From: Stereum hirsutum FP-91666 SS1
Lineage: Eukaryota > Basidiomycota > Agaricomycetes > Russulales > Stereaceae
Assembly: GCF_000264905.1 (NCBI RefSeq)
Contig: NW_006763132.1
Location: 2,454,719 to 2,518,718, forward strand
DNA length: 64,000 nt
Direction of reading: 5' to 3'
Shown here: positions 1 through 64,000 of the stretch, piece by piece
Numbering within the stretch: the first letter of the stretch is position 1
Layout: each line of letters opens with the position of its first letter
Notes under the pieces: generated by a model
The model's database searches: none
Told to the model about the DNA's origin: nothing
The model's input: only the letters and a program-made list of their open reading frames with translations
Position numbers and translations under genes: made by a program

Positions 1-1989
1 TTTCTCCGCCCTTTTTTCGTCTTCGTTTTCAGTATCGCATTCGCACACGCCCAAACGGACTATACGGCATATTTCTCCACTCAGGTTCAGATTCAGTCCA
101 ACCACAACCTATTCCATTTCATACCATGATCGCGGGTCTACTCTTCTCAACATTTTATATGGCTCGTATAACTTACGTTCTTCGCCCTTCGCCTTTCAAT
201 CCCTTCTTTACGCGTTCTGCCTTGCATCGTTCATCCCGTTCCCGCATCAGCACCAGTCCACTCATGTCGTTATTCGTGTCCCAATCGTCATCGCCATGCT
301 TGTTCATTTTCCGTATCCGTATCCACCCACGTCCATGCCACCCAAGTCCGAGTCCATCATGATGCCCTGCCCCTGCCTGTGAGGAGTGTGTATTACCCTA
401 TAGTCCAGTCAGTCAGTCAGTCAGTTGCACGTACGCATCGGCACGATCATAAACTAAAGTATGTTAAACCCACTTTTTCAATCGCCTGTCTTCGTTTTTC
501 TTTCTTTGCCTTATGTTCCCTTTGAATTCTTTGGGGTCTTTGTGCGCGTTCGCTCGTCCGTCAGTCGTTCATGCCATGCATCCTTCCCACCCGTTCCGAT
601 CCGTTCTGAACCAATTTACTTATCCTACGCACTCCATACATACACGCCGCACGTTTGCCAGTAATCGTATTCTCGAACATCACATCCAGGCTCCCTTCTC
701 GGTTCATGAGGCTGCAGTTTCTCTTTGTATATTCTTCTGTTTGTTCGCATTTCGTGTTCGTGTTCGTGTTCATTCATGTCCTTTCCTTCTCTTTCACGAC
801 CGCACTGTTTCGTGGGATGGATTCTGTTCTGGGTCTTTGTCTTCTTCACTTTTTGTTTTTCTCTTTCATGATTGTTCCATTGCACCCCACTTCGTTTCGT
901 TTCGTGCATAACCCATCCAATCTCCCACTCTCCCATCCCATCCCGTCTCATCCCCACATTCCTCATCCCCTGCACGACTGACAATGATTCTGAATCATAC
1001 TCCTTCTACCTCGGACAAGTTCGAACTTCGGCCCAGCCCACGAGTGTTAACGTTCAGGGCTATACATACGCATATGCACTGTCAAAAATTGTATTTACCT
1101 TTTCCTCCTTGTGAGCCTTTTCCATTCCATACGATTTTTTTGAGCTTGAGAAGGCTGCGATTCGGATATGATATACTATAAGTTCTCTTTTTGACGTATT
1201 TTTTGATGTCTTTCTTCGTCATGCGTGAGGACATGCCCGAACATTCCTTGGACCAAAACCAAACTCTCTCACGCCATCCGTCGAACCACGCCCCACGTTC
1301 GCTGCCACTTCGCCGTCGAAGACTCGAGGAGTCCGTCCCTCCATTTGGACTCGCACGAACCGACCGGCGAAGCGCCAGACTCGCGCCTCGCGTGCCCATT
1401 ACTTATCGATCGTTTTGAATTATCGAGCTTCGAATCGTGAGAGGCCCAAGGGTCCAAAGAAGCTCGTCGTTTGACTCGTTGTGGTTGGATCAGGGTTTGC
1501 TGATTATCGAGATCCCTTGAACCTGAATGAATTCGAAGGAAGGAGGACGAGTCTGGTGCCTGCCTGCCCATGATGAACCATGAAATCTCCATTTGAGGTC
1601 GGGCTTCACACACACACCGGCCGGGCGATAATGAGATGTATGTGTGAAAGTCATTTCGGTATTTTTCTGGAGACCGCTGGTTTCATGGCATTACGGTCGG
1701 GATACATATGCTGGTACGATGCGTGACTTCAGCGTGCGTCGGTGCTCGTCGACTGGAATGGACAGCCCCGCGACAAACATATACTTAGCATCTCCCTGCC
1801 CTCCGTCGGTAGTGTTCACCAGAAATCAATGATAGCAATGAAAAACACAGGATCATGGAGCCTCTGTTCCGAATGCCCTACGAGTTAGCAGTGACCGGAC
1901 TGCGACGACATCGTAGTACAGCAGACCTTAGCCATAGGCAGGCCGTTAGAGTGCATAGGAGGGCGCTCCCGCTCTGACGACTCGGGCCC
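1..1989. other. Non-coding, pyrimidine-rich flank
   Basis: I see no convincing gene here. The first 1.2 kb of the + strand is strongly enriched in C and T. The open frames it contains are compositionally biased (Ser, Phe, Pro, Arg) and lack any recognisable domain or splice-linked continuation. It may be the 3' UTR or downstream flank of a gene lying left of the window. A short tetranucleotide repeat lies at 406-424. Confidence 0.5.
406..424. repeat. Short CAGT tetranucleotide repeat
   Basis: Nearly five uninterrupted copies of a 4-bp CAGT unit lie in the pyrimidine-rich flank. It is a simple microsatellite, outside any coding region I can support. Confidence 0.9.
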
Positions 1990-2811
1990 ATGACGGCGCG
2001 CGCTCGGAATGTCGGTCCAGTTCAACTGCCAGCAGGGAACGACGCCACTACTTATCTCCACTTGGACATCGTGCATGATGAGTATCATACAAGCCCGACC
2101 AAGCCATTCTGGGAGGTAAGTAACTTTGATGCCTGCACTGGAACAGAACCGGACGTCGTCACACAAAGCACCGCTGGACGCCCGCTTAGCGTCGTGACAT
2201 TGACGACGATGGGCAAGTGATAGGAAGGGGACGTACACAGCTCAAGGTGACGTGCTTACCTACGCTAGGAAGATCAACTTGGACGTTCTTCCGTTCGAGC
2301 GGTTCTATTTCTGCACCAAGGAGTCAAGACGGGCGCGGTTCACTGATTCGATGGCGCCACGGGGGCGGATGATCGGGTGCTGACAAAGGAGTAAGAACGT
2401 TCTTAGTGGCGATAAGAGGCGGCGTATGCAAGAGCTTACTATTTGTGGTGGAAGAAGTGGGAGAAGCGGATACGAGTGGCGCGATTGTCGGCGCTGTATG
2501 GGAGATATCAGAAAAACAGACAGCGAATGAAAGCGGGTGCGTTTCTCGAGGATATGTGTGCCGGACGTCAGATACGGAAACAAAGGCTACTCGGTATTGT
2601 GTCTTGTTGGGTATTGCGTCAAACCGATAGTTCCAACGGGTATGTTCAATAGCTTCTAACCACACGCCAAAGGGGGACACGGACATGACAGAGGACTTCG
2701 TGACTTATATAGGGAGTTATTTCACAGCAGCAGGCGATAAGATACAGGGTAGCTGGCCGCCCTGGATATGTAAGGTGAATGATGGTGCTGCCCGTGGACG
2801 CTGATTGAGCA
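1990..2811 (+). CDS. Doubtful multi-exon gene or gene relic
   Basis: Several open stretches on the + strand read like exons. One begins at ATG 1990 and runs to a GTAAGT donor near 2116. A second follows an AG near 2271 and contains INLDVLPFERFYF. A third, from about 2419 to 2652, is very rich in Lys, Arg, Trp and Tyr (AYYLWWKKWEKR). A fourth frame around 2660-2811 contains MTEDFVTYIGSYFTAAGD. I could not join them into one clean reading frame and recognise no family. It could be an orphan gene, a decayed gene or chance. The end overlaps nothing but lies tail to tail with the SDS22 gene. Confidence 0.25.
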
Positions 2812-3018
2812 GGGTGAACACCTGATGAGGAATAGGGTCGAGATCGTAAGGATAGCATCCGTAAAAAAGAGGCGTCGGAAGTCGGCAGGTCCTTCACAGT
2901 GGTAGTAATACACAGTCCAAATGGTCGTACAACGAGTGCAACGCTCTAGTGCGCGTAGAAGTCTGTAGAGGAGAGACAAATGCAGGTTGATGATGCACCT
3001 TACGGCCAGTGACTCAGT

Positions 3019-4644
3019 CTAGGCCGTTTTGGTGAATCTGTTTGCATCGGAAAAACGAGGTCAGGACCAGAACGAAGGAGAGGGGTGGCGGTATGCCCAG
3101 CGGAAGAGTGTTTGGAAGAGACAGAGAAGAAGGCCCACGTTGCATCGATCTGAGTTATGTTGGGAAGCGCCAGTATGATCTTTCGCCGGTAATTTGCTCC
3201 TTCGGCATGTTGGCAAGGGTTTCCTTCCAGATAGATAGTTTCCAGGTCAGGAAGGGAACTAAGCTGGCTCTCGAGGCCTTGTAGATTTGGGATTTTGTTA
3301 TTATTCATCTGAGGGTATCATCCGGGTATAAACTTAGTGATAGCGTTCAAGGCGATAAAGACGTGAGAATACGAATCTCACCCACAACTCCGTCAAGGCT
3401 TTCAGGTGCGAGATGTTCTCGAGCTCGGAGATGAAATTGTTGCCGATGTCGAGAGTGGTGAGCTTCGTCTACACAGTCCAAAGTACGGTTAGAGAGCCCT
3501 TTAATGTGATCGATCAAGGAAGAGATGTGACGAACGTTGTGCTCTAATCCTTCCAAACGCTTTACACCGTTATGGCTGAGATACAACTCCTCTAGATTCT
3601 CCAGCCCGTCGAGTCCTTCGATTTTTGTGATGCGGTTCGATTGCAAGGCAAGGATTTTGAGCCGTTTCAAGGCCGATAAATTCTGTACGTCAATGAGCAC
3701 GATTGTGCAGAAAAGTAGTCATGAGACGAACCTCAAGGTTGGTGATCTTGTTCTTGCCGAGCCATAATTCTTCGAGATTAACCAGTGTGTCTAGGTTCTC
3801 GATGCGCTGATGGAGCACAAGCAGTTACAAGACTTAGTGAGGTTATACAGATAGATACGTTCATACCATACCCGAATTTTGTTCCCACCAAGTTCCAAGC
3901 TCCGTAGAGTGCTGCCTACCCCCTCGAGGCCACTAATTCTTGTTATTCGGTTCTGAACAAAATATACTGTTCTCAGAGACTTCAGGTGTTCCAGCCCATC
4001 GGGCACGGCCTTGAGAAGATTGAACGAAAGATCGAGGACACTTCGGACCGTCAGGCATTACACGGATTAGCGGTGAGCGACTTCCAGATCCATGGGACAT
4101 GGACTCACGACAGGGTCGACAGTGCATTGAGGGCATCCCCGACTGTTTTAATCTTGTTGTCATACAGGTCTAGCTCCTCCAGCTTTGTGAGAATCCCAAA
4201 GACTGCGGGGTCGAGAAATGTGATGAAGTTCTGCCGGAGACATAGCCGCTTGAGGTGTGATGCAAAACGATGCAACCGAAGATTCTCGAGGGAAGAGATA
4301 CGACAGTGCACGAGGTCAATATCCTTGTGCAATAAGAATAGTTGTAGCCCGAACCGTATCAGCATGAGCAATATCCTGATATATTGTAAGAACGTACCTC
4401 GGTCTCGTCAGGGAGATCGCCTAGAGGATCACCATCTTCTCCTACGACTTCTTCCTCGTTCTCTTCGTCCTCTTCATCGGTATCCGGATTGGGAATGACT
4501 GTGACTGGCGCAAGTCTGGCTGTTCTGAAAAACAGAATCTATATCAGCCCATTGAGGGAGTGCTCGTACGACATACCTCCGCTCCTCCCCTGGAACCGTT
4601 GTGGGATCGGTCTCATGCTTGATAACGCCATTTGTTTGTGCCAT
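3019..4644 (-). CDS. sds22: SDS22-type leucine-rich repeat regulator of protein phosphatase 1
   Basis: Predicted regulatory subunit of the PP1 catalytic phosphatase (SDS22/PPP1R7 family), which acts in the nucleus in mitosis and PP1 maturation. The start MAQTNGVIKHE is followed by an acidic segment (DTDEEDEENEEE). A run of 22-residue SDS22-type leucine-rich repeats then spans several exons, for example LKRLKILALQSNRITKIEGL and LEELYLSHNGVKRLEGL. The C-terminal LRR cap reads LPNITQIDAT, as usual in this family. Splicing a last intron at 3038-3138 gives the family-like ending DATFTKTA and a stop at 3019. Reading through instead gives an odd 40-residue tail ending at 3000. It is divergent from the CCDC174-like gene across about 300 bp. 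The family call is firm; small exon limits are by eye. Confidence 0.9.
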
Positions 4645-4949
4645 TCCTGAGGAATCTGGAATAGAATGTCGCGACTACAAGGCTTGACCGGAATAGTGCC
4701 ACTGGGAATGAGTCAAGTTGAATAGATCACAATGATGGCTTGCTCTTGCCTTCTTTGGCGAGTTCGGTGAATAGATCTTATTTGGCTCTGTTGTCCAAAG
4801 CCTTCTGAAGGTCCCGTAATTTGGCGTCATATTTCGCGACTTGCCACGCGACGTGTGTGGCACCAAGCCCGCGAAATCCACAGTTTGGCGTCGACTCAGT
4901 CACACACTTTCATCTCAACTCTACCTGCTTCTCTCTCGCAGACCACACC
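4645..4949. promoter_or_regulatory. Divergent promoter between sds22 and the CCDC174-like gene
   Basis: Only 305 bp separate the two start codons, so both genes must draw their core promoters and 5' UTRs from this interval. A pyrimidine-rich stretch (about 4910-4940) precedes the right-hand ATG, as is common at fungal promoters. I see no clear TATA box. Confidence 0.6.
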
Positions 4950-6589
4950 ATGCCACCAAAGAGCAAAGCCTCCAGTAGTATTCACGCTACCTTTGCTGAC
5001 CTTGCGGCTGAGCTAGCTGAGAGCAAGGCCCACATATCGAAGAATAAGGCGGCAGGGGTTCGGCCCACGAAGCAGAAGGCCATGAAGGTGAGCTTATTCT
5101 GCATAGTACACTCGTAGTTTTTGGTCTCACTATTCTATTGCTTTCTATGCATGTCTCCCTCCTGATGTGTGGCAGAAAGTCGACGCCATGCTGCGCTCGA
5201 ACAAGGGTGTAGATGCTCGGAAAGTTCGGGACATCGAGGCAGAAGTCAAGGACCGCAGAGAGTATGAACATGCTCGCCGAAAGTTGGAGGAGAAATCAAG
5301 GACGTATGAGCAACTGCGGAAAGGTCGAACGGGAGGCTTGTCAGATGCACAGCTGGATGAACTGCTATTCGACGTTCGTCTTATTTCGCTTTATGTATGT
5401 GGTTCACATTCTAATTCCAGATGATGTCTATGCGCGGATTCGTACAGACCGGCGACCATTATGAGTCTGACAGTGATGATTTGGACGAGTCTCTAACTGT
5501 ACCGGTGCCTGCAACACATGATCTTGAAGTACGTGAGCCGTACAACCATCCTAACTATACTTCATCTTGACGAATTCCTCTTCACTCCGCTGCCCAGGAT
5601 GACCTCATCATCGAATACAAAGATGAGTATGGACGAGATAGGCGAGGGAAGAAGTCAGAAGTGCCACCCAATCTCTGGCCTGAGCATATGCGGGGAGATG
5701 GTGGCGAAAACGACGACGACGACGATCAGTACGCAATAATCTTATCTCCCAGTCGTGACCCGCTGCTCATCGTCTCACTCGTATAACAGAGGAATTGAAC
5801 TTCGTACGTCTTCACTGCAAAGTATCTGCTTTCCCTTTTATCATTCTGACGATTTGTGCTCCTCGATCAGGCCATGAGGATGCTATGCACAACTTCGCCA
5901 CATATGAGCCCGATATTGCTCGCCAAGAACAGATCAAGAAGTTCCTCGAAGAGCAAAAGGAAGGCCCTTTGGACAAGCACTACGACGCGAGCAACGAGAA
6001 CCGTGCGAAGGGCGCTGGTTTCTATGCGTTCTCACAAGATGAAGAGGAGAGGCGGAAACAGATGGAAGAATTGTTGAACACGAGGAAGGAAACGATGGAG
6101 GTGAGAAAGGACACGGGGGCCATGGATTTGAAGCCTGGCGAAGCTCAGGGCCTGAAAGCAGAAGGATCAGGAGGGAAAGTGCAGACCGCGGCTATGGCGA
6201 AGAGAAAGAAAGAGCTCGAGGAAAGGAGGAACATGATACAGATGAAGAGGAGAAAGGTCACCGGAGTCGTAGCAGAAAGTGCTGCTACACAGAGCAATCC
6301 GTCGTCGTCCAGTCGTCCAGCTGCACAACTGCCGGCCTTGTCTTCGTCTTCTGGTTCAGCACCTGACAGGGGCCATACGAACGATCCATTCGCCACACTG
6401 GAGGCCGCCCCTCCAGATCCCTTCGCTGCATTGGAGGCAACGTCCAAGAAGGCCGATCCTTTTGCTGCTGTGGAACGAACATCAACTAGACCACCCAAGA
6501 GTAGATGGGACAAACGGCCGGCCCCTGATGTGGACTCTTTCTTGGCAGACGTAGAGAAGGATCTTGTTTCGGGAAAGAGAAGGGCATAG
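4950..6589 (+). CDS. CCDC174-like coiled-coil protein (DUF4078)
   Basis: The protein begins MPPKSKASSSIHATFADLAAE. It has a Lys/Glu-rich coiled coil, an acidic patch (ESDSDDLDES) and the family hallmark region around 5940-6080, including KGAGFYAFSQDEEERRKQME. This matches the CCDC174/DUF4078 family, nuclear proteins linked in animals to the exon-junction complex and mRNA processing. The C-terminal third is low-complexity and has three spaced copies of a DPFA motif (NDPFATLEA, PDPFAALEA, ADPFAAVER), which resembles short linear docking motifs. It is split into about six exons; exon 1 is 4950-5087. The start was chosen because it follows the divergent promoter and opens the conserved frame. The molecular function in fungi is not established. 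Confidence 0.8.
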
Positions 6590-7023
6590 ACTCCGCTTTA
6601 CCTAGTGCGATATTGTACCATAATTTATCGCTAGTCTTGTATCACGCATTGTATGTATAGCTCTGTTAAAGTCGACTGTTGTTAGTCGATCGAAGGATAG
6701 TCATTGTATATCATTCCCGTCAATAATTTCCGCTAGGTCTCTTGCTGCCTACTGTGGCGTCACGGTATGACACAAACCGGACTCGCATCCTGGGGCGCTT
6801 TCTATCCGTCAGCAACAGAGTACACTCCAGCCTCGCGGAACGATGAACGGTCCTCATCGAGTGGACCGAGCAGGCAATTTATATATACCTGAGCAGCGTG
6901 GTCTGTCTTCACGTCGAGCCTTTCGCACTATGAGATAGAAGGCCTCCAAGATGCAGCACCCCATCGGACACAACCCAGCAAACGAACTCATCTGCATTAC
7001 GGATTCCAGACGTCAAATGGCCC
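6590..7023. other. Convergent 3' flank
   Basis: This is a non-coding interval between the ends of the CCDC174-like gene (+) and the MFS gene (-). It should hold both 3' UTRs. I found no further gene. Confidence 0.6.
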
Positions 7024-9330
7024 TCAATGCAGTCCTACGCCCTTAGTTTCGCCTTCTACTTTCACATCTCTCACATCGTCTCCTTCTCTCCACTTCGTCT
7101 GACTCTGCACGTGTCTCACCAACCACTTCGACCTGGATATATCCCCGTCCATGAGCCACCAGGCTGGGATGAGCAAAAGAAGCGCAACGCCGATGAGACC
7201 GCAGGCCGCTTCAAACGGCTTGTCGTACAGGGGACCGTAGTCGGCTGTATTGCTGGATCAGTGTTTCGAAGGGAAGGTAGAAGGGTTTCAAGGACATACA
7301 TCGGAACAGCTGGGGTCCCAAAATCCCAGAAAATTGAGCCGAGGCATTTTGAATGCCTGCATCGTCAACCGGATAGCGAAGTTTATTCATTAGCCATCGT
7401 GCTAAGCAAGAGTAATCGGGCGATGACTTGGAACGCACCAATAGCGAGTGCCGACCCTGCAGTTCCGCGTACGGATTGAACTCTGCGGGGCCACAGAACA
7501 GGGTATGCAACGGTCGAGACGCCTGTGACGAGCACTAGGGCAAAGTAGCGCACGCCGGGCTCGGTTCGGGTGATAAGGATGACGAAGCAAGCTAATACGA
7601 CGAGTTCCACTGCGGCCGACGAGGTTTTCGTGAGCGTATATCCAGGGAGCGACGAAGAAGTTAGGCAAGAGAAAAGTGCTCACTGAAGATGATGAGAGGG
7701 AATGCGTTAACGCGAAACTTCTGGAGGAGGATATGACAGATGATAAGTATAACAATAGAGGCTGCGGCTGGAGGTATATTGAGCAGATTTGCTCCTGCCG
7801 AACTTGTGAACCCTTCAGTGCCAGTAAAAATCGTGAGTAAGCCGTCATCGCGGCCGCACTGGAAAGGAAGGCAAACCTAGGTCATCAATGACGACAGGCA
7901 GTACCGTTGATATCCCATTCACTCCAACACCATGCAGGATCCAGAAAGCGGTGAAGAAGTAAAATACAGGGTCACGGAAGACGTCGAGGGACTCTTTGAG
8001 GGAGAATGTGGGGCCTTTGACGTTTGGTGCTGATTTGTGGAGATGGTCCGTAATGTGCTGAACTTCATGTCGGGAGAGCCATTTGGAAGTCTATGCGCAA
8101 AAAAATTAGATGAAGGCTTGTCTTGAGCAAAAAAAAATGCTATTGCCTCTGGGAAATCGGGATAAACCCAGAATGTAGCGATGCCCATTATCACTGGGAC
8201 CGCGCCCTCGATTATAAAAAGCCTAGTGAGAAGAAGAGAATGGATTAATCAGCAGAATAAAAGAGAGTGATGGAGGAGAGAGTATCACCATCTCCATCCC
8301 GCGAAACCGGCTCGGTCGGTGAAACTTATTGCGTACGCCAGAAATCCGCTGACTGCATTCGCTGCAGCTCCTGCCTATACAACAGTATAAGTGCGTTCGA
8401 GAACATACGAGAGAGAATATGATGAGGCATACAGCATACAAAGCTAGGATCCTAGGGACCACTGTCGAAATGTCAGCGTCATTGCCGACTACTAAATAAG
8501 CAGACGAAAGAGCTCACTTTCTTTGGGACTGTACCAGAAAGACCAGTGATAGACAATACATGGAAAATACCCCCCCTCCATTACGCCTACGAGAATCACT
8601 TGAGCACTAAGAAAGATCAGAGTGATGAAAATGCATACCCAGTAACACCCTAGTCGTTACTAGACCACCATAGCTCCTGACAGCGGCCTGACAACAAAGT
8701 ATAATTCCCCAAGAGATCATGATGCGTGCGATCTGAAACGGAGTTGAGCGTCACAATTCGCCGCGACAAGAGCAAGCGGGGGAAAACGGACCCAGATGGA
8801 GGGAGAAGTAATCTTGATGAAGAACGTGCTGACTGGTTCTGTGAACAGGTAGGTGTAATAGAAACACGCGATCACCCATGTCCATCTATAGATAGGAAGC
8901 ACGAAGAACTCAGTGCAAGTAAGTTCTATGAAGTGGAAGAGGGCCTACTGTTGAGCGGACAGTGCGAGCTCTTGTCGTAGACTGTGCTTTACCTCCTGGT
9001 TCATGATCCCTGCGTTGGAGATATTTGCTATATGACATAGAAGTCAGCATGGCCGGGTCCGGTAAACTCGGCGTCTACGTTGAACTCGGCATAAACGCAC
9101 CGATGTCAAGCCTAACTACAAGATAGGTCATGTAGATCCCTGCATTATATAGAGAGTAAATTAACGGCGCACATCAGTCAGTGCGAGACATGGGTAAAGA
9201 GTAGCGGACATGGTAAGATGCGCAAGTCAATCCGTCGCAGGAGCTTCCGGTGGTCAACCTCAACCTCCCCTCGCTCCAACTCCGGGCCAGTCAAGATGCT
9301 AGCAGTTTTGCTGTCGAGTTCCAGAGACAT
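7024..9330 (-). CDS. MFS transporter, anion:cation symporter (Dal5-like) family
   Basis: This is a plasma-membrane 12-TM major facilitator. From the start at 9330 the spliced protein reads MSLELDSKTASILTGPELE, then HRKLLRRIDLRILP, then (across introns) YMTYLVVRLDI and ANISNAGIMNQE. That is the canonical N-terminus and TM1 of the fungal allantoate/vitamin/nicotinate anion:cation symporter group. Later exons give hydrophobic segments such as VRYFALVLVTGVSTVAYPVL and FEAACGLIGVALLLLIPAWW, the last TM. A hydrophilic tail ends at a TGA at 7024. There are many short introns. The substrate cannot be read from sequence. The divergent neighbour, about 950 bp away, is a 2-oxoglutarate oxygenase; co-regulation is possible but unproven. 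Confidence 0.8.
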
Positions 9331-10280
9331 GAGAATTGGCCTCGAAGCGAAGCGAGATTAGACCGAGGTCACATAAAGAGTCAGTGTTTGGAGTAAAACA
9401 AATTCTAAGGGCTTTCGCAATCCTAAGCCCGTCTGACTACAACGGTTATTATTGAGCGCCAGAAGGCAACGTGAATGGGATGGCGAGCGATGAGCTATAC
9501 GATTCCCATAGTGCACCATAGATACTCAAAAGACGACATCTGCCCAGATAGGAACACTGTTGGTCCCAAGACGAAGCGGAGTACCGAGAAAGACAAAGAC
9601 GTGAGTAGAGTCAATAAGCTAAGCAGAGAGTACCAACACCGTGACCTGCTTCAGCGCCCATTCGAAGCGAGCCCATTAATGACCTTGCAGGGCACACATC
9701 GGACGGGGCATTCCGCGATTTTTGCGGATGGTAATTCGTGAAAAACACCACATCGTCAGTTTTGATGGTATCGCGCCTGGACGTGACTGTTGATGAACCT
9801 CCCGGAGATGCAAGCTTGGGAGGGTGAAGGTAGGCAAGAACTCGAAAGTGGCGCGCCCTGGCGCGTCGACGTTCGAGGAGCACGGCAATTCCCGACCCAC
9901 GACCACGTCCCAATTTTCTAAATTAAAATTCTCGTTTATTCTCTTCCTTCGTCCTATTGAGACCACCAGATGACCAAAGCGCCCCGAATGAGACTGGATT
10001 CTTGTACTGGATAACTGTCCTTGCGGATGCCTTCCGCATGCATCTAGTGCACCCCCATGGGCTCCCATCGGTACATCTTCTAGCTGGTCCTTCCGTCTTG
10101 CGTTGATCCTGAGTTGTCGTCATCTCTCTTCGGACTTTGCACAACTACTCCATTATTAGGACAAGAAGTTGTCAGGCTCTCGTGCAAGGGATGTCGATAA
10201 GCTTCTGGTACGGCCAGTTTAAAAGTCTCTGGAATGTTGTGATTCTATGGTGGCAGTGATTTAACCCTCTCGAGCACATC
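9331..10280. promoter_or_regulatory. Divergent intergenic region between MFS and 2OG-oxygenase genes
   Basis: This 950-bp region must contain the promoters of both flanking genes. Open frames here are short, have no domain and do not connect through splice sites, so I call no gene. Confidence 0.5.
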
Positions 10281-12057
10281 ATGACGATCACTTTCGACAT
10301 TCCTCCTTACTCTCGTCCACCGCCAACGAAGGAGGAGCTGGATTATGCCCCGCTTTCTGTAGTTGATCTCAGCAAATGGGACCGTCCAAATGGCAAAGAA
10401 GAACTTGTCAACGACTTGCGGGTCGCCATTGAGGACGTTGGTTTCTTGTTCGTCGTGGGCCACGGCATAGAGGATGAGGAGGTGTTGAGACAGTTGTCCA
10501 TCGGTAGTAGCCCATACTGTCGGGATTATTGTCGCCTACTAAAACATTGTTTCTTGATAGGGGATGCGTTTTTCAATCTCCCTCTCGAGGTGAAGCGGCA
10601 GCATCCCTGCGACTTCTCTGTTGGAAAGTGCGTCTTTTTCCATATTATACCCCACCTTGCCACTGACGTCGACTCGAAGCTATTTTGGGTATCGCGAGCC
10701 GTATCAAATCTTGGGAGATTCAGGGGTCAAGTCGAACATCGAGATGCTCAATCTGCCCAAGGACACTCCCTCTCTCGCCCACGAGAGGCTTCGGTACGAC
10801 TTCCTGGAGGTGAGTAGTGTGTGTCTCAATATCTGATTTCAATCTTCATCTATTGTCTATCAGGAACTACGCTCCGAGACCAAGGCCTTCCAGGTCAAGC
10901 TTCATCAGCGAATCCTTGAGCCCCTGTTGAAGCTCTTCGCGTTGCTTCTTGAACTGCCTGAGGATTACTTCTCTGCCGTCAGTCGACTTCTAGATCTCCT
11001 TGCTTCAGGTCATCTTCACAATGTTACGGTGTTCTGTTAGGCCCATGCGTTCGATAAGCCGGCAGAAGATCACCTGCGTTATGTACGTACGCGGCTGTAT
11101 TTTTGGCTGTACCATGAGCTCACAACGCCATCGTAGATGCGGTACACTCCGAACGAGCGTGAGGTAGATGCCAAGATCGACAACCAGTACACGAAGGCTC
11201 ATACTGATTTCGGTATACCATCACGTTCTCGTAAACGTTTCTCGGAAGCTAATCCTCTCGATAGGACTTCTTACCATCTTGTTCCCCCAAATTGTTAATG
11301 GGTAGGTATCGGTCGTCTCTCCATTTCGACTTATGTTGATGGTCACGCTTCTCGTAGACTGCAAGTACGGACGACCTCTGGGGAGTATAAATACGTGCAG
11401 TACATCCCTGGGCATGTTGTAGTGAATGTATGTGCACCATTGTCCACAACATCCCCTTTGAGTATGCTCAAAGTTCTATCAGACGGCCGAAGTCCTCACC
11501 TTCCTAAGCGGCGGGTATATTAAGAGCACAGTTCACCGTGTGGTTCGGCCCCCTGGTGCGTCGTCCGTTTAAATCATCACTCCCCCTAAATACTGATGCC
11601 TATCGCAAATGTGCTACAGAGGACCAGGCATACGTCAAACGTCTTGGCTTGCTATACTTCTCTCGCCTTGCAAACGAATTTGACGTCAAAGTGGCCCCGT
11701 CGCCCCTTCTCCAAAGGCTCGGGTTATACGATCCCGCTAAGGAAGATTCTAACCCTCCGAAGGGTCTTGGTTTGTCATATTCGTTCTTTTTGGTAAGCCG
11801 CATTACTGACGAATGCCTATAGAGTGGGGCAGGGCGCGCGTGAAGCACACTCATAACAAGGTCGTTTTTGAGCACGTTGATCACCCTGTTGCCCCGTTCA
11901 AGTACAAGAATCATGAGATCAACCTTGAATGTAAGTTCCATTACACTACTATAATATTATCTGAGTGTCATTCAACTGAATTTATCGGCTTGGTGTTACA
12001 GACAAGGCCCCGCCAGTTTTGGGCGCATCGCCTGCGCGTACTCCGATTTCCGTTTGA
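10281..12057 (+). CDS. 2-oxoglutarate/Fe(II)-dependent oxygenase, isopenicillin-N-synthase-like
   Basis: Predicted cytosolic non-haem iron oxygenase. The N-terminal DIOX_N domain shows PLSVVDLSKWDRP and VAIEDVGFLFVVGHGI, followed by AFFNLPLEVKRQ. The Fe(II)-binding HxD appears as KAHTDFG near 11205. The distal iron His is in STVHRVVRPP near 11540, with the family's GLLYFSR downstream. Roughly ten exons are needed, with introns of 50-90 nt. The last exon, 12002-12057, ends YKAPPVLGASPARTPISV. All three metal ligands are present, so the enzyme is probably active. Fungal members act in secondary metabolism or small-molecule catabolism; the substrate is unknown. The start at 10281 gives the usual Met plus short lead before the conserved domain. 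Confidence 0.85.
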
Positions 12058-12601
12058 TCTCTTGTCCATATGTAGAGTGGTGTCACTCTTAACGGGTCAG
12101 TGTGTGTATGAACTAGCAGGAAGTTGTAGTGTTTATTGTGCCTGTAGAAGGCCGAAGTCATGCTTAGTCAACTTGTAGTTTTCCGTATATCTAGCAGATT
12201 CCGGTCTGTATCCTCGAGTTTATGAACAGGCTTTGTCTCCGAAAGCTTCCGAGACGTGTATTATTTCTTCTTTCCACAGCTGACGATTGACTCTAAGTTG
12301 GCCGTTGGATTTCGGGATCGGTGTTTGTTTCGAAGGCCATTGATGCAGTCGCGCCCGTGTTTAGTCCGAGAAGTGCGGCCAATAAATCGCACTGCCGTGC
12401 AGGAAGGTAACAGAGACTGATATTTCATGATGTCGTGAACAGGGGGGTTGCAAAGCGAAAGTTACTAGCCACCACAGGATATTTGTACGGTGCATGCAAG
12501 ACCGGGATGGAACGAATGAGGAGTCCTGAACCGCCAAGCGGTAAGAGGAAGATGGATGTAAGAAGAAGAAGAAAACAAGACATCAGTAGTCATGAACGCA
12601 A
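12058..12601. other. Convergent 3' flank
   Basis: Non-coding interval between the oxygenase stop and the end of the opposing membrane-protein gene. I see nothing else in it. Confidence 0.55.
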
Positions 12602-14634
12602 TCATTCTTGTACAACGACAGAGTCCCTGCCGAGCTCTGGGTCATCGACCCTCTTCCTATCTCCCCAATTATCTCCGTAGTTTACTTCTTGCTCCCATCG
12701 TACCATAATACCTACCGTCCAAAAAAAGGAATCCCATGAGGTCCAAGAGTTCGAGCGCCGAGAGTACGAAAGATGATGGAAGAAAAAGAAAGCTCGGGAT
12801 ATCAGACGCACCATTGCCGACCGTGGGCTGATCGTCCTTCTGAGGAATCGATGCCGTCGACCGATCGTGTGGTGGCCTCGGGCTGAGAGCAATCGAAGCG
12901 TTCGGATCAGTCGAATCCTCCGCAGCGAAGTCGGCGACCCAGCGGCCAAGGGTATTGCTGAATTTGTTGATACGCGGTGCACTGGTACGGTTGCGTGTCG
13001 CACGAAGGTTGAGAACGCTACTCAGCAATAGCTCATCAGTGAGTGAATAATGCAACGAAGTAGGGAACGGGTGTGAGTGGGAAAATAATACATACAGACG
13101 GCAAGATAAAACAACGGACAGCTGAATGCTCATAGCCGCGTTTATGGACTGGATAAGCGTGTTCTTTTGCCTTTGTGATAGAATAATCCGTTCATTGGAG
13201 TGATACATCGACGACGAGACGCGCTGATACAGAATGAGGTGGGACGTACAAGAAGAAAATCACATTGATGAGGTTGAGCGAGGAGATAGCGACGAAGTAG
13301 AAAATACCCTCTTTGATGAAGACATTCATCAACGACCGAGTCGATGACGAGCCCATAGCTTTGTGGCGGACACTTCGCCAGATAGTCATCGCTGTCAAGA
13401 CCAAATCGACGGCCCTAAAGTGATAGAGTTATCAGCTTTAAGGTGATCATACAAAGGATTTGAGAGACAATCATACATAGGTGACGCATAGAAAGCGATA
13501 ATGAAATTGGGACCGGCAATGGACGGCTGTGAAGCAACTGATGGCACCTGTGAGGCCGAATGTAAGTCGGAGATAAAAAACAGACTCACTAAGACAAGGG
13601 CCTGGCCAGGATGGCAGTTTTGCATCTGCCAACAAAATATGTCAGTTGTCGGAGTAAATTTGTAGAGCATGAACTTACAAGTCGCTCCGAGGGCACAAGT
13701 AGCGAGCATCACGCCTGTGAAGCCAGTCATCATGATCGATAGGAAGATCAATACAATCCTACTACGGCCAAACAGCGCATATACACGTAGAGCCAGTACT
13801 GAAGAAGATCATAAGAGGTCACACAACGAGACCATGGTCAATTGAGAAGTCAGCGATATATATCGCAAATGATACGATAACGGTGAGAAGAGATTGAAAA
13901 TGTGGATTTTGCATACCCAATTCGACAGATACATCGACAAGGACGGTGAAATATGGTAAGACTTTGAGGTTTTTTGCACATGCTCTGGCAAAAAAAGGAT
14001 TAATACTAGACGAGAGGGAGAGGATATGGATTGAAAATAGGCGATGACGACTTACTCTTCTGTCCATTCACCAAGGAACCCTGTTGGAGAGGACGCAGTA
14101 AGTTATGAAAACATCTCGGAGGCAGAATCGCTATCTTACATATGTCGGCCACTGGTCACAGTCACAGAAATCATCAGTAAGGTGTATGTGCGTACGAGCT
14201 GAGAAGAACACCACTGACTTATCATATCTACGAGCGTATAGTAACGCACGAACAAGTACAGAATCTTGATAGCCGACCAGTCGGACTTCCAGATATACTT
14301 CCACTGATCGACGGATGCAAGATTAGGCTTTATGAATTGATTGTAAGGGCTCCAACCGAGAAAACGCTCACCTCCGCTGGTAAACATACAATCCAGTCCC
14401 AATACCATATAGATGACGTTGCTTTGAAAGAAACAACGGGAGGATGAGCACCGTATTACCTCTATGACCTCGATATAGACCTACACGCAATGTATATCTA
14501 TGGTGCACCAAGCGTGTCCGCGTTCATAAGCCAGTACACCCAAGCAAGGGGCCGACAGATGAAGAAGAACCTACCTGTGTGATGTTCACAATGCGCTCAA
14601 ATGCTGCTGCTGCTGCAACCTCGGCGGCAGACAT
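12602..14634 (-). CDS. DUF6533-type multi-pass membrane protein
   Basis: The start MSAAEVAAAAAFERIVNITQ lies at 14634. The key region KYIWKSDWSAIKILYLFVRY matches the Trp-Lys/Arg-Trp then NRY-like signature of DUF6533, a family greatly expanded in basidiomycetes. Further TM segments follow across introns, including MIFLSIMMTGFTGVMLATCA and GIFYFVAISSLNLINVIFFL. After an RATRNR segment comes a long hydrophilic tail. Splicing out an intron in that tail joins PTVGN to GIMVRWEQEVNYGDNW and gives a stop at 12602; reading through gives an alternative tail. About ten short exons are required. The seven-TM-like layout suggests a receptor or membrane scaffold, but no function is known for the family. 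Confidence 0.75.
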
Positions 14635-16066
14635 GACTGGAGCAAAAACAGTGGCAACGGTGAGTGGCGGAAGTCCTGATTTTCGAACCGTTTGGCTGAA
14701 AGAGAGGGGAGAAATCCGACAGGATTTGGGAAGGGAGCCGGAAGTAAATGGTCAGCAATAGCAATTGCGTTCTTAAAGGACGATGTGGACACCAAGCGAG
14801 TGGCTCGCTGCAGATGAGATCTGCAGTGGCCGACAGAGCTACTTTGCCTACAGGGTGATGGGGTTCCGCAGAGTTTCCTTAGCAAGCCATCGAGATAAAT
14901 TACTACAAAGTCGTGGTGAGGGCAACAACACTGCAGAATTGGAGTGAATCAAACAAGAGACTTGAAGGAAGAACTCCTCGGTGCTTACCTTCGTATGATG
15001 CGCGGACTCCAACTTTGCAATGCTCAATTCGCCACGAACACTTTAAATTTGATAAAACTTTGCGCGGACAAACCAGAGCACATGCGCAGTCTGGCCCGCT
15101 CATAGGCACGGTCAAGGCCCAAAACCACATCGAATGGAAGTTTGAGTGAGCGAACTCTGCATGAGCTTGTCCGTCTGAGATCTCCTTCATGCTTTGAAAG
15201 ATACATGAACAACCCCTGTCCTGGAGAACAAAAACTGAGATCTACTCAGCGCCAAAAGTTTTCGTGTAATATCCAATTGAAGACCGTACTTACCAGGTTC
15301 TCTGCCTTGCTAAAAATGCGGTAAATGGGTTTTTGTTCGTTTGGGCTTTGGATTGCGGGCCGGGAAGACCTGAGGGACGAGCTCGAGGCTGTAACTTGGT
15401 CGCTCTAGGTGACCGAATGACAAAGATAGGCTTCAAGCGTCGAGCGTCAAGGGCACAATCAGGTGGACAGAAATCAAAACGCTCCGATCTTCACGATTCT
15501 GAGCGCCCTTACCAGGTTCCGGAGTATGGAAGGGAGACGAGTATGAATCTAAGACCGCGTAACGCGAGAAGTTGGCCTTGTCGGCGGAGTTTGATTGTTG
15601 GGGGCCCACATGCGCCACAAGCGGCCAACCCCGATTGGGCGCGCGGGAGGGGTGGCGAACGGTGACCACTGGCAGTACCGTTCAAGACCTAGTAGTACCG
15701 ACCTTTCTGCTCTGGGGTATTGTTTTTCGTGAACTTCTGAGACGACCCCACCAAGAAGGCCCTGCTTCGTACCTTGTACATACCTCACCCGCCCATGTAC
15801 TTATCTCCGAGTGCTCGGACATGTGCAAGAGCCCGCAGCGAGAGCTGGTGAGCGTAGCAACTAGAACAAGACCACTGGGATACCAATCATCACTATGGGC
15901 GGGACTAATGACCCCGCTTGAGGTACACGGCCTCGAAGCAGTTGGCCATAAAATATTTCAGAGGCACCAACGGTAGGAAAGAACTCGAGCTCTCCCGCCG
16001 CCTCTTCACTTCCTCGTTCGTCTCTAATAAAACTTCATCATTCTTTGGTTCAAAGCCAACATCAAC
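14635..16066. other. Intergenic region, possible gene relic
   Basis: I support no intact gene here. On the minus strand at about 15040-15190 a frame reads RSLKLPFDVVLGLD, which resembles an aspartic-protease-like or retroelement-associated motif seen in many agaricomycete hypothetical proteins. It is isolated and quickly interrupted. Other open frames (15333-15665 +, 15549-15788 -) have no recognisable family. The likeliest reading is a decayed gene or transposon fragment plus the epimerase promoter. Confidence 0.35.
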
Positions 16067-17559
16067 ATGACCTTCGTACTTGTGAGTTCGCCTTGGAGTG
16101 CTTTTCCAGACCGAAATTTGGTGCTGACCGACGCGGCGTGGTGTAGGTCACTGGAGCCTCTGGCTTTCTGGGCGCTCACATTGTGGACCAGCTGCTCAAA
16201 TTGGGATACAAAGTTCGAGGGTGAGCTGAATACTACCTGTCATGGCACCTTCAACGACCCCGCCGTATGAGAGATGATGCTAATCGAGAGACGACGTACC
16301 ACAGAACGGCAAGATCGAGCAAGGCCGACCGTCTTCGTGCTGCTTACAGCTTCGCCGACGACCGTTTCGATGTCGTCGTCGTCGATGACTTCTCGAGTTC
16401 CGACTTGACTGCCGCGTTTGAAGGTCTGTACACCGGCCATTCACCAGAGCATAGCCTGTTACCTGACAAATGTTGGTACCGTGTTAGGCATCGAGGTACT
16501 CGTACATGTAGCGTCGCCCATGCCCACAGCTGGCCCTGCTGAGGTTATACTCAAGGTATGTCTTACCCTGCTCACGTTCGCATAATGTAGCATTCACGGC
16601 TGGCTGAGGACCTCCTTGCACATCCTAGGGTGCGATAAACGGGACCACTAGAGTTCTCGATTTCGCCGCAAAGTCGGGGACCGTGAAGAAGGTCATCGTC
16701 ACATCGAGTGTCACGTCGTTGCACCACATCAACGAGTCTTTCACCGACAAGGTGTACGGTGCTGACGGTGAGTATTTCGATGGGCAGCATCCAAATGAGA
16801 TCTGTAGAAGCGTCTCTGACCTTTGTCTTTCTTTGACGACTGGATGTAGACTGGAATCCGCAGACGTACGAAGACGCGGTTGAGCCCGGCACCCATCCAT
16901 ATTCGGTTTACTATGCAGCGAAGACGGTTTCTGAACAGGCCGTTCGTAAATTCGCGAAGGAACATCCGGCAATCGATGTTTCGACCGGTACGTGAAGTCG
17001 CCGATCATCTAAACCCAAGCGACGTCAGCTAAACTCTAGTCCACTAGTGCATCCGACCTACTGCTACGGGCCTACCGCCCCCAGTCACGTCTCCGATGCC
17101 CCAGCAGATAGTACCAACATCTTGATATACGCCCTCTTCCAAACGCCGGCCGGCTCTCCTCGCAGTCCGCTTCCACCCGCTCAAGCCCTGATCTCACCCA
17201 CCTACATCCACGTCTCCGACGCAGCCCGTGCTCACGTCCTTCTTATTTCTCCTCCTTCCGAATGTCCTACGTCCTGCCCTGGAGAGGTCAAGCGAGTGGT
17301 ACTCAAGAGCGGAGACATGCGTTGGATAGATGCGCTTGAGTATCTTACGAAGACGAGACCTGAGCTGAAGGAGAGGTTGTTTTTGATTCCTGAGAATTAC
17401 GAACACCCAGAGGGGTGGGCGAGGTTTAGCGGTGAGAGCACAGAGAAGTGGATCGGCTTCAAGAACGGAAGTTACAAGGATTGGAAGGTGATGTTGGACG
17501 AGGCGGTGGATGATATCCTGAAAAGGGAGAAGGGTCTGACGACGGTGAAGGCAGCGTGA
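16067..17559 (+). CDS. NAD(P)-dependent epimerase / dihydroflavonol-4-reductase-like protein
   Basis: Extended short-chain dehydrogenase. A five-codon first exon (MTFVL) splices to VTGASGFLGAHIVDQLLK, the Rossmann GxxGxxG nucleotide site. Then come LVHVASPMP, the strand VKKVIVTSSVTSLHH with the catalytic Ser region, and SVYYAAKTVSEQAV, which carries the YxxxK catalytic pair. VHPTYCYGP follows, typical of the DFR/aldehyde-reductase (GRP2, anthocyanidin-reductase-like) subgroup. About seven exons; the last, from about 17050, holds the C-terminal substrate domain and ends TTVKAA. Close fungal relatives reduce aldehydes or ketones such as methylglyoxal. The substrate here is unknown. It is tail to tail with IWS1, 300 bp apart. 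Confidence 0.85.
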
Positions 17560-17862
17560 AGCGTTTCGAGAGGTGTCCATGACAGGATGGTCGTATAGAT
17601 ATATTAGCAGAGTGCACCAGCGTTTAATTAATTCGTGGTCCCCTGCTTGAAAGTTTGTCCGCCATCGAAGTGGAGCCACCTCAAAGTCCTACAGAGGATG
17701 ATATGGCCGAAAACAGTGTGATATTTATGGAGATACTCCAAGGAATCAAACTGATGGAGAGACGAAAGTAAAACGCACAGACATACATGTACACTGTGAA
17801 GCGAAAAACAGGAAGACGAACCAACAACCTGAGTACCAGCATAATCAACCCACATCACCACA

Positions 17863-19285
17863 TCACGGCTTCTGAGTGATCCTCCTCGTGAAGCTCCTCA
17901 TCCGATCCGCGTTCTTCCTCCTCCTCTCCACGTCCACGTCCACACTTGACGTTGGCTTCATGATACCCGCATTGGCCCTCGGCGCGACGGAATAATTGCC
18001 CAACTCTCTTTGAGGGATCATGACCGCATTCTTCCTGACCTTGCCCTTCTCGCTCTCCTTCGCCCTCGCCAAAATCGCCGCCAACCTCTCCTGCCTCGGG
18101 GCCTGAGTACCACCCTGTGAAGCGCCACCCTGGCTGTCGTCCAACATATCGATCGCGAGAGGGATTTCCCTGTCCCTGTATGATGCGGAACGTTTGATGA
18201 TTGGTCGAGACCAAGTGGATACGAGCGTGTTGGCGATGCGGGCGACGTCGGGTGTGACGCGTTTACATTTTGTATAGAAGAGAACAATGCGACCGAGTTT
18301 GGAGGCAATGAGAACGTTGGTATCGATATACTCGAGGCGTTGGATGGTTTCCATGAATTCTTTTTGGATATTCAGAGCAGGGAGGGAGCGGTCTGGGAGG
18401 GGCTCGAGCCAGCGGCGAACGCCTTCGAACAGGTTGTTGTCGATGATGGATTGGGAGAGTCCTGACCTATTTTAGATATTAGGAAGGTGGCACATGGGTC
18501 AGAATTAAAGAAGCATGTCCAAGAAAGAACAAAAACACCTACTTGCGAAGAACATTCATGACTTCGGGGAGCATACGAAGTTTTGCGGTGGCGGGGAGTT
18601 TCTCTTTGTTTGCCCTTTCGTCGTCCTCAGCTGCAGCGAGCATGGCTTCTCGCAGCCTCGAAACTTCCTCGTCCGCGAACCTATCTAGGACATCTTCGTC
18701 CTTCTTCCTCTTCTTCGGACGGGAAGTCTTCTTTGGCTTCAATATGGCATCAATCTTCATGTCCAGGCGGATCTTGTCCGCTATACGAAGCCCACGTACC
18801 CTTCTTCAGCGTATACAAGTAGCGCCCGAGGGAGAACGACGAACCTTCCTGCTTGGGCAGATTACTCAAGTCCTGCTCGGTTCGTTCTACCTTCCTCTTC
18901 CTCTTTCGCTGGGTGGTTCTCCGCCTCCCAACCTCTGCGACCTCCTCGTCTTCATCCCCACCATGTCTCCGGCGAACCTTCCTCTTCTTCTTGGGTGCAC
19001 TGTCTTCATAGTTATCGGCTGACCCCTCGCTTCCTGTTGTTTCCTCGTCGTCGGGACGGATAGGACCAATGTGCTTGGGCGGCTTTGGGAAATCCTCTAC
19101 GTGGATGTGATAGCGTTGGTAACATGACCAGGGAGTCGAAAGATTTGTGTGGCGTACCTTCAGGCGCGTCAGAAAGTTCGGAATCTGAACCGAAGATATC
19201 TTTCTCCGCAAATTTCTATATACACGCAATAATAGATGAGCATGGGGCGAATACAAATGTAGAGGTGAGCACACACGTCGGTCAT
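17863..19285 (-). CDS. iws1: Transcription elongation factor IWS1/Spn1
   Basis: Nuclear factor that binds Spt6 and RNA polymerase II during elongation and mRNA export. The C-terminal half carries the conserved TFIIS-N-like (LW/HEAT) domain: RRWLEPLPDRSLPALNIQKE, RLEYIDTNVLIASKLGRIV and TLVSTWSRPII. The tail is short and basic. A mini first exon (MTD) splices to KFAEKDIFGSDSELSDAPE, an acidic motif like the usual Spt6-facing N-terminus. A Lys/Arg-rich nuclear-localisation stretch follows (APKKKRKVRRR). An intron of about 64 nt joins NLPKQE to ADKIRLDMKIDAILKPKK. About 370 residues, similar to yeast Spn1 and much shorter than animal IWS1. It is divergent from the histidine kinase across 264 bp. 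Confidence 0.9.
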
Positions 19286-19549
19286 GGTGGTTAGCTTGAG
19301 GAGGTATTGTGTCACAAGGTGTGACTGTCACACCCAAGAAGGGCTGGAACCCGCCGGAGCCGTCGGCTCAACGTTTTGGCAGCCAGGCGGCCGTACTTAC
19401 CGTGCCTATGACGCCAGACACGAGAGATCGGCGACGGCGTCCGCTTCAGGAAGCCCCGTTTTCTTGCTTTTCTGTCTGAGACTGTTGGTCGTTGAGCCCG
19501 ACGTCGACAACGACGACGGCGACGACGCCTGGAGGAAGCATCCCGCACC
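19286..19549. promoter_or_regulatory. Divergent promoter between iws1 and the dual histidine kinase
   Basis: Just 264 bp separate the two start codons. Both core promoters must lie here. I see no obvious TATA box or repeat. Confidence 0.55.
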
Positions 19550-22500
19550 ATGTGGAGCACCATGGCCGCCCAACTCGACGATGTGCCGCTTCTCACCGTG
19601 TTGGCCTCCCTCCCGCCGGGCTTCCCCGCTGCTGTCTTCCCTACCCGGGCCCATTGGCAGGCTCAGCTTGAGCACGACCCACAACTATCCCTTCCAGTAT
19701 GGTCCAACAATGCCTATGAGCTCCTTTTTCCTCCACCGAACATCATAGACACCGATGCTACTCCACGAAGTTCTCCGCGCTTCATACGTTCTATCCTATC
19801 TCCAGACAGCGCAGAAACTTGGTCAACATGTCTCCGCAACATCGCCACTCCGGACTTCGCCTTCCACTCACACCCCAATGAACCAACAATTCCCAACTCC
19901 TCACAAGCAGTTGTGCTACATCTTACCGCAGGAGGATCACTCCGTCTTTCTGTTCAGCTAGTGGAAAGCCGTTGGATAATAATCATGGGTGCTGTCACTC
20001 CCGAAGTCACGGTCTCAGAGGATTCTCGTGAAGGCTCTATAGGAACGTCAATGGTCTCGAGGACAGATATCAAGCCTGATTATTTGCCCTCCCCTCCAGT
20101 GCGTTCATTTCTTCCCATCATTACCCATGTATCTAGGCCGCTCACAAATTATTATAGCTCGAAGAAACCACCTCTCCGTCTCACTTTCTTTCCCCGCTAC
20201 TGAACACCGTCACTGGACGCATGCTTATCGAATTTGATTGGGCATCGACATCATTAGGGCCGATTTCAAGCTGGCCACAGTCTCTCCACACCGCCGTCTC
20301 CATCCTACTCTCTACCCAATTTCAATCGTGAGTGGTTCTAAGTGAAATTGTGGCCCAGAGATAGTAACGCCTCAATGGCTCGTGTAGCTGTATGTTTTGG
20401 GGGTATGTCTTACTTTGGCCGTTGTAGATAGTGGCTTTAGCTAACTGTCTCTTCAGACCCGATCGGCTTATCATGTATAGTAAGCTTTTCCATCGTCGCC
20501 ACCCAACAATCATCCCGGCTCACGTACACCCCAGATGACAAATACATTGAGAGCCCAAATGTCAAGCATCCCTGGCTCTTCGTACGTTCGTCCGTTCCCC
20601 TGCTCTGCCGCTTTAGTTATAACGTCTTCTTCCATGCGTTTCATAGGGTCAGCCCGCCCGTGTAGGCTGGGCCGAGATTTGGGATGTATTCGAGGGATAC
20701 TGCAGTACCGTGGACCAAGGTGTTTCAGTCAGCAAGACCAACGATCCTCTTTTCTTCAAGCCTTCTCCAACATCTACCACGCATGGCGTCGAACCATGCA
20801 CGCTTCCCCTAGTCGAGGTGTACTTCTCGTATGTAAAATTGTATCCATGTGATCTCCGGTGACTGATCGATTTCTGATGACAGGTGGAGCTACATACCCG
20901 TAATGATAGAGGACGGGAGTGTAGGCGGCATCATCAACACTTGTATGGATACGACTGACAAGGTTCTCGTAAGTCGATCATGTCCTGGCCCCATTGGCTC
21001 TGTTTCTCATTTTGGATCTCTCCATCTAACTTGGTTCCATAGGCCGACCGACGTCTCGCCACCCTCCGCCACCTCGCCGAGCGCACAGCCGCCTGCTCAT
21101 CCACCCTCGACTTCTGGCTCGCAGTTTGCGAATCCATCGAGTCCAATGACGCCGACTTTCCTTTCGCGCTCTGTTACATCGTGGACGAAGACAATGCGAG
21201 TGGTGCGACTGAAAGCTGCTATTCGGAGCCATCGACCGCGACTCCTGGAATGAAGCTTGCTTTAGTCGGGAGGGTTGCAGTGCCCGAAGGACACCGCGCT
21301 GCTCCTGCACATGTAAGTCTCCCTTTCTTCGGACCAGTTCTCATGAGGTATTGTCGTGATCGACGATTGACTCGACTTCTCGGGCTCTCGATGTGCTTAG
21401 GTCGTTCTTACAGGAGAAAATGAGACTCAAGCATATACGTGGCCGTTCAATGAGGCGAGCACAACGTCGAAGACGGTTTGGACGGAGCTCGCGCCCGATA
21501 TTCTGGACGGGTTTGAATACGAGAATCGTGGGTGGGGGGACAGGCCGACGAGGGCTGCTGTCGTACCTCTCAAGACGCATGATGACAGCTTGACAGGTTT
21601 TATGGTGTTGGGACTAAACACCCGAAGACCGGTACGTTTTCATATCTACCCCGATTATACCCGATGTCCTTCCGCAACGCACTGTGAGACTTGTTATCTG
21701 ACATCGGAACTGTGTTTTGTTCGATAATTGAACAGTACGACTCGGATTTCAGAAGGTTTCATGGCGTCATGGTGCAAAACCTCAGCGCCTCCCTCGCCGC
21801 GACGCAGAGTTTCGAACAAGAAATCCAAAGAGCCGAGGAGCTCCGAGCCCTCGATCGTGCAAAGACGACTTTCTTTCAGAATGTCTCTCATGTAAGCTTT
21901 TCTCTTACCTCGTCTCTGTCTATCATTCATCCCTGACTGTCATATAACGCAATCATGTCTTCTGCACAAACAGGAACTTCGTACACCGTTGACGCTCATC
22001 CGAGGACCAGCACAGGACGCCTTGGCAGAGCCTCTCCCAGTTGGGAGGGTTGATCCGGCTAGAGCAGCGACAGAGAGGGCGAGGTGGAAGCTTGTGGAGA
22101 GAGCTAGTGGGAGATTGTTGAGGCTCGTCAACTCTCTGCTGCTCTTTTCGAGTGCTGAGGCAGGGAGAGTGCACGTGCGTACCATGATCTCTCCCAAACT
22201 CTAGCTGGGCGCTCATTGATTCTGATCAACATTATTGACATGCTGAATGTGGTCGTGCTGGATGTATAGATGAGCTTCCATCCTGTCCGTTTGACGCAAT
22301 ATACGAAGGATTTGGCCTCGTTATTCAGGAGCTCAATCGAGCGTTCCGGGATTGGTGAGTTGTTCCTTCTACATCGGCACGTCGGAATTATTGTAGACTA
22401 ACCGGACATGCGTGTTGGCTAGATTTTATCGTTGATATTGATGATGCACTTGCTCATAAATCCGTGTACGTTGATGCCGAGATGTGGGAGAAGGTATGAA

Positions 22501-25500
22501 CATAATCAAATATCTGATTGTGTGGTTCCTCTGCTGACTTATATCATCTGAACAGGTCGTATTTAACCTCCTCTCCAACGCCGTCAAATACACGAGCAAA
22601 GGGTACGCACAATCCCCAGTCAATCCATTCACCTACAGGCCAAGGCCTCGCCCAATCCAGACGTACTAACCCGCTTACTGTTTTGTTATAGCTTCATCAA
22701 GATCTCCATGCATTTCGCATCCTCTGAGGCTGTGCTGAAGGTGGAAGACAGTGGTTGCGGTATACCGCCCGAGCAGCTCGAGCAAGTCCTCCAGCGATTC
22801 CATCGCGTTGAGTCAGAAACGAGAAGAGAAGGTGCTGGCATTGGACTTGCATTGACCTCAGAGCTTGTCAAACTCCATCAAGGTATGTCTCCCTTCCACC
22901 ATGGTCTGCTCGCTCCCAAGAAACATCCTGAAGTCGGTTTCGACATTTTCTTCCGTGGCGGTGGTAAATCGCAGGCAGGGTCGCGGTCAAGAGCTCATTG
23001 CAGACGCCAATGATGTCCGGATGGAGTATGTTCACGGTATACATCCCCCTTGGACATCAACATCTACCGGCCGATGCGGTCAGTCATACACCACTTCCCG
23101 CTGAGTTGCATCCTGGGGCATCTGATGGTATTTCTAGTAAGTGATCTCGCATTGTGCATCAATATCTGGAGCTGACCAAAGATGGATCTTAACAGCCGAG
23201 GAACCAGGGAACTGGATCAACGATGAGCTGGATGGCTTGTCAATAAGCACACTCAGCTCACCGATGAGCACTATGCCTTCGTATCAACCGTCTTCGAATG
23301 ATAGTGTTGGGTATCCCTTCCCTGGATCGGTCATCCTGCTTGCCGAAGATAATCATGTACGCCTCGTCCTTCAAGATATCTACGCTCGCTCTTGTGCTCC
23401 ATATCTGATTTTTCCGTACTCGACTTGTTCTAGGATGCCAGACTATACATCAGGAACATCATCGCGCCGCTCGCGGAAGAAATCGTGGCGGTCAGCGATG
23501 GTCAATCTGCTCTCGAATTCATCAAGAACTCGTCCAAGCCACACATTGTCGTTTCGGATGTATTGAGTAAGTCGCTTGCGGCCAGGATGCATAGGCATTC
23601 AGATGTTCCAGCCAACTGAACATGCCTCTTGTTTAACGTTGTCAGTGCCTCGAATGACTGGGATCGAGCTACTACAGGCCATTCGCAATGATCCCGACGC
23701 AACTATTCAATCGATTCCGTTCGTTATGCTCAGCGCGAGCTTGGAAAAGGAATCGGAACTCGTTCCGGATGGGTCCATAACCGGACCTACGGACTTCCTG
23801 GTCAAGGTACAGAATTCGTTACGCCCGCAGTACTTATGCTTCATCTAATGGCCCTACGTTTCGGACTCATCAGCCATTCTCGTCAAAGTCACTCATCTCT
23901 ATTGTCCAAGAACGGCTCAGATCAGCACGCCAGACTACTGATCTTGAGCTTCGGGTACAACAACGGACCGCGGAACTTGAATTGAGCCAGCTGAGATATA
24001 GAAGGATCAGCGAGTTGTCGCCTGTCGCCATATTCGAGACGGATGAGAGCAACCCAGGGTTGATTACTTATGCTGTAAGTACTCCTTGATAGCCTGTCTC
24101 CATCGTTTACTATGCTCACTTCGTACGGTTCTCGTAGAATGACCAGTTCTTTACTATCACCGGTTTGCCCAATAGACTGCCAATGCAGATTGAAGAATGC
24201 TTCAATTCGTAAGTCTCGCTCTCGCCGCTGTACCTCATAGCGTGTTCTGAAATATCTATGCAGCATGCTACCTGAAGATCAAGTAACCGCGCACGACACG
24301 CTCCGTGTTATGCTCAAGAATGGCACCCCCGGCCATTTCGATTGTCGGTTCACGTCAGGGAAATGCGCCTACACCGACGTCCTCCCTCTATCATCTGGCG
24401 CACTGCGTGAGCATCCTCCTTTCTACCATTATACTAACTGACCTCATGTCCATGCGCCGTTCCTTTTGTTGTGTCACAGTGGGAAGCCTGACAGATCAAA
24501 CGGAGCAACGTCTGTTTGTGCAGCAGCAGCTCGATGCAGAGCGCTCAAGAGCGGAAACGGCCGAAAAGCAGCGATACTTGCAGGAATCATTCGTAGATAT
24601 TGGTCAGCAAACTCTCTATGCCTCTCGCGATATCTTACATAACATATTGACGGCGCATGCTTCATCAGTCTCGCATGAGCTCCGAAATCCTATCAGCGCG
24701 ATCATCCAGAGCGCAGACTTGTTGACCTTCGCTGTCGCACGCTTCGAAGAAATTCTCGGAGAGCTATTTCAATCAACGGCACTCGCATCTTCGCAACAGG
24801 ATGCCAGCCTTCAAAAACTGGTGAGTCGAAGTGAGAGTGAATTGTGCTCGAGGTCCTAATATGTCTTCAACTAGCGCGAACTTGCGAAGACAGAATTGGA
24901 CGACGCTAGCGATGCTATCTCGTCTATCAGCCTCTGCGCTCGACATCAGTCGATTATTGCCAGGTACGTCAATGCATCCGGTGTACGACTTTTGGGAGAG
25001 ATCCTTACCCTGCCTATTTGATCTAGTGACATTTTGGCAGTTTCTCGCATGGACAATGGGCTTCTTGGGGTATCTCCGTTCTGTTTCAATCTAGTAGACG
25101 AGTTGCAAAGCACAATGACCATGTTTGCGGTGCAAGCGCATACTCAGGGCATCGAGTTGCAGCTCGAACTTGGCGACGGAGTGGACGACGACACTTGCAT
25201 CGTCGCGGACCCCACACGGTTATGCCAAATCTTGGTAAACCTTATGTGCGTCCTGCTCCCTCGTGCTAACTTCGTCAATGCTCAATATCCTTACCTCATC
25301 TCAGCTCGAACTCGTGCCGGATACTTGAATCCTGGGACGGCTCGCGGAGCATCGCTGTTGCTGTTGCTCTGACGGATCACCAGCCCTTCGGAAGCTGTGA
25401 GCAGGATGATCCCTCGTGCCTATGGCTCGCTTGCAGCATATCGGACTCAGGGCCTGGCATCAACTCTGAAGATCATGCGCGTCTCTTCACACGATTCAAT

Positions 25501-26517
25501 GACGTCCGACCTGGTGGTGTGCGCCGTCAAGGCTCCATGGGTGGGACAGGTTTAGGCCTCTATCTCTGTAAAAAGTAAGTATTTGGTTGAACCATCAACA
25601 TCACTATCCTGTATAACCATCTTGCCTATCATTCCAGGCTGGCCGAGCTCCAAGGCGGCAATATCAAAGTCTCGACGAGTATGCGGGGCGGGGCGGCATT
25701 TGATTTCTTCATCAAAACACGCTTGGGCGAACGATCACCAAGTCGCATGAGACAAACGTTCAAGCAATACCTGGATCGAACGTCTCAGTCTCCGACACCA
25801 ACGCGCACGCCGGTCACCACCCCGCCGGACGGTGTAGTACCTCCTCGTATAGCCTCTCTATCGGCTCCACCTTCCCCGGCTACTATTCTGCTTCCATCTT
25901 TGGCTGACACACGAAGGAGCGATAACTCAGCAAGATCTGCGAAGTTGATCCTCGTTGTAGAGGATAATGTGAGATTCCGTCCCTCATCACAAGTCGTTCG
26001 AGTCTTTCGATGCTCATCCGCGGGTGTTATGTAGGCCATCAATCAACGACTTTTGTGCAAGCAGCTTTCAAAGGCCGGGTTCACGACCGCCGGTGCAAAC
26101 CATGGTCTCGATGGTCAGTATTGTTGTCTTTGTCACATCTCCTGCTACTCACTGCTAACATGACGACTCTGGTAGCTCTGAATTACTTACAAAACCTTGA
26201 GAAACAATATCCCGCTGCATGCCTCATGGATTGTGAGATGCCGATCATGGATGGTCTCGAAGCTGTCACGAGGATACGAGCGATGGAGGCCGAAGGGAAG
26301 CTCCGAAGTTCATGTCTGCCCGTTTATGCAGTGTAAGTCTTTCCCTTGCTCACACGCCTAATTATACTTTTTATGTGTTCTGACGTTTTCCATCGATAGG
26401 ACGGGGAATGCTCGACAGGGTCAAGTGGATGCCGCTAAAGCGGCCGGGATGTCTGATGTCTATATCAAGCCATATAACATCGCAGACATCGTTCAACGCA
26501 TCGACGCGTTGATCTGA
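19550..26517 (+). CDS. Dual hybrid histidine kinase (two HK and two receiver modules)
   Basis: One very large signalling protein of roughly 1,800 residues, in about 25 exons. Order: an N-terminal region; a PAS-like sensor (LGPISSWPQSLHTAVSILL, then WSYIPVMIEDGSVGGIIN); a GAF-like region (about 21060-21800); HisKA 1 with FFQNVSHELRTPLTL (His codon 21889-21891); HATPase 1 with VVFNLLSNAVKYTSKG, VEDSGCGIPP and GAGIGLAL; receiver 1 with VILLAEDN, the phospho-Asp codon at 23557-23559 and FLVKPFS; a second PAS (ISELSPVAIFETDES); HisKA 2 with SVSHELRNPISAI (His codon 24674-24676); HATPase 2 with ISDSGPGINSEDHARLF and GGTGLGLYLCKK; and receiver 2 with LILVVEDN, MDCEMPIMDG (Asp 26229-26231) and YIKPYNI. 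All phosphorelay residues are present. This layout recalls Cryptococcus Tco2 and other basidiomycete dual hybrid kinases. No TM segment is seen, so it is probably cytosolic. The stimulus is unknown. Confidence 0.9.
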
Positions 26518-27632
26518 GCCGATCTGGCCGTCTTTATCCCTGATACCCTTACATCATCGGCATCTTCTCCTTGCGAGCCATTGCTGGCATCACAATGACC
26601 ACAATCCTTTGTTTCTTCTCAGCGCACCCTACACTCTCACTTTCACGCATAAGCGCTTCTCAAGAAGTTCATCTATCACGCCATATCTTCTTTCCGAATT
26701 ATTGCGTCCATCACCTCTGGCACATTCTAAGTTATCATCGCTTTCACCGTCTCGTTCTGCTGTATTGTAACTGATCGTCATTGTTTTCGCACCTCTGGAT
26801 CTTGGTTGTCCCCACGTTTACCTGGCATGTAATTTGTATCTTCGCAACGTCTCTTTCCTGCTTCCGCTTCAAGTCACCTTCCCACACACTCGCTACCATC
26901 TTGACAGTGGGGTGCATGGTGGTACATTTTAACCACTATCCTTTCCACCGGCCTCTGCGCAGTGCAGCCTGCCCTCAGGCTACATAGCTAGATACCTTAC
27001 TTATGTGTTGCCTGGGAGGTTACTTATAGAATAACAGGCTCGCTCAGCATGCTCAGATCGTACTCACATGGCCTGGCTCTGCACCGCATGATGTTGTCGT
27101 AGATGTAACGTTTGTCTTCTTCCGCCCCTTCTGCTAGCACATCGCTGGCTAATCCCAGAGAGTCACTTTAGTAAACGGAGCGCGCGGAGCTCGGACACCC
27201 ATGGTCCGTGCTTATTTTATCCTTGCTGCTTGTCTTGTGCTCTCTGTGCCATGCACAGTACACATGAAAATAGAATCCTGTCAATTAAGCTACCGTATAG
27301 TTTGTATGATATGATATCTCGATAACATCTCCACTGCATTTACGGTGGTTGTTGAATTACTACTTTTGTGTTTATTTGTGTACCAGATGGTCGAGGAACG
27401 TGTAAACGGATGCCATTTAGACTTTCAAACTTATCTGATATGATTAGATCACACGCGCTGCGGAATTAATCTCTTCGTGATTGCCATTTGGATGGGTCCC
27501 GCCGATCTTCCGTGTCCTCTCGCCTTCCACCATCTACCCCGATCCAGCAATGATCAGTTCACCTCTTCCTCTCCCTTTCCTACTCATCTCTCAGGGTTCT
27601 GTCCTCCGCGAGCTTCCACTCCATTAGACACG
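26518..27632. other. Intergenic: kinase 3' flank and synthetase A promoter
   Basis: No gene is supported. The first part is the 3' flank of the histidine kinase and is T/C-rich. The right end holds the promoter of the first NIS synthetase, including the GATA-type element at 27431-27444. An in-frame upstream ATG at 27492 would extend synthetase A by 47 residues. Confidence 0.6.
27431..27444 (-). promoter_or_regulatory. Candidate iron-GATA factor site upstream of NIS synthetase A
   Basis: The + strand reads TTATCTGATATGAT. Its first nine bases are the complement of ATCAGATAA, an exact match to the ATCWGATAA consensus described for fungal siderophore-repressing GATA factors (SRE/SreA/Sre1 class). 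It lies 189 bp upstream of ATG 27633, or 48 bp upstream of the alternative ATG 27492. The identical 14-mer recurs before synthetase B. Confidence 0.6.
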
Positions 27633-29939
27633 ATGATTGAACCCGACCTAGCCGCCGCCACACAGCGTGCCTCTTTCGCCACAACCGCCCGTCTTTTCTC
27701 TTGTCTTATAACGGAAGGACTTGTTCGAGCTCTATATATACCTTTGGGAGCGCCAAAGGAGACCTCTGATGCTACTGGGGCATGTATCGCATTCAATGGT
27801 ACTACTTCAGAGTGCGAACTGTTGGCCGTGATTCCACTTCGCCACATCCCGGTCTTCAAGCATGGCGTGGCTTCCGATGCTAGGGGGCGAGAAATTGGGC
27901 TATTAGATCCTATGGACATGATGCCTCTTGTATATCATGTACATCGGCCAGAAGTGACGAATGGTCATGCTGTTCCTGAGAACTCGGTGCGTTCATAGTA
28001 CCATTCTCTTCACAATCCTTCATGCTTGCCAACAAGTCCATGCTCTTTCTTTAATCTTGCACACAGCATGCGCACCTCACCGCTGCCCTTATAACCAGCA
28101 TTTCATCCCCTGCGTGGTTGTCTACTCTTGGCTATACCCCCGTTCTCATCGCGTCCACAGACCCAATCCCCCTGTGGTATCAGTTTGCCACAGGTATCAG
28201 CCTCGAGCCACAGCTTACCGCAGATATCGCAGAGGAGCTGAAGAGCGCAGTGGCATGGCAAACGTACTCGTATTCGCACCCTCCCAAGGCACCTGGGCTT
28301 GACAACCCGAGCATCGACTGGGAACAGTCTATTGTCGAGGGACATCCTACTCATCCCGTGCGTAATCATAAATCCATAATCTACATGACGCCGATGTTCA
28401 CACCTCAGCAATTGTATCTAGATGCACAAAACTCGACACTTTCTTCCTCCCATCCCACCTATTACACCAGGCTCTTACGATCTTTACAACCCATCTATCC
28501 GCCTCGTCATCCTTCCGAAAACTAGCCTCAAGATCACAGGTCCATTCTCGGATCTGACGAAGGCGATTCGGGAGGAGGCAGAGAAACGAGCAGGTGGTCC
28601 AATCGTCTCGCATGATGATGAGGTCGTGATACCGGTGCATGAATTGCAAGTGTGGCATATTCGGGAGAAATTTCCGGAGGCAAGGATACTGGAGAAAGAG
28701 TTCAGTGTTCCTGCCAGGGCACAACAAAGCATTCGGTCGGTTTGATTATTCATCCACTTAACAGGCGACGCAGTACTCAATAACGTGTCAAATTCAGCTC
28801 GGTTATCTTGCCCGGAACTCTCAAAGAGACGTCTCTCAAGCTCGGCGTGGGCATCAAGCTCACATCCGCCGTCCGCACTATATCGCCAGCCTCCGCGTTC
28901 CTAGGCCCTCGCTTCTCTTCGGCTGTCGTCCCTCACCTCACGTTCGACCGTAGTATCCTCACTGTGGCCAAAGAGTTGGCAAGCGTGGTGCATGTGAACG
29001 ATGACGGTGAGGTGGCGAAGCACTGCGCTGCGATCGTAAGAGAGTGTTGGGAGAATCTCAGCGAGGATACGGGCACTAATGAAGGGAAGTCGGTGGGTAG
29101 GGAGAGACATATTGTGTGCACGAGTTTGGTTGAAAGTGGACACGCGGATGTCGAGAACGGGGTCCCGACTATCGTGCGAGTATTCGGGTTGGACACCGAG
29201 GAGAGGAGGCTACGGTGGCTGGACGAGTAGGCCTTTCATCGTTGATCATACTCTTCGCATTATCGGGTTTTCACTGATTCGTTCTGCCTCATCCTTGTCT
29301 AGCTTCGTTCAGCTGTTTTATGCCGCGTTCCTTCCACCGATGCTTCACAACGGTGTCGCATTCGAGGCCCATCCTCAAAATACGGTCTTGCGTGTATCTC
29401 TCGACGGACCCGAACCTAAACTCCTTGGCTTCATTATCCGCGACTTCGGTGGTCTCAGAATCCACCCACCCACGCTGCTCTCGTCCACGCATCTCAAAAT
29501 AGACACTCCCATAGATGAGATCATCACACCCGGACATTCAATCCTTGCCGATACGTTAGACGATGTTTACACGAGGATGTATCACACCGTCGTGCATAAT
29601 CATTTTCAGCAGCTGGTGAGGGTGCTTGGTCTGCATTACAATGGCAAGGGGTGGGAAATAGTGCGGGAACGACTGAGAGAAGCGTTGAGTGCGGAGAAAT
29701 ATAATGGTAAGGCAGAGGGGCTCCGGGAGGCCTGGTTTGGCGGCGAAGGGAAGGAGAGGTGGGCGGTGCCGGGGAAGTGTTTCATGAGGATGAGAATGGT
29801 GGGCATGTATAGGCATGTGAGTGTACCACGCTTTCGTCGTTCTCTTCTCAATTCGCTCACGCCATGACTTGTTCAGCATCTACACGAACCCTTTCCCAAC
29901 TTGCTATATTACAAAGGGTCGGAGCAGGAACAGTCTTGA
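27633..29939 (+). CDS. NIS siderophore synthetase A (IucA/IucC family)
   Basis: Predicted ATP-dependent ligase joining a carboxylic acid such as citrate to an amine or alcohol in NRPS-independent siderophore (NIS) synthesis. Family motifs are all present. EGHPTHP at 28337-28357 is followed after an intron by MHKTR. The adenylate site LKLGVGIKLTSAVRTIS carries Lys (28838-28840), Thr at +8 and Arg at +12. FEAHPQN is at 29361-29381, then IIRDFGGLRI. A FhuF-like C-terminal region contains RVLGLHYNGKGWEIV. Six exons: about 27633-27986, 28067-28357, 28422-28732, 28798-29226, 29303-29817 and 29878-29939. Total is about 650 residues, normal for the family. The last exon ends YKGSEQEQS. The product is unknown. 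Such genes are well known in bacteria and, among fungi, for rhizoferrin in Mucoromycota. The start could instead be 27492. Confidence 0.88.
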
Positions 29940-30334
29940 TGGACAGCCTTTTGTGTAATCACTTATTCGTATCTGAATTCGCGGTCTATGAAAGAAGCTT
30001 ATTCGTGACATTGCGTTCGTATACAACTGTGTCTGGACTTCTTGCATCAAAAGGTATTGGTCCATTACACCGCAGCACCTTATGCGCACTGACCTACCGA
30101 GGAGGACGGGGTACGAGGCGCGATTACCGTCAGTTCGAAGCTAACTTACCTCCATCCATCTTCCATCCATTTCTCGCACCATAACTCGGCTGTAATGATT
30201 TCTAAGCGTTTGTTGTGGGACCACCTACATATATCTTGTCTGCCGTTTATCTTGCGCAAGCGTTACGGCCGTGTACTGGTCGCGACGGTGTGCAACCAAC
30301 ATTAATATTCGCGGGTAAAACTGGGTCAGGCCCA

Positions 30335-30343
30335 ATCGGATAA
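30335..30343 (+). promoter_or_regulatory. Secondary GATAA element upstream of NIS synthetase B
   Basis: ATCGGATAA on the + strand differs from the ATCWGATAA iron-GATA consensus at one position. It lies about 30 bp left of the better element, in the opposite orientation. Paired GATA sites are common in fungal siderophore promoters. Confidence 0.4.
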
Positions 30344-30373
30344 GATGAGATTTCGAGAAACCCGAATGCGCAG

Positions 30374-30387
30374 TTATCTGATATGAT
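30374..30387 (-). promoter_or_regulatory. Candidate iron-GATA factor site upstream of NIS synthetase B
   Basis: Same 14 bases (TTATCTGATATGAT) as at 27431-27444, containing the complement of ATCAGATAA. Here the following base also creates a forward GATAA. It lies about 340 bp upstream of the B start codon. Confidence 0.6.
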
Positions 30388-30726
30388 AAATCTCATGAGA
30401 TGTGATGAAACACGATCGGCTAATGCCACAACAGGCGCGGATCTCGGTCAAAAGTTCTTTGACTGTGTGGCGAGGATTCGAAGACTTGGCCCAGTCTCGG
30501 AATGTCCGAAAGCCTACGACATAAACAATTCCATGGTTCACATCGCCAGTTTTAGTTATTCCGGCCCTCTTATATTTTCTACAGTGACCTGCCATGATCA
30601 CCCTCCGTCTCTTTCCCCCTTGCTCAGACCCGACTCATCCCTGATCCTTTCTCAAACCTAGCTTCACTGGCTGATTCCCGCGCATACTCTGTGGCCACTG
30701 GCATCGCTAGCGCGTATCATTTCGCT

Positions 30727-33127
30727 ATGACGGTCCTTGTCTCGAGCCATCGCCTCTTACGAACTTTTCCAAAGGGCCCATCGCATGCAAAGTACACGGC
30801 TGTCAGTCACTCGAGCCACTCCACTACCCCGCATGCTCAGACATATACAAAGACCCCTGCTGTCGTATGTCGCCTCCCTTCAGCTGAAAAGGCAGCTTTT
30901 GCGGTTACGTCGCGTCTATTGTCCTCCATCGTCACAGAGGGACTCCTTCCTGCCGTCTATGTCCCTCTAGACGACTCTTCGATGGCTCCTGGCGTCTGCG
31001 TCATTCTTGCGGGGAATCGGACGTTAGGCCCACTGCGCGCGATCGATGTATATGCTATAGTACCTCTTCATCATCAGCCTCTGCTCAAACCCCGCGAAGC
31101 GACTACGGCCTTGGGGAGACCGGTGTGGCTCCTCGATCCTTTTGACATGCTGCCCTGCGTTCTCGAACCTCGGGATTGTTCGTTCTTGCCCGGGCAGTTC
31201 ACCGTAAATATATTCTGCGTTCATCAATGCACGCTTGTCTAAACTTTTTCTGGGGTATAGGATGACCTGCAAAGCACCATCGTGCACACGATGGCGCAAG
31301 CTCCGTGGCACTTTGCGGCGTCGCACGTGTCCTTCACGGAGACACTCGACCCCGTTCACTTGTGGAACAAGTTTGCGAAGATCGTTGGTATCGATGAAAG
31401 TCTTCGGACCGGGCTTGGCGAGGAGTTCCACAACTCTTTGACTTATCAAAGTGGGTGTCATCATTCCACCCGCCACGTCTACACGGTGACGACCAAAAAA
31501 ATTACAACTGACCTTTCCTCTAGAGGTTGTCTACGACCGTCTGCCGCGGCTTCCCAGTGCCTTGTCGCCTCCAATTGAATGGGAACAGAGCCTCATCGAG
31601 GGACATCCTACCCACCCTGTATGTCAGCTAAAGACTTCGGAGTATGATTTACACTTGACTGACGTTGCTGCGCCATCATAGTCCCATCGCGCTCGTCGTA
31701 CAATTCCTCCTCTCCCTCCCACCTCTCCCACGACTCATGATTGGTACCGTCCCGTTGTCCGTTTTGTTCTCATCCCCCGCCAACAACTCGACATCTACGG
31801 TGCCTTCGAAGATGAGATCTCCGCACTGGTCAGCAGTATCGCTGAACAATGCGGCAAGCAACACATCGTCTCCACTGCCAACGATGAAGGCAAGGTATTG
31901 ATGCCCATCTACGGTCTCCAGCTGCCCAATATTCTGGAAAAGTTTGGTGATGAAGGTGTTGAAATTCTGGACGACGACTTCAGTACTCCCGCCCTCGGCC
32001 AGGCCAGCTTGCGCACCGTCGCCCTCCCAGACTATCCTTCCATTCTCCTCAAACTCTCTGTCGGCATCACCGTCTCCTCCGCTCTGCGTACTATCTCACA
32101 TTTTACGGCCAATATCGGACCGCGACTTTCGAACCTCATCCCGATGTTGGGGATCGACAAAGAGATACTGTATGTTGAGCAGGAGGTCGCGAGTGCAGTA
32201 TGCATGAGGACGAAGGAGGGGCAGGAGATGCCTCACGACGTGGTCAAGCATCTGACAGCAGTGGTCAGGAGGCCGTACGAGACGAAGCCTGGTGAAGCTG
32301 TGATTTTGACTGCGGCGTTGGTGGAGCATGGACATGAAGGAGCTCAGCCCGGTGTCTCGGTAGTAGAGCATCTTTTCGGGCTGGACACTGATTTGAAGAG
32401 GGTGACATTCTTCGAGGAGTATGTATTCATCGCTTTCTTCCTGCGTATACCACGTCAACTGATCGAACATTCGCAGCTATACCCGTCTCCTTATGGCCGC
32501 TATGCTGCCACCAATGTTGCACAACGGACTTGCGTTCGAGGCTCACCCACAAAACACACTGGTCCGTATCGCGGTGAGGCCGCCTTCTGAAGAATGTCCT
32601 AACCCTTCCGCACGAGTTCTCGGCTTCGTCATTCGCGATTTGGGTGGCATTCGTGTCCACCCTCCTACCTTGAACGCATCTCTTGCTTCTTCTTCACCTT
32701 CCTCGCCCCCGTTCGAGTTCCTGCCCGAACATTGTATCGTCACCTCGACTGTCCAAGAGGCTGCCAAAAAGCTTTATCACACTCTGATCCACAATCAACT
32801 GCAGAGGTTGATCAGGGTGTTAGGCTTGCATTATGACGGGAGGGGTTGGGAGATCGTGAGAAGGGAGGTTGAGAGGAATGTTGGCAGAGATACGTGGTTG
32901 TGGAAAGTTTGGATGGAAGGGGAGGGCGGTAGGATCGAGAGCGTGCAAGGCAAGTGCTTGCTGAGGATGAAGATGCAGGGATTATATCGCGACGTGAGTT
33001 GTATTCGTGGTTTCTCTTCTTTTGCTGGTACTGATGTTGTCGTTTGTTCGGATGGGTGCAGTCCGTGTACGAAGATTTCCCAAACCTTATTCAATTCAGG
33101 CCGGAGGTAGCGGATGAGGTTGTTTAA
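30727..33127 (+). CDS. NIS siderophore synthetase B (IucA/IucC family), tandem paralogue of A
   Basis: Same family and exon plan as synthetase A. EGHPTHP is at 31598-31618, followed after an intron by SHRARR. The adenylate site reads LKLSVGITVSSALRTIS; Lys and Arg are kept, but Ser replaces Thr at +8. FEAHPQN is at 32535-32555, then VIRDLGGIRV. The C-terminal part has RVLGLHYDGRGWEIV, and the last exon ends SVYEDFPNLIQFRPEVADEVV (stop 33125-33127). Introns after EGHPTHP, before YTRLLMAAMLPP and after GLYRD sit where A has them. B has one extra intron (NSLTYQ/KVVYD) and lacks A's intron before VILPGT. About 690 residues. The Ser/His-rich N-terminal 50 residues are uncertain, because an early intron or a later start is possible. 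Confidence 0.87.
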
Positions 33128-34022
33128 GGGCCTCGACGACGTCCCGCAAGAGTTGTGGCGCCCGAAATACTGACTGTGGAAAAACTGGACTTGTGGGGCA
33201 CGAATTGAATACCGAATGGACAATGAACAAAGAAACAATGTGCTCTTCATCTGACTTATTCCTCTGTATCTACTTATTGCTTTACGCATTGATTTTCACT
33301 GTACAACGTCACCGTATTTTGTCTCCCGCGAAACTTCTATACAAGTGATCTTTGTAGCTTGAGTATCGCGAGCTTTATGTGTGCGTTTTGATGTGTGGAA
33401 AGAGCCTGGCTTGCTAAAATCTGCGGGCCACCAACGTTGCCCACTCCTTGTGGCGCGCCGGCGCTCGCCGACGAGTCGATGTGGACGATTGTTTCCTTGT
33501 TTCCACTCTCGCTTGAGACTTGCTCAGCCTTGTTCTCCCTCTCCGCACTTCCAGGTTCTTCCACGACTTCGCGCCGTTCTCTGTTGGACTCGTAAAACTC
33601 GTATCCAGTATCTACAGTGGTTCTGGCTGGTTATGATATCTTTCTATCGAAACTCTTAGTCGCGAGCGCCTGCCCGGCGTGTGCTCCCGACTCCCAACAC
33701 TATGTTTCCTAAACCTTCTGTCTTGAGGCCCACACGTACTTTTCTAACAAAGATGTGCACTCTCTATGGCCCGCGCCGGTACACACTGATTAGTTCATGG
33801 CCAACTCCCCAACTCGGGAGTTGCATAGCTTTCTGTGCTGCAGATAGGCGCCCCGTCATTGGCCATCTCGAGCTCGGCTCTGTTATGGATCCGCGGACAG
33901 GTCCTACAAGAGAATAATTCAAGACACAAGGGTATAAAGGACGTTCGTCTTGAGCGGTTTGAATTCGTTCCATCGATCCATCCTCACAAATATCCACTCT
34001 CACCGCAGTCTCTCTCATATAC
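33128..34022. other. Intergenic region
   Basis: Holds the 3' flank of synthetase B and the promoter of the next + strand gene. Short open frames on both strands have no recognisable domain or splice partners. Confidence 0.5.
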
Positions 34023-35379
34023 ATGATGTATGACGACAAGCCAGAAGAATACTCAAATAACAAGAAAAGTCAGCTTAAATACTACGCTGATTCACTACCC
34101 TCCTACGACGAGGTTTCATCCTCTGCCACTTCTGCCAGTGCCTATCGAGGGACCTCTCGCGGAATGAACGGGCGTTACTACGATGAAAGTACCTCGTTTA
34201 ACACTACCGCATATCCCCAACACCCTCAATCCCAGTCCTATGGCTTTCCAAATCCCTACGGCCATCCTAACCTGGGCCCATCCTCCTCTCGTCGCTACGC
34301 CACCCCGAACTTTCCACGCCAACCCGCCTCTTACTTTCCCCCAGAAAGCATTTCGCCATCCGTCAACATCACTAGCGCCACTTCTTACCCAGGCTTTACC
34401 TACACCGGCAGGGCCCCGCCTAGACGCGACCCATTTAACCCTCCTCCACCCTCCTTTTCTCGCGCTCCCCCTCCCACATCTCGCGGCATACCGTACACCG
34501 CCCTTCCTACGCAGATCCAAATTCCCTCCGCCAAACCTTCCGACCTCACCTCGGGATTCCTCCCCATCTTCCCCTCGCCGCATCTCCTCCTCGCACATGA
34601 CGTTCAGCCTGCCGATATTTCTCGCCTCTTGGAGGACTGCCACCTGATAGGTAAGCTGAACACGACGGATCAGATCGTGAGCGGGGTGTTACCCGCGGTA
34701 ATGGGCATGACGCCAATTACAGGGTTTCTAGTAGGGGAAGTAATGAAAGGAGGAATGGGAAAGAAGAAGGTACAAGACGTGAGAGGACTTGTTGAGGCAT
34801 GGGACGAGGCTTTTTTCAGGGCAAGAGGGTTGAGAATTTGGATTGAACAAGGGCCGAGTGTCAGCGGTGTCTCTAGGAGGAGATACGAAAGCGAATCAAC
34901 CGACTCCGGGAGCGAGAGTGATAGCGGAGATGATCACCGTCGTGCGAGATATGAGCGGGACGGAGGATACGTCGGACGTGATGAGGCGGGCTACACGCGT
35001 CAGGGCGATGGAATGGGATCAAAGGGAATGGGCGGTGGGTTGGGCGGTCTCCTGGCCATGGGTGATCGTAATCGTAAGGGTGGCATTATAAGGGGCCTCA
35101 TTGCGGAAGTGATGCAGAGCAGCGGCTCTATGACGTTGAACCGCAGCATAGAGAATGCAAGACATGAGAGGGACGCGAGAGGGGAGCGTCGGATGGAGGG
35201 ACGATCGGTCAGAGGGGACAGGCGGGCAAGGAAGGAGGACAGGAGAAGGGAGAAGAGGGCGGAGAAAAATGTGCGTACAATGTCTCTCAGAAATTTTTCC
35301 CTCGTCGCTCGTCCTGATGCTTATTTCTTTATTGCAGGAATTGAAAGGGTCATTGTATCTCGTGATCGGTAATGCTTGA
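34023..35379 (+). CDS. Uncharacterised protein with disordered N-terminus and conserved core
   Basis: Two exons. Exon 1 runs to a GTGCGT donor at about 35272. A short second exon encodes ELKGSLYLVIGNA and ends at TGA 35377-35379. The first 180 residues are rich in Pro, Ser and Tyr and include LPSYDEV, a common fungal PY-like linear motif. A more ordered segment follows, HDVQPADISRLLEDCHLIGK then TDQIVSGVLPAVMGM and LVEAWDEAFFRARGLRIW. A Ser/Glu patch and a highly Arg/Lys/Glu-rich tail complete it. I do not recognise the family and assign no function. No signal peptide or TM segment is evident. Confidence 0.75.
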
Positions 35380-36114
35380 GTCCCTCGATGCGTTTTCGGA
35401 CGCCACATATTTAGACATGCCCATTCCTTTTTGAATTCTCTCCGCGCCCCGTATGATTCATTAGTATTCGGTCCATATAGACATATTCTAGGCCATTCAT
35501 CGTTACATTTTGACGGAGTATACCCTCTCCAATGTTTTCGTTTTGGTGCGTGCAGCAAGCATCGTGCATTGGCATGTCCAATTGCGGTAACATCTTTTAC
35601 GTGCTCGAGTGTAGCACTGATATTCTAGGCTGTTCCGGGGCAATCCAGCCAAATCGAGCTTGAAGGGTTCCGAAGGTTCCACTAGTTCCAAGGAGAAGCG
35701 AAGTAAGATGATCCTGCAGAATTCGAAGACGGTGGTAACCTGCAGGGCTGCGGCTAACATTTGGCTAACATCTTCGCCGAGGAAGAGGAGATTTGCGGTA
35801 AGACCAAAATCATGTCAATATGTGGTCTTCGGTAGACATAAATCGACGTGAACAGCGAAGGACTTAGAGCTCGAGACAATAGTCTGAGAGAAGAGCCAGC
35901 GAAGGAAGGTCGATCGCCGGTGAAATTTGGATCGCACACATATGGGGAGGTTGCTGTAATCTTATCTGATAGCGCGAGATCCCGCATTGACGTATTTGGG
36001 TTGCGTGGATGCAACACGGGGTTGCCAATGTAAGCTCTTGCAAGCAATGACAACACAGACTCTTCAGATTTTCCCTCCTCCAGCGCTACAACGACCAAGA
36101 AGACAAAGACGGCC
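35380..36114. other. Intergenic region with a GATA-type site
   Basis: No gene is supported. It holds the promoter of the CS-domain gene. A third copy of the 9-bp GATA-type core lies at 35962-35970. Confidence 0.45.
35962..35970 (-). promoter_or_regulatory. GATA-type site upstream of the CS-domain gene
   Basis: TTATCTGAT on the + strand is the complement of ATCAGATAA and lies about 145 bp before ATG 36115. It lacks the extended 14-bp identity of the two synthetase sites. One copy of a 9-mer is expected by chance about every 130 kb when both strands are counted, so this one may be coincidental. Confidence 0.3.
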
Positions 36115-37928
36115 ATGAGCGGTCTTTCTGAGTCGCAGAACCATGCGTATTCGTGGCACCAGGTGAGTGGAGGTCTTGGCTCTCGAAGAATGCTTATTGA
36201 CTCGTGTGCTGCAGTCTCACGACCAGGTAGGCACTGCTTCCCTGATAAATTTTGACATGGGGGTTGGTCTGATGGCTACAATAGGCGACAGTGCTTTTAC
36301 TCGTACCATACGAGACGGTGGAGGATGAGCTAGAGGTGTGCACAAATCGTCTAGATAGAGTGCTTGGATGCGTACTGACTCAAAGAACAATAGGTCGTCA
36401 TCGAACGGAACCATATTGTGGCGGGTGTACGTGGGCAAGCGCCGGTGGTCAAGGTTCGTATTCTACAGTATTACACGCATGTTCACTGGTTATAGTCGAC
36501 TAACTGAATTAATGGTAATGTAGGGTCGATTGTATGGCGATGTCGACACCAACACTTCCGTCTGGCAGCTCGAGCCGCGAACCTCGCATCTCTCATCCCG
36601 CACCCGTACTACATCTACCACCTCTACCGGCTCAAATCAATCCTCATACGCGTACATCTCTGAGCCCGACATCTCCAGCAGTTTCGCTGCCTCGCTCGAC
36701 AGCAATCCCACCTCCGATACGGACGAACCTGGCCTCACAACAGGCTCTCCCGCACTGTCTTCCCCCATCTCATCCGCAGACGAGCGTGTAGGCTTCGCAG
36801 CTATACATAGGCGCAGGCGTAGACCATTAGGCACTTCGTCAACTCAATCGCGAGCCGCCTCTCCGCGATATGTAGCCGGAAGTCTCGCTTCATCGTCCAT
36901 CTCTTCCGAGTCGTTGCATGGGTCGAAGTCGGGGAGACTTTTGACCATACATCTAGAAAAGGCCGACCCCGTCATCTGGCCGTCTTTGATCGTAGGGCCT
37001 ATATCGGATACGCTATCTCAGTCACTATCGAGCTCGTTGGGACTGGGCGCGAGAGAGGAGAAGGAGGGGATGTTCGACATGGATCCTACCAGCTTGGTGT
37101 TGCTGGGTTCGGACTCACTGGATATTCGACAGGATTCCGAAGAGGCATTCGAATATTTTCTGTGGGTCTTTTGTTCTGCTACCTGCACACCCTCGTATCA
37201 TTGACGAGAGTACCCATTCCAGGCGAGCCTGGAACCAAGCCAGCCTACCTTCCGCCACCATGCGACTCGTCACTCATTACGTCCCGCTCCATCTTCCCCT
37301 CGAAGCAACATCTGTTCAACCAGAACGCGGCACTCCAGCATACTATGCACAACGTCTCGGGGGCCCACTGTCCCTCGCGCAGCTATACCTCCAGGCCGGA
37401 CTACTCCATATCGAAGGCGCTGCCTCCGTTCTCCTCTCGTCTTCGTACTCTGGCCTGTCTTCGATTCGCATACCGCATTCGTCTGTGTATCATGAACGAC
37501 CAGAAACGGCTACAGAGGCGTGGAAGCGCGACCGTGAGAACGCACGGCAGTATTTCGAACGTGCGAAGTCGCTGTGCCCTAGTCTTGATGTTCCGAGTCT
37601 TCCTGCGGATAGAAGTAGCGGTGGCGACGATGAAGATGATATTCAACTCGTCATGCCGTCCATCGAGCTTCATCCCGCTCAAGAAAAGCATGAAGGTGCT
37701 CGCAGAAGACATGGCGAGAAGGAGGCGGAGGATGTCGTTACGTCAAACCCTAACGAGGACACGCGGACGAGGACGCGGACGAAGACGTTAGTGGACGGCG
37801 ATGATGATGGGCTGGATGGTGCTTGGTATCTCTATGTTCCTGGTTTGGTGGGTGCGGGTACGGCGTTGCTCGTTGTGGGAGTCCTTGGCGCGCTGAGCGT
37901 GTCGTCTTGGAGGAAGAGTCAGGGTTAG
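36115..37928 (+). CDS. CS (p23-like) domain protein with C-terminal membrane anchor
   Basis: The start MSGLSESQNHAYSWHQ splices to a 12-nt microexon (SHDQ), then to ATVLLLVPYETVEDELE, VVIERNHIVAGVRGQAPVVK and GRLYGDVDTNTSVWQLEP. This is a complete CS/p23 beta-sandwich, the fold of HSP90/HSP70 co-chaperones and NudC-like proteins. A long Ser-rich disordered linker follows, then a helical region (EEAFEYFLRAWNQASLP, YYAQRLGGPLSLAQLYLQAG). A charged stretch comes next, and the protein ends in one TM helix (YVPGLVGAGTALLVVGVLGA) followed by a short cytosol-like tail WRKSQG. The layout suggests a tail-anchored co-chaperone-like protein of the ER or outer mitochondrial membrane. The domain is clear; partner and membrane are inference. 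Confidence 0.75.
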
Positions 37929-39674
37929 TTTGGTGATTCACGATTGAATGTTCTAGGTGAATATTTGGTCTCGAGGTTATATTCTTCTTGGATGGACTCG
38001 TGATGTGTGTACGTACATGGCTCATGTTGTTGTTGCTTTAAACTGTATCGTTATCTGTGCTTCTGTTCGGTGGGTATCCTCAGTGATGAACATTGTCGAA
38101 ATAATGTGGTTGCGTTTCAGTCAGATGATTACGAATAAACTCAGAAGAGACATGCCCTTACGCGGGCTGTGACTGTTGCTAAAGCACGCAGCGGCTAATC
38201 TGCACGCTAACAGACGACTGTCTGATGTTCCGAAATATATTGTTTGGGAGAGGCTAAGCTGACCTAGTAAGGAAATGATTTCGCGACAAAGCGAATCGGT
38301 AGCCGTGCATGTACACGGTAGACATGAGTGGATAACACGCATACTAATTCTCGTTGACGTTTGCCTTCAACTTATCGTCTGCAGAAACCGCGCTGAACCT
38401 ACGTTCTCGGTCAGAAAGAAATAAAGTGCTTTGATTGTTGATGGTAGTAAAAGAGAAAGTGGAGGCTGGCTGAGGGTTGCGACGCTGGTATCGATGCACG
38501 GGAACTGAAGGTATGGAGTCGACTGTGATGAAATATATAGAGTGACAAAGAAATAGGTGCCTATGTGCATATCTTTTGACGCTTCGGTAAAAGGAGACAA
38601 GTATCCGTCGTAGCGGTGTGATGATATTCCTGCGCTGGCAATGCAGAATCAGTGAAGAGCTTGGGGCCGTATCGATGAATCAGATGTCGAGGGTTTGACG
38701 AGTCTCGAGAGGATAAAGAATACCCGAGATAAGAAGTAAATGCAGCTGGAATAACAGAAAATGTGCGGTGCCTCACAGACTGAGGACAAAGTCGTCACGA
38801 TGTAGGCTCTTGTAGGTCCGTCAAATCGATCTCATCCGCCATCTCAACATGCGAGGAACTCCGACGGGTGAGGTCACTTCATTATGGACCCTCAACGCCA
38901 TAAGGTGTGATATGTCCTGTTCTGGAGAAGAGAGTTTGTAAAGACGGCTCGCTGCGAACGATGAGATGATGGTGAGAGCATAGTTATCAAGATAGCAATC
39001 AGAAGGTGATCAGAGTCAGCAGATACGTGAGTCCCTGAGTACCACCGGTGCGGCGTTAAACATCGTTAGATCCTCAGGCCAGGGGCTGATACTGGTCAAG
39101 CATACGGAGGTAGGGCGATGAAGCTGGCGTGAACATAAAACCATACCACATTGCAGTCGAAAACAATAGGATCGATGTGGTATGCAGCAGTATGCCACAT
39201 AATAAGAGAGAATTTTGACAATGTTCTGATAGCCGAAGCACAGTCGCCATGTCCGTAAAGTTCAAAACGTCCCCGCCTGATGAGGGTTTCCAGAAAACAT
39301 GATAGCAAAGACGACCGGGCCTGTCCGAGGTTGCTGACAATAAAAAGTCCAAGAAAGGTAAGCGCGGAAGGGCTAGAAGGGGACCGGCGGAGGGGCTCGG
39401 TGGTCGGTGCGCGTCGTGGCGGGGAGTTTAGGGCAGGCGTTTTCACGCGTCGGTGGGGACCCACGAAGGGCTCGCGATGCCTCGTGTCTGTTTGTTTCTC
39501 CCGAACAGCGTCGTATCAAACAGCTGCCCGTCCTTTCCCAGCTGCCCCTCTTGCTCCCGGCCATCACCATCGACTCCCAATATTTGCTAACCGTGATCAT
39601 CACACCGCTCTCTTGCTTGCCTATTTTTTCTGGACGTAGGGCCCGCAACACTCGGTGCCCTCTTCGCGATCCTT
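37929..39674. other. Intergenic region, no gene seen
   Basis: About 1.75 kb without a supportable gene. Open frames on the minus strand (for example 39096-39464) are biased and unspliced, with no family resemblance. The right end is the promoter/5' UTR of the next gene, with C/T-rich runs around 39490-39670. Confidence 0.5.
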
Positions 39675-41474
39675 ATGCCTAACCCCCCAGTTCTCAGGCG
39701 CAACAACAACCACATACCGCGCGCCGCGTCCCCCCGCACTCCTACCTGCGGTTCTCCCGCTCAGCTCCCTATTTTTCTGGCCTCGCCCGGTAATAGGAAG
39801 AGCTCCGACAGCTGGACCAGCTCGAACGACCCTCGCGAGGAGATCGAGGCAGAATGGCAGTCTGAGCAGGTCCTGCTCCTCCTAAGGGTCTGCTTCTCTC
39901 CGATAAACCTTACCTACTGCCCCGTCTTACGCGTTTTCTCGCGTCTTACAGACTCTCGACGCCCTACCGTCTCATACGCTTACTCCTTACATCGGTCCTG
40001 TTCCTCCTTCCAACCTTCTCGATAAGTTGGCCAAAGGCGTCGTCGAGGCCAAAACTACGTCGGAATGGCCTCACTCCATTCGCAAGACGCGTTATAAACT
40101 TGTCGAGCTAGCTCGTCAACGCGCGAAGGAGGCTGTGCAAGAGGATGCGCGCAATGAGACTATCGCTGAGGAAGACGGCGACCACCGCGACGTTTTCCAA
40201 CCTACCACAAACACAGGCTCCAGAAGGCCCCTATACAGACAGTCCAGCATGGACTTCATGGAGTATGCCAAGATGGATCTCAGCACCACCGACCCTTACT
40301 CTCGGTATGTGTCTTGTCTACTCTGTTATGCTTATCTCGTGTTCGAACTGCTATGCTTTCTAGGGTACTCGAACGTCTGCAAAGGGCCGAGCACCTCCAA
40401 TCAGCCTCCGGTCATCACCCCTATTGCCGTCCCGGCGGACGTAGTTCCTATCCAGACTCGTTGCACCCTTCCACTCCCTCCTCAACTACCTTGAACTCGA
40501 CTCGTTCTGCGCGTAGTTCACGTAGCTCCTTGCGTCGCACGACCTCTACCCTGTCGATTTCTTCCACTGCACCTGATTGGTACGTAGGAGCCGATGCCGA
40601 GTGCGATCGCGAATGTGCTTCTCCAACCCGCTCCCGCTCCCGCCTTCGTAAACCACTCAAGCGCGCCCCGGACTTCGGAATCTCTCAGACCCAGTACGAC
40701 AAACCGACGGTCAAACAGAGAAACTCAACCGGTAGTAACTCTCTCTCGGGTTCCGACGAGGAAGAGAAGTTACGGTCCATGAAGGCAAAGAAAGCTCGGA
40801 CACAGAAACGAACTTCGGACGCTTCGTCTGTCGATATCTCCAGCCCGCGCGCTTGTCCCAAGTCTCCCGCAGATATCGTCATGGCTTCTCCCGGTACCTT
40901 CTCTGCCAGCAACGACCCCGTCAAATCCACGACCAGTCGGAAGACCAAGCAGCGGTCCTCCAACCCTTCTAAGTCCGCTGACATCCGTTCCGGTACACCT
41001 ACGACTTCACCGCAACAGCCTCGTGGTCGACGGGCTAACCTTCAACGGAACCCTTCCATTTTCGGCCCTGAATTGCCTAATCCGCAAATGACGCCTTCGC
41101 CACCGACGTCCGAGTACTACCCATCTCCCTTGATGCTCTCCTTGTCCCCTAAGAACTTCACCTCTCCCTCTCCCGCACCGAGCTTCAGTCCCACCTCGAT
41201 GAACTTCACCCCGAGTCCACGCTCGTCTTGCACGCCGACAAGGACGTTGAGACGGGTGAGGCAGACGGTGCTGAGGTCGCCTCGGAGGATCAGTTTTGGG
41301 GGTCTTTTGCCGTCAGCGGACGATGGAAACGTCCAGAACGCGAGTGAAATGTACGGGTCGTTCTTGCTGGAACCGGTAGAAATCAGGATGTCGAACGGGC
41401 GGGATGGTGGTGAGGAGAATCCCGAGGGGATTGGTCGTGGGCTGGGACTGGGAAGTGCGTTCCAGCTTCGTTGA
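39675..41474 (+). CDS. Uncharacterised Ser/Pro-rich, largely disordered protein
   Basis: Three exons. Exon 1 opens MPNPPVLRRNNNHIPRAASP and ends near EWQSEQVLLLLR. Exon 2 starts TLDALPSHTLTPYIGPVPP and contains LDKLAKGVVEAKTTSEWPHS and a helical, Arg/Lys-rich segment. Exon 3 starts VLERLQRAEHLQSASG and is almost wholly low-complexity, with many Ser-Pro and Thr-Pro sites. These would be candidate CDK/MAPK targets. The only region that looks folded is exon 2. I do not recognise the family. The reading frame is long and keeps phase across both introns, so the gene itself is well supported. Confidence 0.75.
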
Positions 41475-43450
41475 ACAGAGACTCATATATTACTCGGTAG
41501 GTGCCTGTGATCTACCGAGATTGTACACTGTATCAAGCATCAATATCTACTTGCGCTGTGATTTTTTTCTTTTTTTATTCTCTTCCAGCGCGTTAGAGTA
41601 GACCTTTGACTCGCTCCTCACTTCAATCTCTTCTGCTTATTTCTTTTTTTCACCGCCGGTTCAACATTTTCTTTTCGCTGTTCTGCTTTTGTTTTTCTTT
41701 GTTTTTGTCTTTGTTTGTGTTTGCCTTGAATTTTCTTGAATTTGTTCGAACCTTCGTTGACCGGCTGGTTCACGTTCCTTACTTTCTTGCTTTCCCCTCT
41801 TCTTTCTTTTTTCGTTTCTACTTGCTTGCTTGTTTCATTCTTACTTCGCTTGCGAGTGCTTATCCTCGCGCGTTTTCCCCCCTGTCAGTTTGCTTGTTTT
41901 TTTCTGCCCGGTCACACTTTTTACGTTGCTTCTTTGACCGGATGTCCATAACACTCTTTTATTCCTCTGCTTTTGCTTCTCTCGTACATACATAACTCAT
42001 AAAATCTTTTCACCCGCTTACCCTCTTCCTACCCCTCCTGCCCTCAATTTCGACAGAGACATCGAAACCTATCTCCACTCATGCACGACGCCTCTCTTAC
42101 CTTTATTACTGGGAGCGTCGTTCCCCCTTGACTTTCCCTTAACCTTCGGAAACGACCCTCTTCGTTGGTAGGGGGTGTATCACTACCTTCATCTACCGGT
42201 GTGGTCTTGCAGCTACACCCTTACGTTATCCTTATCTCCAACATGTCCTCAGACACTTGTGCGCACTTCTGCTTCCTTATTCTATTTGTGCGCTCTTGCC
42301 GCCTTTCTTCCTTTCCTTGACTGTACAACAAACTTCTGTGCCCTGTCCTTTCTCGTATACATATCTATCCCCTTACGGTTCGTAAACTTTCTTTTCTTGG
42401 TTTCTTGTTTCTCTTTTCACTTTTCCCTCTTCCTTTCCTGTTCTTGTTTCCCCCCAAGCCGACCCTCTATCACCTTCGACCTGCATCCTACAACTCCGGA
42501 CCCGTCAACGGCTTTCGAATCGATCTGGATGCACGTCTCGCACAACGCTACCACCGATAGTCTTCGCGAGGTCCTCATTCAAATTCGGAATCCGTTGATA
42601 CTCTACTCCACCGCGCCTTCCTCGTCAATCGAATCCAGGAGCTCCCAACCATCGCGATGTCCATGGTCGCTATTCCTGGTCGAATATCACACAATTCTTG
42701 GCTCCCCTGACGTTCCTGCTCTGGCGATTGTTCTTTGGTTCTTTGTTCGTTGTACATATTTCTTCCCTTCGCCTTTGCCATATTGCATTGGAATGTACAG
42801 TGTACTCGTGTAACCAACTTGTCCTTCTCTTTCTCTCCTTTCATCGAAGATCTTGATTTCTGTCCTCAATTGTTCTTCTGGCTTGCCTCAACCACCGTTC
42901 CGTCCATTCTCTCTTCCATCTTCATCTTTCCGAGCAGGCCGTGTATTGACTATCTCCATTCATTTGTCCGCGTTCTTGTTGTTCTTGTTCACTGCTGCCG
43001 GGTTCAGGCTTGTGCGCAGGACCCCTCCCACTTTCATCATTCACATTTCCACCTGCTCGTGTATTGAATAGTATCCATTTTCCTTTCTTCGTTCCCTTGA
43101 GTCCCTGTTTGGGTCCCGTGCACCCCACCCATTAGGCGTGCGTGTCGTTGTTACGGATCTCAACAAGGCTCGGGTTGATTTTTCGTTTCCTCTTCGTGTC
43201 TTTTGTTTCGAATCGGAATGTATGTACATAAACAAGCTGAAATTTTCACCTTCTTTTTCGATCTTCTTTCTTGTGTTGAAATCTTTTGCTCTTGTACGCA
43301 GAATTGAATCGATGATGCGTTGTACATTGTAATTTCACCGGTCGACGTTTGCGGGACGCTTTCGACATTGACGAAAGGAGGACAAAGGACCACCTCGGTG
43401 AGAGCATCGAGTCATTTATGTGCCACGGTGGCGTAGTTAAACTTAGATCG
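41475..43450. other. Pyrimidine-rich non-coding tract
   Basis: Nearly 2 kb of the + strand is dominated by T and C, with long runs of TTTC/TTCTTT-type sequence. Open frames are Phe/Leu/Ser-rich and have no domain. The left part is probably the 3' UTR of the preceding gene. Composition resembles the first 1.2 kb of the window. Confidence 0.5.
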
Positions 43451-43478
43451 GCGCACCACGTGTCACCACGTGGGGCGC
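43451..43478. promoter_or_regulatory. Imperfect palindrome with two CACGTG E-boxes
   Basis: Left arm GCGCACCACGTG, 4-base spacer, right arm CACGTGGGGCGC. The arms are inverted repeats with a single mismatch. Each contains a perfect CACGTG bHLH site, and the two sites start 10 bp apart, one helical turn. It is followed by a CT-rich, promoter-like stretch to about 43650, but I cannot name the transcript it would serve. Confidence 0.5.
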
Positions 43479-45278
43479 ACCACATTAACCGGAAGTTTCC
43501 GGGCCCCGTTGTCTTGATTGGTTGTTGACTTACCACCTTGATCACCTCGAGCTCTTTCTCCTCTTGAGTTTCACTTCACCTTTTACCACCTCGACTCCCA
43601 TCAGAGAATCAACCCTGCAGCAAGTATATATATTCTCATTTTATCTGTACCTATCAGCGTCGTCTGCGTCACTGCATCCGAAGACTCCGCCGGGGAGGTC
43701 GGCGCAGTGAGCTGCACTGCTTTGGCCTTTCATGCACGTCGTCGACTTCGAGGGCCTCGCTTGCCTACGTATTATTACTCGAGCGCAGGTAGGCCTGATC
43801 CTCCTGACGTAGCGCACTTCTAATTTATGGATTGGGGATCTTTATGGCGATGTAAAGTCGGTCCCGCATGCAGCTGCGCAAGTTGTGCTGCCACCATACG
43901 AGCGTTATTCCTGAAGCTAGGGCTCAAGCTTCTGTTAGCGGAATCTCTGATTGGTTTTCCGTCGTCTAACCAAAAATACAGACGTCATCCGCTGATCACC
44001 ATATAGCTCCTATGCAATGAGGCTCACATATCTTGCGTCTAGTCAAACTGGATAGTTCCTTGTACTTCTGCTGCGCGGCGGAGCAGCCCTCTATGCGCTT
44101 CTCCGCTGCGATCATAGCCTGACCATACCTGCAGTGCGGAATGTCGGGCTTCGGCACCGCGAGCCTATGTACTCCCCCGTTTTGGCCATTTCATGTTAGG
44201 GCTGGAAGTGATCACGTACGAAAGCGGGAATCCGGTGCTTTTGACGCTTTTCAAGTTCATCTTTCTCGCTTATACAAATCATGCCTGCGGGCACGAGTTG
44301 TAGTTCGAGTGAAATTGCAATTCAAGGCGGCTCATAGGCCATGAACGAATACCTCTCAGGCAGAGCCAGTACTCGTCTCGACCTCAAAGACTCCAACATC
44401 GTTGCGCAGTCATAGCGTCGAGCCTGTCACTCTGTGATCCTGCATGATGTACAGGTTTTTTTGCGACTTCCTCGAACTGTGAGAGGCTGTGTACCAGGCG
44501 CTGCGACTGGCCAACCTTGACGATATAGAACTCGTGAATACGCACTTCCGAACTAGGACGGCTGGCGCGGTTCTTCTCAAATTTTTCTTCGCTTCATGGT
44601 AGCCGCGTATGAGTCTAGCCATTGAGCTAGTCGTCTGTTCAATTATGCTTGTTTTTCTTCCCCAGCGTGCAATATATGGGCTCCAACGCTGCAGCGACCC
44701 AGAATCGAAGCATGGCTGACCTTTATGAAGACGTAACCGTCCGCATAGCCCCCCATCACTCGCACAATCCATCCTCTGCCCACTGATGGAATCGAAGCGG
44801 TAAATGTCCGATAAGACGCATCGTACCGTCGTCTATCGTTTACCACGCAGACTACGCCCGCGGCTGGTGGGTTTGAGATGGCTTGATGTCGACCTGACCC
44901 CAAACGCCATTCGTCTGAAGCTAGTAGACGACGGCGACCTCATACTACCAAGTCCAGTACCAGACAGACGGTTCAACTATTCATTGTCAAATTGCCTCGT
45001 CGTGGTGGCGGGTTCTCACTGCGCAGAAGCACCTTCGATCCCGAAGAGGGCAACTTGTGGATAGCTGGACACAGTTTCGGCACGAGAGCAGTTTTGCCTC
45101 AGGTACTACCATTCGCTGGACTCGAGGGACTATAAGAACTGCATCCTCTCGCCAATATGACCCCATCACCGGTCGACTTTCTTTCCTCTCCTGCTTCATA
45201 TTCTATTTCGCCTTACATCGTTACGAACATTCTCTTTCTCCTTATTCGTTTTTCCGCCTCATCTTACATCTTGTACCG
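43479..45278. other. Intergenic region, possible small relics
   Basis: No intact gene is supported. A short frame beginning at ATG 43732 (MHVVDFEGLACLRIITRAQ) meets a GTAGGC donor, but I cannot follow it further. On the minus strand around 44400-45060 some frames look coding-like (VRIHEFYIVKVGQSQRLVHS) but are interrupted. The right end is the promoter of the multicopper oxidase. Confidence 0.35.
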
Positions 45279-48200
45279 ATGCGACACAGTACACTCTTTG
45301 TCCTATGGCCGGCCCTCTTGGCAGTGGTGTCTGCTCAGAACTCTACTACTTCGGCCGCCACCACCACTGCATCTGCTCAAAATGTGACCGCAGCCACCGC
45401 CACCCCTGTCCCTGCGTTTTCTAGGTCTACTTCAGCCGACTATTCCATCATGACCACGGTCACCATGTCATCTGGTGGACCACAACCTAGTTGGCTTCCC
45501 GAAGCGTACGTTCTCCTAACTCACAACTATTCCGCACGTCAGTGTGCTAAAAGATCTTGGCATGCAGACCTCTCGACGATCAACCAGCTGTTGCTCCTGG
45601 GGCCTCGGCATATGTCTTGAACAGTTCTTTCAGCATAACCGACACACCCGTTACTCGGTCGTACGACTGGGCGCTCGCGTACGTTGACACAGTGCCATTT
45701 CCTGATTTGCATCTCACCATAGTTTTCGCCAGCGCTCGCACTGGTACACCTGATGGCTACAACCGCACTCTCTTAACTATCAATGGTCAGATGCCGGGAC
45801 CATTGGTAGAGGCGAATGAGGGCGACACTCTCATCTGTGAGTCCCCCCTTCCTTGCCCCTTGTCATCTACAGTCAACCCTCTGATCGTGGAATATGTTCA
45901 GTCAACATCACAAACAATCTGTCGAACGAAACTACATCAATTGTAAGTGATCGTGTCCTTATTACTTCCGCTTAGCTCATGCAGTTCGCTCTAGCATTGG
46001 CACGGGATGTACCAAAACGGCACTGCTTTCATGGATGGCGTTCCTGTGAGTATCAATATTGAACGTTCGCTTCCGGAAGCTTACTGACTTCCCTTTGCTC
46101 CCAGGGCGTTTCGGCTGTCAGTCACAACAGATGTATTTTAACGGCTTGGACTTCTTGCTCACTGTTCCCTTGTACTTCAGTGTCCCATTCAACCCGGTCA
46201 AAGCTTCGTCTACAATTTCACACTGACGCAATATGGCACGTAGTGAGTATTTTGACATTTGCAGTATGTTGAGCTCGTCATTGATTCGCGTTGCCTAGCT
46301 GGTACCATTCGCATTCCTCGGTTCAATACACGGACGGTATCCTCGGGGTAAGAAGACCCTCACAGTCCGAGCCCCTGTACTCACGCTGACTGGATGCACA
46401 CTAGCCTTTGATCATACACTCCACCGAAGACCCACTTGTTCTCGGCACAGACTTTGACGAAGAGCAAGTGCTGCTTTACCAGGATTGGTACCACGAACAA
46501 GCTGTAAGTCGTTATCTGCTCTTTTGAGTAGGCATTCACACTCATCCCTCGTCAGGCCAATATCGTCACGGAGCTCCTGTCTGTAGATGGATATGATGGC
46601 ACTGCTGCTGCTCCTTCGCCACAAAGCGGTCTCCTCAACGGTGAAGGCATGTTCAATTGCTCCGCCATCGCTGATACGGATAGTACGGAGTGCACGGACA
46701 CGTCTTACCCTGAGATTACCGTCACCGCGAACGCGAAGACACGCTTCAGACTCATGTGCGTCCTTATTTCTCGTGATCGTGGCGCTCTCGTGTCTCATTT
46801 CTGTCTTGTTGTGCAGCAATGGCGGTAGTCACGCTCAATTCTGGTTCTCTGTCGACAACCAGTACGTCCATATCTACGTTGTTTCGGTCCTCATTCTGAC
46901 TCGTATCCTCTTCAGCACGCTGTCCGTCGTTGAGGCGGATGGCACAGTAGTATCTGGGTCAGTTTCTGTGGATCTGCACTATGACTGCAAAGTCTCCTCG
47001 GGCTAACGCATAGTTTCTTCAGTGCCGACTCTATCCACCGCGTTCCTTTCCATAACGGCCAACGGGTAGATATGATCTCAACTTCGTATTGACATGCTTC
47101 TGACCCTTCTCCATTCTCTAGTACTCTGTGATCATCGACACGACGGTCGGGTCAGAGGGTGATAGCTTTTATGTTCGCGGGGTCATGAATACCAATTGCT
47201 TCGCAGTGTACGTCGTTTCTCGCTGTGTACAGATAAAGATACTCACCCTTGGGCCTCCCTAGTGTCGACGACAACCTCAACGCCACTACCTTTGCCGTCA
47301 TGCGATACGGTTCAAACAGTACTGGTCTTCCTGCAGACTCTGTCGATTGGACGGACACTTTGACCACCGACTGTATCGATCTGGACGACGACGTACTCGT
47401 CCCCGTAGTGTCTAAGGACGCACCGAGCACGGTTGACCAGCGAGCTGCCTTCGACTCCGAGTTCGGTACGGTCGTGTACTCGGACGTGACCTACAATCGG
47501 TTCTTGGTCAATGATACGTCCTACACGAACTACATCTACCAACCGCTGCTGGAGGCCGTAGCTGCCGGAACGGACATCAACTCGACCGATGTGGTACGTG
47601 ACGTTCTGACAATGTTGTATACTATTTGTTCACGCCGTTTTCACATCTTTGACAGTCTAATGTCGTTTTCGATGACGATGTTTGGAGTGGAGATATCATT
47701 GTGAGTCTTGGGCTATTCTCACAACCATGGTGCGGGTTTGACTGATGTACTGGCAGATCAACAACCTCGACGCTGCGTTGGATCATCCATATCATTTGCA
47801 TGGAAACGAGGTATGTACCCTACGGTCTCGCGTCCACCCGAAGACCATGCCTAATTGTCTCCTTCCAGTTCTTCATCGTGGCCCGCGGCTCTGGTAGTCT
47901 CAGCCTGGACGACGCTGACGGAATCACCTACAACACTAGCAACCCTGTTCGGAGAGACACCCTCGTCATCCCTGCCGACTCTTACGCCGTCCTTCGCTTC
48001 GCTAATGATAACCCTGGTGTATGGGTGATGTAAGTACTTGCATTCCTCGCTGATTTGAATGTATTTGCTCACCTCGATCTATAGGCACTGTCACATTGCG
48101 TGGCATCTGGCCGAGGGTTTCCTTGGTGTCGTCGTCAGTAGACCCAATGCCATCGCCGCTCTCGACTTCCCCGACTCTATTCAAGAATCGTGTGATGCTC

Positions 48201-48373
48201 GTCCGAGCTTCATTTCGGCCTTGACTACCGAGCCTGGTAGAAAGCGCAACCAGATCGGCTCTCCGGCTCAGCTTGGCAGGAAGGAGGCGCGCGCCGACGG
48301 TTTCGATGCGCGGCGCCTCGCCAGAAGTGCACACCATTGGGGCAGGAAGAGGTTCGGTCGCTCTAGCATATAG
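45279..48373 (+). CDS. Secreted multicopper oxidase (laccase-like)
   Basis: Predicted secreted copper oxidase using O2 to oxidise phenols or metals. The signal peptide is MRHSTLFVLWPALLAVVSAQ. All four copper motifs are present: HWHG at 45995-46006; WYHSH (46300-46314) in the signature GTYWYHSHSSVQYTDGILG; HPYHLHGNE at 47784-47810; and MHCHIAWHLAEGF near 48085, holding the T1 Cys. The residue in the axial T1 position appears to be Phe, not Met. There are many introns, and one exon is only 12 nt (GVSA, about 46105-46116). Total is about 690 residues, longer than usual (500-600). The extra length is a Ser/Thr/Ala-rich segment after the signal peptide and a basic C-terminal tail of some 60 residues. 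Several N-glycosylation sequons occur. Laccase versus ferroxidase cannot be settled from motifs alone. Confidence 0.88.
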
Positions 48374-49194
48374 TCTCTGTTTCAAAGTGCAGTTATCTAC
48401 TACCACACACGGTCTCTCGATCCCTTCCGGTTCACCCTTCCTTTCATTCATTGTACCGGTGATTATTTATGTTCTCTCTTAATCTCTCAGTGTTTCGGTT
48501 ATTTAAACATTACACGGACATCACTCTTTTTACTTGACCTTCGTTCAGCTCAATCCTTTGGTTTCGGCAACGTGTAAATGTAACGTACTTGATGTTGTAG
48601 GCCTCTAGTGCCATTCATATACTTGACCATACGAATCTCGCCCTGGTTGCGCTTCGTTGACCGTCCGATCCCTCGGTGAAAACGGACCTACTTATTCCAA
48701 GTCGACTACTATTCGATGACAGCGCTGGGGGTCAGCGAGCACTTATCGATACATGTATAGTTTCCTCTATGGGAGCGGGAAGGTATCCACCTACTGCTTC
48801 GAGTTGTCCATTTCGAATCGATTTTAATGACACCGGATGAATATCAAGGCGCATATAAACGTACGTATACTGCGAACAATCCTGAGGTGCGTTACAGGAA
48901 AGAGTCATCTTGTCTTCACATACTTCTGGAATATACAGCACACGCACGCAACCCTCGGTTCAAGAAACATACAGAACCTAAATAAATAAGCATCGCGATC
49001 GACTATCACACGACAACAGGACACAAGAGATATGTACAAGGTATATGACAGACATTGGAGACTGGTACACGAAGAGTTTCAGTTCGATGAACGATAATCG
49101 CGTCCGCCCGTGGTTCCCAATAAATTCTCAATAGATAAGCTTCTTCGACACGGGCTTCTGGCCCTATACTGCATATGAATAGATGTTCCTTTCT
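48374..49194. other. Convergent 3' flank
   Basis: Non-coding interval between the oxidase stop and the end of the opposing C2-domain gene. No additional gene is seen. Confidence 0.55.
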
Positions 49195-51037
49195 TTACCA
49201 GCCACCAGGCATTCCGACAGCGACTCGAGTCGGCGCCTCATGTTCTTCGCTCATGTTCAACTGCATATCCAACTCCCTCGCCAGCTTCGCATCGAGCTCT
49301 TCCTGCTCCTTCCTCTGTCTCTCGGCCTCCTCCGCAGCTCTCTGACCGGCACTCACCCCCGGGTCAGGCATCCGTTGGCCGTACTGCGGTTGTGAAGCCT
49401 GCTGGTGGTATGGTTCGGCGACAGCGAATCCAGCGGGAGGGACAGGGGTAGAGGAGTATGAATTGGAATTGGAATGGGAATGGTAGGGCGAATACTGCGA
49501 ATTGGATGGTGGTGTGGACGGGAGGGGTAGAGGAGTCTGGTACCGCTTTTGGAGGTATGGATCCGGAAGGTCTGAGTCTGTTTGGGTAGGGGGAGGGCCG
49601 TTGGATCGTGCGCCGGGGTATGGAGCGTATCCTCCGCTGGGCGGGGGCGGGGCTGGAGATCCCCCTTGTCCGTAGTCTGTCATGTGTGGCACTGGGAACG
49701 AGAAACCATTCGGACCCGGGCCGCCTGGGTACGGCGCAGGTTCGTTCGTTTGCGGACCGGGGTACGAAGGATACGAAGATGTATACGGAGGGGTATAAGC
49801 AGGCTGAGGCGTCCCATTCCCGCTACCTGGCTGGCTGTATGGCAGAGGCGTATGCTGCGACCGTGGTGGCGAGCTATAACCAGCACGGGGCGGAGTTATC
49901 TGTCCTGATGGCCCGGAAGGCGGCGCTCCATAAGGCGGTTCGTATGTTGAGGTCGGTCGGGCTCGAGAACTGGGGTTGTCGAGTGGGCTTTGATATGTGG
50001 TCGGGGGGAGGGCAGAACCGGCCATCAAAGATTGTGGTCGACTATTTGTGTGACGGTGCTGAGATGCAGCTTGATCGCGAGGATCTGGGTATTGTCCGTG
50101 TATAGACGCATCGGAGGGAGCGGGGTATATTTCTGATACAGGTCTCTTACCACCGCGTGGACCTGGACGTAAAATCGTAGGGACAGGCTTCAGACCCGTA
50201 TCAGCAAGAGGGAGTGGAGGTAGAGCGGAGTCTGCAGTTTTGGGTGGTGAATGACCCGGGCTGTATGATTGACCTGGCGGAACGAGATGTTGACCACCGG
50301 CGGATGTTTGGTGTTGGGGAGGACGTTGTGACTGGGGAGGACGTTGTGACTGGGGAGGTGGCTGCTGTGGCTGGGCTGGAAGCGGCGGTGTTTGTTTGTG
50401 AGGCGGGTGTGACGTGGTGTTTATTGGACCATTGAAAGCAGGCAAGCCTCCCGCCTTCTTGGGCTGCGCTGGACGAGCAAGCCGCTCATTGGGATGGAAT
50501 TTGGACGGTCTCCGAGTTAATGGAGCAGGTCCAGCCGCAAAGAAGGTCATCTCGAGGTAGATCTCTCCACGCTGAGTGCCATTGATGCTCAGAGGGACCC
50601 AGTCTAGAAGAATCCTCAATGAGGACGAAAGCTGTGGGTAGCAGATTATGATACGCACCATCGAACTCTCCCGTTTGAAGCGTTTTGGCGATGTCAAGTT
50701 TTCCCTCGCCCAACAGCTGATCCCCTGTCCTCTCTTCCGACCAGCAGGATAGTTCTAGTGTCCTGTTCTTGGTCGTGGCATCCTTAGAGATCGGTATCCG
50801 GACTTCGTGGTCCCAGACTGGATGCTGGCCGCCCTTGGGATCTGCTGGTGTGCGTTTTTCAGCGCCACCTAGAGAAAGTTTTGCATATGGATCCTGGAAA
50901 ATTGTTATGTTAGCTTTTTCAATGCGGATACAAGCCGATGACTCACAAACCTGTTTGTAGAAGGTGTGGTTGTCGATGAGATGTTGCGCTTTGAGGAGAA
51001 CCACGACTAGTGTGCCGAGGATGTTTTCCTTCGACAT
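49195..51037 (-). CDS. C2-domain protein with long proline-rich tail (Inn1/Fic1-like)
   Basis: The N-terminal C2 domain reads across three introns: ENILGTLVVVLLKAQHL, then DPYAKLSLGGAEKRTP, HPVWDHEVRIPI, LGEGKLDIAKTLQTGEFDD and WVPLSINGTQRGEIYLEM. An approximately 400-residue low-complexity tail follows, rich in Pro, Gln, Ser and Tyr, with dozens of PxxP-type SH3 ligands. A terminal coiled coil (AAEEAERQRKEQEELDAKLA) ends MPGGW. This plan matches yeast Inn1/Fic1, which couple membrane binding to SH3 proteins at the cytokinetic ring. The C2 call is firm; the cytokinesis role is inferred from architecture. It is divergent from the alpha/beta hydrolase across 635 bp. A short tandem repeat lies in the tail. 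Confidence 0.82.
50316..50351. repeat. Two exact 18-bp tandem copies within the C2-protein gene
   Basis: Two perfect adjacent 18-bp units (50316-50333 and 50334-50351) encode, on the minus strand, a repeated six-residue PPQSQR block in the proline-rich tail. It is a likely site of length variation between strains. Confidence 0.85.
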
Positions 51038-51672
51038 GCTGGGGAGGAAGACGGTGACGATGCACCCGTTTACTGCTGGACTGTGCTTTTAAACGGTCAA
51101 TATATCTATGATGGTTGAAAGAGGCGATGAAGCTATCCGCTCGTTACCTTTGTAGGCGTCTATCAGCGGCCAAGCCGGTGGATCAAAGTGCCGATGTCGT
51201 CACACAGCTATCAGGCATTTTCCGGGCCGGGCCGGGATGGAGATATGTTCACCACCCGCCCCTCCGACCTATACAGTACCCTCTGTTGTGCATTCCTTCG
51301 AAAGACATGCTAGGAAAATTTTATTTCAGTATTTCAGTATTCCTAAGTAGATTTTTTTTTTGGCAAAAATTAACCTGTACAACAATATTGCGTAGGACCT
51401 GCGGATTGTGGCAAGTTTGTAGTGTGGCGAGCTCTGCGACCTTGGCAGGCCGGAAATTTCCGGATTGCGTGCGGCGCGGTACTACCGGTAGATTTGCGAG
51501 TCATCTTTCATCTTTCTGGGTCCTCACTCTGAGCTTTCTGTTCTCTTGGATCACTCTCCTACGTGCTTTACCTTATTGACAAGAATATCTTCTGTACCTA
51601 TACAGTAGCGCGTGACTTGTAATTTCAAACGCAGAGCCCACCAAGCAAAGGCCTTACAACATCGCAGTGCAA

Positions 51673-52589
51673 ATGCCCGCCACCCCAGGTTTCTCGGATG
51701 AACTCATCCACTTGCCTTCTGGGTTGACACTGGAAGCATCCTTTCAATCTTTTTCGCCTCCAAGTAGTAGTAATGAGGCAGGGAGAAGACTCGCTATATG
51801 TCTTCATCCTTGGTCCCGACTGGGCGGGAATATGGACGATCCGTACGTTTTCTACTACATTCTGTATCATAGGTTGGCTCGTCGAATCATCCATAGCATA
51901 CAGCGTTCTCAAAATGGTCGCAGGGAGGCTGGCGTCGAAACATAAATTTGATGTTCTACGATATAACTCACGCGGCGTTGGCCGTTCTTCTGGCTCTGCT
52001 TCGTTCGCCGGGTTCTCCGAAGCGGAGGATCTGAAGGAAGTGGTCAAGTATGCCACGAAGAATATACAAGATGTCCAGCATGTTCTCCTCCTGGTGAGTA
52101 CTGCTACCAAACCTTCTGTCCATGGTATTTACCCGCCAAACTGCTCCAGGGTTACTCGAATGGCTGTCTGCCTGCTTCTCTCCATCCTGTTTTAGAGCGT
52201 CCGATAGTAACATCACACATCCTTCTCTCGTACCCTCTGGGTCCCCGCGGATTCCTGACATTATTCAACTCAAAGACGTACCAACAGAGCTTGGAAACCC
52301 TCCTGGGAAACCCTCGTGCACATGTGTTATTGCTGTATGGGGACGTAGACGAGTTCACCGGCGTAGGTTCTTACGAACCATGGGCCCAAAACCTCCAGAG
52401 TATCTCGGACAATGCCCATCGTACCGTCAATGAAGGAAGGCTCGGTGAAGTGGAAGTTGGGGAGTTGAATGGTGGGAGGGGGGGGGGGGAAGAGGGTTGG
52501 TAGTGCAGTGTGTGGATGGTGGAACACATTTCTGGAGAGGCGACGCCGCAAGGCGGATGCTTGCTGCCATCGACACGTTTATAGAGTAA
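51673..52589 (+). CDS. Alpha/beta hydrolase, reading frame broken at a poly-G run
   Basis: Three exons start MPATPGFSDELIHLPSGLTL. The fold is clear: AICLHPWSRLGGNMDDP (oxyanion strand), FDVLRYNSRGVGRSSG, and the nucleophile elbow HVLLLGYSNGCLPAS (GxSxG, split by an intron before GY). The acid strand is HVLLLYGDVDEFTG. The catalytic-His block VDGGTHFWRG lies downstream in a different frame and ends IDTFIE with TAA at 52587-52589. The frames diverge at a run of 12 G (52478-52489). One base more, or two fewer, restores one protein of about 260 residues. As given, translation would stop at 52503 before the His. This is either a sequencing error in the homopolymer or a real recent inactivation. 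Confidence 0.75.
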
Positions 52590-55500
52590 TCAGGTACGCG
52601 GTACGAGGATCCTCACTTCGGACCATTTATCCCTGATGCATTCCCGTTGCACAGGCTGACTCGGTGGAAAGAGTCTCACGACTAGCCTGTTTCGTCTCAA
52701 AGAAGGTATATGTCCTTCTGATCGTTATAATTATCTTGCTGGGATATCATTCCAGCGCACTTCGCGTCGGGCATCTGTCTGACCGACTTACAAAGTCTAA
52801 CTGTAGACTTCTTGCGCTGTCCTAGGGCGCCTGAGAAACTTCCTATAATCCACTTCGTCCACGTCTCGCAGTCGGTCGATGCGGAACGATAGGCGGTTAT
52901 GTTGCGCCCTTGCGATGCATCTGGCTTCTAACATGCGCTTTTAGTGCGACGTTGACGCCGCAATGTCTCGTTGTCCAGTTGCTCGCCTAGCTATGTTCGA
53001 AGGATGCTTCTAGTCTTCTCTGCCCCACATCGATGTGGGTGTTGGGCGACTCGCCTGCCCACCTCAATGGTGTACTTCGGGTACTATCTGTACCATGGTG
53101 GATCCTTAGTCCAATGACCCAGATACATCCACATCTGTTCCATCCGTTGCCCCTTTGTCCCTTCAGGGGCAGGGATTTATGTGCTTGGCTGGCTCCTTCA
53201 AGGGCTGATCGAAGCATACCGTTTTCCCCACCTCGGCTGCGATGTACTGCGGTACGATTGACATACAATAATGAAGTCCTCCCAAGTCTTTGCATCATTG
53301 GCATCCACCCCGAATGATGATCCTTCTCGTCATTGACTTCATTGAATTTCGTGGCACAGCGGATGCGTGCACGGATACGCACTCCTCTTCATACGAGGAT
53401 ATACTTTGCCTTCGAAGATATCCAATGGTCGAGAGGTCGACCGAGTGAGTATATGTAGCTCGCGCCTTTTGACTCTCATAGGCTGTGCTGATTCTCAAGA
53501 TGCACCGCCTCTTGATATATCAGTGGGACCTTGACGTATATGCTCGCGAACTATCAACGTGTCGGCGTACCGCGACGGAACCCGCACACAACCTCTCTTC
53601 CTCCAATTTCAAACCCTTGACTCTACGGAGCATTTTATTGAACAAAAAAACCGAGCGTTATGACGGTAGACGACAAGGCGCTCATACCGTAAAGATCAAG
53701 TTGAACTACTCAACCTTATTCTCACGAGTTGCATTTGAAATACGCTCATCAACTCGTCCACCTCGCCGAGGTCCTTTCTCACGCCCACGATATGAACGTC
53801 GACACTCTACCTTCTCTCATCTCGTTACCAGCGCGCATAGGTTCTTGGGCGATATGGCCGCCTCCTCATGGAGGACAGCCCAGGGAAAGGATCCCAAATA
53901 TCACCGTGATATGTGTGTCATACAAGTCCCTCGCAGTCTGCAGGCGGTTATCTGCCAGTGTTTTGGTCTCGTTCGTGCTCCCAGCAGATTGAAAGAAACC
54001 AGGTTCTCGTGACTATGCTGATAGACAGGTTCGCTGTGTAGGCTAGTATCACACCTCACAGCGTCGTGTTCTCTGTGGATGCCATACCGGCCTCCGCCTA
54101 CTGCGGCCTTTAACACGGTGCGCACTTCGATTATCGGAATCCCTGCGGTAGCCCCTTACAGTGAGGAATGCTGTCCAAATTTCAGGCCCAACATCCACGT
54201 AGGTGTATTGTTCTCGGTCATCCTCATCGAGGGCCTAAGAAGGTAGCTAGGTCATCGGTGTGAGGAATCTTGTATCTCATTCGCCCGAAGGCCATGGCTG
54301 AGAGGACCTACTACTACCTCAAGGTGATCCACAGACTTGCCTCCCAGATGGATGTATTCATTGCTGTACTCGTACGTCTACCTACTTCATGGTTAACCTT
54401 CTTCGTTGACCGAGTCTCCCAAATTTGGATTGGGCTATGGTCACGACTATCATAGCCCACGATACTTCGCCAGTCATCGTGCTCAAAATGAGCTCAAGAT
54501 CGGACTCCAAAACGAGCTCCGCTTCGGCTCCAAGTCGCCAGTCTGAACTCCCCTATTGAATCCGTCTACTATGTGCACCATAGTTCGCTGCGGCTACAAA
54601 CACTATTTGACGCTGAACGTGCTGAATCACCTTAGGTGAGTCATACCGCCTCACTCATCTCTTAGCAACATAATTGAGCGGTGCTCATAGCTCACAAACC
54701 GACCGATCGAAAGGGTGTGGAGAACAGGCGTGCTAATGCCTCGTTTATTTGTGCTCCCTCTCCTAGGGGTTTAAGGCGATGTACAATGTCATTCGATTGG
54801 AAGGTTGGTATATCGCTGCGTAAGAACTTCTGATCCCCACATTGCATGTGAGTTGCCAATGCATTATACCATCTCAGATTGTAACGATCGTAATCATAAA
54901 TAATTGAAGACCGCGCCTCATAAACACAGGGTACTACTCCCTGAGCCGGTACCTGCGCAACTTTTCCAAGTCAAAAATAGGAGATTTGTCGTACCAAAAG
55001 GGTCCCAGAATGTCTTCCGAGTATCACTATACTCTCCTCGAGAAGGCCAGTCGGTCTGTCTTAACACCGTCATTCCTTTGGAATAGCACCGAACCATATT
55101 TTATAATAGAATAATGTGGCGTCGAGAATCTTCATCAGCAAGCACTTCCGCCCAGCCTAACAGCTATGTATGCCACGGACGCCATACTACTTGACCGTTA
55201 AACTGTTTCGGTGGCTCACGACAGAGCTGGGAGAGTTGACGGTCCATGACTGGGATCACTACTACTGCATTGAACAGGGAGGGGATTCAAAGATGACGCG
55301 TTCTTTTGGCTGTGTATGTCAATCAGGTATTTGTTGCTTCAGATCGTGATACATAATTGCATTCTCAAGACGCTCATGGTTGTTATAGAACAGAGGGCGC
55401 AGATCCACATCGTTCGGCATCCCATGAGGGCATCTCGGCTGCATGGAATCCATATATCACCCACAAGAAGCCGATCCGTCATGGAATGGCAGGTACAGCA

Positions 55501-57448
55501 CTATTGCGCTCATTCCAGCGAGCATTGCTACCATGTCAACAATTCCAGTTTCGATAAAAGTAGCACTGGACATCGTGGACGAGGCTTTCTCGGATCGTGG
55601 TTGTGCTCCAGCTGTGCCCTTGGAGCCTATTCTGAGGGGTTAGTATTTTTTTGGGTATACCTGGATGGCGGCTCTCAGTGAGCCTTGCCCTGCTAAGAGC
55701 CTCGTAGTTTGTTCGTAGTTTGTTCGCAGTAAGTTCAGTGACCTTCAGGCAGTTCCATCGTACCAACAGTTACTGTAATGTGTTTATCGAGATTGTGGCG
55801 TTTAGAATGGTTCGGATTTGGCCGCACAACGCCATGAGCAGATTTCTCCTTTTATTTCAAGGCGATGGTACTTGTCTGTTATCGAACCTTATCGTGAACG
55901 ATGTGCGTCTCAGTTTGGGGGTATTGGATTTTATGCAAATTTCATGGGTGGGAGTTTTTGTGTTCAGCCATATCTTCCGAGGCTAAGGATCGGTTGAACT
56001 TGGGAATACCTGCCTCAGCTACTATCCTTGCCATCGCATACTCGTTGGACACCGATTGATGAGGAGCTGATGCAATCTTCAGGGTGCTCGAGTCGTATCG
56101 TTTCCCAACATAGGACAGACCAACCTTTTGTTTTGCGAGCCTAGTCATAGGAAACACAATTAAGTAGAGCAGTGTAGGCATATTCACCCCCTAAAGATCC
56201 AGATCAAGCATCTTGAATCATTATCAGAGACAGACGGGAGCGATAAGTAGCATGCAATCTATCACACTTAGTGTCTATAATAAGCAGTGGTCTTATTATT
56301 CTTTGTTTCCTCGCGTTTCGAGGTGAGCACGTTCCAACCATGAGGTATGTCCCTATTAGTATTGCACGAGGTAAGTGCAAGAGCCCATCCGCTCTACGAT
56401 AAGTAGCGATCTCCAGGATTAGACCTGAATGGAAGTACGGTGGCCGTAGTGGGTCACGTTCTGGCCTGATCTCGTATGTTCGAGGGCAGCTGTACAAGAG
56501 ATCGGTCTGGGTGTTCCCGGATCAGGTTGGACGTGGTTGAACATAGTAGATGCGCACTTCATTTAGGAAAAGGGCCTTCCACCAATGGAACGGTCTTGGC
56601 ACGACCTACATAGATAGCATGCTGAATAGCGTAGGGCACACTCCAAACCATGTGAAATCCAGTCCACGGTGGGTTGACGGATGATGCAATGAAGTGCGTA
56701 ACACGTCCCGCAGCCGCATGGATCGCAGAGTCTGAACGGCTCGGTATACATGGCAGGATAACCCCATAAAATTAGGAGTAGTATGGAGAGGCGATACACT
56801 CACCCGCACTAGGAAAAGTATCCTCTTGCCATAAGCCTGGGCAAAGTAGGAAACGTTCTCCACGCATGGGCCATATAGACGGCGTTTCAGCAAAGGTGAA
56901 CTAAGTACAATGCGACTGAGCCACTACATTAAGTGAAAGAAACGCAGAAGAAGGCCACAGCACCGCCGAAAAACGTTGTAGACGGGTTCACGCAGTATCC
57001 TCGTGACGTGAGAGTCAACCTCCCTCGACACGTAGTGACTTATACGCGGTAGACACGAACTGTGCGAATTATGGCCCCCGAGGCGCCTGCAGAGCATAAA
57101 GTGGGTGAAGACGGGATAACAGACCGCTGTAGTGCTATAGTTGAGTACTATTCAAGTCCCCGTTACTCGAGTATGCGGGAACGAGAAAGGAGGTCAGCAT
57201 TCTCGAGGCATAGTCTCAAGTGTTGCTCCCGCAACGTCCAAAAATGACACCCATATCACGTAGCCTCAAATGCAAGGGTTCTGCGCAGTGACATGCAGGA
57301 TCTCATTTGATCCATGTTCAGCTAAGTATTCGTACCGGTCTCGAAAATAACCAGCGCCATTGCCATACAAATGGTGAGGGCCGTCGACTAGGACTCTTGT
57401 CCCCGAAAGTTGAAAAGCTCAGTCCGGCACACATCAAGATAAACCACT

Positions 57449-57730
57449 CTAAGGCCTACCACCGACCCCAAACAGTTCCCCACCACAGAAAAAGAGCATC
57501 GAAGTCGACTGGCTCCTTGGACTACCATCTGGCACGCATATAACGTGCCCTGAGCATACGTTTCCCGGTCCGAGATCGTAGAATTTTGGCTCTATTACAA
57601 GCTGAAACATCGGAGCCGGATCGTTCTGGCGCGGGTCGGGCAACAAGAGATAAAAAAATAGGACGAGAAAGACGCCGATGAGGATGAAGATAAATATTGG
57701 CGCGTAAGGAACGAAGATTCTGCCTTGCAC
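57449..57730 (-). pseudogene. Possible membrane-protein gene fragment
   Basis: The frame contains a strongly hydrophobic stretch, APIFIFILIGVFLVLFFYLL, followed by a hydrophilic tail (LPDPRQNDPAPM). Other minus-strand scraps upstream (about 57880-58340) also look membrane-like. No start, stop or family can be established. It may be the degraded end of a transporter, or chance. Confidence 0.2.
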
Positions 57731-58640
57731 TGCAGGCGTGTAATTATTTACGAACGGTTAGAGTTCCTCTTTGTCATCTGGCCACCAAGGGCGAGTAGTT
57801 CTTAATTGACACTCAAGCTTGTGGGAAGCTATTACGGATCCTAATTGAGTATACGTACATGAGTTACGAACCCCTTGGGCATTGAGGCGCCTACTTAATG
57901 TAGACCGAATAGCGCTGACAGCAAGGGAAGTAAACAGTACTTGGAATGATGCATTAAAAGATTTGGCTGAGCTTCACGTTGAAAGACCATCAATGACGGG
58001 AAGTTTCCCGCTACATGAGAACGGAAAGAGTTAAATTCATAGTTTTCTGAAAGCATTCAATGCCCACGGGTGCCAATAGCGCTTATCCAGAGCCTATGAG
58101 CCCAAAAGTAAACATGAATGAAACGTTCTGGCGTGGATGACCACGTAACATGAACTTCATGGCGTGGAAACGACGAACACAACTCCACCAGGAGCTATAT
58201 CTATCAGAGCACAGGGATTTATTATGAGAAACACGGTAGAAACACCCGTCCTGATGCCTGCCCGCACTTGCCACCTTTGCATTGACAGGCAGCTATATAT
58301 GCCGGTGGCAGGGAAGAATCCGCACGTCATCACAATGTGTGTGCGCCACTGAGATACTTCGATAGATAGATGAGATGGGAAGTATGGCTCTCATCGAAGC
58401 GATATGACTCGAAGAACATGTATGCCGGAAACTCGACCGTGACGGTATCTGTATGCTGTAGAGTGGCTTTAGTACATAAGACGGGAACTAGGACTCAGAC
58501 AGAGATACTGTATCTTGGTGAGATGATTCACAGACTCGTTGGATATTTGGTGAGAAACCAAGGAGATGGGCGCCCCACATAATCATGATTGAGATTGAGA
58601 TGCGTTCCCGCTCAGTCGCCAAAGAGAGGGTCAGATCCGA

Positions 58641-58663
58641 GGAAGGAAGGAAGGAAGGAAGGA
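58641..58663. repeat. GGAA microsatellite
   Basis: More than five perfect copies of GGAA sit in the gene-poor interval. No coding context. Confidence 0.9.
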
Positions 58664-60438
58664 GATTGCGGGTTTCACAAGGACACCTTTCCGGCGCGAT
58701 GTAGTTCTAGTTAAGATGCTAGATCTTTCGACTACATGTCTCAAGCGAGCCAGTGTAGCGGACGAGATCCCTGCATCCTATATCAAGATAGTTGACCTAC
58801 TGTGCAGCGCAGACGCAGTGAGGTGAGCCTTCCGGGTCTAGCGAAGGATGTCTCGAAGTAAAGTGAACAAACACAGAGGAAGCCTCAAATGGGAAGGTCC
58901 GCAATTGACCGTTTTGGGTGGCGCAGATCCCGACAAGAAGCATGACCGCCGATTTTTCTGAGATACTGTATGTGCTCACCTCGATGGAAATGGGCTTCAC
59001 GGTGTTTCTAAGAGACCGGGGCGATGAGATCGACGTGTATGCAAGTTCAAGTGGCGCGGTTCAAGATTGTCCTTGTGCTCGCTTCGGTAACTGAGAAAGT
59101 CTTTTGTTCTTATTATACTGTGTGGCGACGGCTTCGTGAACAATACCACACGATTTCGTAGTATGCATATGGATAGAACTCACAGCCCCACTTCTCAGAT
59201 GAATCTCGAGGCAATTAATTGTGATTCAGCGACCCTTGTACTGCTCAAATACTGGTACAGCAACATCCTTGTGCTCCTCCTGGCCGATCACCTTTCTCGA
59301 TAGTCTGTGCGATGGAAACAAGTCAATAAACGGGGCACGCAAAGCGAAAGCGGAGCGACCAACCTCGGCATCCCAAACCGGTGGTAAAATAATACTTCCA
59401 CTCAGGAGAACGCATCGCGGTAACAGCATCCAAGACGGTCCAAGAGATTCCAAGCTCGCAGGCTGTCTACCTCCTCAACATTCGCAGTCTGAAAGATCGG
59501 CCAAGAATGACGTGGCGGCCGAATGCAGTGCACGAACACTTCCATCGCGACTTTCTTGACACTAGAAAGACGTTCTATAATGTCGGCCCATTGAGCTGCG
59601 GGGTTTGGTGAGCACTTTAGGGTTTTCGGAGGAATGCACACGACAGTGGCCCGATGGATTGCCTTCGTACAGCTTGAGAAAGGGGATACAACCACCAAAA
59701 GGGCATTACGGGCAGAATTTTGTAGGTGCGCTTTGTTCCACCGGTTTTGTTTAGGAACGGAGCAGGTTTTATATACCAAAAGAGGAGGGTGTCTGTGGGG
59801 CCACAGGCAGTGCCACTGGGGCTTGTGGTGCCGGACGGTTCGGAGCTCAGCCAAATTTGACAGTGAGGCTGTGTGGTCGACAGAACAAGAATTTCTACGC
59901 AGATATCGTAGGCTTGAGAGCCAAGAGTCGTGTAGAGAGTAAGACGCGGCAAAGGTGGGGAGGAGGAACAAGGGGAGCGAAACAGATGATAACGGGTTGT
60001 CATCTTATCGAGCGTGATAATCGGCGCTTGTGAGCCAAGACCCAGGAAGGAAGGTGATCGCCGGGAGTGACCATATCGTGAGTACGCAAGAGTTCTTAGG
60101 CACAAGGCTGTGCATACTTTATGGGCGTCCCCTCCTAGGTTTCGATTCGATTCTCTTCCCAAGTACACTGCACCCGCGACACCGCATTCTATAGGGATCA
60201 GCTATAAGGTAGTTGTAGGAAGATTACCTCGTGTTCCTCACCAGGACTTCCGCCCTTAAACCGTCCGTTGCGCGCGCAGTGAAGACTTCCACCACCGAAC
60301 TTTCCCAACTACACGTTCCCACACAGCCTCGCAATATTTCCAACACGCATATACTGGTCTGCTTTTCTTACGATCTTTTCTCTACTGTTCCTCCTCTCAC
60401 CTTGCGCCCGCCTGCCTCGCAGGTAGCCGCAATCAACC

Positions 60439-63400
60439 ATGTCCTCCAGCCCGCGTAACTCTGACCTCGACATTCCCGCGATTGCTGTCATCGGAGAGTC
60501 TACCGATAATCTGGCTTCACACTCGTACCCTCATGACAACGGACAGAGTGGTCTTCGTCCTACTCCTACTATCGACATTCAGTCGGCGGCCTCTGATTCT
60601 CCTCAAACTCGGGGACGTTCACCCTCTGACCCATCCTTTCTCTCGCCCATCTTGAAACGGCAGCACAGCACCATCTCTGATGCGCCTTCGTCACCCGGTG
60701 GCTCTACAAATTACTCTGACGACCACCCTCCACCCTCGCCAACCCTTTCAGCTCATTCAGGCTCTGGCTCGTCCGTTCATTGGGCTCCAACTACCCTTGC
60801 CCTGAGAGACAATTCGCCTTCAGATCGAGACGGCAATTCTTCGTTGAATCTGCTCCAGATTCCAGGGGCGCATCGGAGAAAGGGATCGAACGCGACCTTT
60901 ACGAGCACCGTCAGCGGCAGCGAAACACTGCCCGACCACTCTCATAGCGATGGTGAGGGGATAGGCCTTTCCCCCATGCCGTCTCCCTCAGGGCGTTCTG
61001 ACGCGGCGAGCACCCTAGCGTCGCCCACGCACACCGCCGTCAACGATTTTTCAGACGCCGGCGACTCCCGTCCCACCTCGCGCACCAGTTTCCTCAAGGG
61101 AAAGCTTCATCGTCATCGTCGCCCCGCGAAATCAGTAGACGCAAGCTCCGAAGGCGGTCACGACGACGGCCATGACGACGATGCGGATAAGGAGGACTCG
61201 GAATCGCGGCCTACACAGGTCGATCTCGAGCAGGAGGCCAATATCGATCCCGCGCCGTTCGCTTTCAAACCCGCTCAACTCGCGCAGCTTCTCGATCCCA
61301 AGAATATCGAGGCGCTGGAGGCTATTGGCGGTGTCGAGGGGCTATTGAAAGGGCTCGGGACGCACGCGACCTTGGGTCTTGGCGCCGGTAAGGGGAAGGC
61401 GGCAGCTACGCACGAAGCGCAGAGCGATGACGGTCAAGGGGCGGGTGATGGAGGTAGACCGAGCAGAAACAGTACCGCGAAAGATGCTGGGTCGGAGGAT
61501 GTTCCCGGAATAACAATCACTACGCCGGGAGGAGAGCAGGAGGGCCCGAAGGACGGTGGGGGCGCAGAGTCACCGTCTGGAACACCTCCGAATTCAACCT
61601 CGACGGCGGAAGGGGCCGTGAAGTCGAATCCGAAGGCGTTCGAGGCGGGTATTGAGGAGAGACGCAGGGTGTACGGCGCGAACCTCCTGCCGGAACGGAA
61701 GAGCAAGAGTCTTCTGATGTTGATGTGGCTGGCTATGAAGGATAAAGTGCTGGTGAGTTTTTTTTTCTTGTTTCAGGCCCCGTATATGCGTGTTTGCGAC
61801 GCATATATCCGCATTTTGGCGCATATGTCCTTTTGTCCCCCGCATATATCCGCCTTTCAGGCGCATATGTGCACCTCTTGTACGCATGTAATCACCTTTG
61901 GAAGGCCTATATTCGTCAGTCTCGACGCATGGGCTCACCTTTTATGCGCATATGTTCCTTTTTTTCTTCTTGTGCGCATAATCCGTCTTCCGCGCATACG
62001 TTCCCGTTTCTCGGCATATATTCACCTCTTTTACGCATATATTCGCCTTTGTTCGCCTATACGCCCATTTTTACGGCATATATCGATGCCTATGCTCACC
62101 TGTTTGTCCGCCCTGACAGATCTTGCTTACCATCGCCGCCGCCGTTTCCCTTGCCCTCGGTTTCTTCCAAGACTTCGGTCCCTCCAAGCCAGACGGCCCG
62201 AAAGTCGACTGGGTAGAAGGTGTAGCTATCATCATCGCCATCCTCATCGTCGTCCTCGTCGGCTCTATCAACGACTACCAAAAAGAACGTCAGTTCAAGG
62301 TGCTCAACTCGAAGAAGGAAGAACGGGCGATCAAAATTATCCGCGGCGGCTCCGAGAAGCTCATCGATGTGAAGGACGTCGTGGTCGGAGATATCGCGAT
62401 TCTAGAGCCGGGAGAGATCGTTCCCGTCGATGGCGTGTTTTTGAACGGGCATGGGGTTAGGTGTGACGAGTCGGGCGCTACGGGAGAGAGTGATGCGATT
62501 AAGAAGGTGCCGTGGTCTGAGTGTGTGAAGATACGGGACGAGAAGATGAGGGAGTGGAAGAGCTCGTCGGGCAGGAGCATTAGCGGGGTGCCTGGTGCGG
62601 ATACGGAAGATGACGAGGATACGGAGGAGGACGGGAGGAAGCGGCCTTCGGGAATGGATCTCTTGGGCCACACGGATTGTTTTATCGTCAGTGGCGCGAA
62701 GATCACGGAGGGAACGGGGACCTACGTTGTTGTTGCGGTCGGGACGAAGAGTTTCAATGGTCGCATCATGATGGGTTCGTACCGTTCGCTTTCATAGGGG
62801 CTCTCCTCTTATGCTGTTCTATTTATGGCACTGATTTCTTTTTTGACGTGGCCTATATTTAGCGCTGCGAGGGGACGCGGAAAGCACGCCTCTGCAGCTC
62901 AAGCTGAATGACCTAGCGGAGCTCATCGCGAAGGCTGGATCTCTTGCCGGTCTTATCTTGTTCTCTGCGCTTATGATCCGGTTCTTCGTACAACTGGGCA
63001 CGAATGACCCTGTGAGGTGCGTTTGTCCGCACCCTTGAGCCGGACTGTCTAATTGCTGACATACCCCCTCAGGACCGCGAACGAGAAGGGTATCGCGTTC
63101 GTGCAGATTCTCATTATCGCAGTTACCCTCGTTGTCGTCGCAGTTCCCGAAGGTAAGCCAACTTAGCGCTCTATCCCAATTTACATAACTGAACATCGCT
63201 CCCTTCATGCAGGCCTTCCACTCGCGGTTACATTAGCCCTCGCATTCGCCACCAAACGCATGACGGATGAGAAATTACTCGTTCGCGTCCTCGGTTCATG
63301 CGAGACCATGGCCAACGCCAACGTGGTCTGCACCGACAAGACCGGTACCCTCACGCAAAACGAGATGACCGTCGTCGCCGGCTCCATCGGTATCCACGCC

Positions 63401-64000
63401 AAATTCGTCCGCGGGCTCCACAGCGAAGAAGGTCGCGGACGACAGAACGTCGACCAGGAAAACCAGAATGTCGATTCGGAGGGGACTCTTGCGCGCAGGA
63501 AACACGCGGAGGATTTCTCGCTGGACTCGAACGATCTCAATGAACGGATTTCGCCTGAGCTGCGCGCGCTCTTGAATGCTTCGATATCGGTCAATTCTAC
63601 GGCGTTTGAGGACGAGGATCCCGAGTCTGGCAAGATGGTGTTCATTGGAAGTAAGACGGAGACGGCGTTATTGAAGTTTGCGAAGGAGAGGGGGTGGAGG
63701 TCGTATCGCGAGGTTCGGGATAATGCGGAACGGGACGGTGGTGTCGTTCAGGTCGTGCCGTTCTCGAGTGCACGGAAGGCCATGGGTGTGGTCGTTCAGC
63801 TGAAGGCAGGCGAGAAGAAGAAGTGGAGGATTTACTTGAAGGGCGCTAGCGAGATTTTGACGGCGAGGTGCAGGAGGCACGTTGTCGTGGCTAAGGAGGG
63901 CGGGAAGAAGGCGACTGGGGAGAAGGAGATGGTGGACGGGGAGGGTCAGATAGAGACGGCTGAGATTGGGGAGCTTGAAGCGGATAATATTTCTCGGACT
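60439..64000 (+). CDS. P-type Ca2+-ATPase, PMC1/PMCA type (5' part, runs off the window)
   Basis: Pump that exports cytosolic Ca2+ into the vacuole or out of the cell. A Ser/Pro-rich, disordered N-terminus of about 430 residues precedes KAFEAGIEERRRVYGANLLP and LLMLMWLAMKDKVL (M1 entry). After the long intron come LLTIAAAVSLALGFFQDF and EGVAIIIAILIVVLVGSIND. The actuator loop has CDESGATGESDAIKK. Helices FVQILIIAVTLVVVAVPE and GLPLAVTLALAFATKRM form the Ca2+-site PEGL region. The phosphorylation loop has CTDKTGTLTQNEMTV (Asp codon 63335-63337). The nucleotide domain includes GSKTETALLKFA and YLKGASEIL. Sequence ends in the N domain, so the hinge, the last helices and the C-terminus are missing. 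Introns visible are 61753-62119, about 62774-62861, about 63017-63072 and about 63153-63212. Confidence 0.93.
61753..62119 (+). repeat. Repeat-filled 367-nt intron of the Ca2+-ATPase gene
   Basis: Donor GTGAGT, acceptor GACAG; splicing joins KDKVL to ILLTIAAAV in phase 0. The intron is about six times longer than its neighbours. It consists of a degenerate array built on GCATAT (often CGCATATG or GCATATAT) separated by CT-rich spacers, recurring about every 20-30 nt through most of its length. Confidence 0.8.

What the first reader, a model, noticed from the sequence alone, without database searches (positions are those of the whole stretch)
27633..33127. Tandem pair of NIS (IucA/IucC) siderophore synthetases in a basidiomycete
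Seen: two adjacent genes each carry EGHPTHP, the Lys...Thr/Ser...Arg adenylate motif, FEAHPQN and the RD(F/L)GG motif. Known: this family makes carboxylate-type siderophores without NRPSs in bacteria, and rhizoferrin in Mucoromycota. Dikarya are known mainly for hydroxamate siderophores made by NRPSs. Inference: the pair could perform two successive condensations on a diacid such as citrate. No NRPS, ornithine monooxygenase or siderophore transporter is visible in the window, so this would be a compact two-enzyme locus.
Basis: partly seen in the sequence, partly recalled or inferred. Interest (0 to 1): 0.88.

Follow-up and report, generated by a model that had tools for sequence, protein, structure and literature searches.

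The report
Iron-regulated mushroom siderophore-enzyme gene pair
Two neighbouring mushroom genes encode intact-looking enzymes of a bacterial-type family that builds iron-scavenging molecules from citrate-like acids; such genes are already known in mushrooms, but here both carry what looks like the fungal iron-control switch, which makes their unknown product easier to hunt down.

Summary
Window 27633-33127 holds two six-exon genes, g1 (654 aa) and g2 (693 aa), 38% identical. Both pass the Pfam cut-offs for PF04183 and PF06276, keep AcsD-type active-site residues, and have orthologues that fold like solved NIS synthetases. They are the only PF04183 loci found in this 46-Mb genome. The genome also has an NRPS/ornithine-monooxygenase region elsewhere. 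New here: each promoter carries ATCAGATAA, the fungal iron-GATA consensus (recalled), inside a 14-mer found only four times in the genome; one other copy precedes a ferric reductase. The 9-mer is concentrated at the genome's hydroxamate and FTR1 regions. The paralogues also differ by a fixed Thr/Ser swap at two pocket positions. Most likely the pair makes a citrate-amine siderophore under iron repression; product, substrates and order of steps are inferred. New member of a known kind, with a testable open question.

The parts
27633..29939 (+). g1: IucA/IucC-type NIS synthetase, 654 aa; exons 27633-27986, 28067-28357, 28422-28735, 28798-29226, 29303-29816, 29877-29939
   Evidence: spliced model with GT-AG introns; PF04183 4.3e-23 and PF06276 2.2e-12; orthologues up to 65% identity
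30727..33127 (+). g2: paralogous NIS synthetase, 693 aa; exons 30727-31203, 31261-31450, 31524-31618, 31682-32418, 32477-32993, 33062-33127
   Evidence: spliced model; PF04183 1.8e-20 and PF06276 4.6e-09; 38% identical to g1; the start MTVLV is matched by MTVLI in the Bondarzewia protein P0117
27431..27444 (+). TTATCTGATATGAT, holding ATCAGATAA (27431-27439, - strand), 202 bp 5' of the g1 ATG; likely iron-GATA repressor site
   Evidence: 4 copies in the genome, reversed control 0
30374..30387 (+). same 14-mer, holding ATCAGATAA (30374-30382, - strand), 353 bp 5' of the g2 ATG, in the g1-g2 intergenic region
29940..30726 (.). 787-bp g1-g2 intergenic region, presumed to hold the g2 promoter
   Evidence: gene models

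Best explanation
g1 and g2 are two intact NRPS-independent siderophore (NIS) synthetases, an old paralogous pair kept side by side in several Agaricomycetes. Each would adenylate a carboxylate of a citrate-like acid with ATP and pass it to an amine. Most likely they make a citrate-amine-citrate siderophore (rhizoferrin- or staphyloferrin A-like), one paralogue favouring the first and the other the second acylation. When iron is plentiful, a GATA repressor sits on ATCAGATAA in both promoters and keeps them off; iron starvation releases them together with the hydroxamate pathway and the FTR1/ferric-reductase uptake system. Shown by computation: family, intact active-site residues, fold of orthologues, common promoter motif, regulon-like motif distribution. 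Inferred: actual repression, substrates, product, division of labour.
For: Pfam. Of 12 AcsD positions checked, 10 are identical in 23 of 23 aligned proteins and 2 show Thr/Ser changes (AcsD alignment; residue roles recalled). At those two positions 13 of 14 g1-like proteins read Ser/Thr (the other Ser/Ile), 7 of 7 of the g2 clade Thr/Ser, 2 of 2 Dacrymycetes Ser/Ser: paralogue-specific pockets. AlphaFold models of P0002 (pLDDT 90.9) and P0117 (84.9) match AsbB, AcsD, SbnC, DesD, AlcC and IucA, best chain of each at E 1e-17 or better. Of ten bacterial rows SfaB/SfaD sit nearest (weak); the two relatives confirmed by the genome-contig scan are Staphylococcus loci; FslA (rhizoferrin) is the best NCBIfam match of g1 and g2, far below its cut-off, and also of SfaB and SfaD. 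ATCAGATAA lies in both promoters; the 14-mer has 4 genome copies, 3 of them upstream of g1, g2 and a ferric reductase. ATCWGATAA: 7 in the 28.5-kb hydroxamate region and 9 in the 28.5-kb C16 uptake region, 0.34 expected each. Two GATA-finger exons with a Cys-rich spacer between them are encoded on C7. An ornithine decarboxylase, a source of putrescine, is present.
Against: No product, expression or enzyme data. The siderophore class rests on remote similarity (12-17% in structure alignments; 27% in the best segment to the SfaB-like protein) and on a long-branched tree without Rfs, FslA or other typed references. No exporter was recognised directly beside the pair, and the only Ala_racemase_N match of the genome lies 0.8 Mb away, so a D-ornithine-based staphyloferrin A is not supported by the locus. 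Among 120 listed homologues Armillaria appears only with a g2-type protein. One of the four 14-mer copies lies inside a Suc_Fer-like gene. A shared word of 14 or more arose in 11 of 3000 shuffles and 5 of 2000 random window pairs. The 9.5-kb stretch that holds the NRPS condensation domain itself has no ATCWGATAA (L019).
Confidence: 0.62

Rival explanations
1. The two paralogues act independently: each alone makes its own citrate-type siderophore by iterative condensation, as Rfs is reported to do for rhizoferrin, and adjacency reflects only an old duplication and shared regulation.
For: PMC10700112 (introduction read) says that rhizoferrin in Rhizopus delemar needs only Rfs; Armillaria shows only a g2-type protein among the 120 listed rows; each gene has its own GATA site; the pocket residues differ between paralogues.
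Against: Adjacency is kept in distant lineages: the Amanita phalloides model P0001 holds a g1-like then a g2-like half; Coprinopsis and Hypholoma have adjacent genes (PMC8874372).
Confidence: 0.27
2. The enzymes have left siderophore chemistry and make another carboxamide or ester (an intracellular iron carrier, a metabolite aimed at plants or microbes, or a metallophore for another metal).
For: Long stem branch to the sampled bacterial enzymes (4.97 changes per column); no transporter recognised next to the pair; a second, hydroxamate-type region is present.
Against: Iron-GATA sites in both promoters; the catalytic residues checked are kept.
Confidence: 0.09
3. The promoter sites are coincidental and the pair is not iron-controlled; only the enzyme assignment stands.
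For: ATCWGATAA occurs 545 times in the genome; a third copy lies in the window at 35962 with no clear iron gene; 1.13 expected per window and 14 of 100 shuffles reach 3.
Against: Sites in both upstream regions arose in 1 of 3000 shuffles; the longer shared word has 4 copies in 46 Mb, three of them before g1, g2 and a ferric reductase.
Confidence: 0.12

Closest known systems
Agaricomycete IucA/IucC genes in print: SRUG_02402/SRUG_04293 of Stropharia rugosoannulata and the adjacent pairs of Coprinopsis cinerea and Hypholoma sublateritium (PMC8874372); NIS Clusters 1 and 2 of Armillaria (PMC10700112)
   Same: PF04183 + PF06276 architecture; adjacent pair in two Agaricales; C. cinerea P0079 and H. 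sublateritium P0054 are g1-like, and Armillaria P0118 falls in the g2 clade
   Different: This genome groups with Russulales (order names recalled). 'GATA' does not occur in the main text of either paper, so the iron-GATA evidence is not in them
Staphyloferrin A locus sfaABCD (here Staphylococcus caprae, L013)
   Same: Two NIS synthetases; the SfaB-like one is 27% identical to g1 in its best segment, residues 204-642 matched; like g1 and g2, SfaB and SfaD have FslA as best NCBIfam match
   Different: The bacterial locus also carries an ornithine racemase-like gene and an MFS gene (below NCBIfam cut-offs), with transporter genes beside it (read by eye); no racemase lies near the fungal pair
Rhizoferrin synthetase Rfs of Rhizopus delemar
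   Same: Fungal type A' NIS synthetase; PMC10700112 groups Armillaria Cluster 1 enzymes with it
   Different: A single enzyme; its sequence was not obtained here, so no direct comparison
AcsD (achromobactin) and IucA/IucC (aerobactin)
   Same: Fold and active-site residues
   Different: 12-16% identity in the structure alignments

Membership tests
IucA/IucC (NIS synthetase) family | PF04183 and PF06276 domains above curated cut-offs | tested here: met
   both proteins
IucA/IucC (NIS synthetase) family | ATP and acid-pocket residues (AcsD H170, S279, R281, T282, K293, T301, R305, E442, H444, N447, R463, D464; roles recalled) | tested here: met
   T282 is S in g1, T301 is S in g2, the other 10 identical in both
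IucA/IucC (NIS synthetase) family | NIS synthetase fold | tested here: met
   on orthologues P0002 and P0117 as stand-ins, because the spliced window proteins were not accepted for folding
IucA/IucC (NIS synthetase) family | ATP-dependent carboxylate-amine/alcohol ligation | not testable with these tools
   needs an enzyme assay
Type A' NIS synthetases (citrate + amine; Rfs, SfaB, SfaD, FslA) | groups with typed A' enzymes in a tree | tested here: inconclusive
   nearest sampled rows are SfaB/SfaD at 88/81 support with long-branch warnings; Rfs, FslA and typed A and C references missing
Staphyloferrin A-type locus | ornithine racemase beside the two NIS genes | tested here: not met
   the only Ala_racemase_N match of the genome is C2:3320927-3321400, 0.8 Mb from the window
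Staphyloferrin A-type locus | MFS exporter beside the two NIS genes | tested here: inconclusive
   no ORF of 50 aa or more with two or more hydrophobic segments between 7.7 and 36.8 kb; 28 pieces of the window scanned against Pfam; an MFS-like gene lies 18 kb upstream; short exons could be missed
Hydroxamate (NRPS + ornithine monooxygenase) siderophore cluster | NRPS condensation domain and ornithine monooxygenase at the locus | tested here: not met
   the matches lie on other contigs (C4, C16 and others) or elsewhere on C2, none in the window
Fungal iron-GATA regulon | ATCWGATAA (consensus recalled) in the promoter | tested here: met
Fungal iron-GATA regulon | iron-dependent transcription | not testable with these tools
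   needs RNA data

The most novel reading that the evidence does not exclude
Mushroom-forming fungi have carried, since before the Agaricales and Russulales split, a second, iron-repressed, NRPS-free siderophore pathway in which two specialised NIS paralogues, marked by a fixed Thr/Ser swap in the active site, carry out the first and second acylation of an amine, giving a carboxylate siderophore class not yet known from Dikarya and working beside the hydroxamate pathway.
Probability: 0.35. Interest if true: 0.68.

Novelty: new member of a known kind. Interest (0 to 1): 0.42.

Why it matters
Relatives are widespread in Agaricomycetes, yet neither PMC8874372 nor PMC10700112, in the parts I read, assigns them a proven product. 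The iron-GATA sites here, with the hydroxamate and FTR1 regions of the same genome as internal positive controls, turn an annotation into a specific prediction: a low-iron-induced carboxylate metallophore made by two genes. That is testable in a laboratory mushroom, and it bears on iron competition in wood decay and symbiosis.

Tried and rejected
Recent horizontal transfer into this genome: rejected; both genes have five introns and group with Russulales proteins. Pseudogene: rejected; both frames open, the residues checked kept. 'The fungus relies on this instead of an NRPS': rejected; NRPS condensation domain at C4:61356-62117 and ornithine monooxygenase at C4:76227-77178. RNA element or tRNA in the window: none at the thresholds used. 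Controls for ATCWGATAA: three of the nine other ferric-reductase-family places (C11, C6, C3) and the ornithine decarboxylase place, 9.5 kb each, have 0 in 38 kb, 0.45 expected; in the 3-kb loci, L052 on C16 has one. A multicopper oxidase at about 45-48.3 kb was considered as a pathway partner; no evidence for or against.

That the iron-GATA link is unpublished rests only on word searches in two papers.
Full report
1. What is there. Six exons each, joined at GT-AG borders, give g1 (27633-29939, 654 aa) and g2 (30727-33127, 693 aa). They align over most of their length at 38% identity. Both match PF04183 and PF06276 above the curated cut-offs. A whole-genome search finds PF04183 at two places, both inside this pair. 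The genome is 45,982,361 bases in 38 contigs and the window lies on contig C2. The coordinates and motifs in the finding are correct.

2. Active site and fold. A profile of 23 proteins (g1, g2 and 21 homologues) matches six distinct solved sequences, among them AsbB, AcsD, IucA and IucC. Reading AcsD positions off that alignment, H170, S279, R281, K293, R305, E442, H444, N447, R463 and D464 are identical in g1 and g2 and in 23 of 23 proteins. T282 and T301 are Ser and Thr in g1 but Thr and Ser in g2. This swap follows the paralogues: Ser/Thr in 13 of 14 g1-like proteins (P0109 reads Ser/Ile), Thr/Ser in 7 of 7 of the g2 clade, Ser/Ser in 2 of 2 Dacrymycetes. The roles of these residues are recalled from the AcsD work, not from a call. 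Spliced window proteins were not accepted for structure prediction, so P0002 (g1 side) and P0117 (g2 side) were folded: mean pLDDT 90.9 and 84.9. For each, 56 PDB chains match at E<=0.001; the 50 listed are all chains of NIS-type siderophore synthetases.

3. Relatives. With g1 as query, 231 proteins pass E<=0.001 of 7997 candidates scored, 120 listed. In the listed rows every organism name that I could read is a basidiomycete (recalled taxonomy); several rows carry no name. A search from the g2 side could not be completed. The Amanita phalloides model P0001 holds a g1-like half followed by a g2-like half, so adjacency is kept there too. Auriscalpium P0003/P0113 and Gloeopeniophorella P0019/P0114 report equal contig lengths, which suggests one contig each. 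In a tree of 45 rows (35 fungal, 10 bacterial) the window g1 falls in a 7-row group of Russulales proteins (96/98) and g2 in a 5-row Russulales group (100/100). The g2 clade also holds Armillaria, Lentinula and the second half of P0001 (8 rows, 100/99). g1-like proteins of Agaricales form another group (87/91), not joined with the Russulales g1 group by the tree. With both kinds in both orders, the duplication most simply predates the Russulales-Agaricales split, and the genome is probably from Russulales. Of the ten bacterial rows SfaB and SfaD sit nearest to the fungal clade, but with 88/81 support, very long branches and explicit long-branch warnings. The genome-contig scan used two strict peptide patterns and confirmed 2 of 28 stretches, both Staphylococcus. 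L013 looks like a staphyloferrin A locus: two NIS genes, an ornithine racemase-like gene and an MFS gene (the NCBIfam matches are below cut-off).

4. Iron control. The window has three exact matches, 1.13 expected, and 14 of 100 shuffles reach three. One lies 202 bp before the g1 ATG, one 353 bp before the g2 ATG, one at 35962 without an obvious iron gene. The two promoter sites share a longer word, TTATCTGATATGAT, in the same orientation. It is the longest word shared by the 700 bp before g1 and the 787-bp intergenic region; 5 of 2000 random pairs of window stretches and 11 of 3000 shuffles share one as long, while 1 of 3000 shuffles puts ATCWGATAA in both. In the whole genome the 14-mer occurs 4 times and its reversed control 0 times: before g1, before g2, 461 bp before the ATG (my reading) of a ferric reductase on C16, and inside a Suc_Fer-like gene on C5 (each piece below that family's cut-off).

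5. Internal controls. ATCWGATAA occurs 545 times genome-wide, its reversed control 253 times, so 0.34 are expected in 28.5 kb. The hydroxamate-type region C4:55000-83500, with an NRPS condensation domain and an ornithine monooxygenase, has 7 matches at 5 distinct places, two of them roughly 0.8-0.9 kb before the monooxygenase start as I read it; the 9.5-kb third that holds the condensation domain has none. To test the motif on a locus not found through it, I searched for the iron permease. The only FTR1 match in the genome is at C16:822165-822350, 11 kb from the ferric reductase already seen and beside a multicopper oxidase fragment (motif only). C16:816001-835000 has 6 matches, 0.23 expected; with the neighbouring stretch found through the 14-mer, C16:806500-835000 has 9 at 8 distinct places. 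Controls: three of the nine other ferric-reductase-family places and the ornithine decarboxylase place have 0 in 38 kb, 0.45 expected; among the shorter 3-kb loci of that family one more, L052 on C16, has a single site. The genome also encodes two GATA-finger exons with the spacer CPGDGRCDGTGGTSACSGC between them on C7, which I recognise (recalled) as the iron-repressor type; two ATCWGATAA lie in that 3-kb locus, L025. The NIS pair thus looks like part of the iron regulon. This is sequence evidence, not expression data.

6. Mechanism. Family chemistry (recalled, and summarised in the PMC10700112 introduction) is ATP-dependent activation of a carboxylate and attack by an amine or alcohol. Type A' enzymes join citrate to amines. 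I judge a citrate-amine-citrate product most likely. An ornithine decarboxylase can supply putrescine. A D-ornithine-based product is less likely, since the genome's only Ala_racemase_N match lies 0.8 Mb from the pair. Two enzymes doing two acylations follows staphyloferrin A logic, and the fixed Thr/Ser swap in the pocket fits specialisation. Against an obligatory pair, Armillaria appears in the 120 listed rows only with a g2-type protein (P0118), and Rfs is reported to suffice alone.

7. What was known. PMC8874372 (passages and section 3.6 read) states that two core genes are adjacent in the majority of fungi it compared, such as H. sublateritium and C. cinerea, and that the cluster genes of S. 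rugosoannulata are expressed in mycelia. PMC10700112 (abstract, introduction, comparative genomics results and the first part of one discussion section read) describes two NIS clusters in Armillaria as type A' and suggests novel siderophores. PMC12973365 (passages read) finds the clusters in another Armillaria but could not prove their expression. So the pair is a new member of a known kind. The added value here is the regulatory evidence, the paralogue-specific pocket and the pair-conservation analysis.

8. Limits. Gene models lack RNA support. The window was scanned for neighbours only through selected pieces (20) and a hydrophobicity scan, so a split-exon transporter could be missed; an MFS-like gene at about 7-9.6 kb is recognised mostly by eye. 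The own-genome MFS search scored 9 of 262 candidates and cannot show absence. Literature and protein searches were cut short by failures.

Noticed in passing
window 45000-48400 (+): Multicopper oxidase gene in several exons (HWHG, HPYHLHG and HCHIAWH motifs; one piece gives only a weak Cu-oxidase_2 match below cut-off), about 12 kb downstream of g2; laccase or ferroxidase not decided.
   Followed up: partly
window 7000-9600 (-): Split-exon MFS transporter-like gene; one exon gives a sub-threshold MFS_1 match, the rest is recognised by eye.
   Followed up: partly
window 49201-51061 (-): C2-domain protein with a long proline-rich tail; a C2-domain gene also neighbours NIS Cluster 1 in Armillaria (PMC10700112), possibly loose synteny.
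   Followed up: no
window 35962-35970 (-): A third exact ATCAGATAA site with no obvious iron gene beside it.
   Followed up: no
L017 (G000 C5:2282078): The rare 14-mer shared by the NIS promoters also lies inside a Suc_Fer-like (Apd1-type, name recalled) gene that has a second, palindromic GATA site.
   Followed up: partly
G000 C16:806500-835000: Ferric reductase, FTR1-like permease and multicopper oxidase fragment within about 15 kb, with nine ATCWGATAA matches.
   Followed up: yes
P0001 (Amanita phalloides protein model): A g1-like and a g2-like synthetase annotated as one 1089-aa protein: gene fusion or merged gene model.
   Followed up: partly
L025 (G000 C7:845216-848299): The locus of the iron-type GATA factor itself carries two ATCWGATAA sites, which could mean self-regulation.
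   Followed up: no
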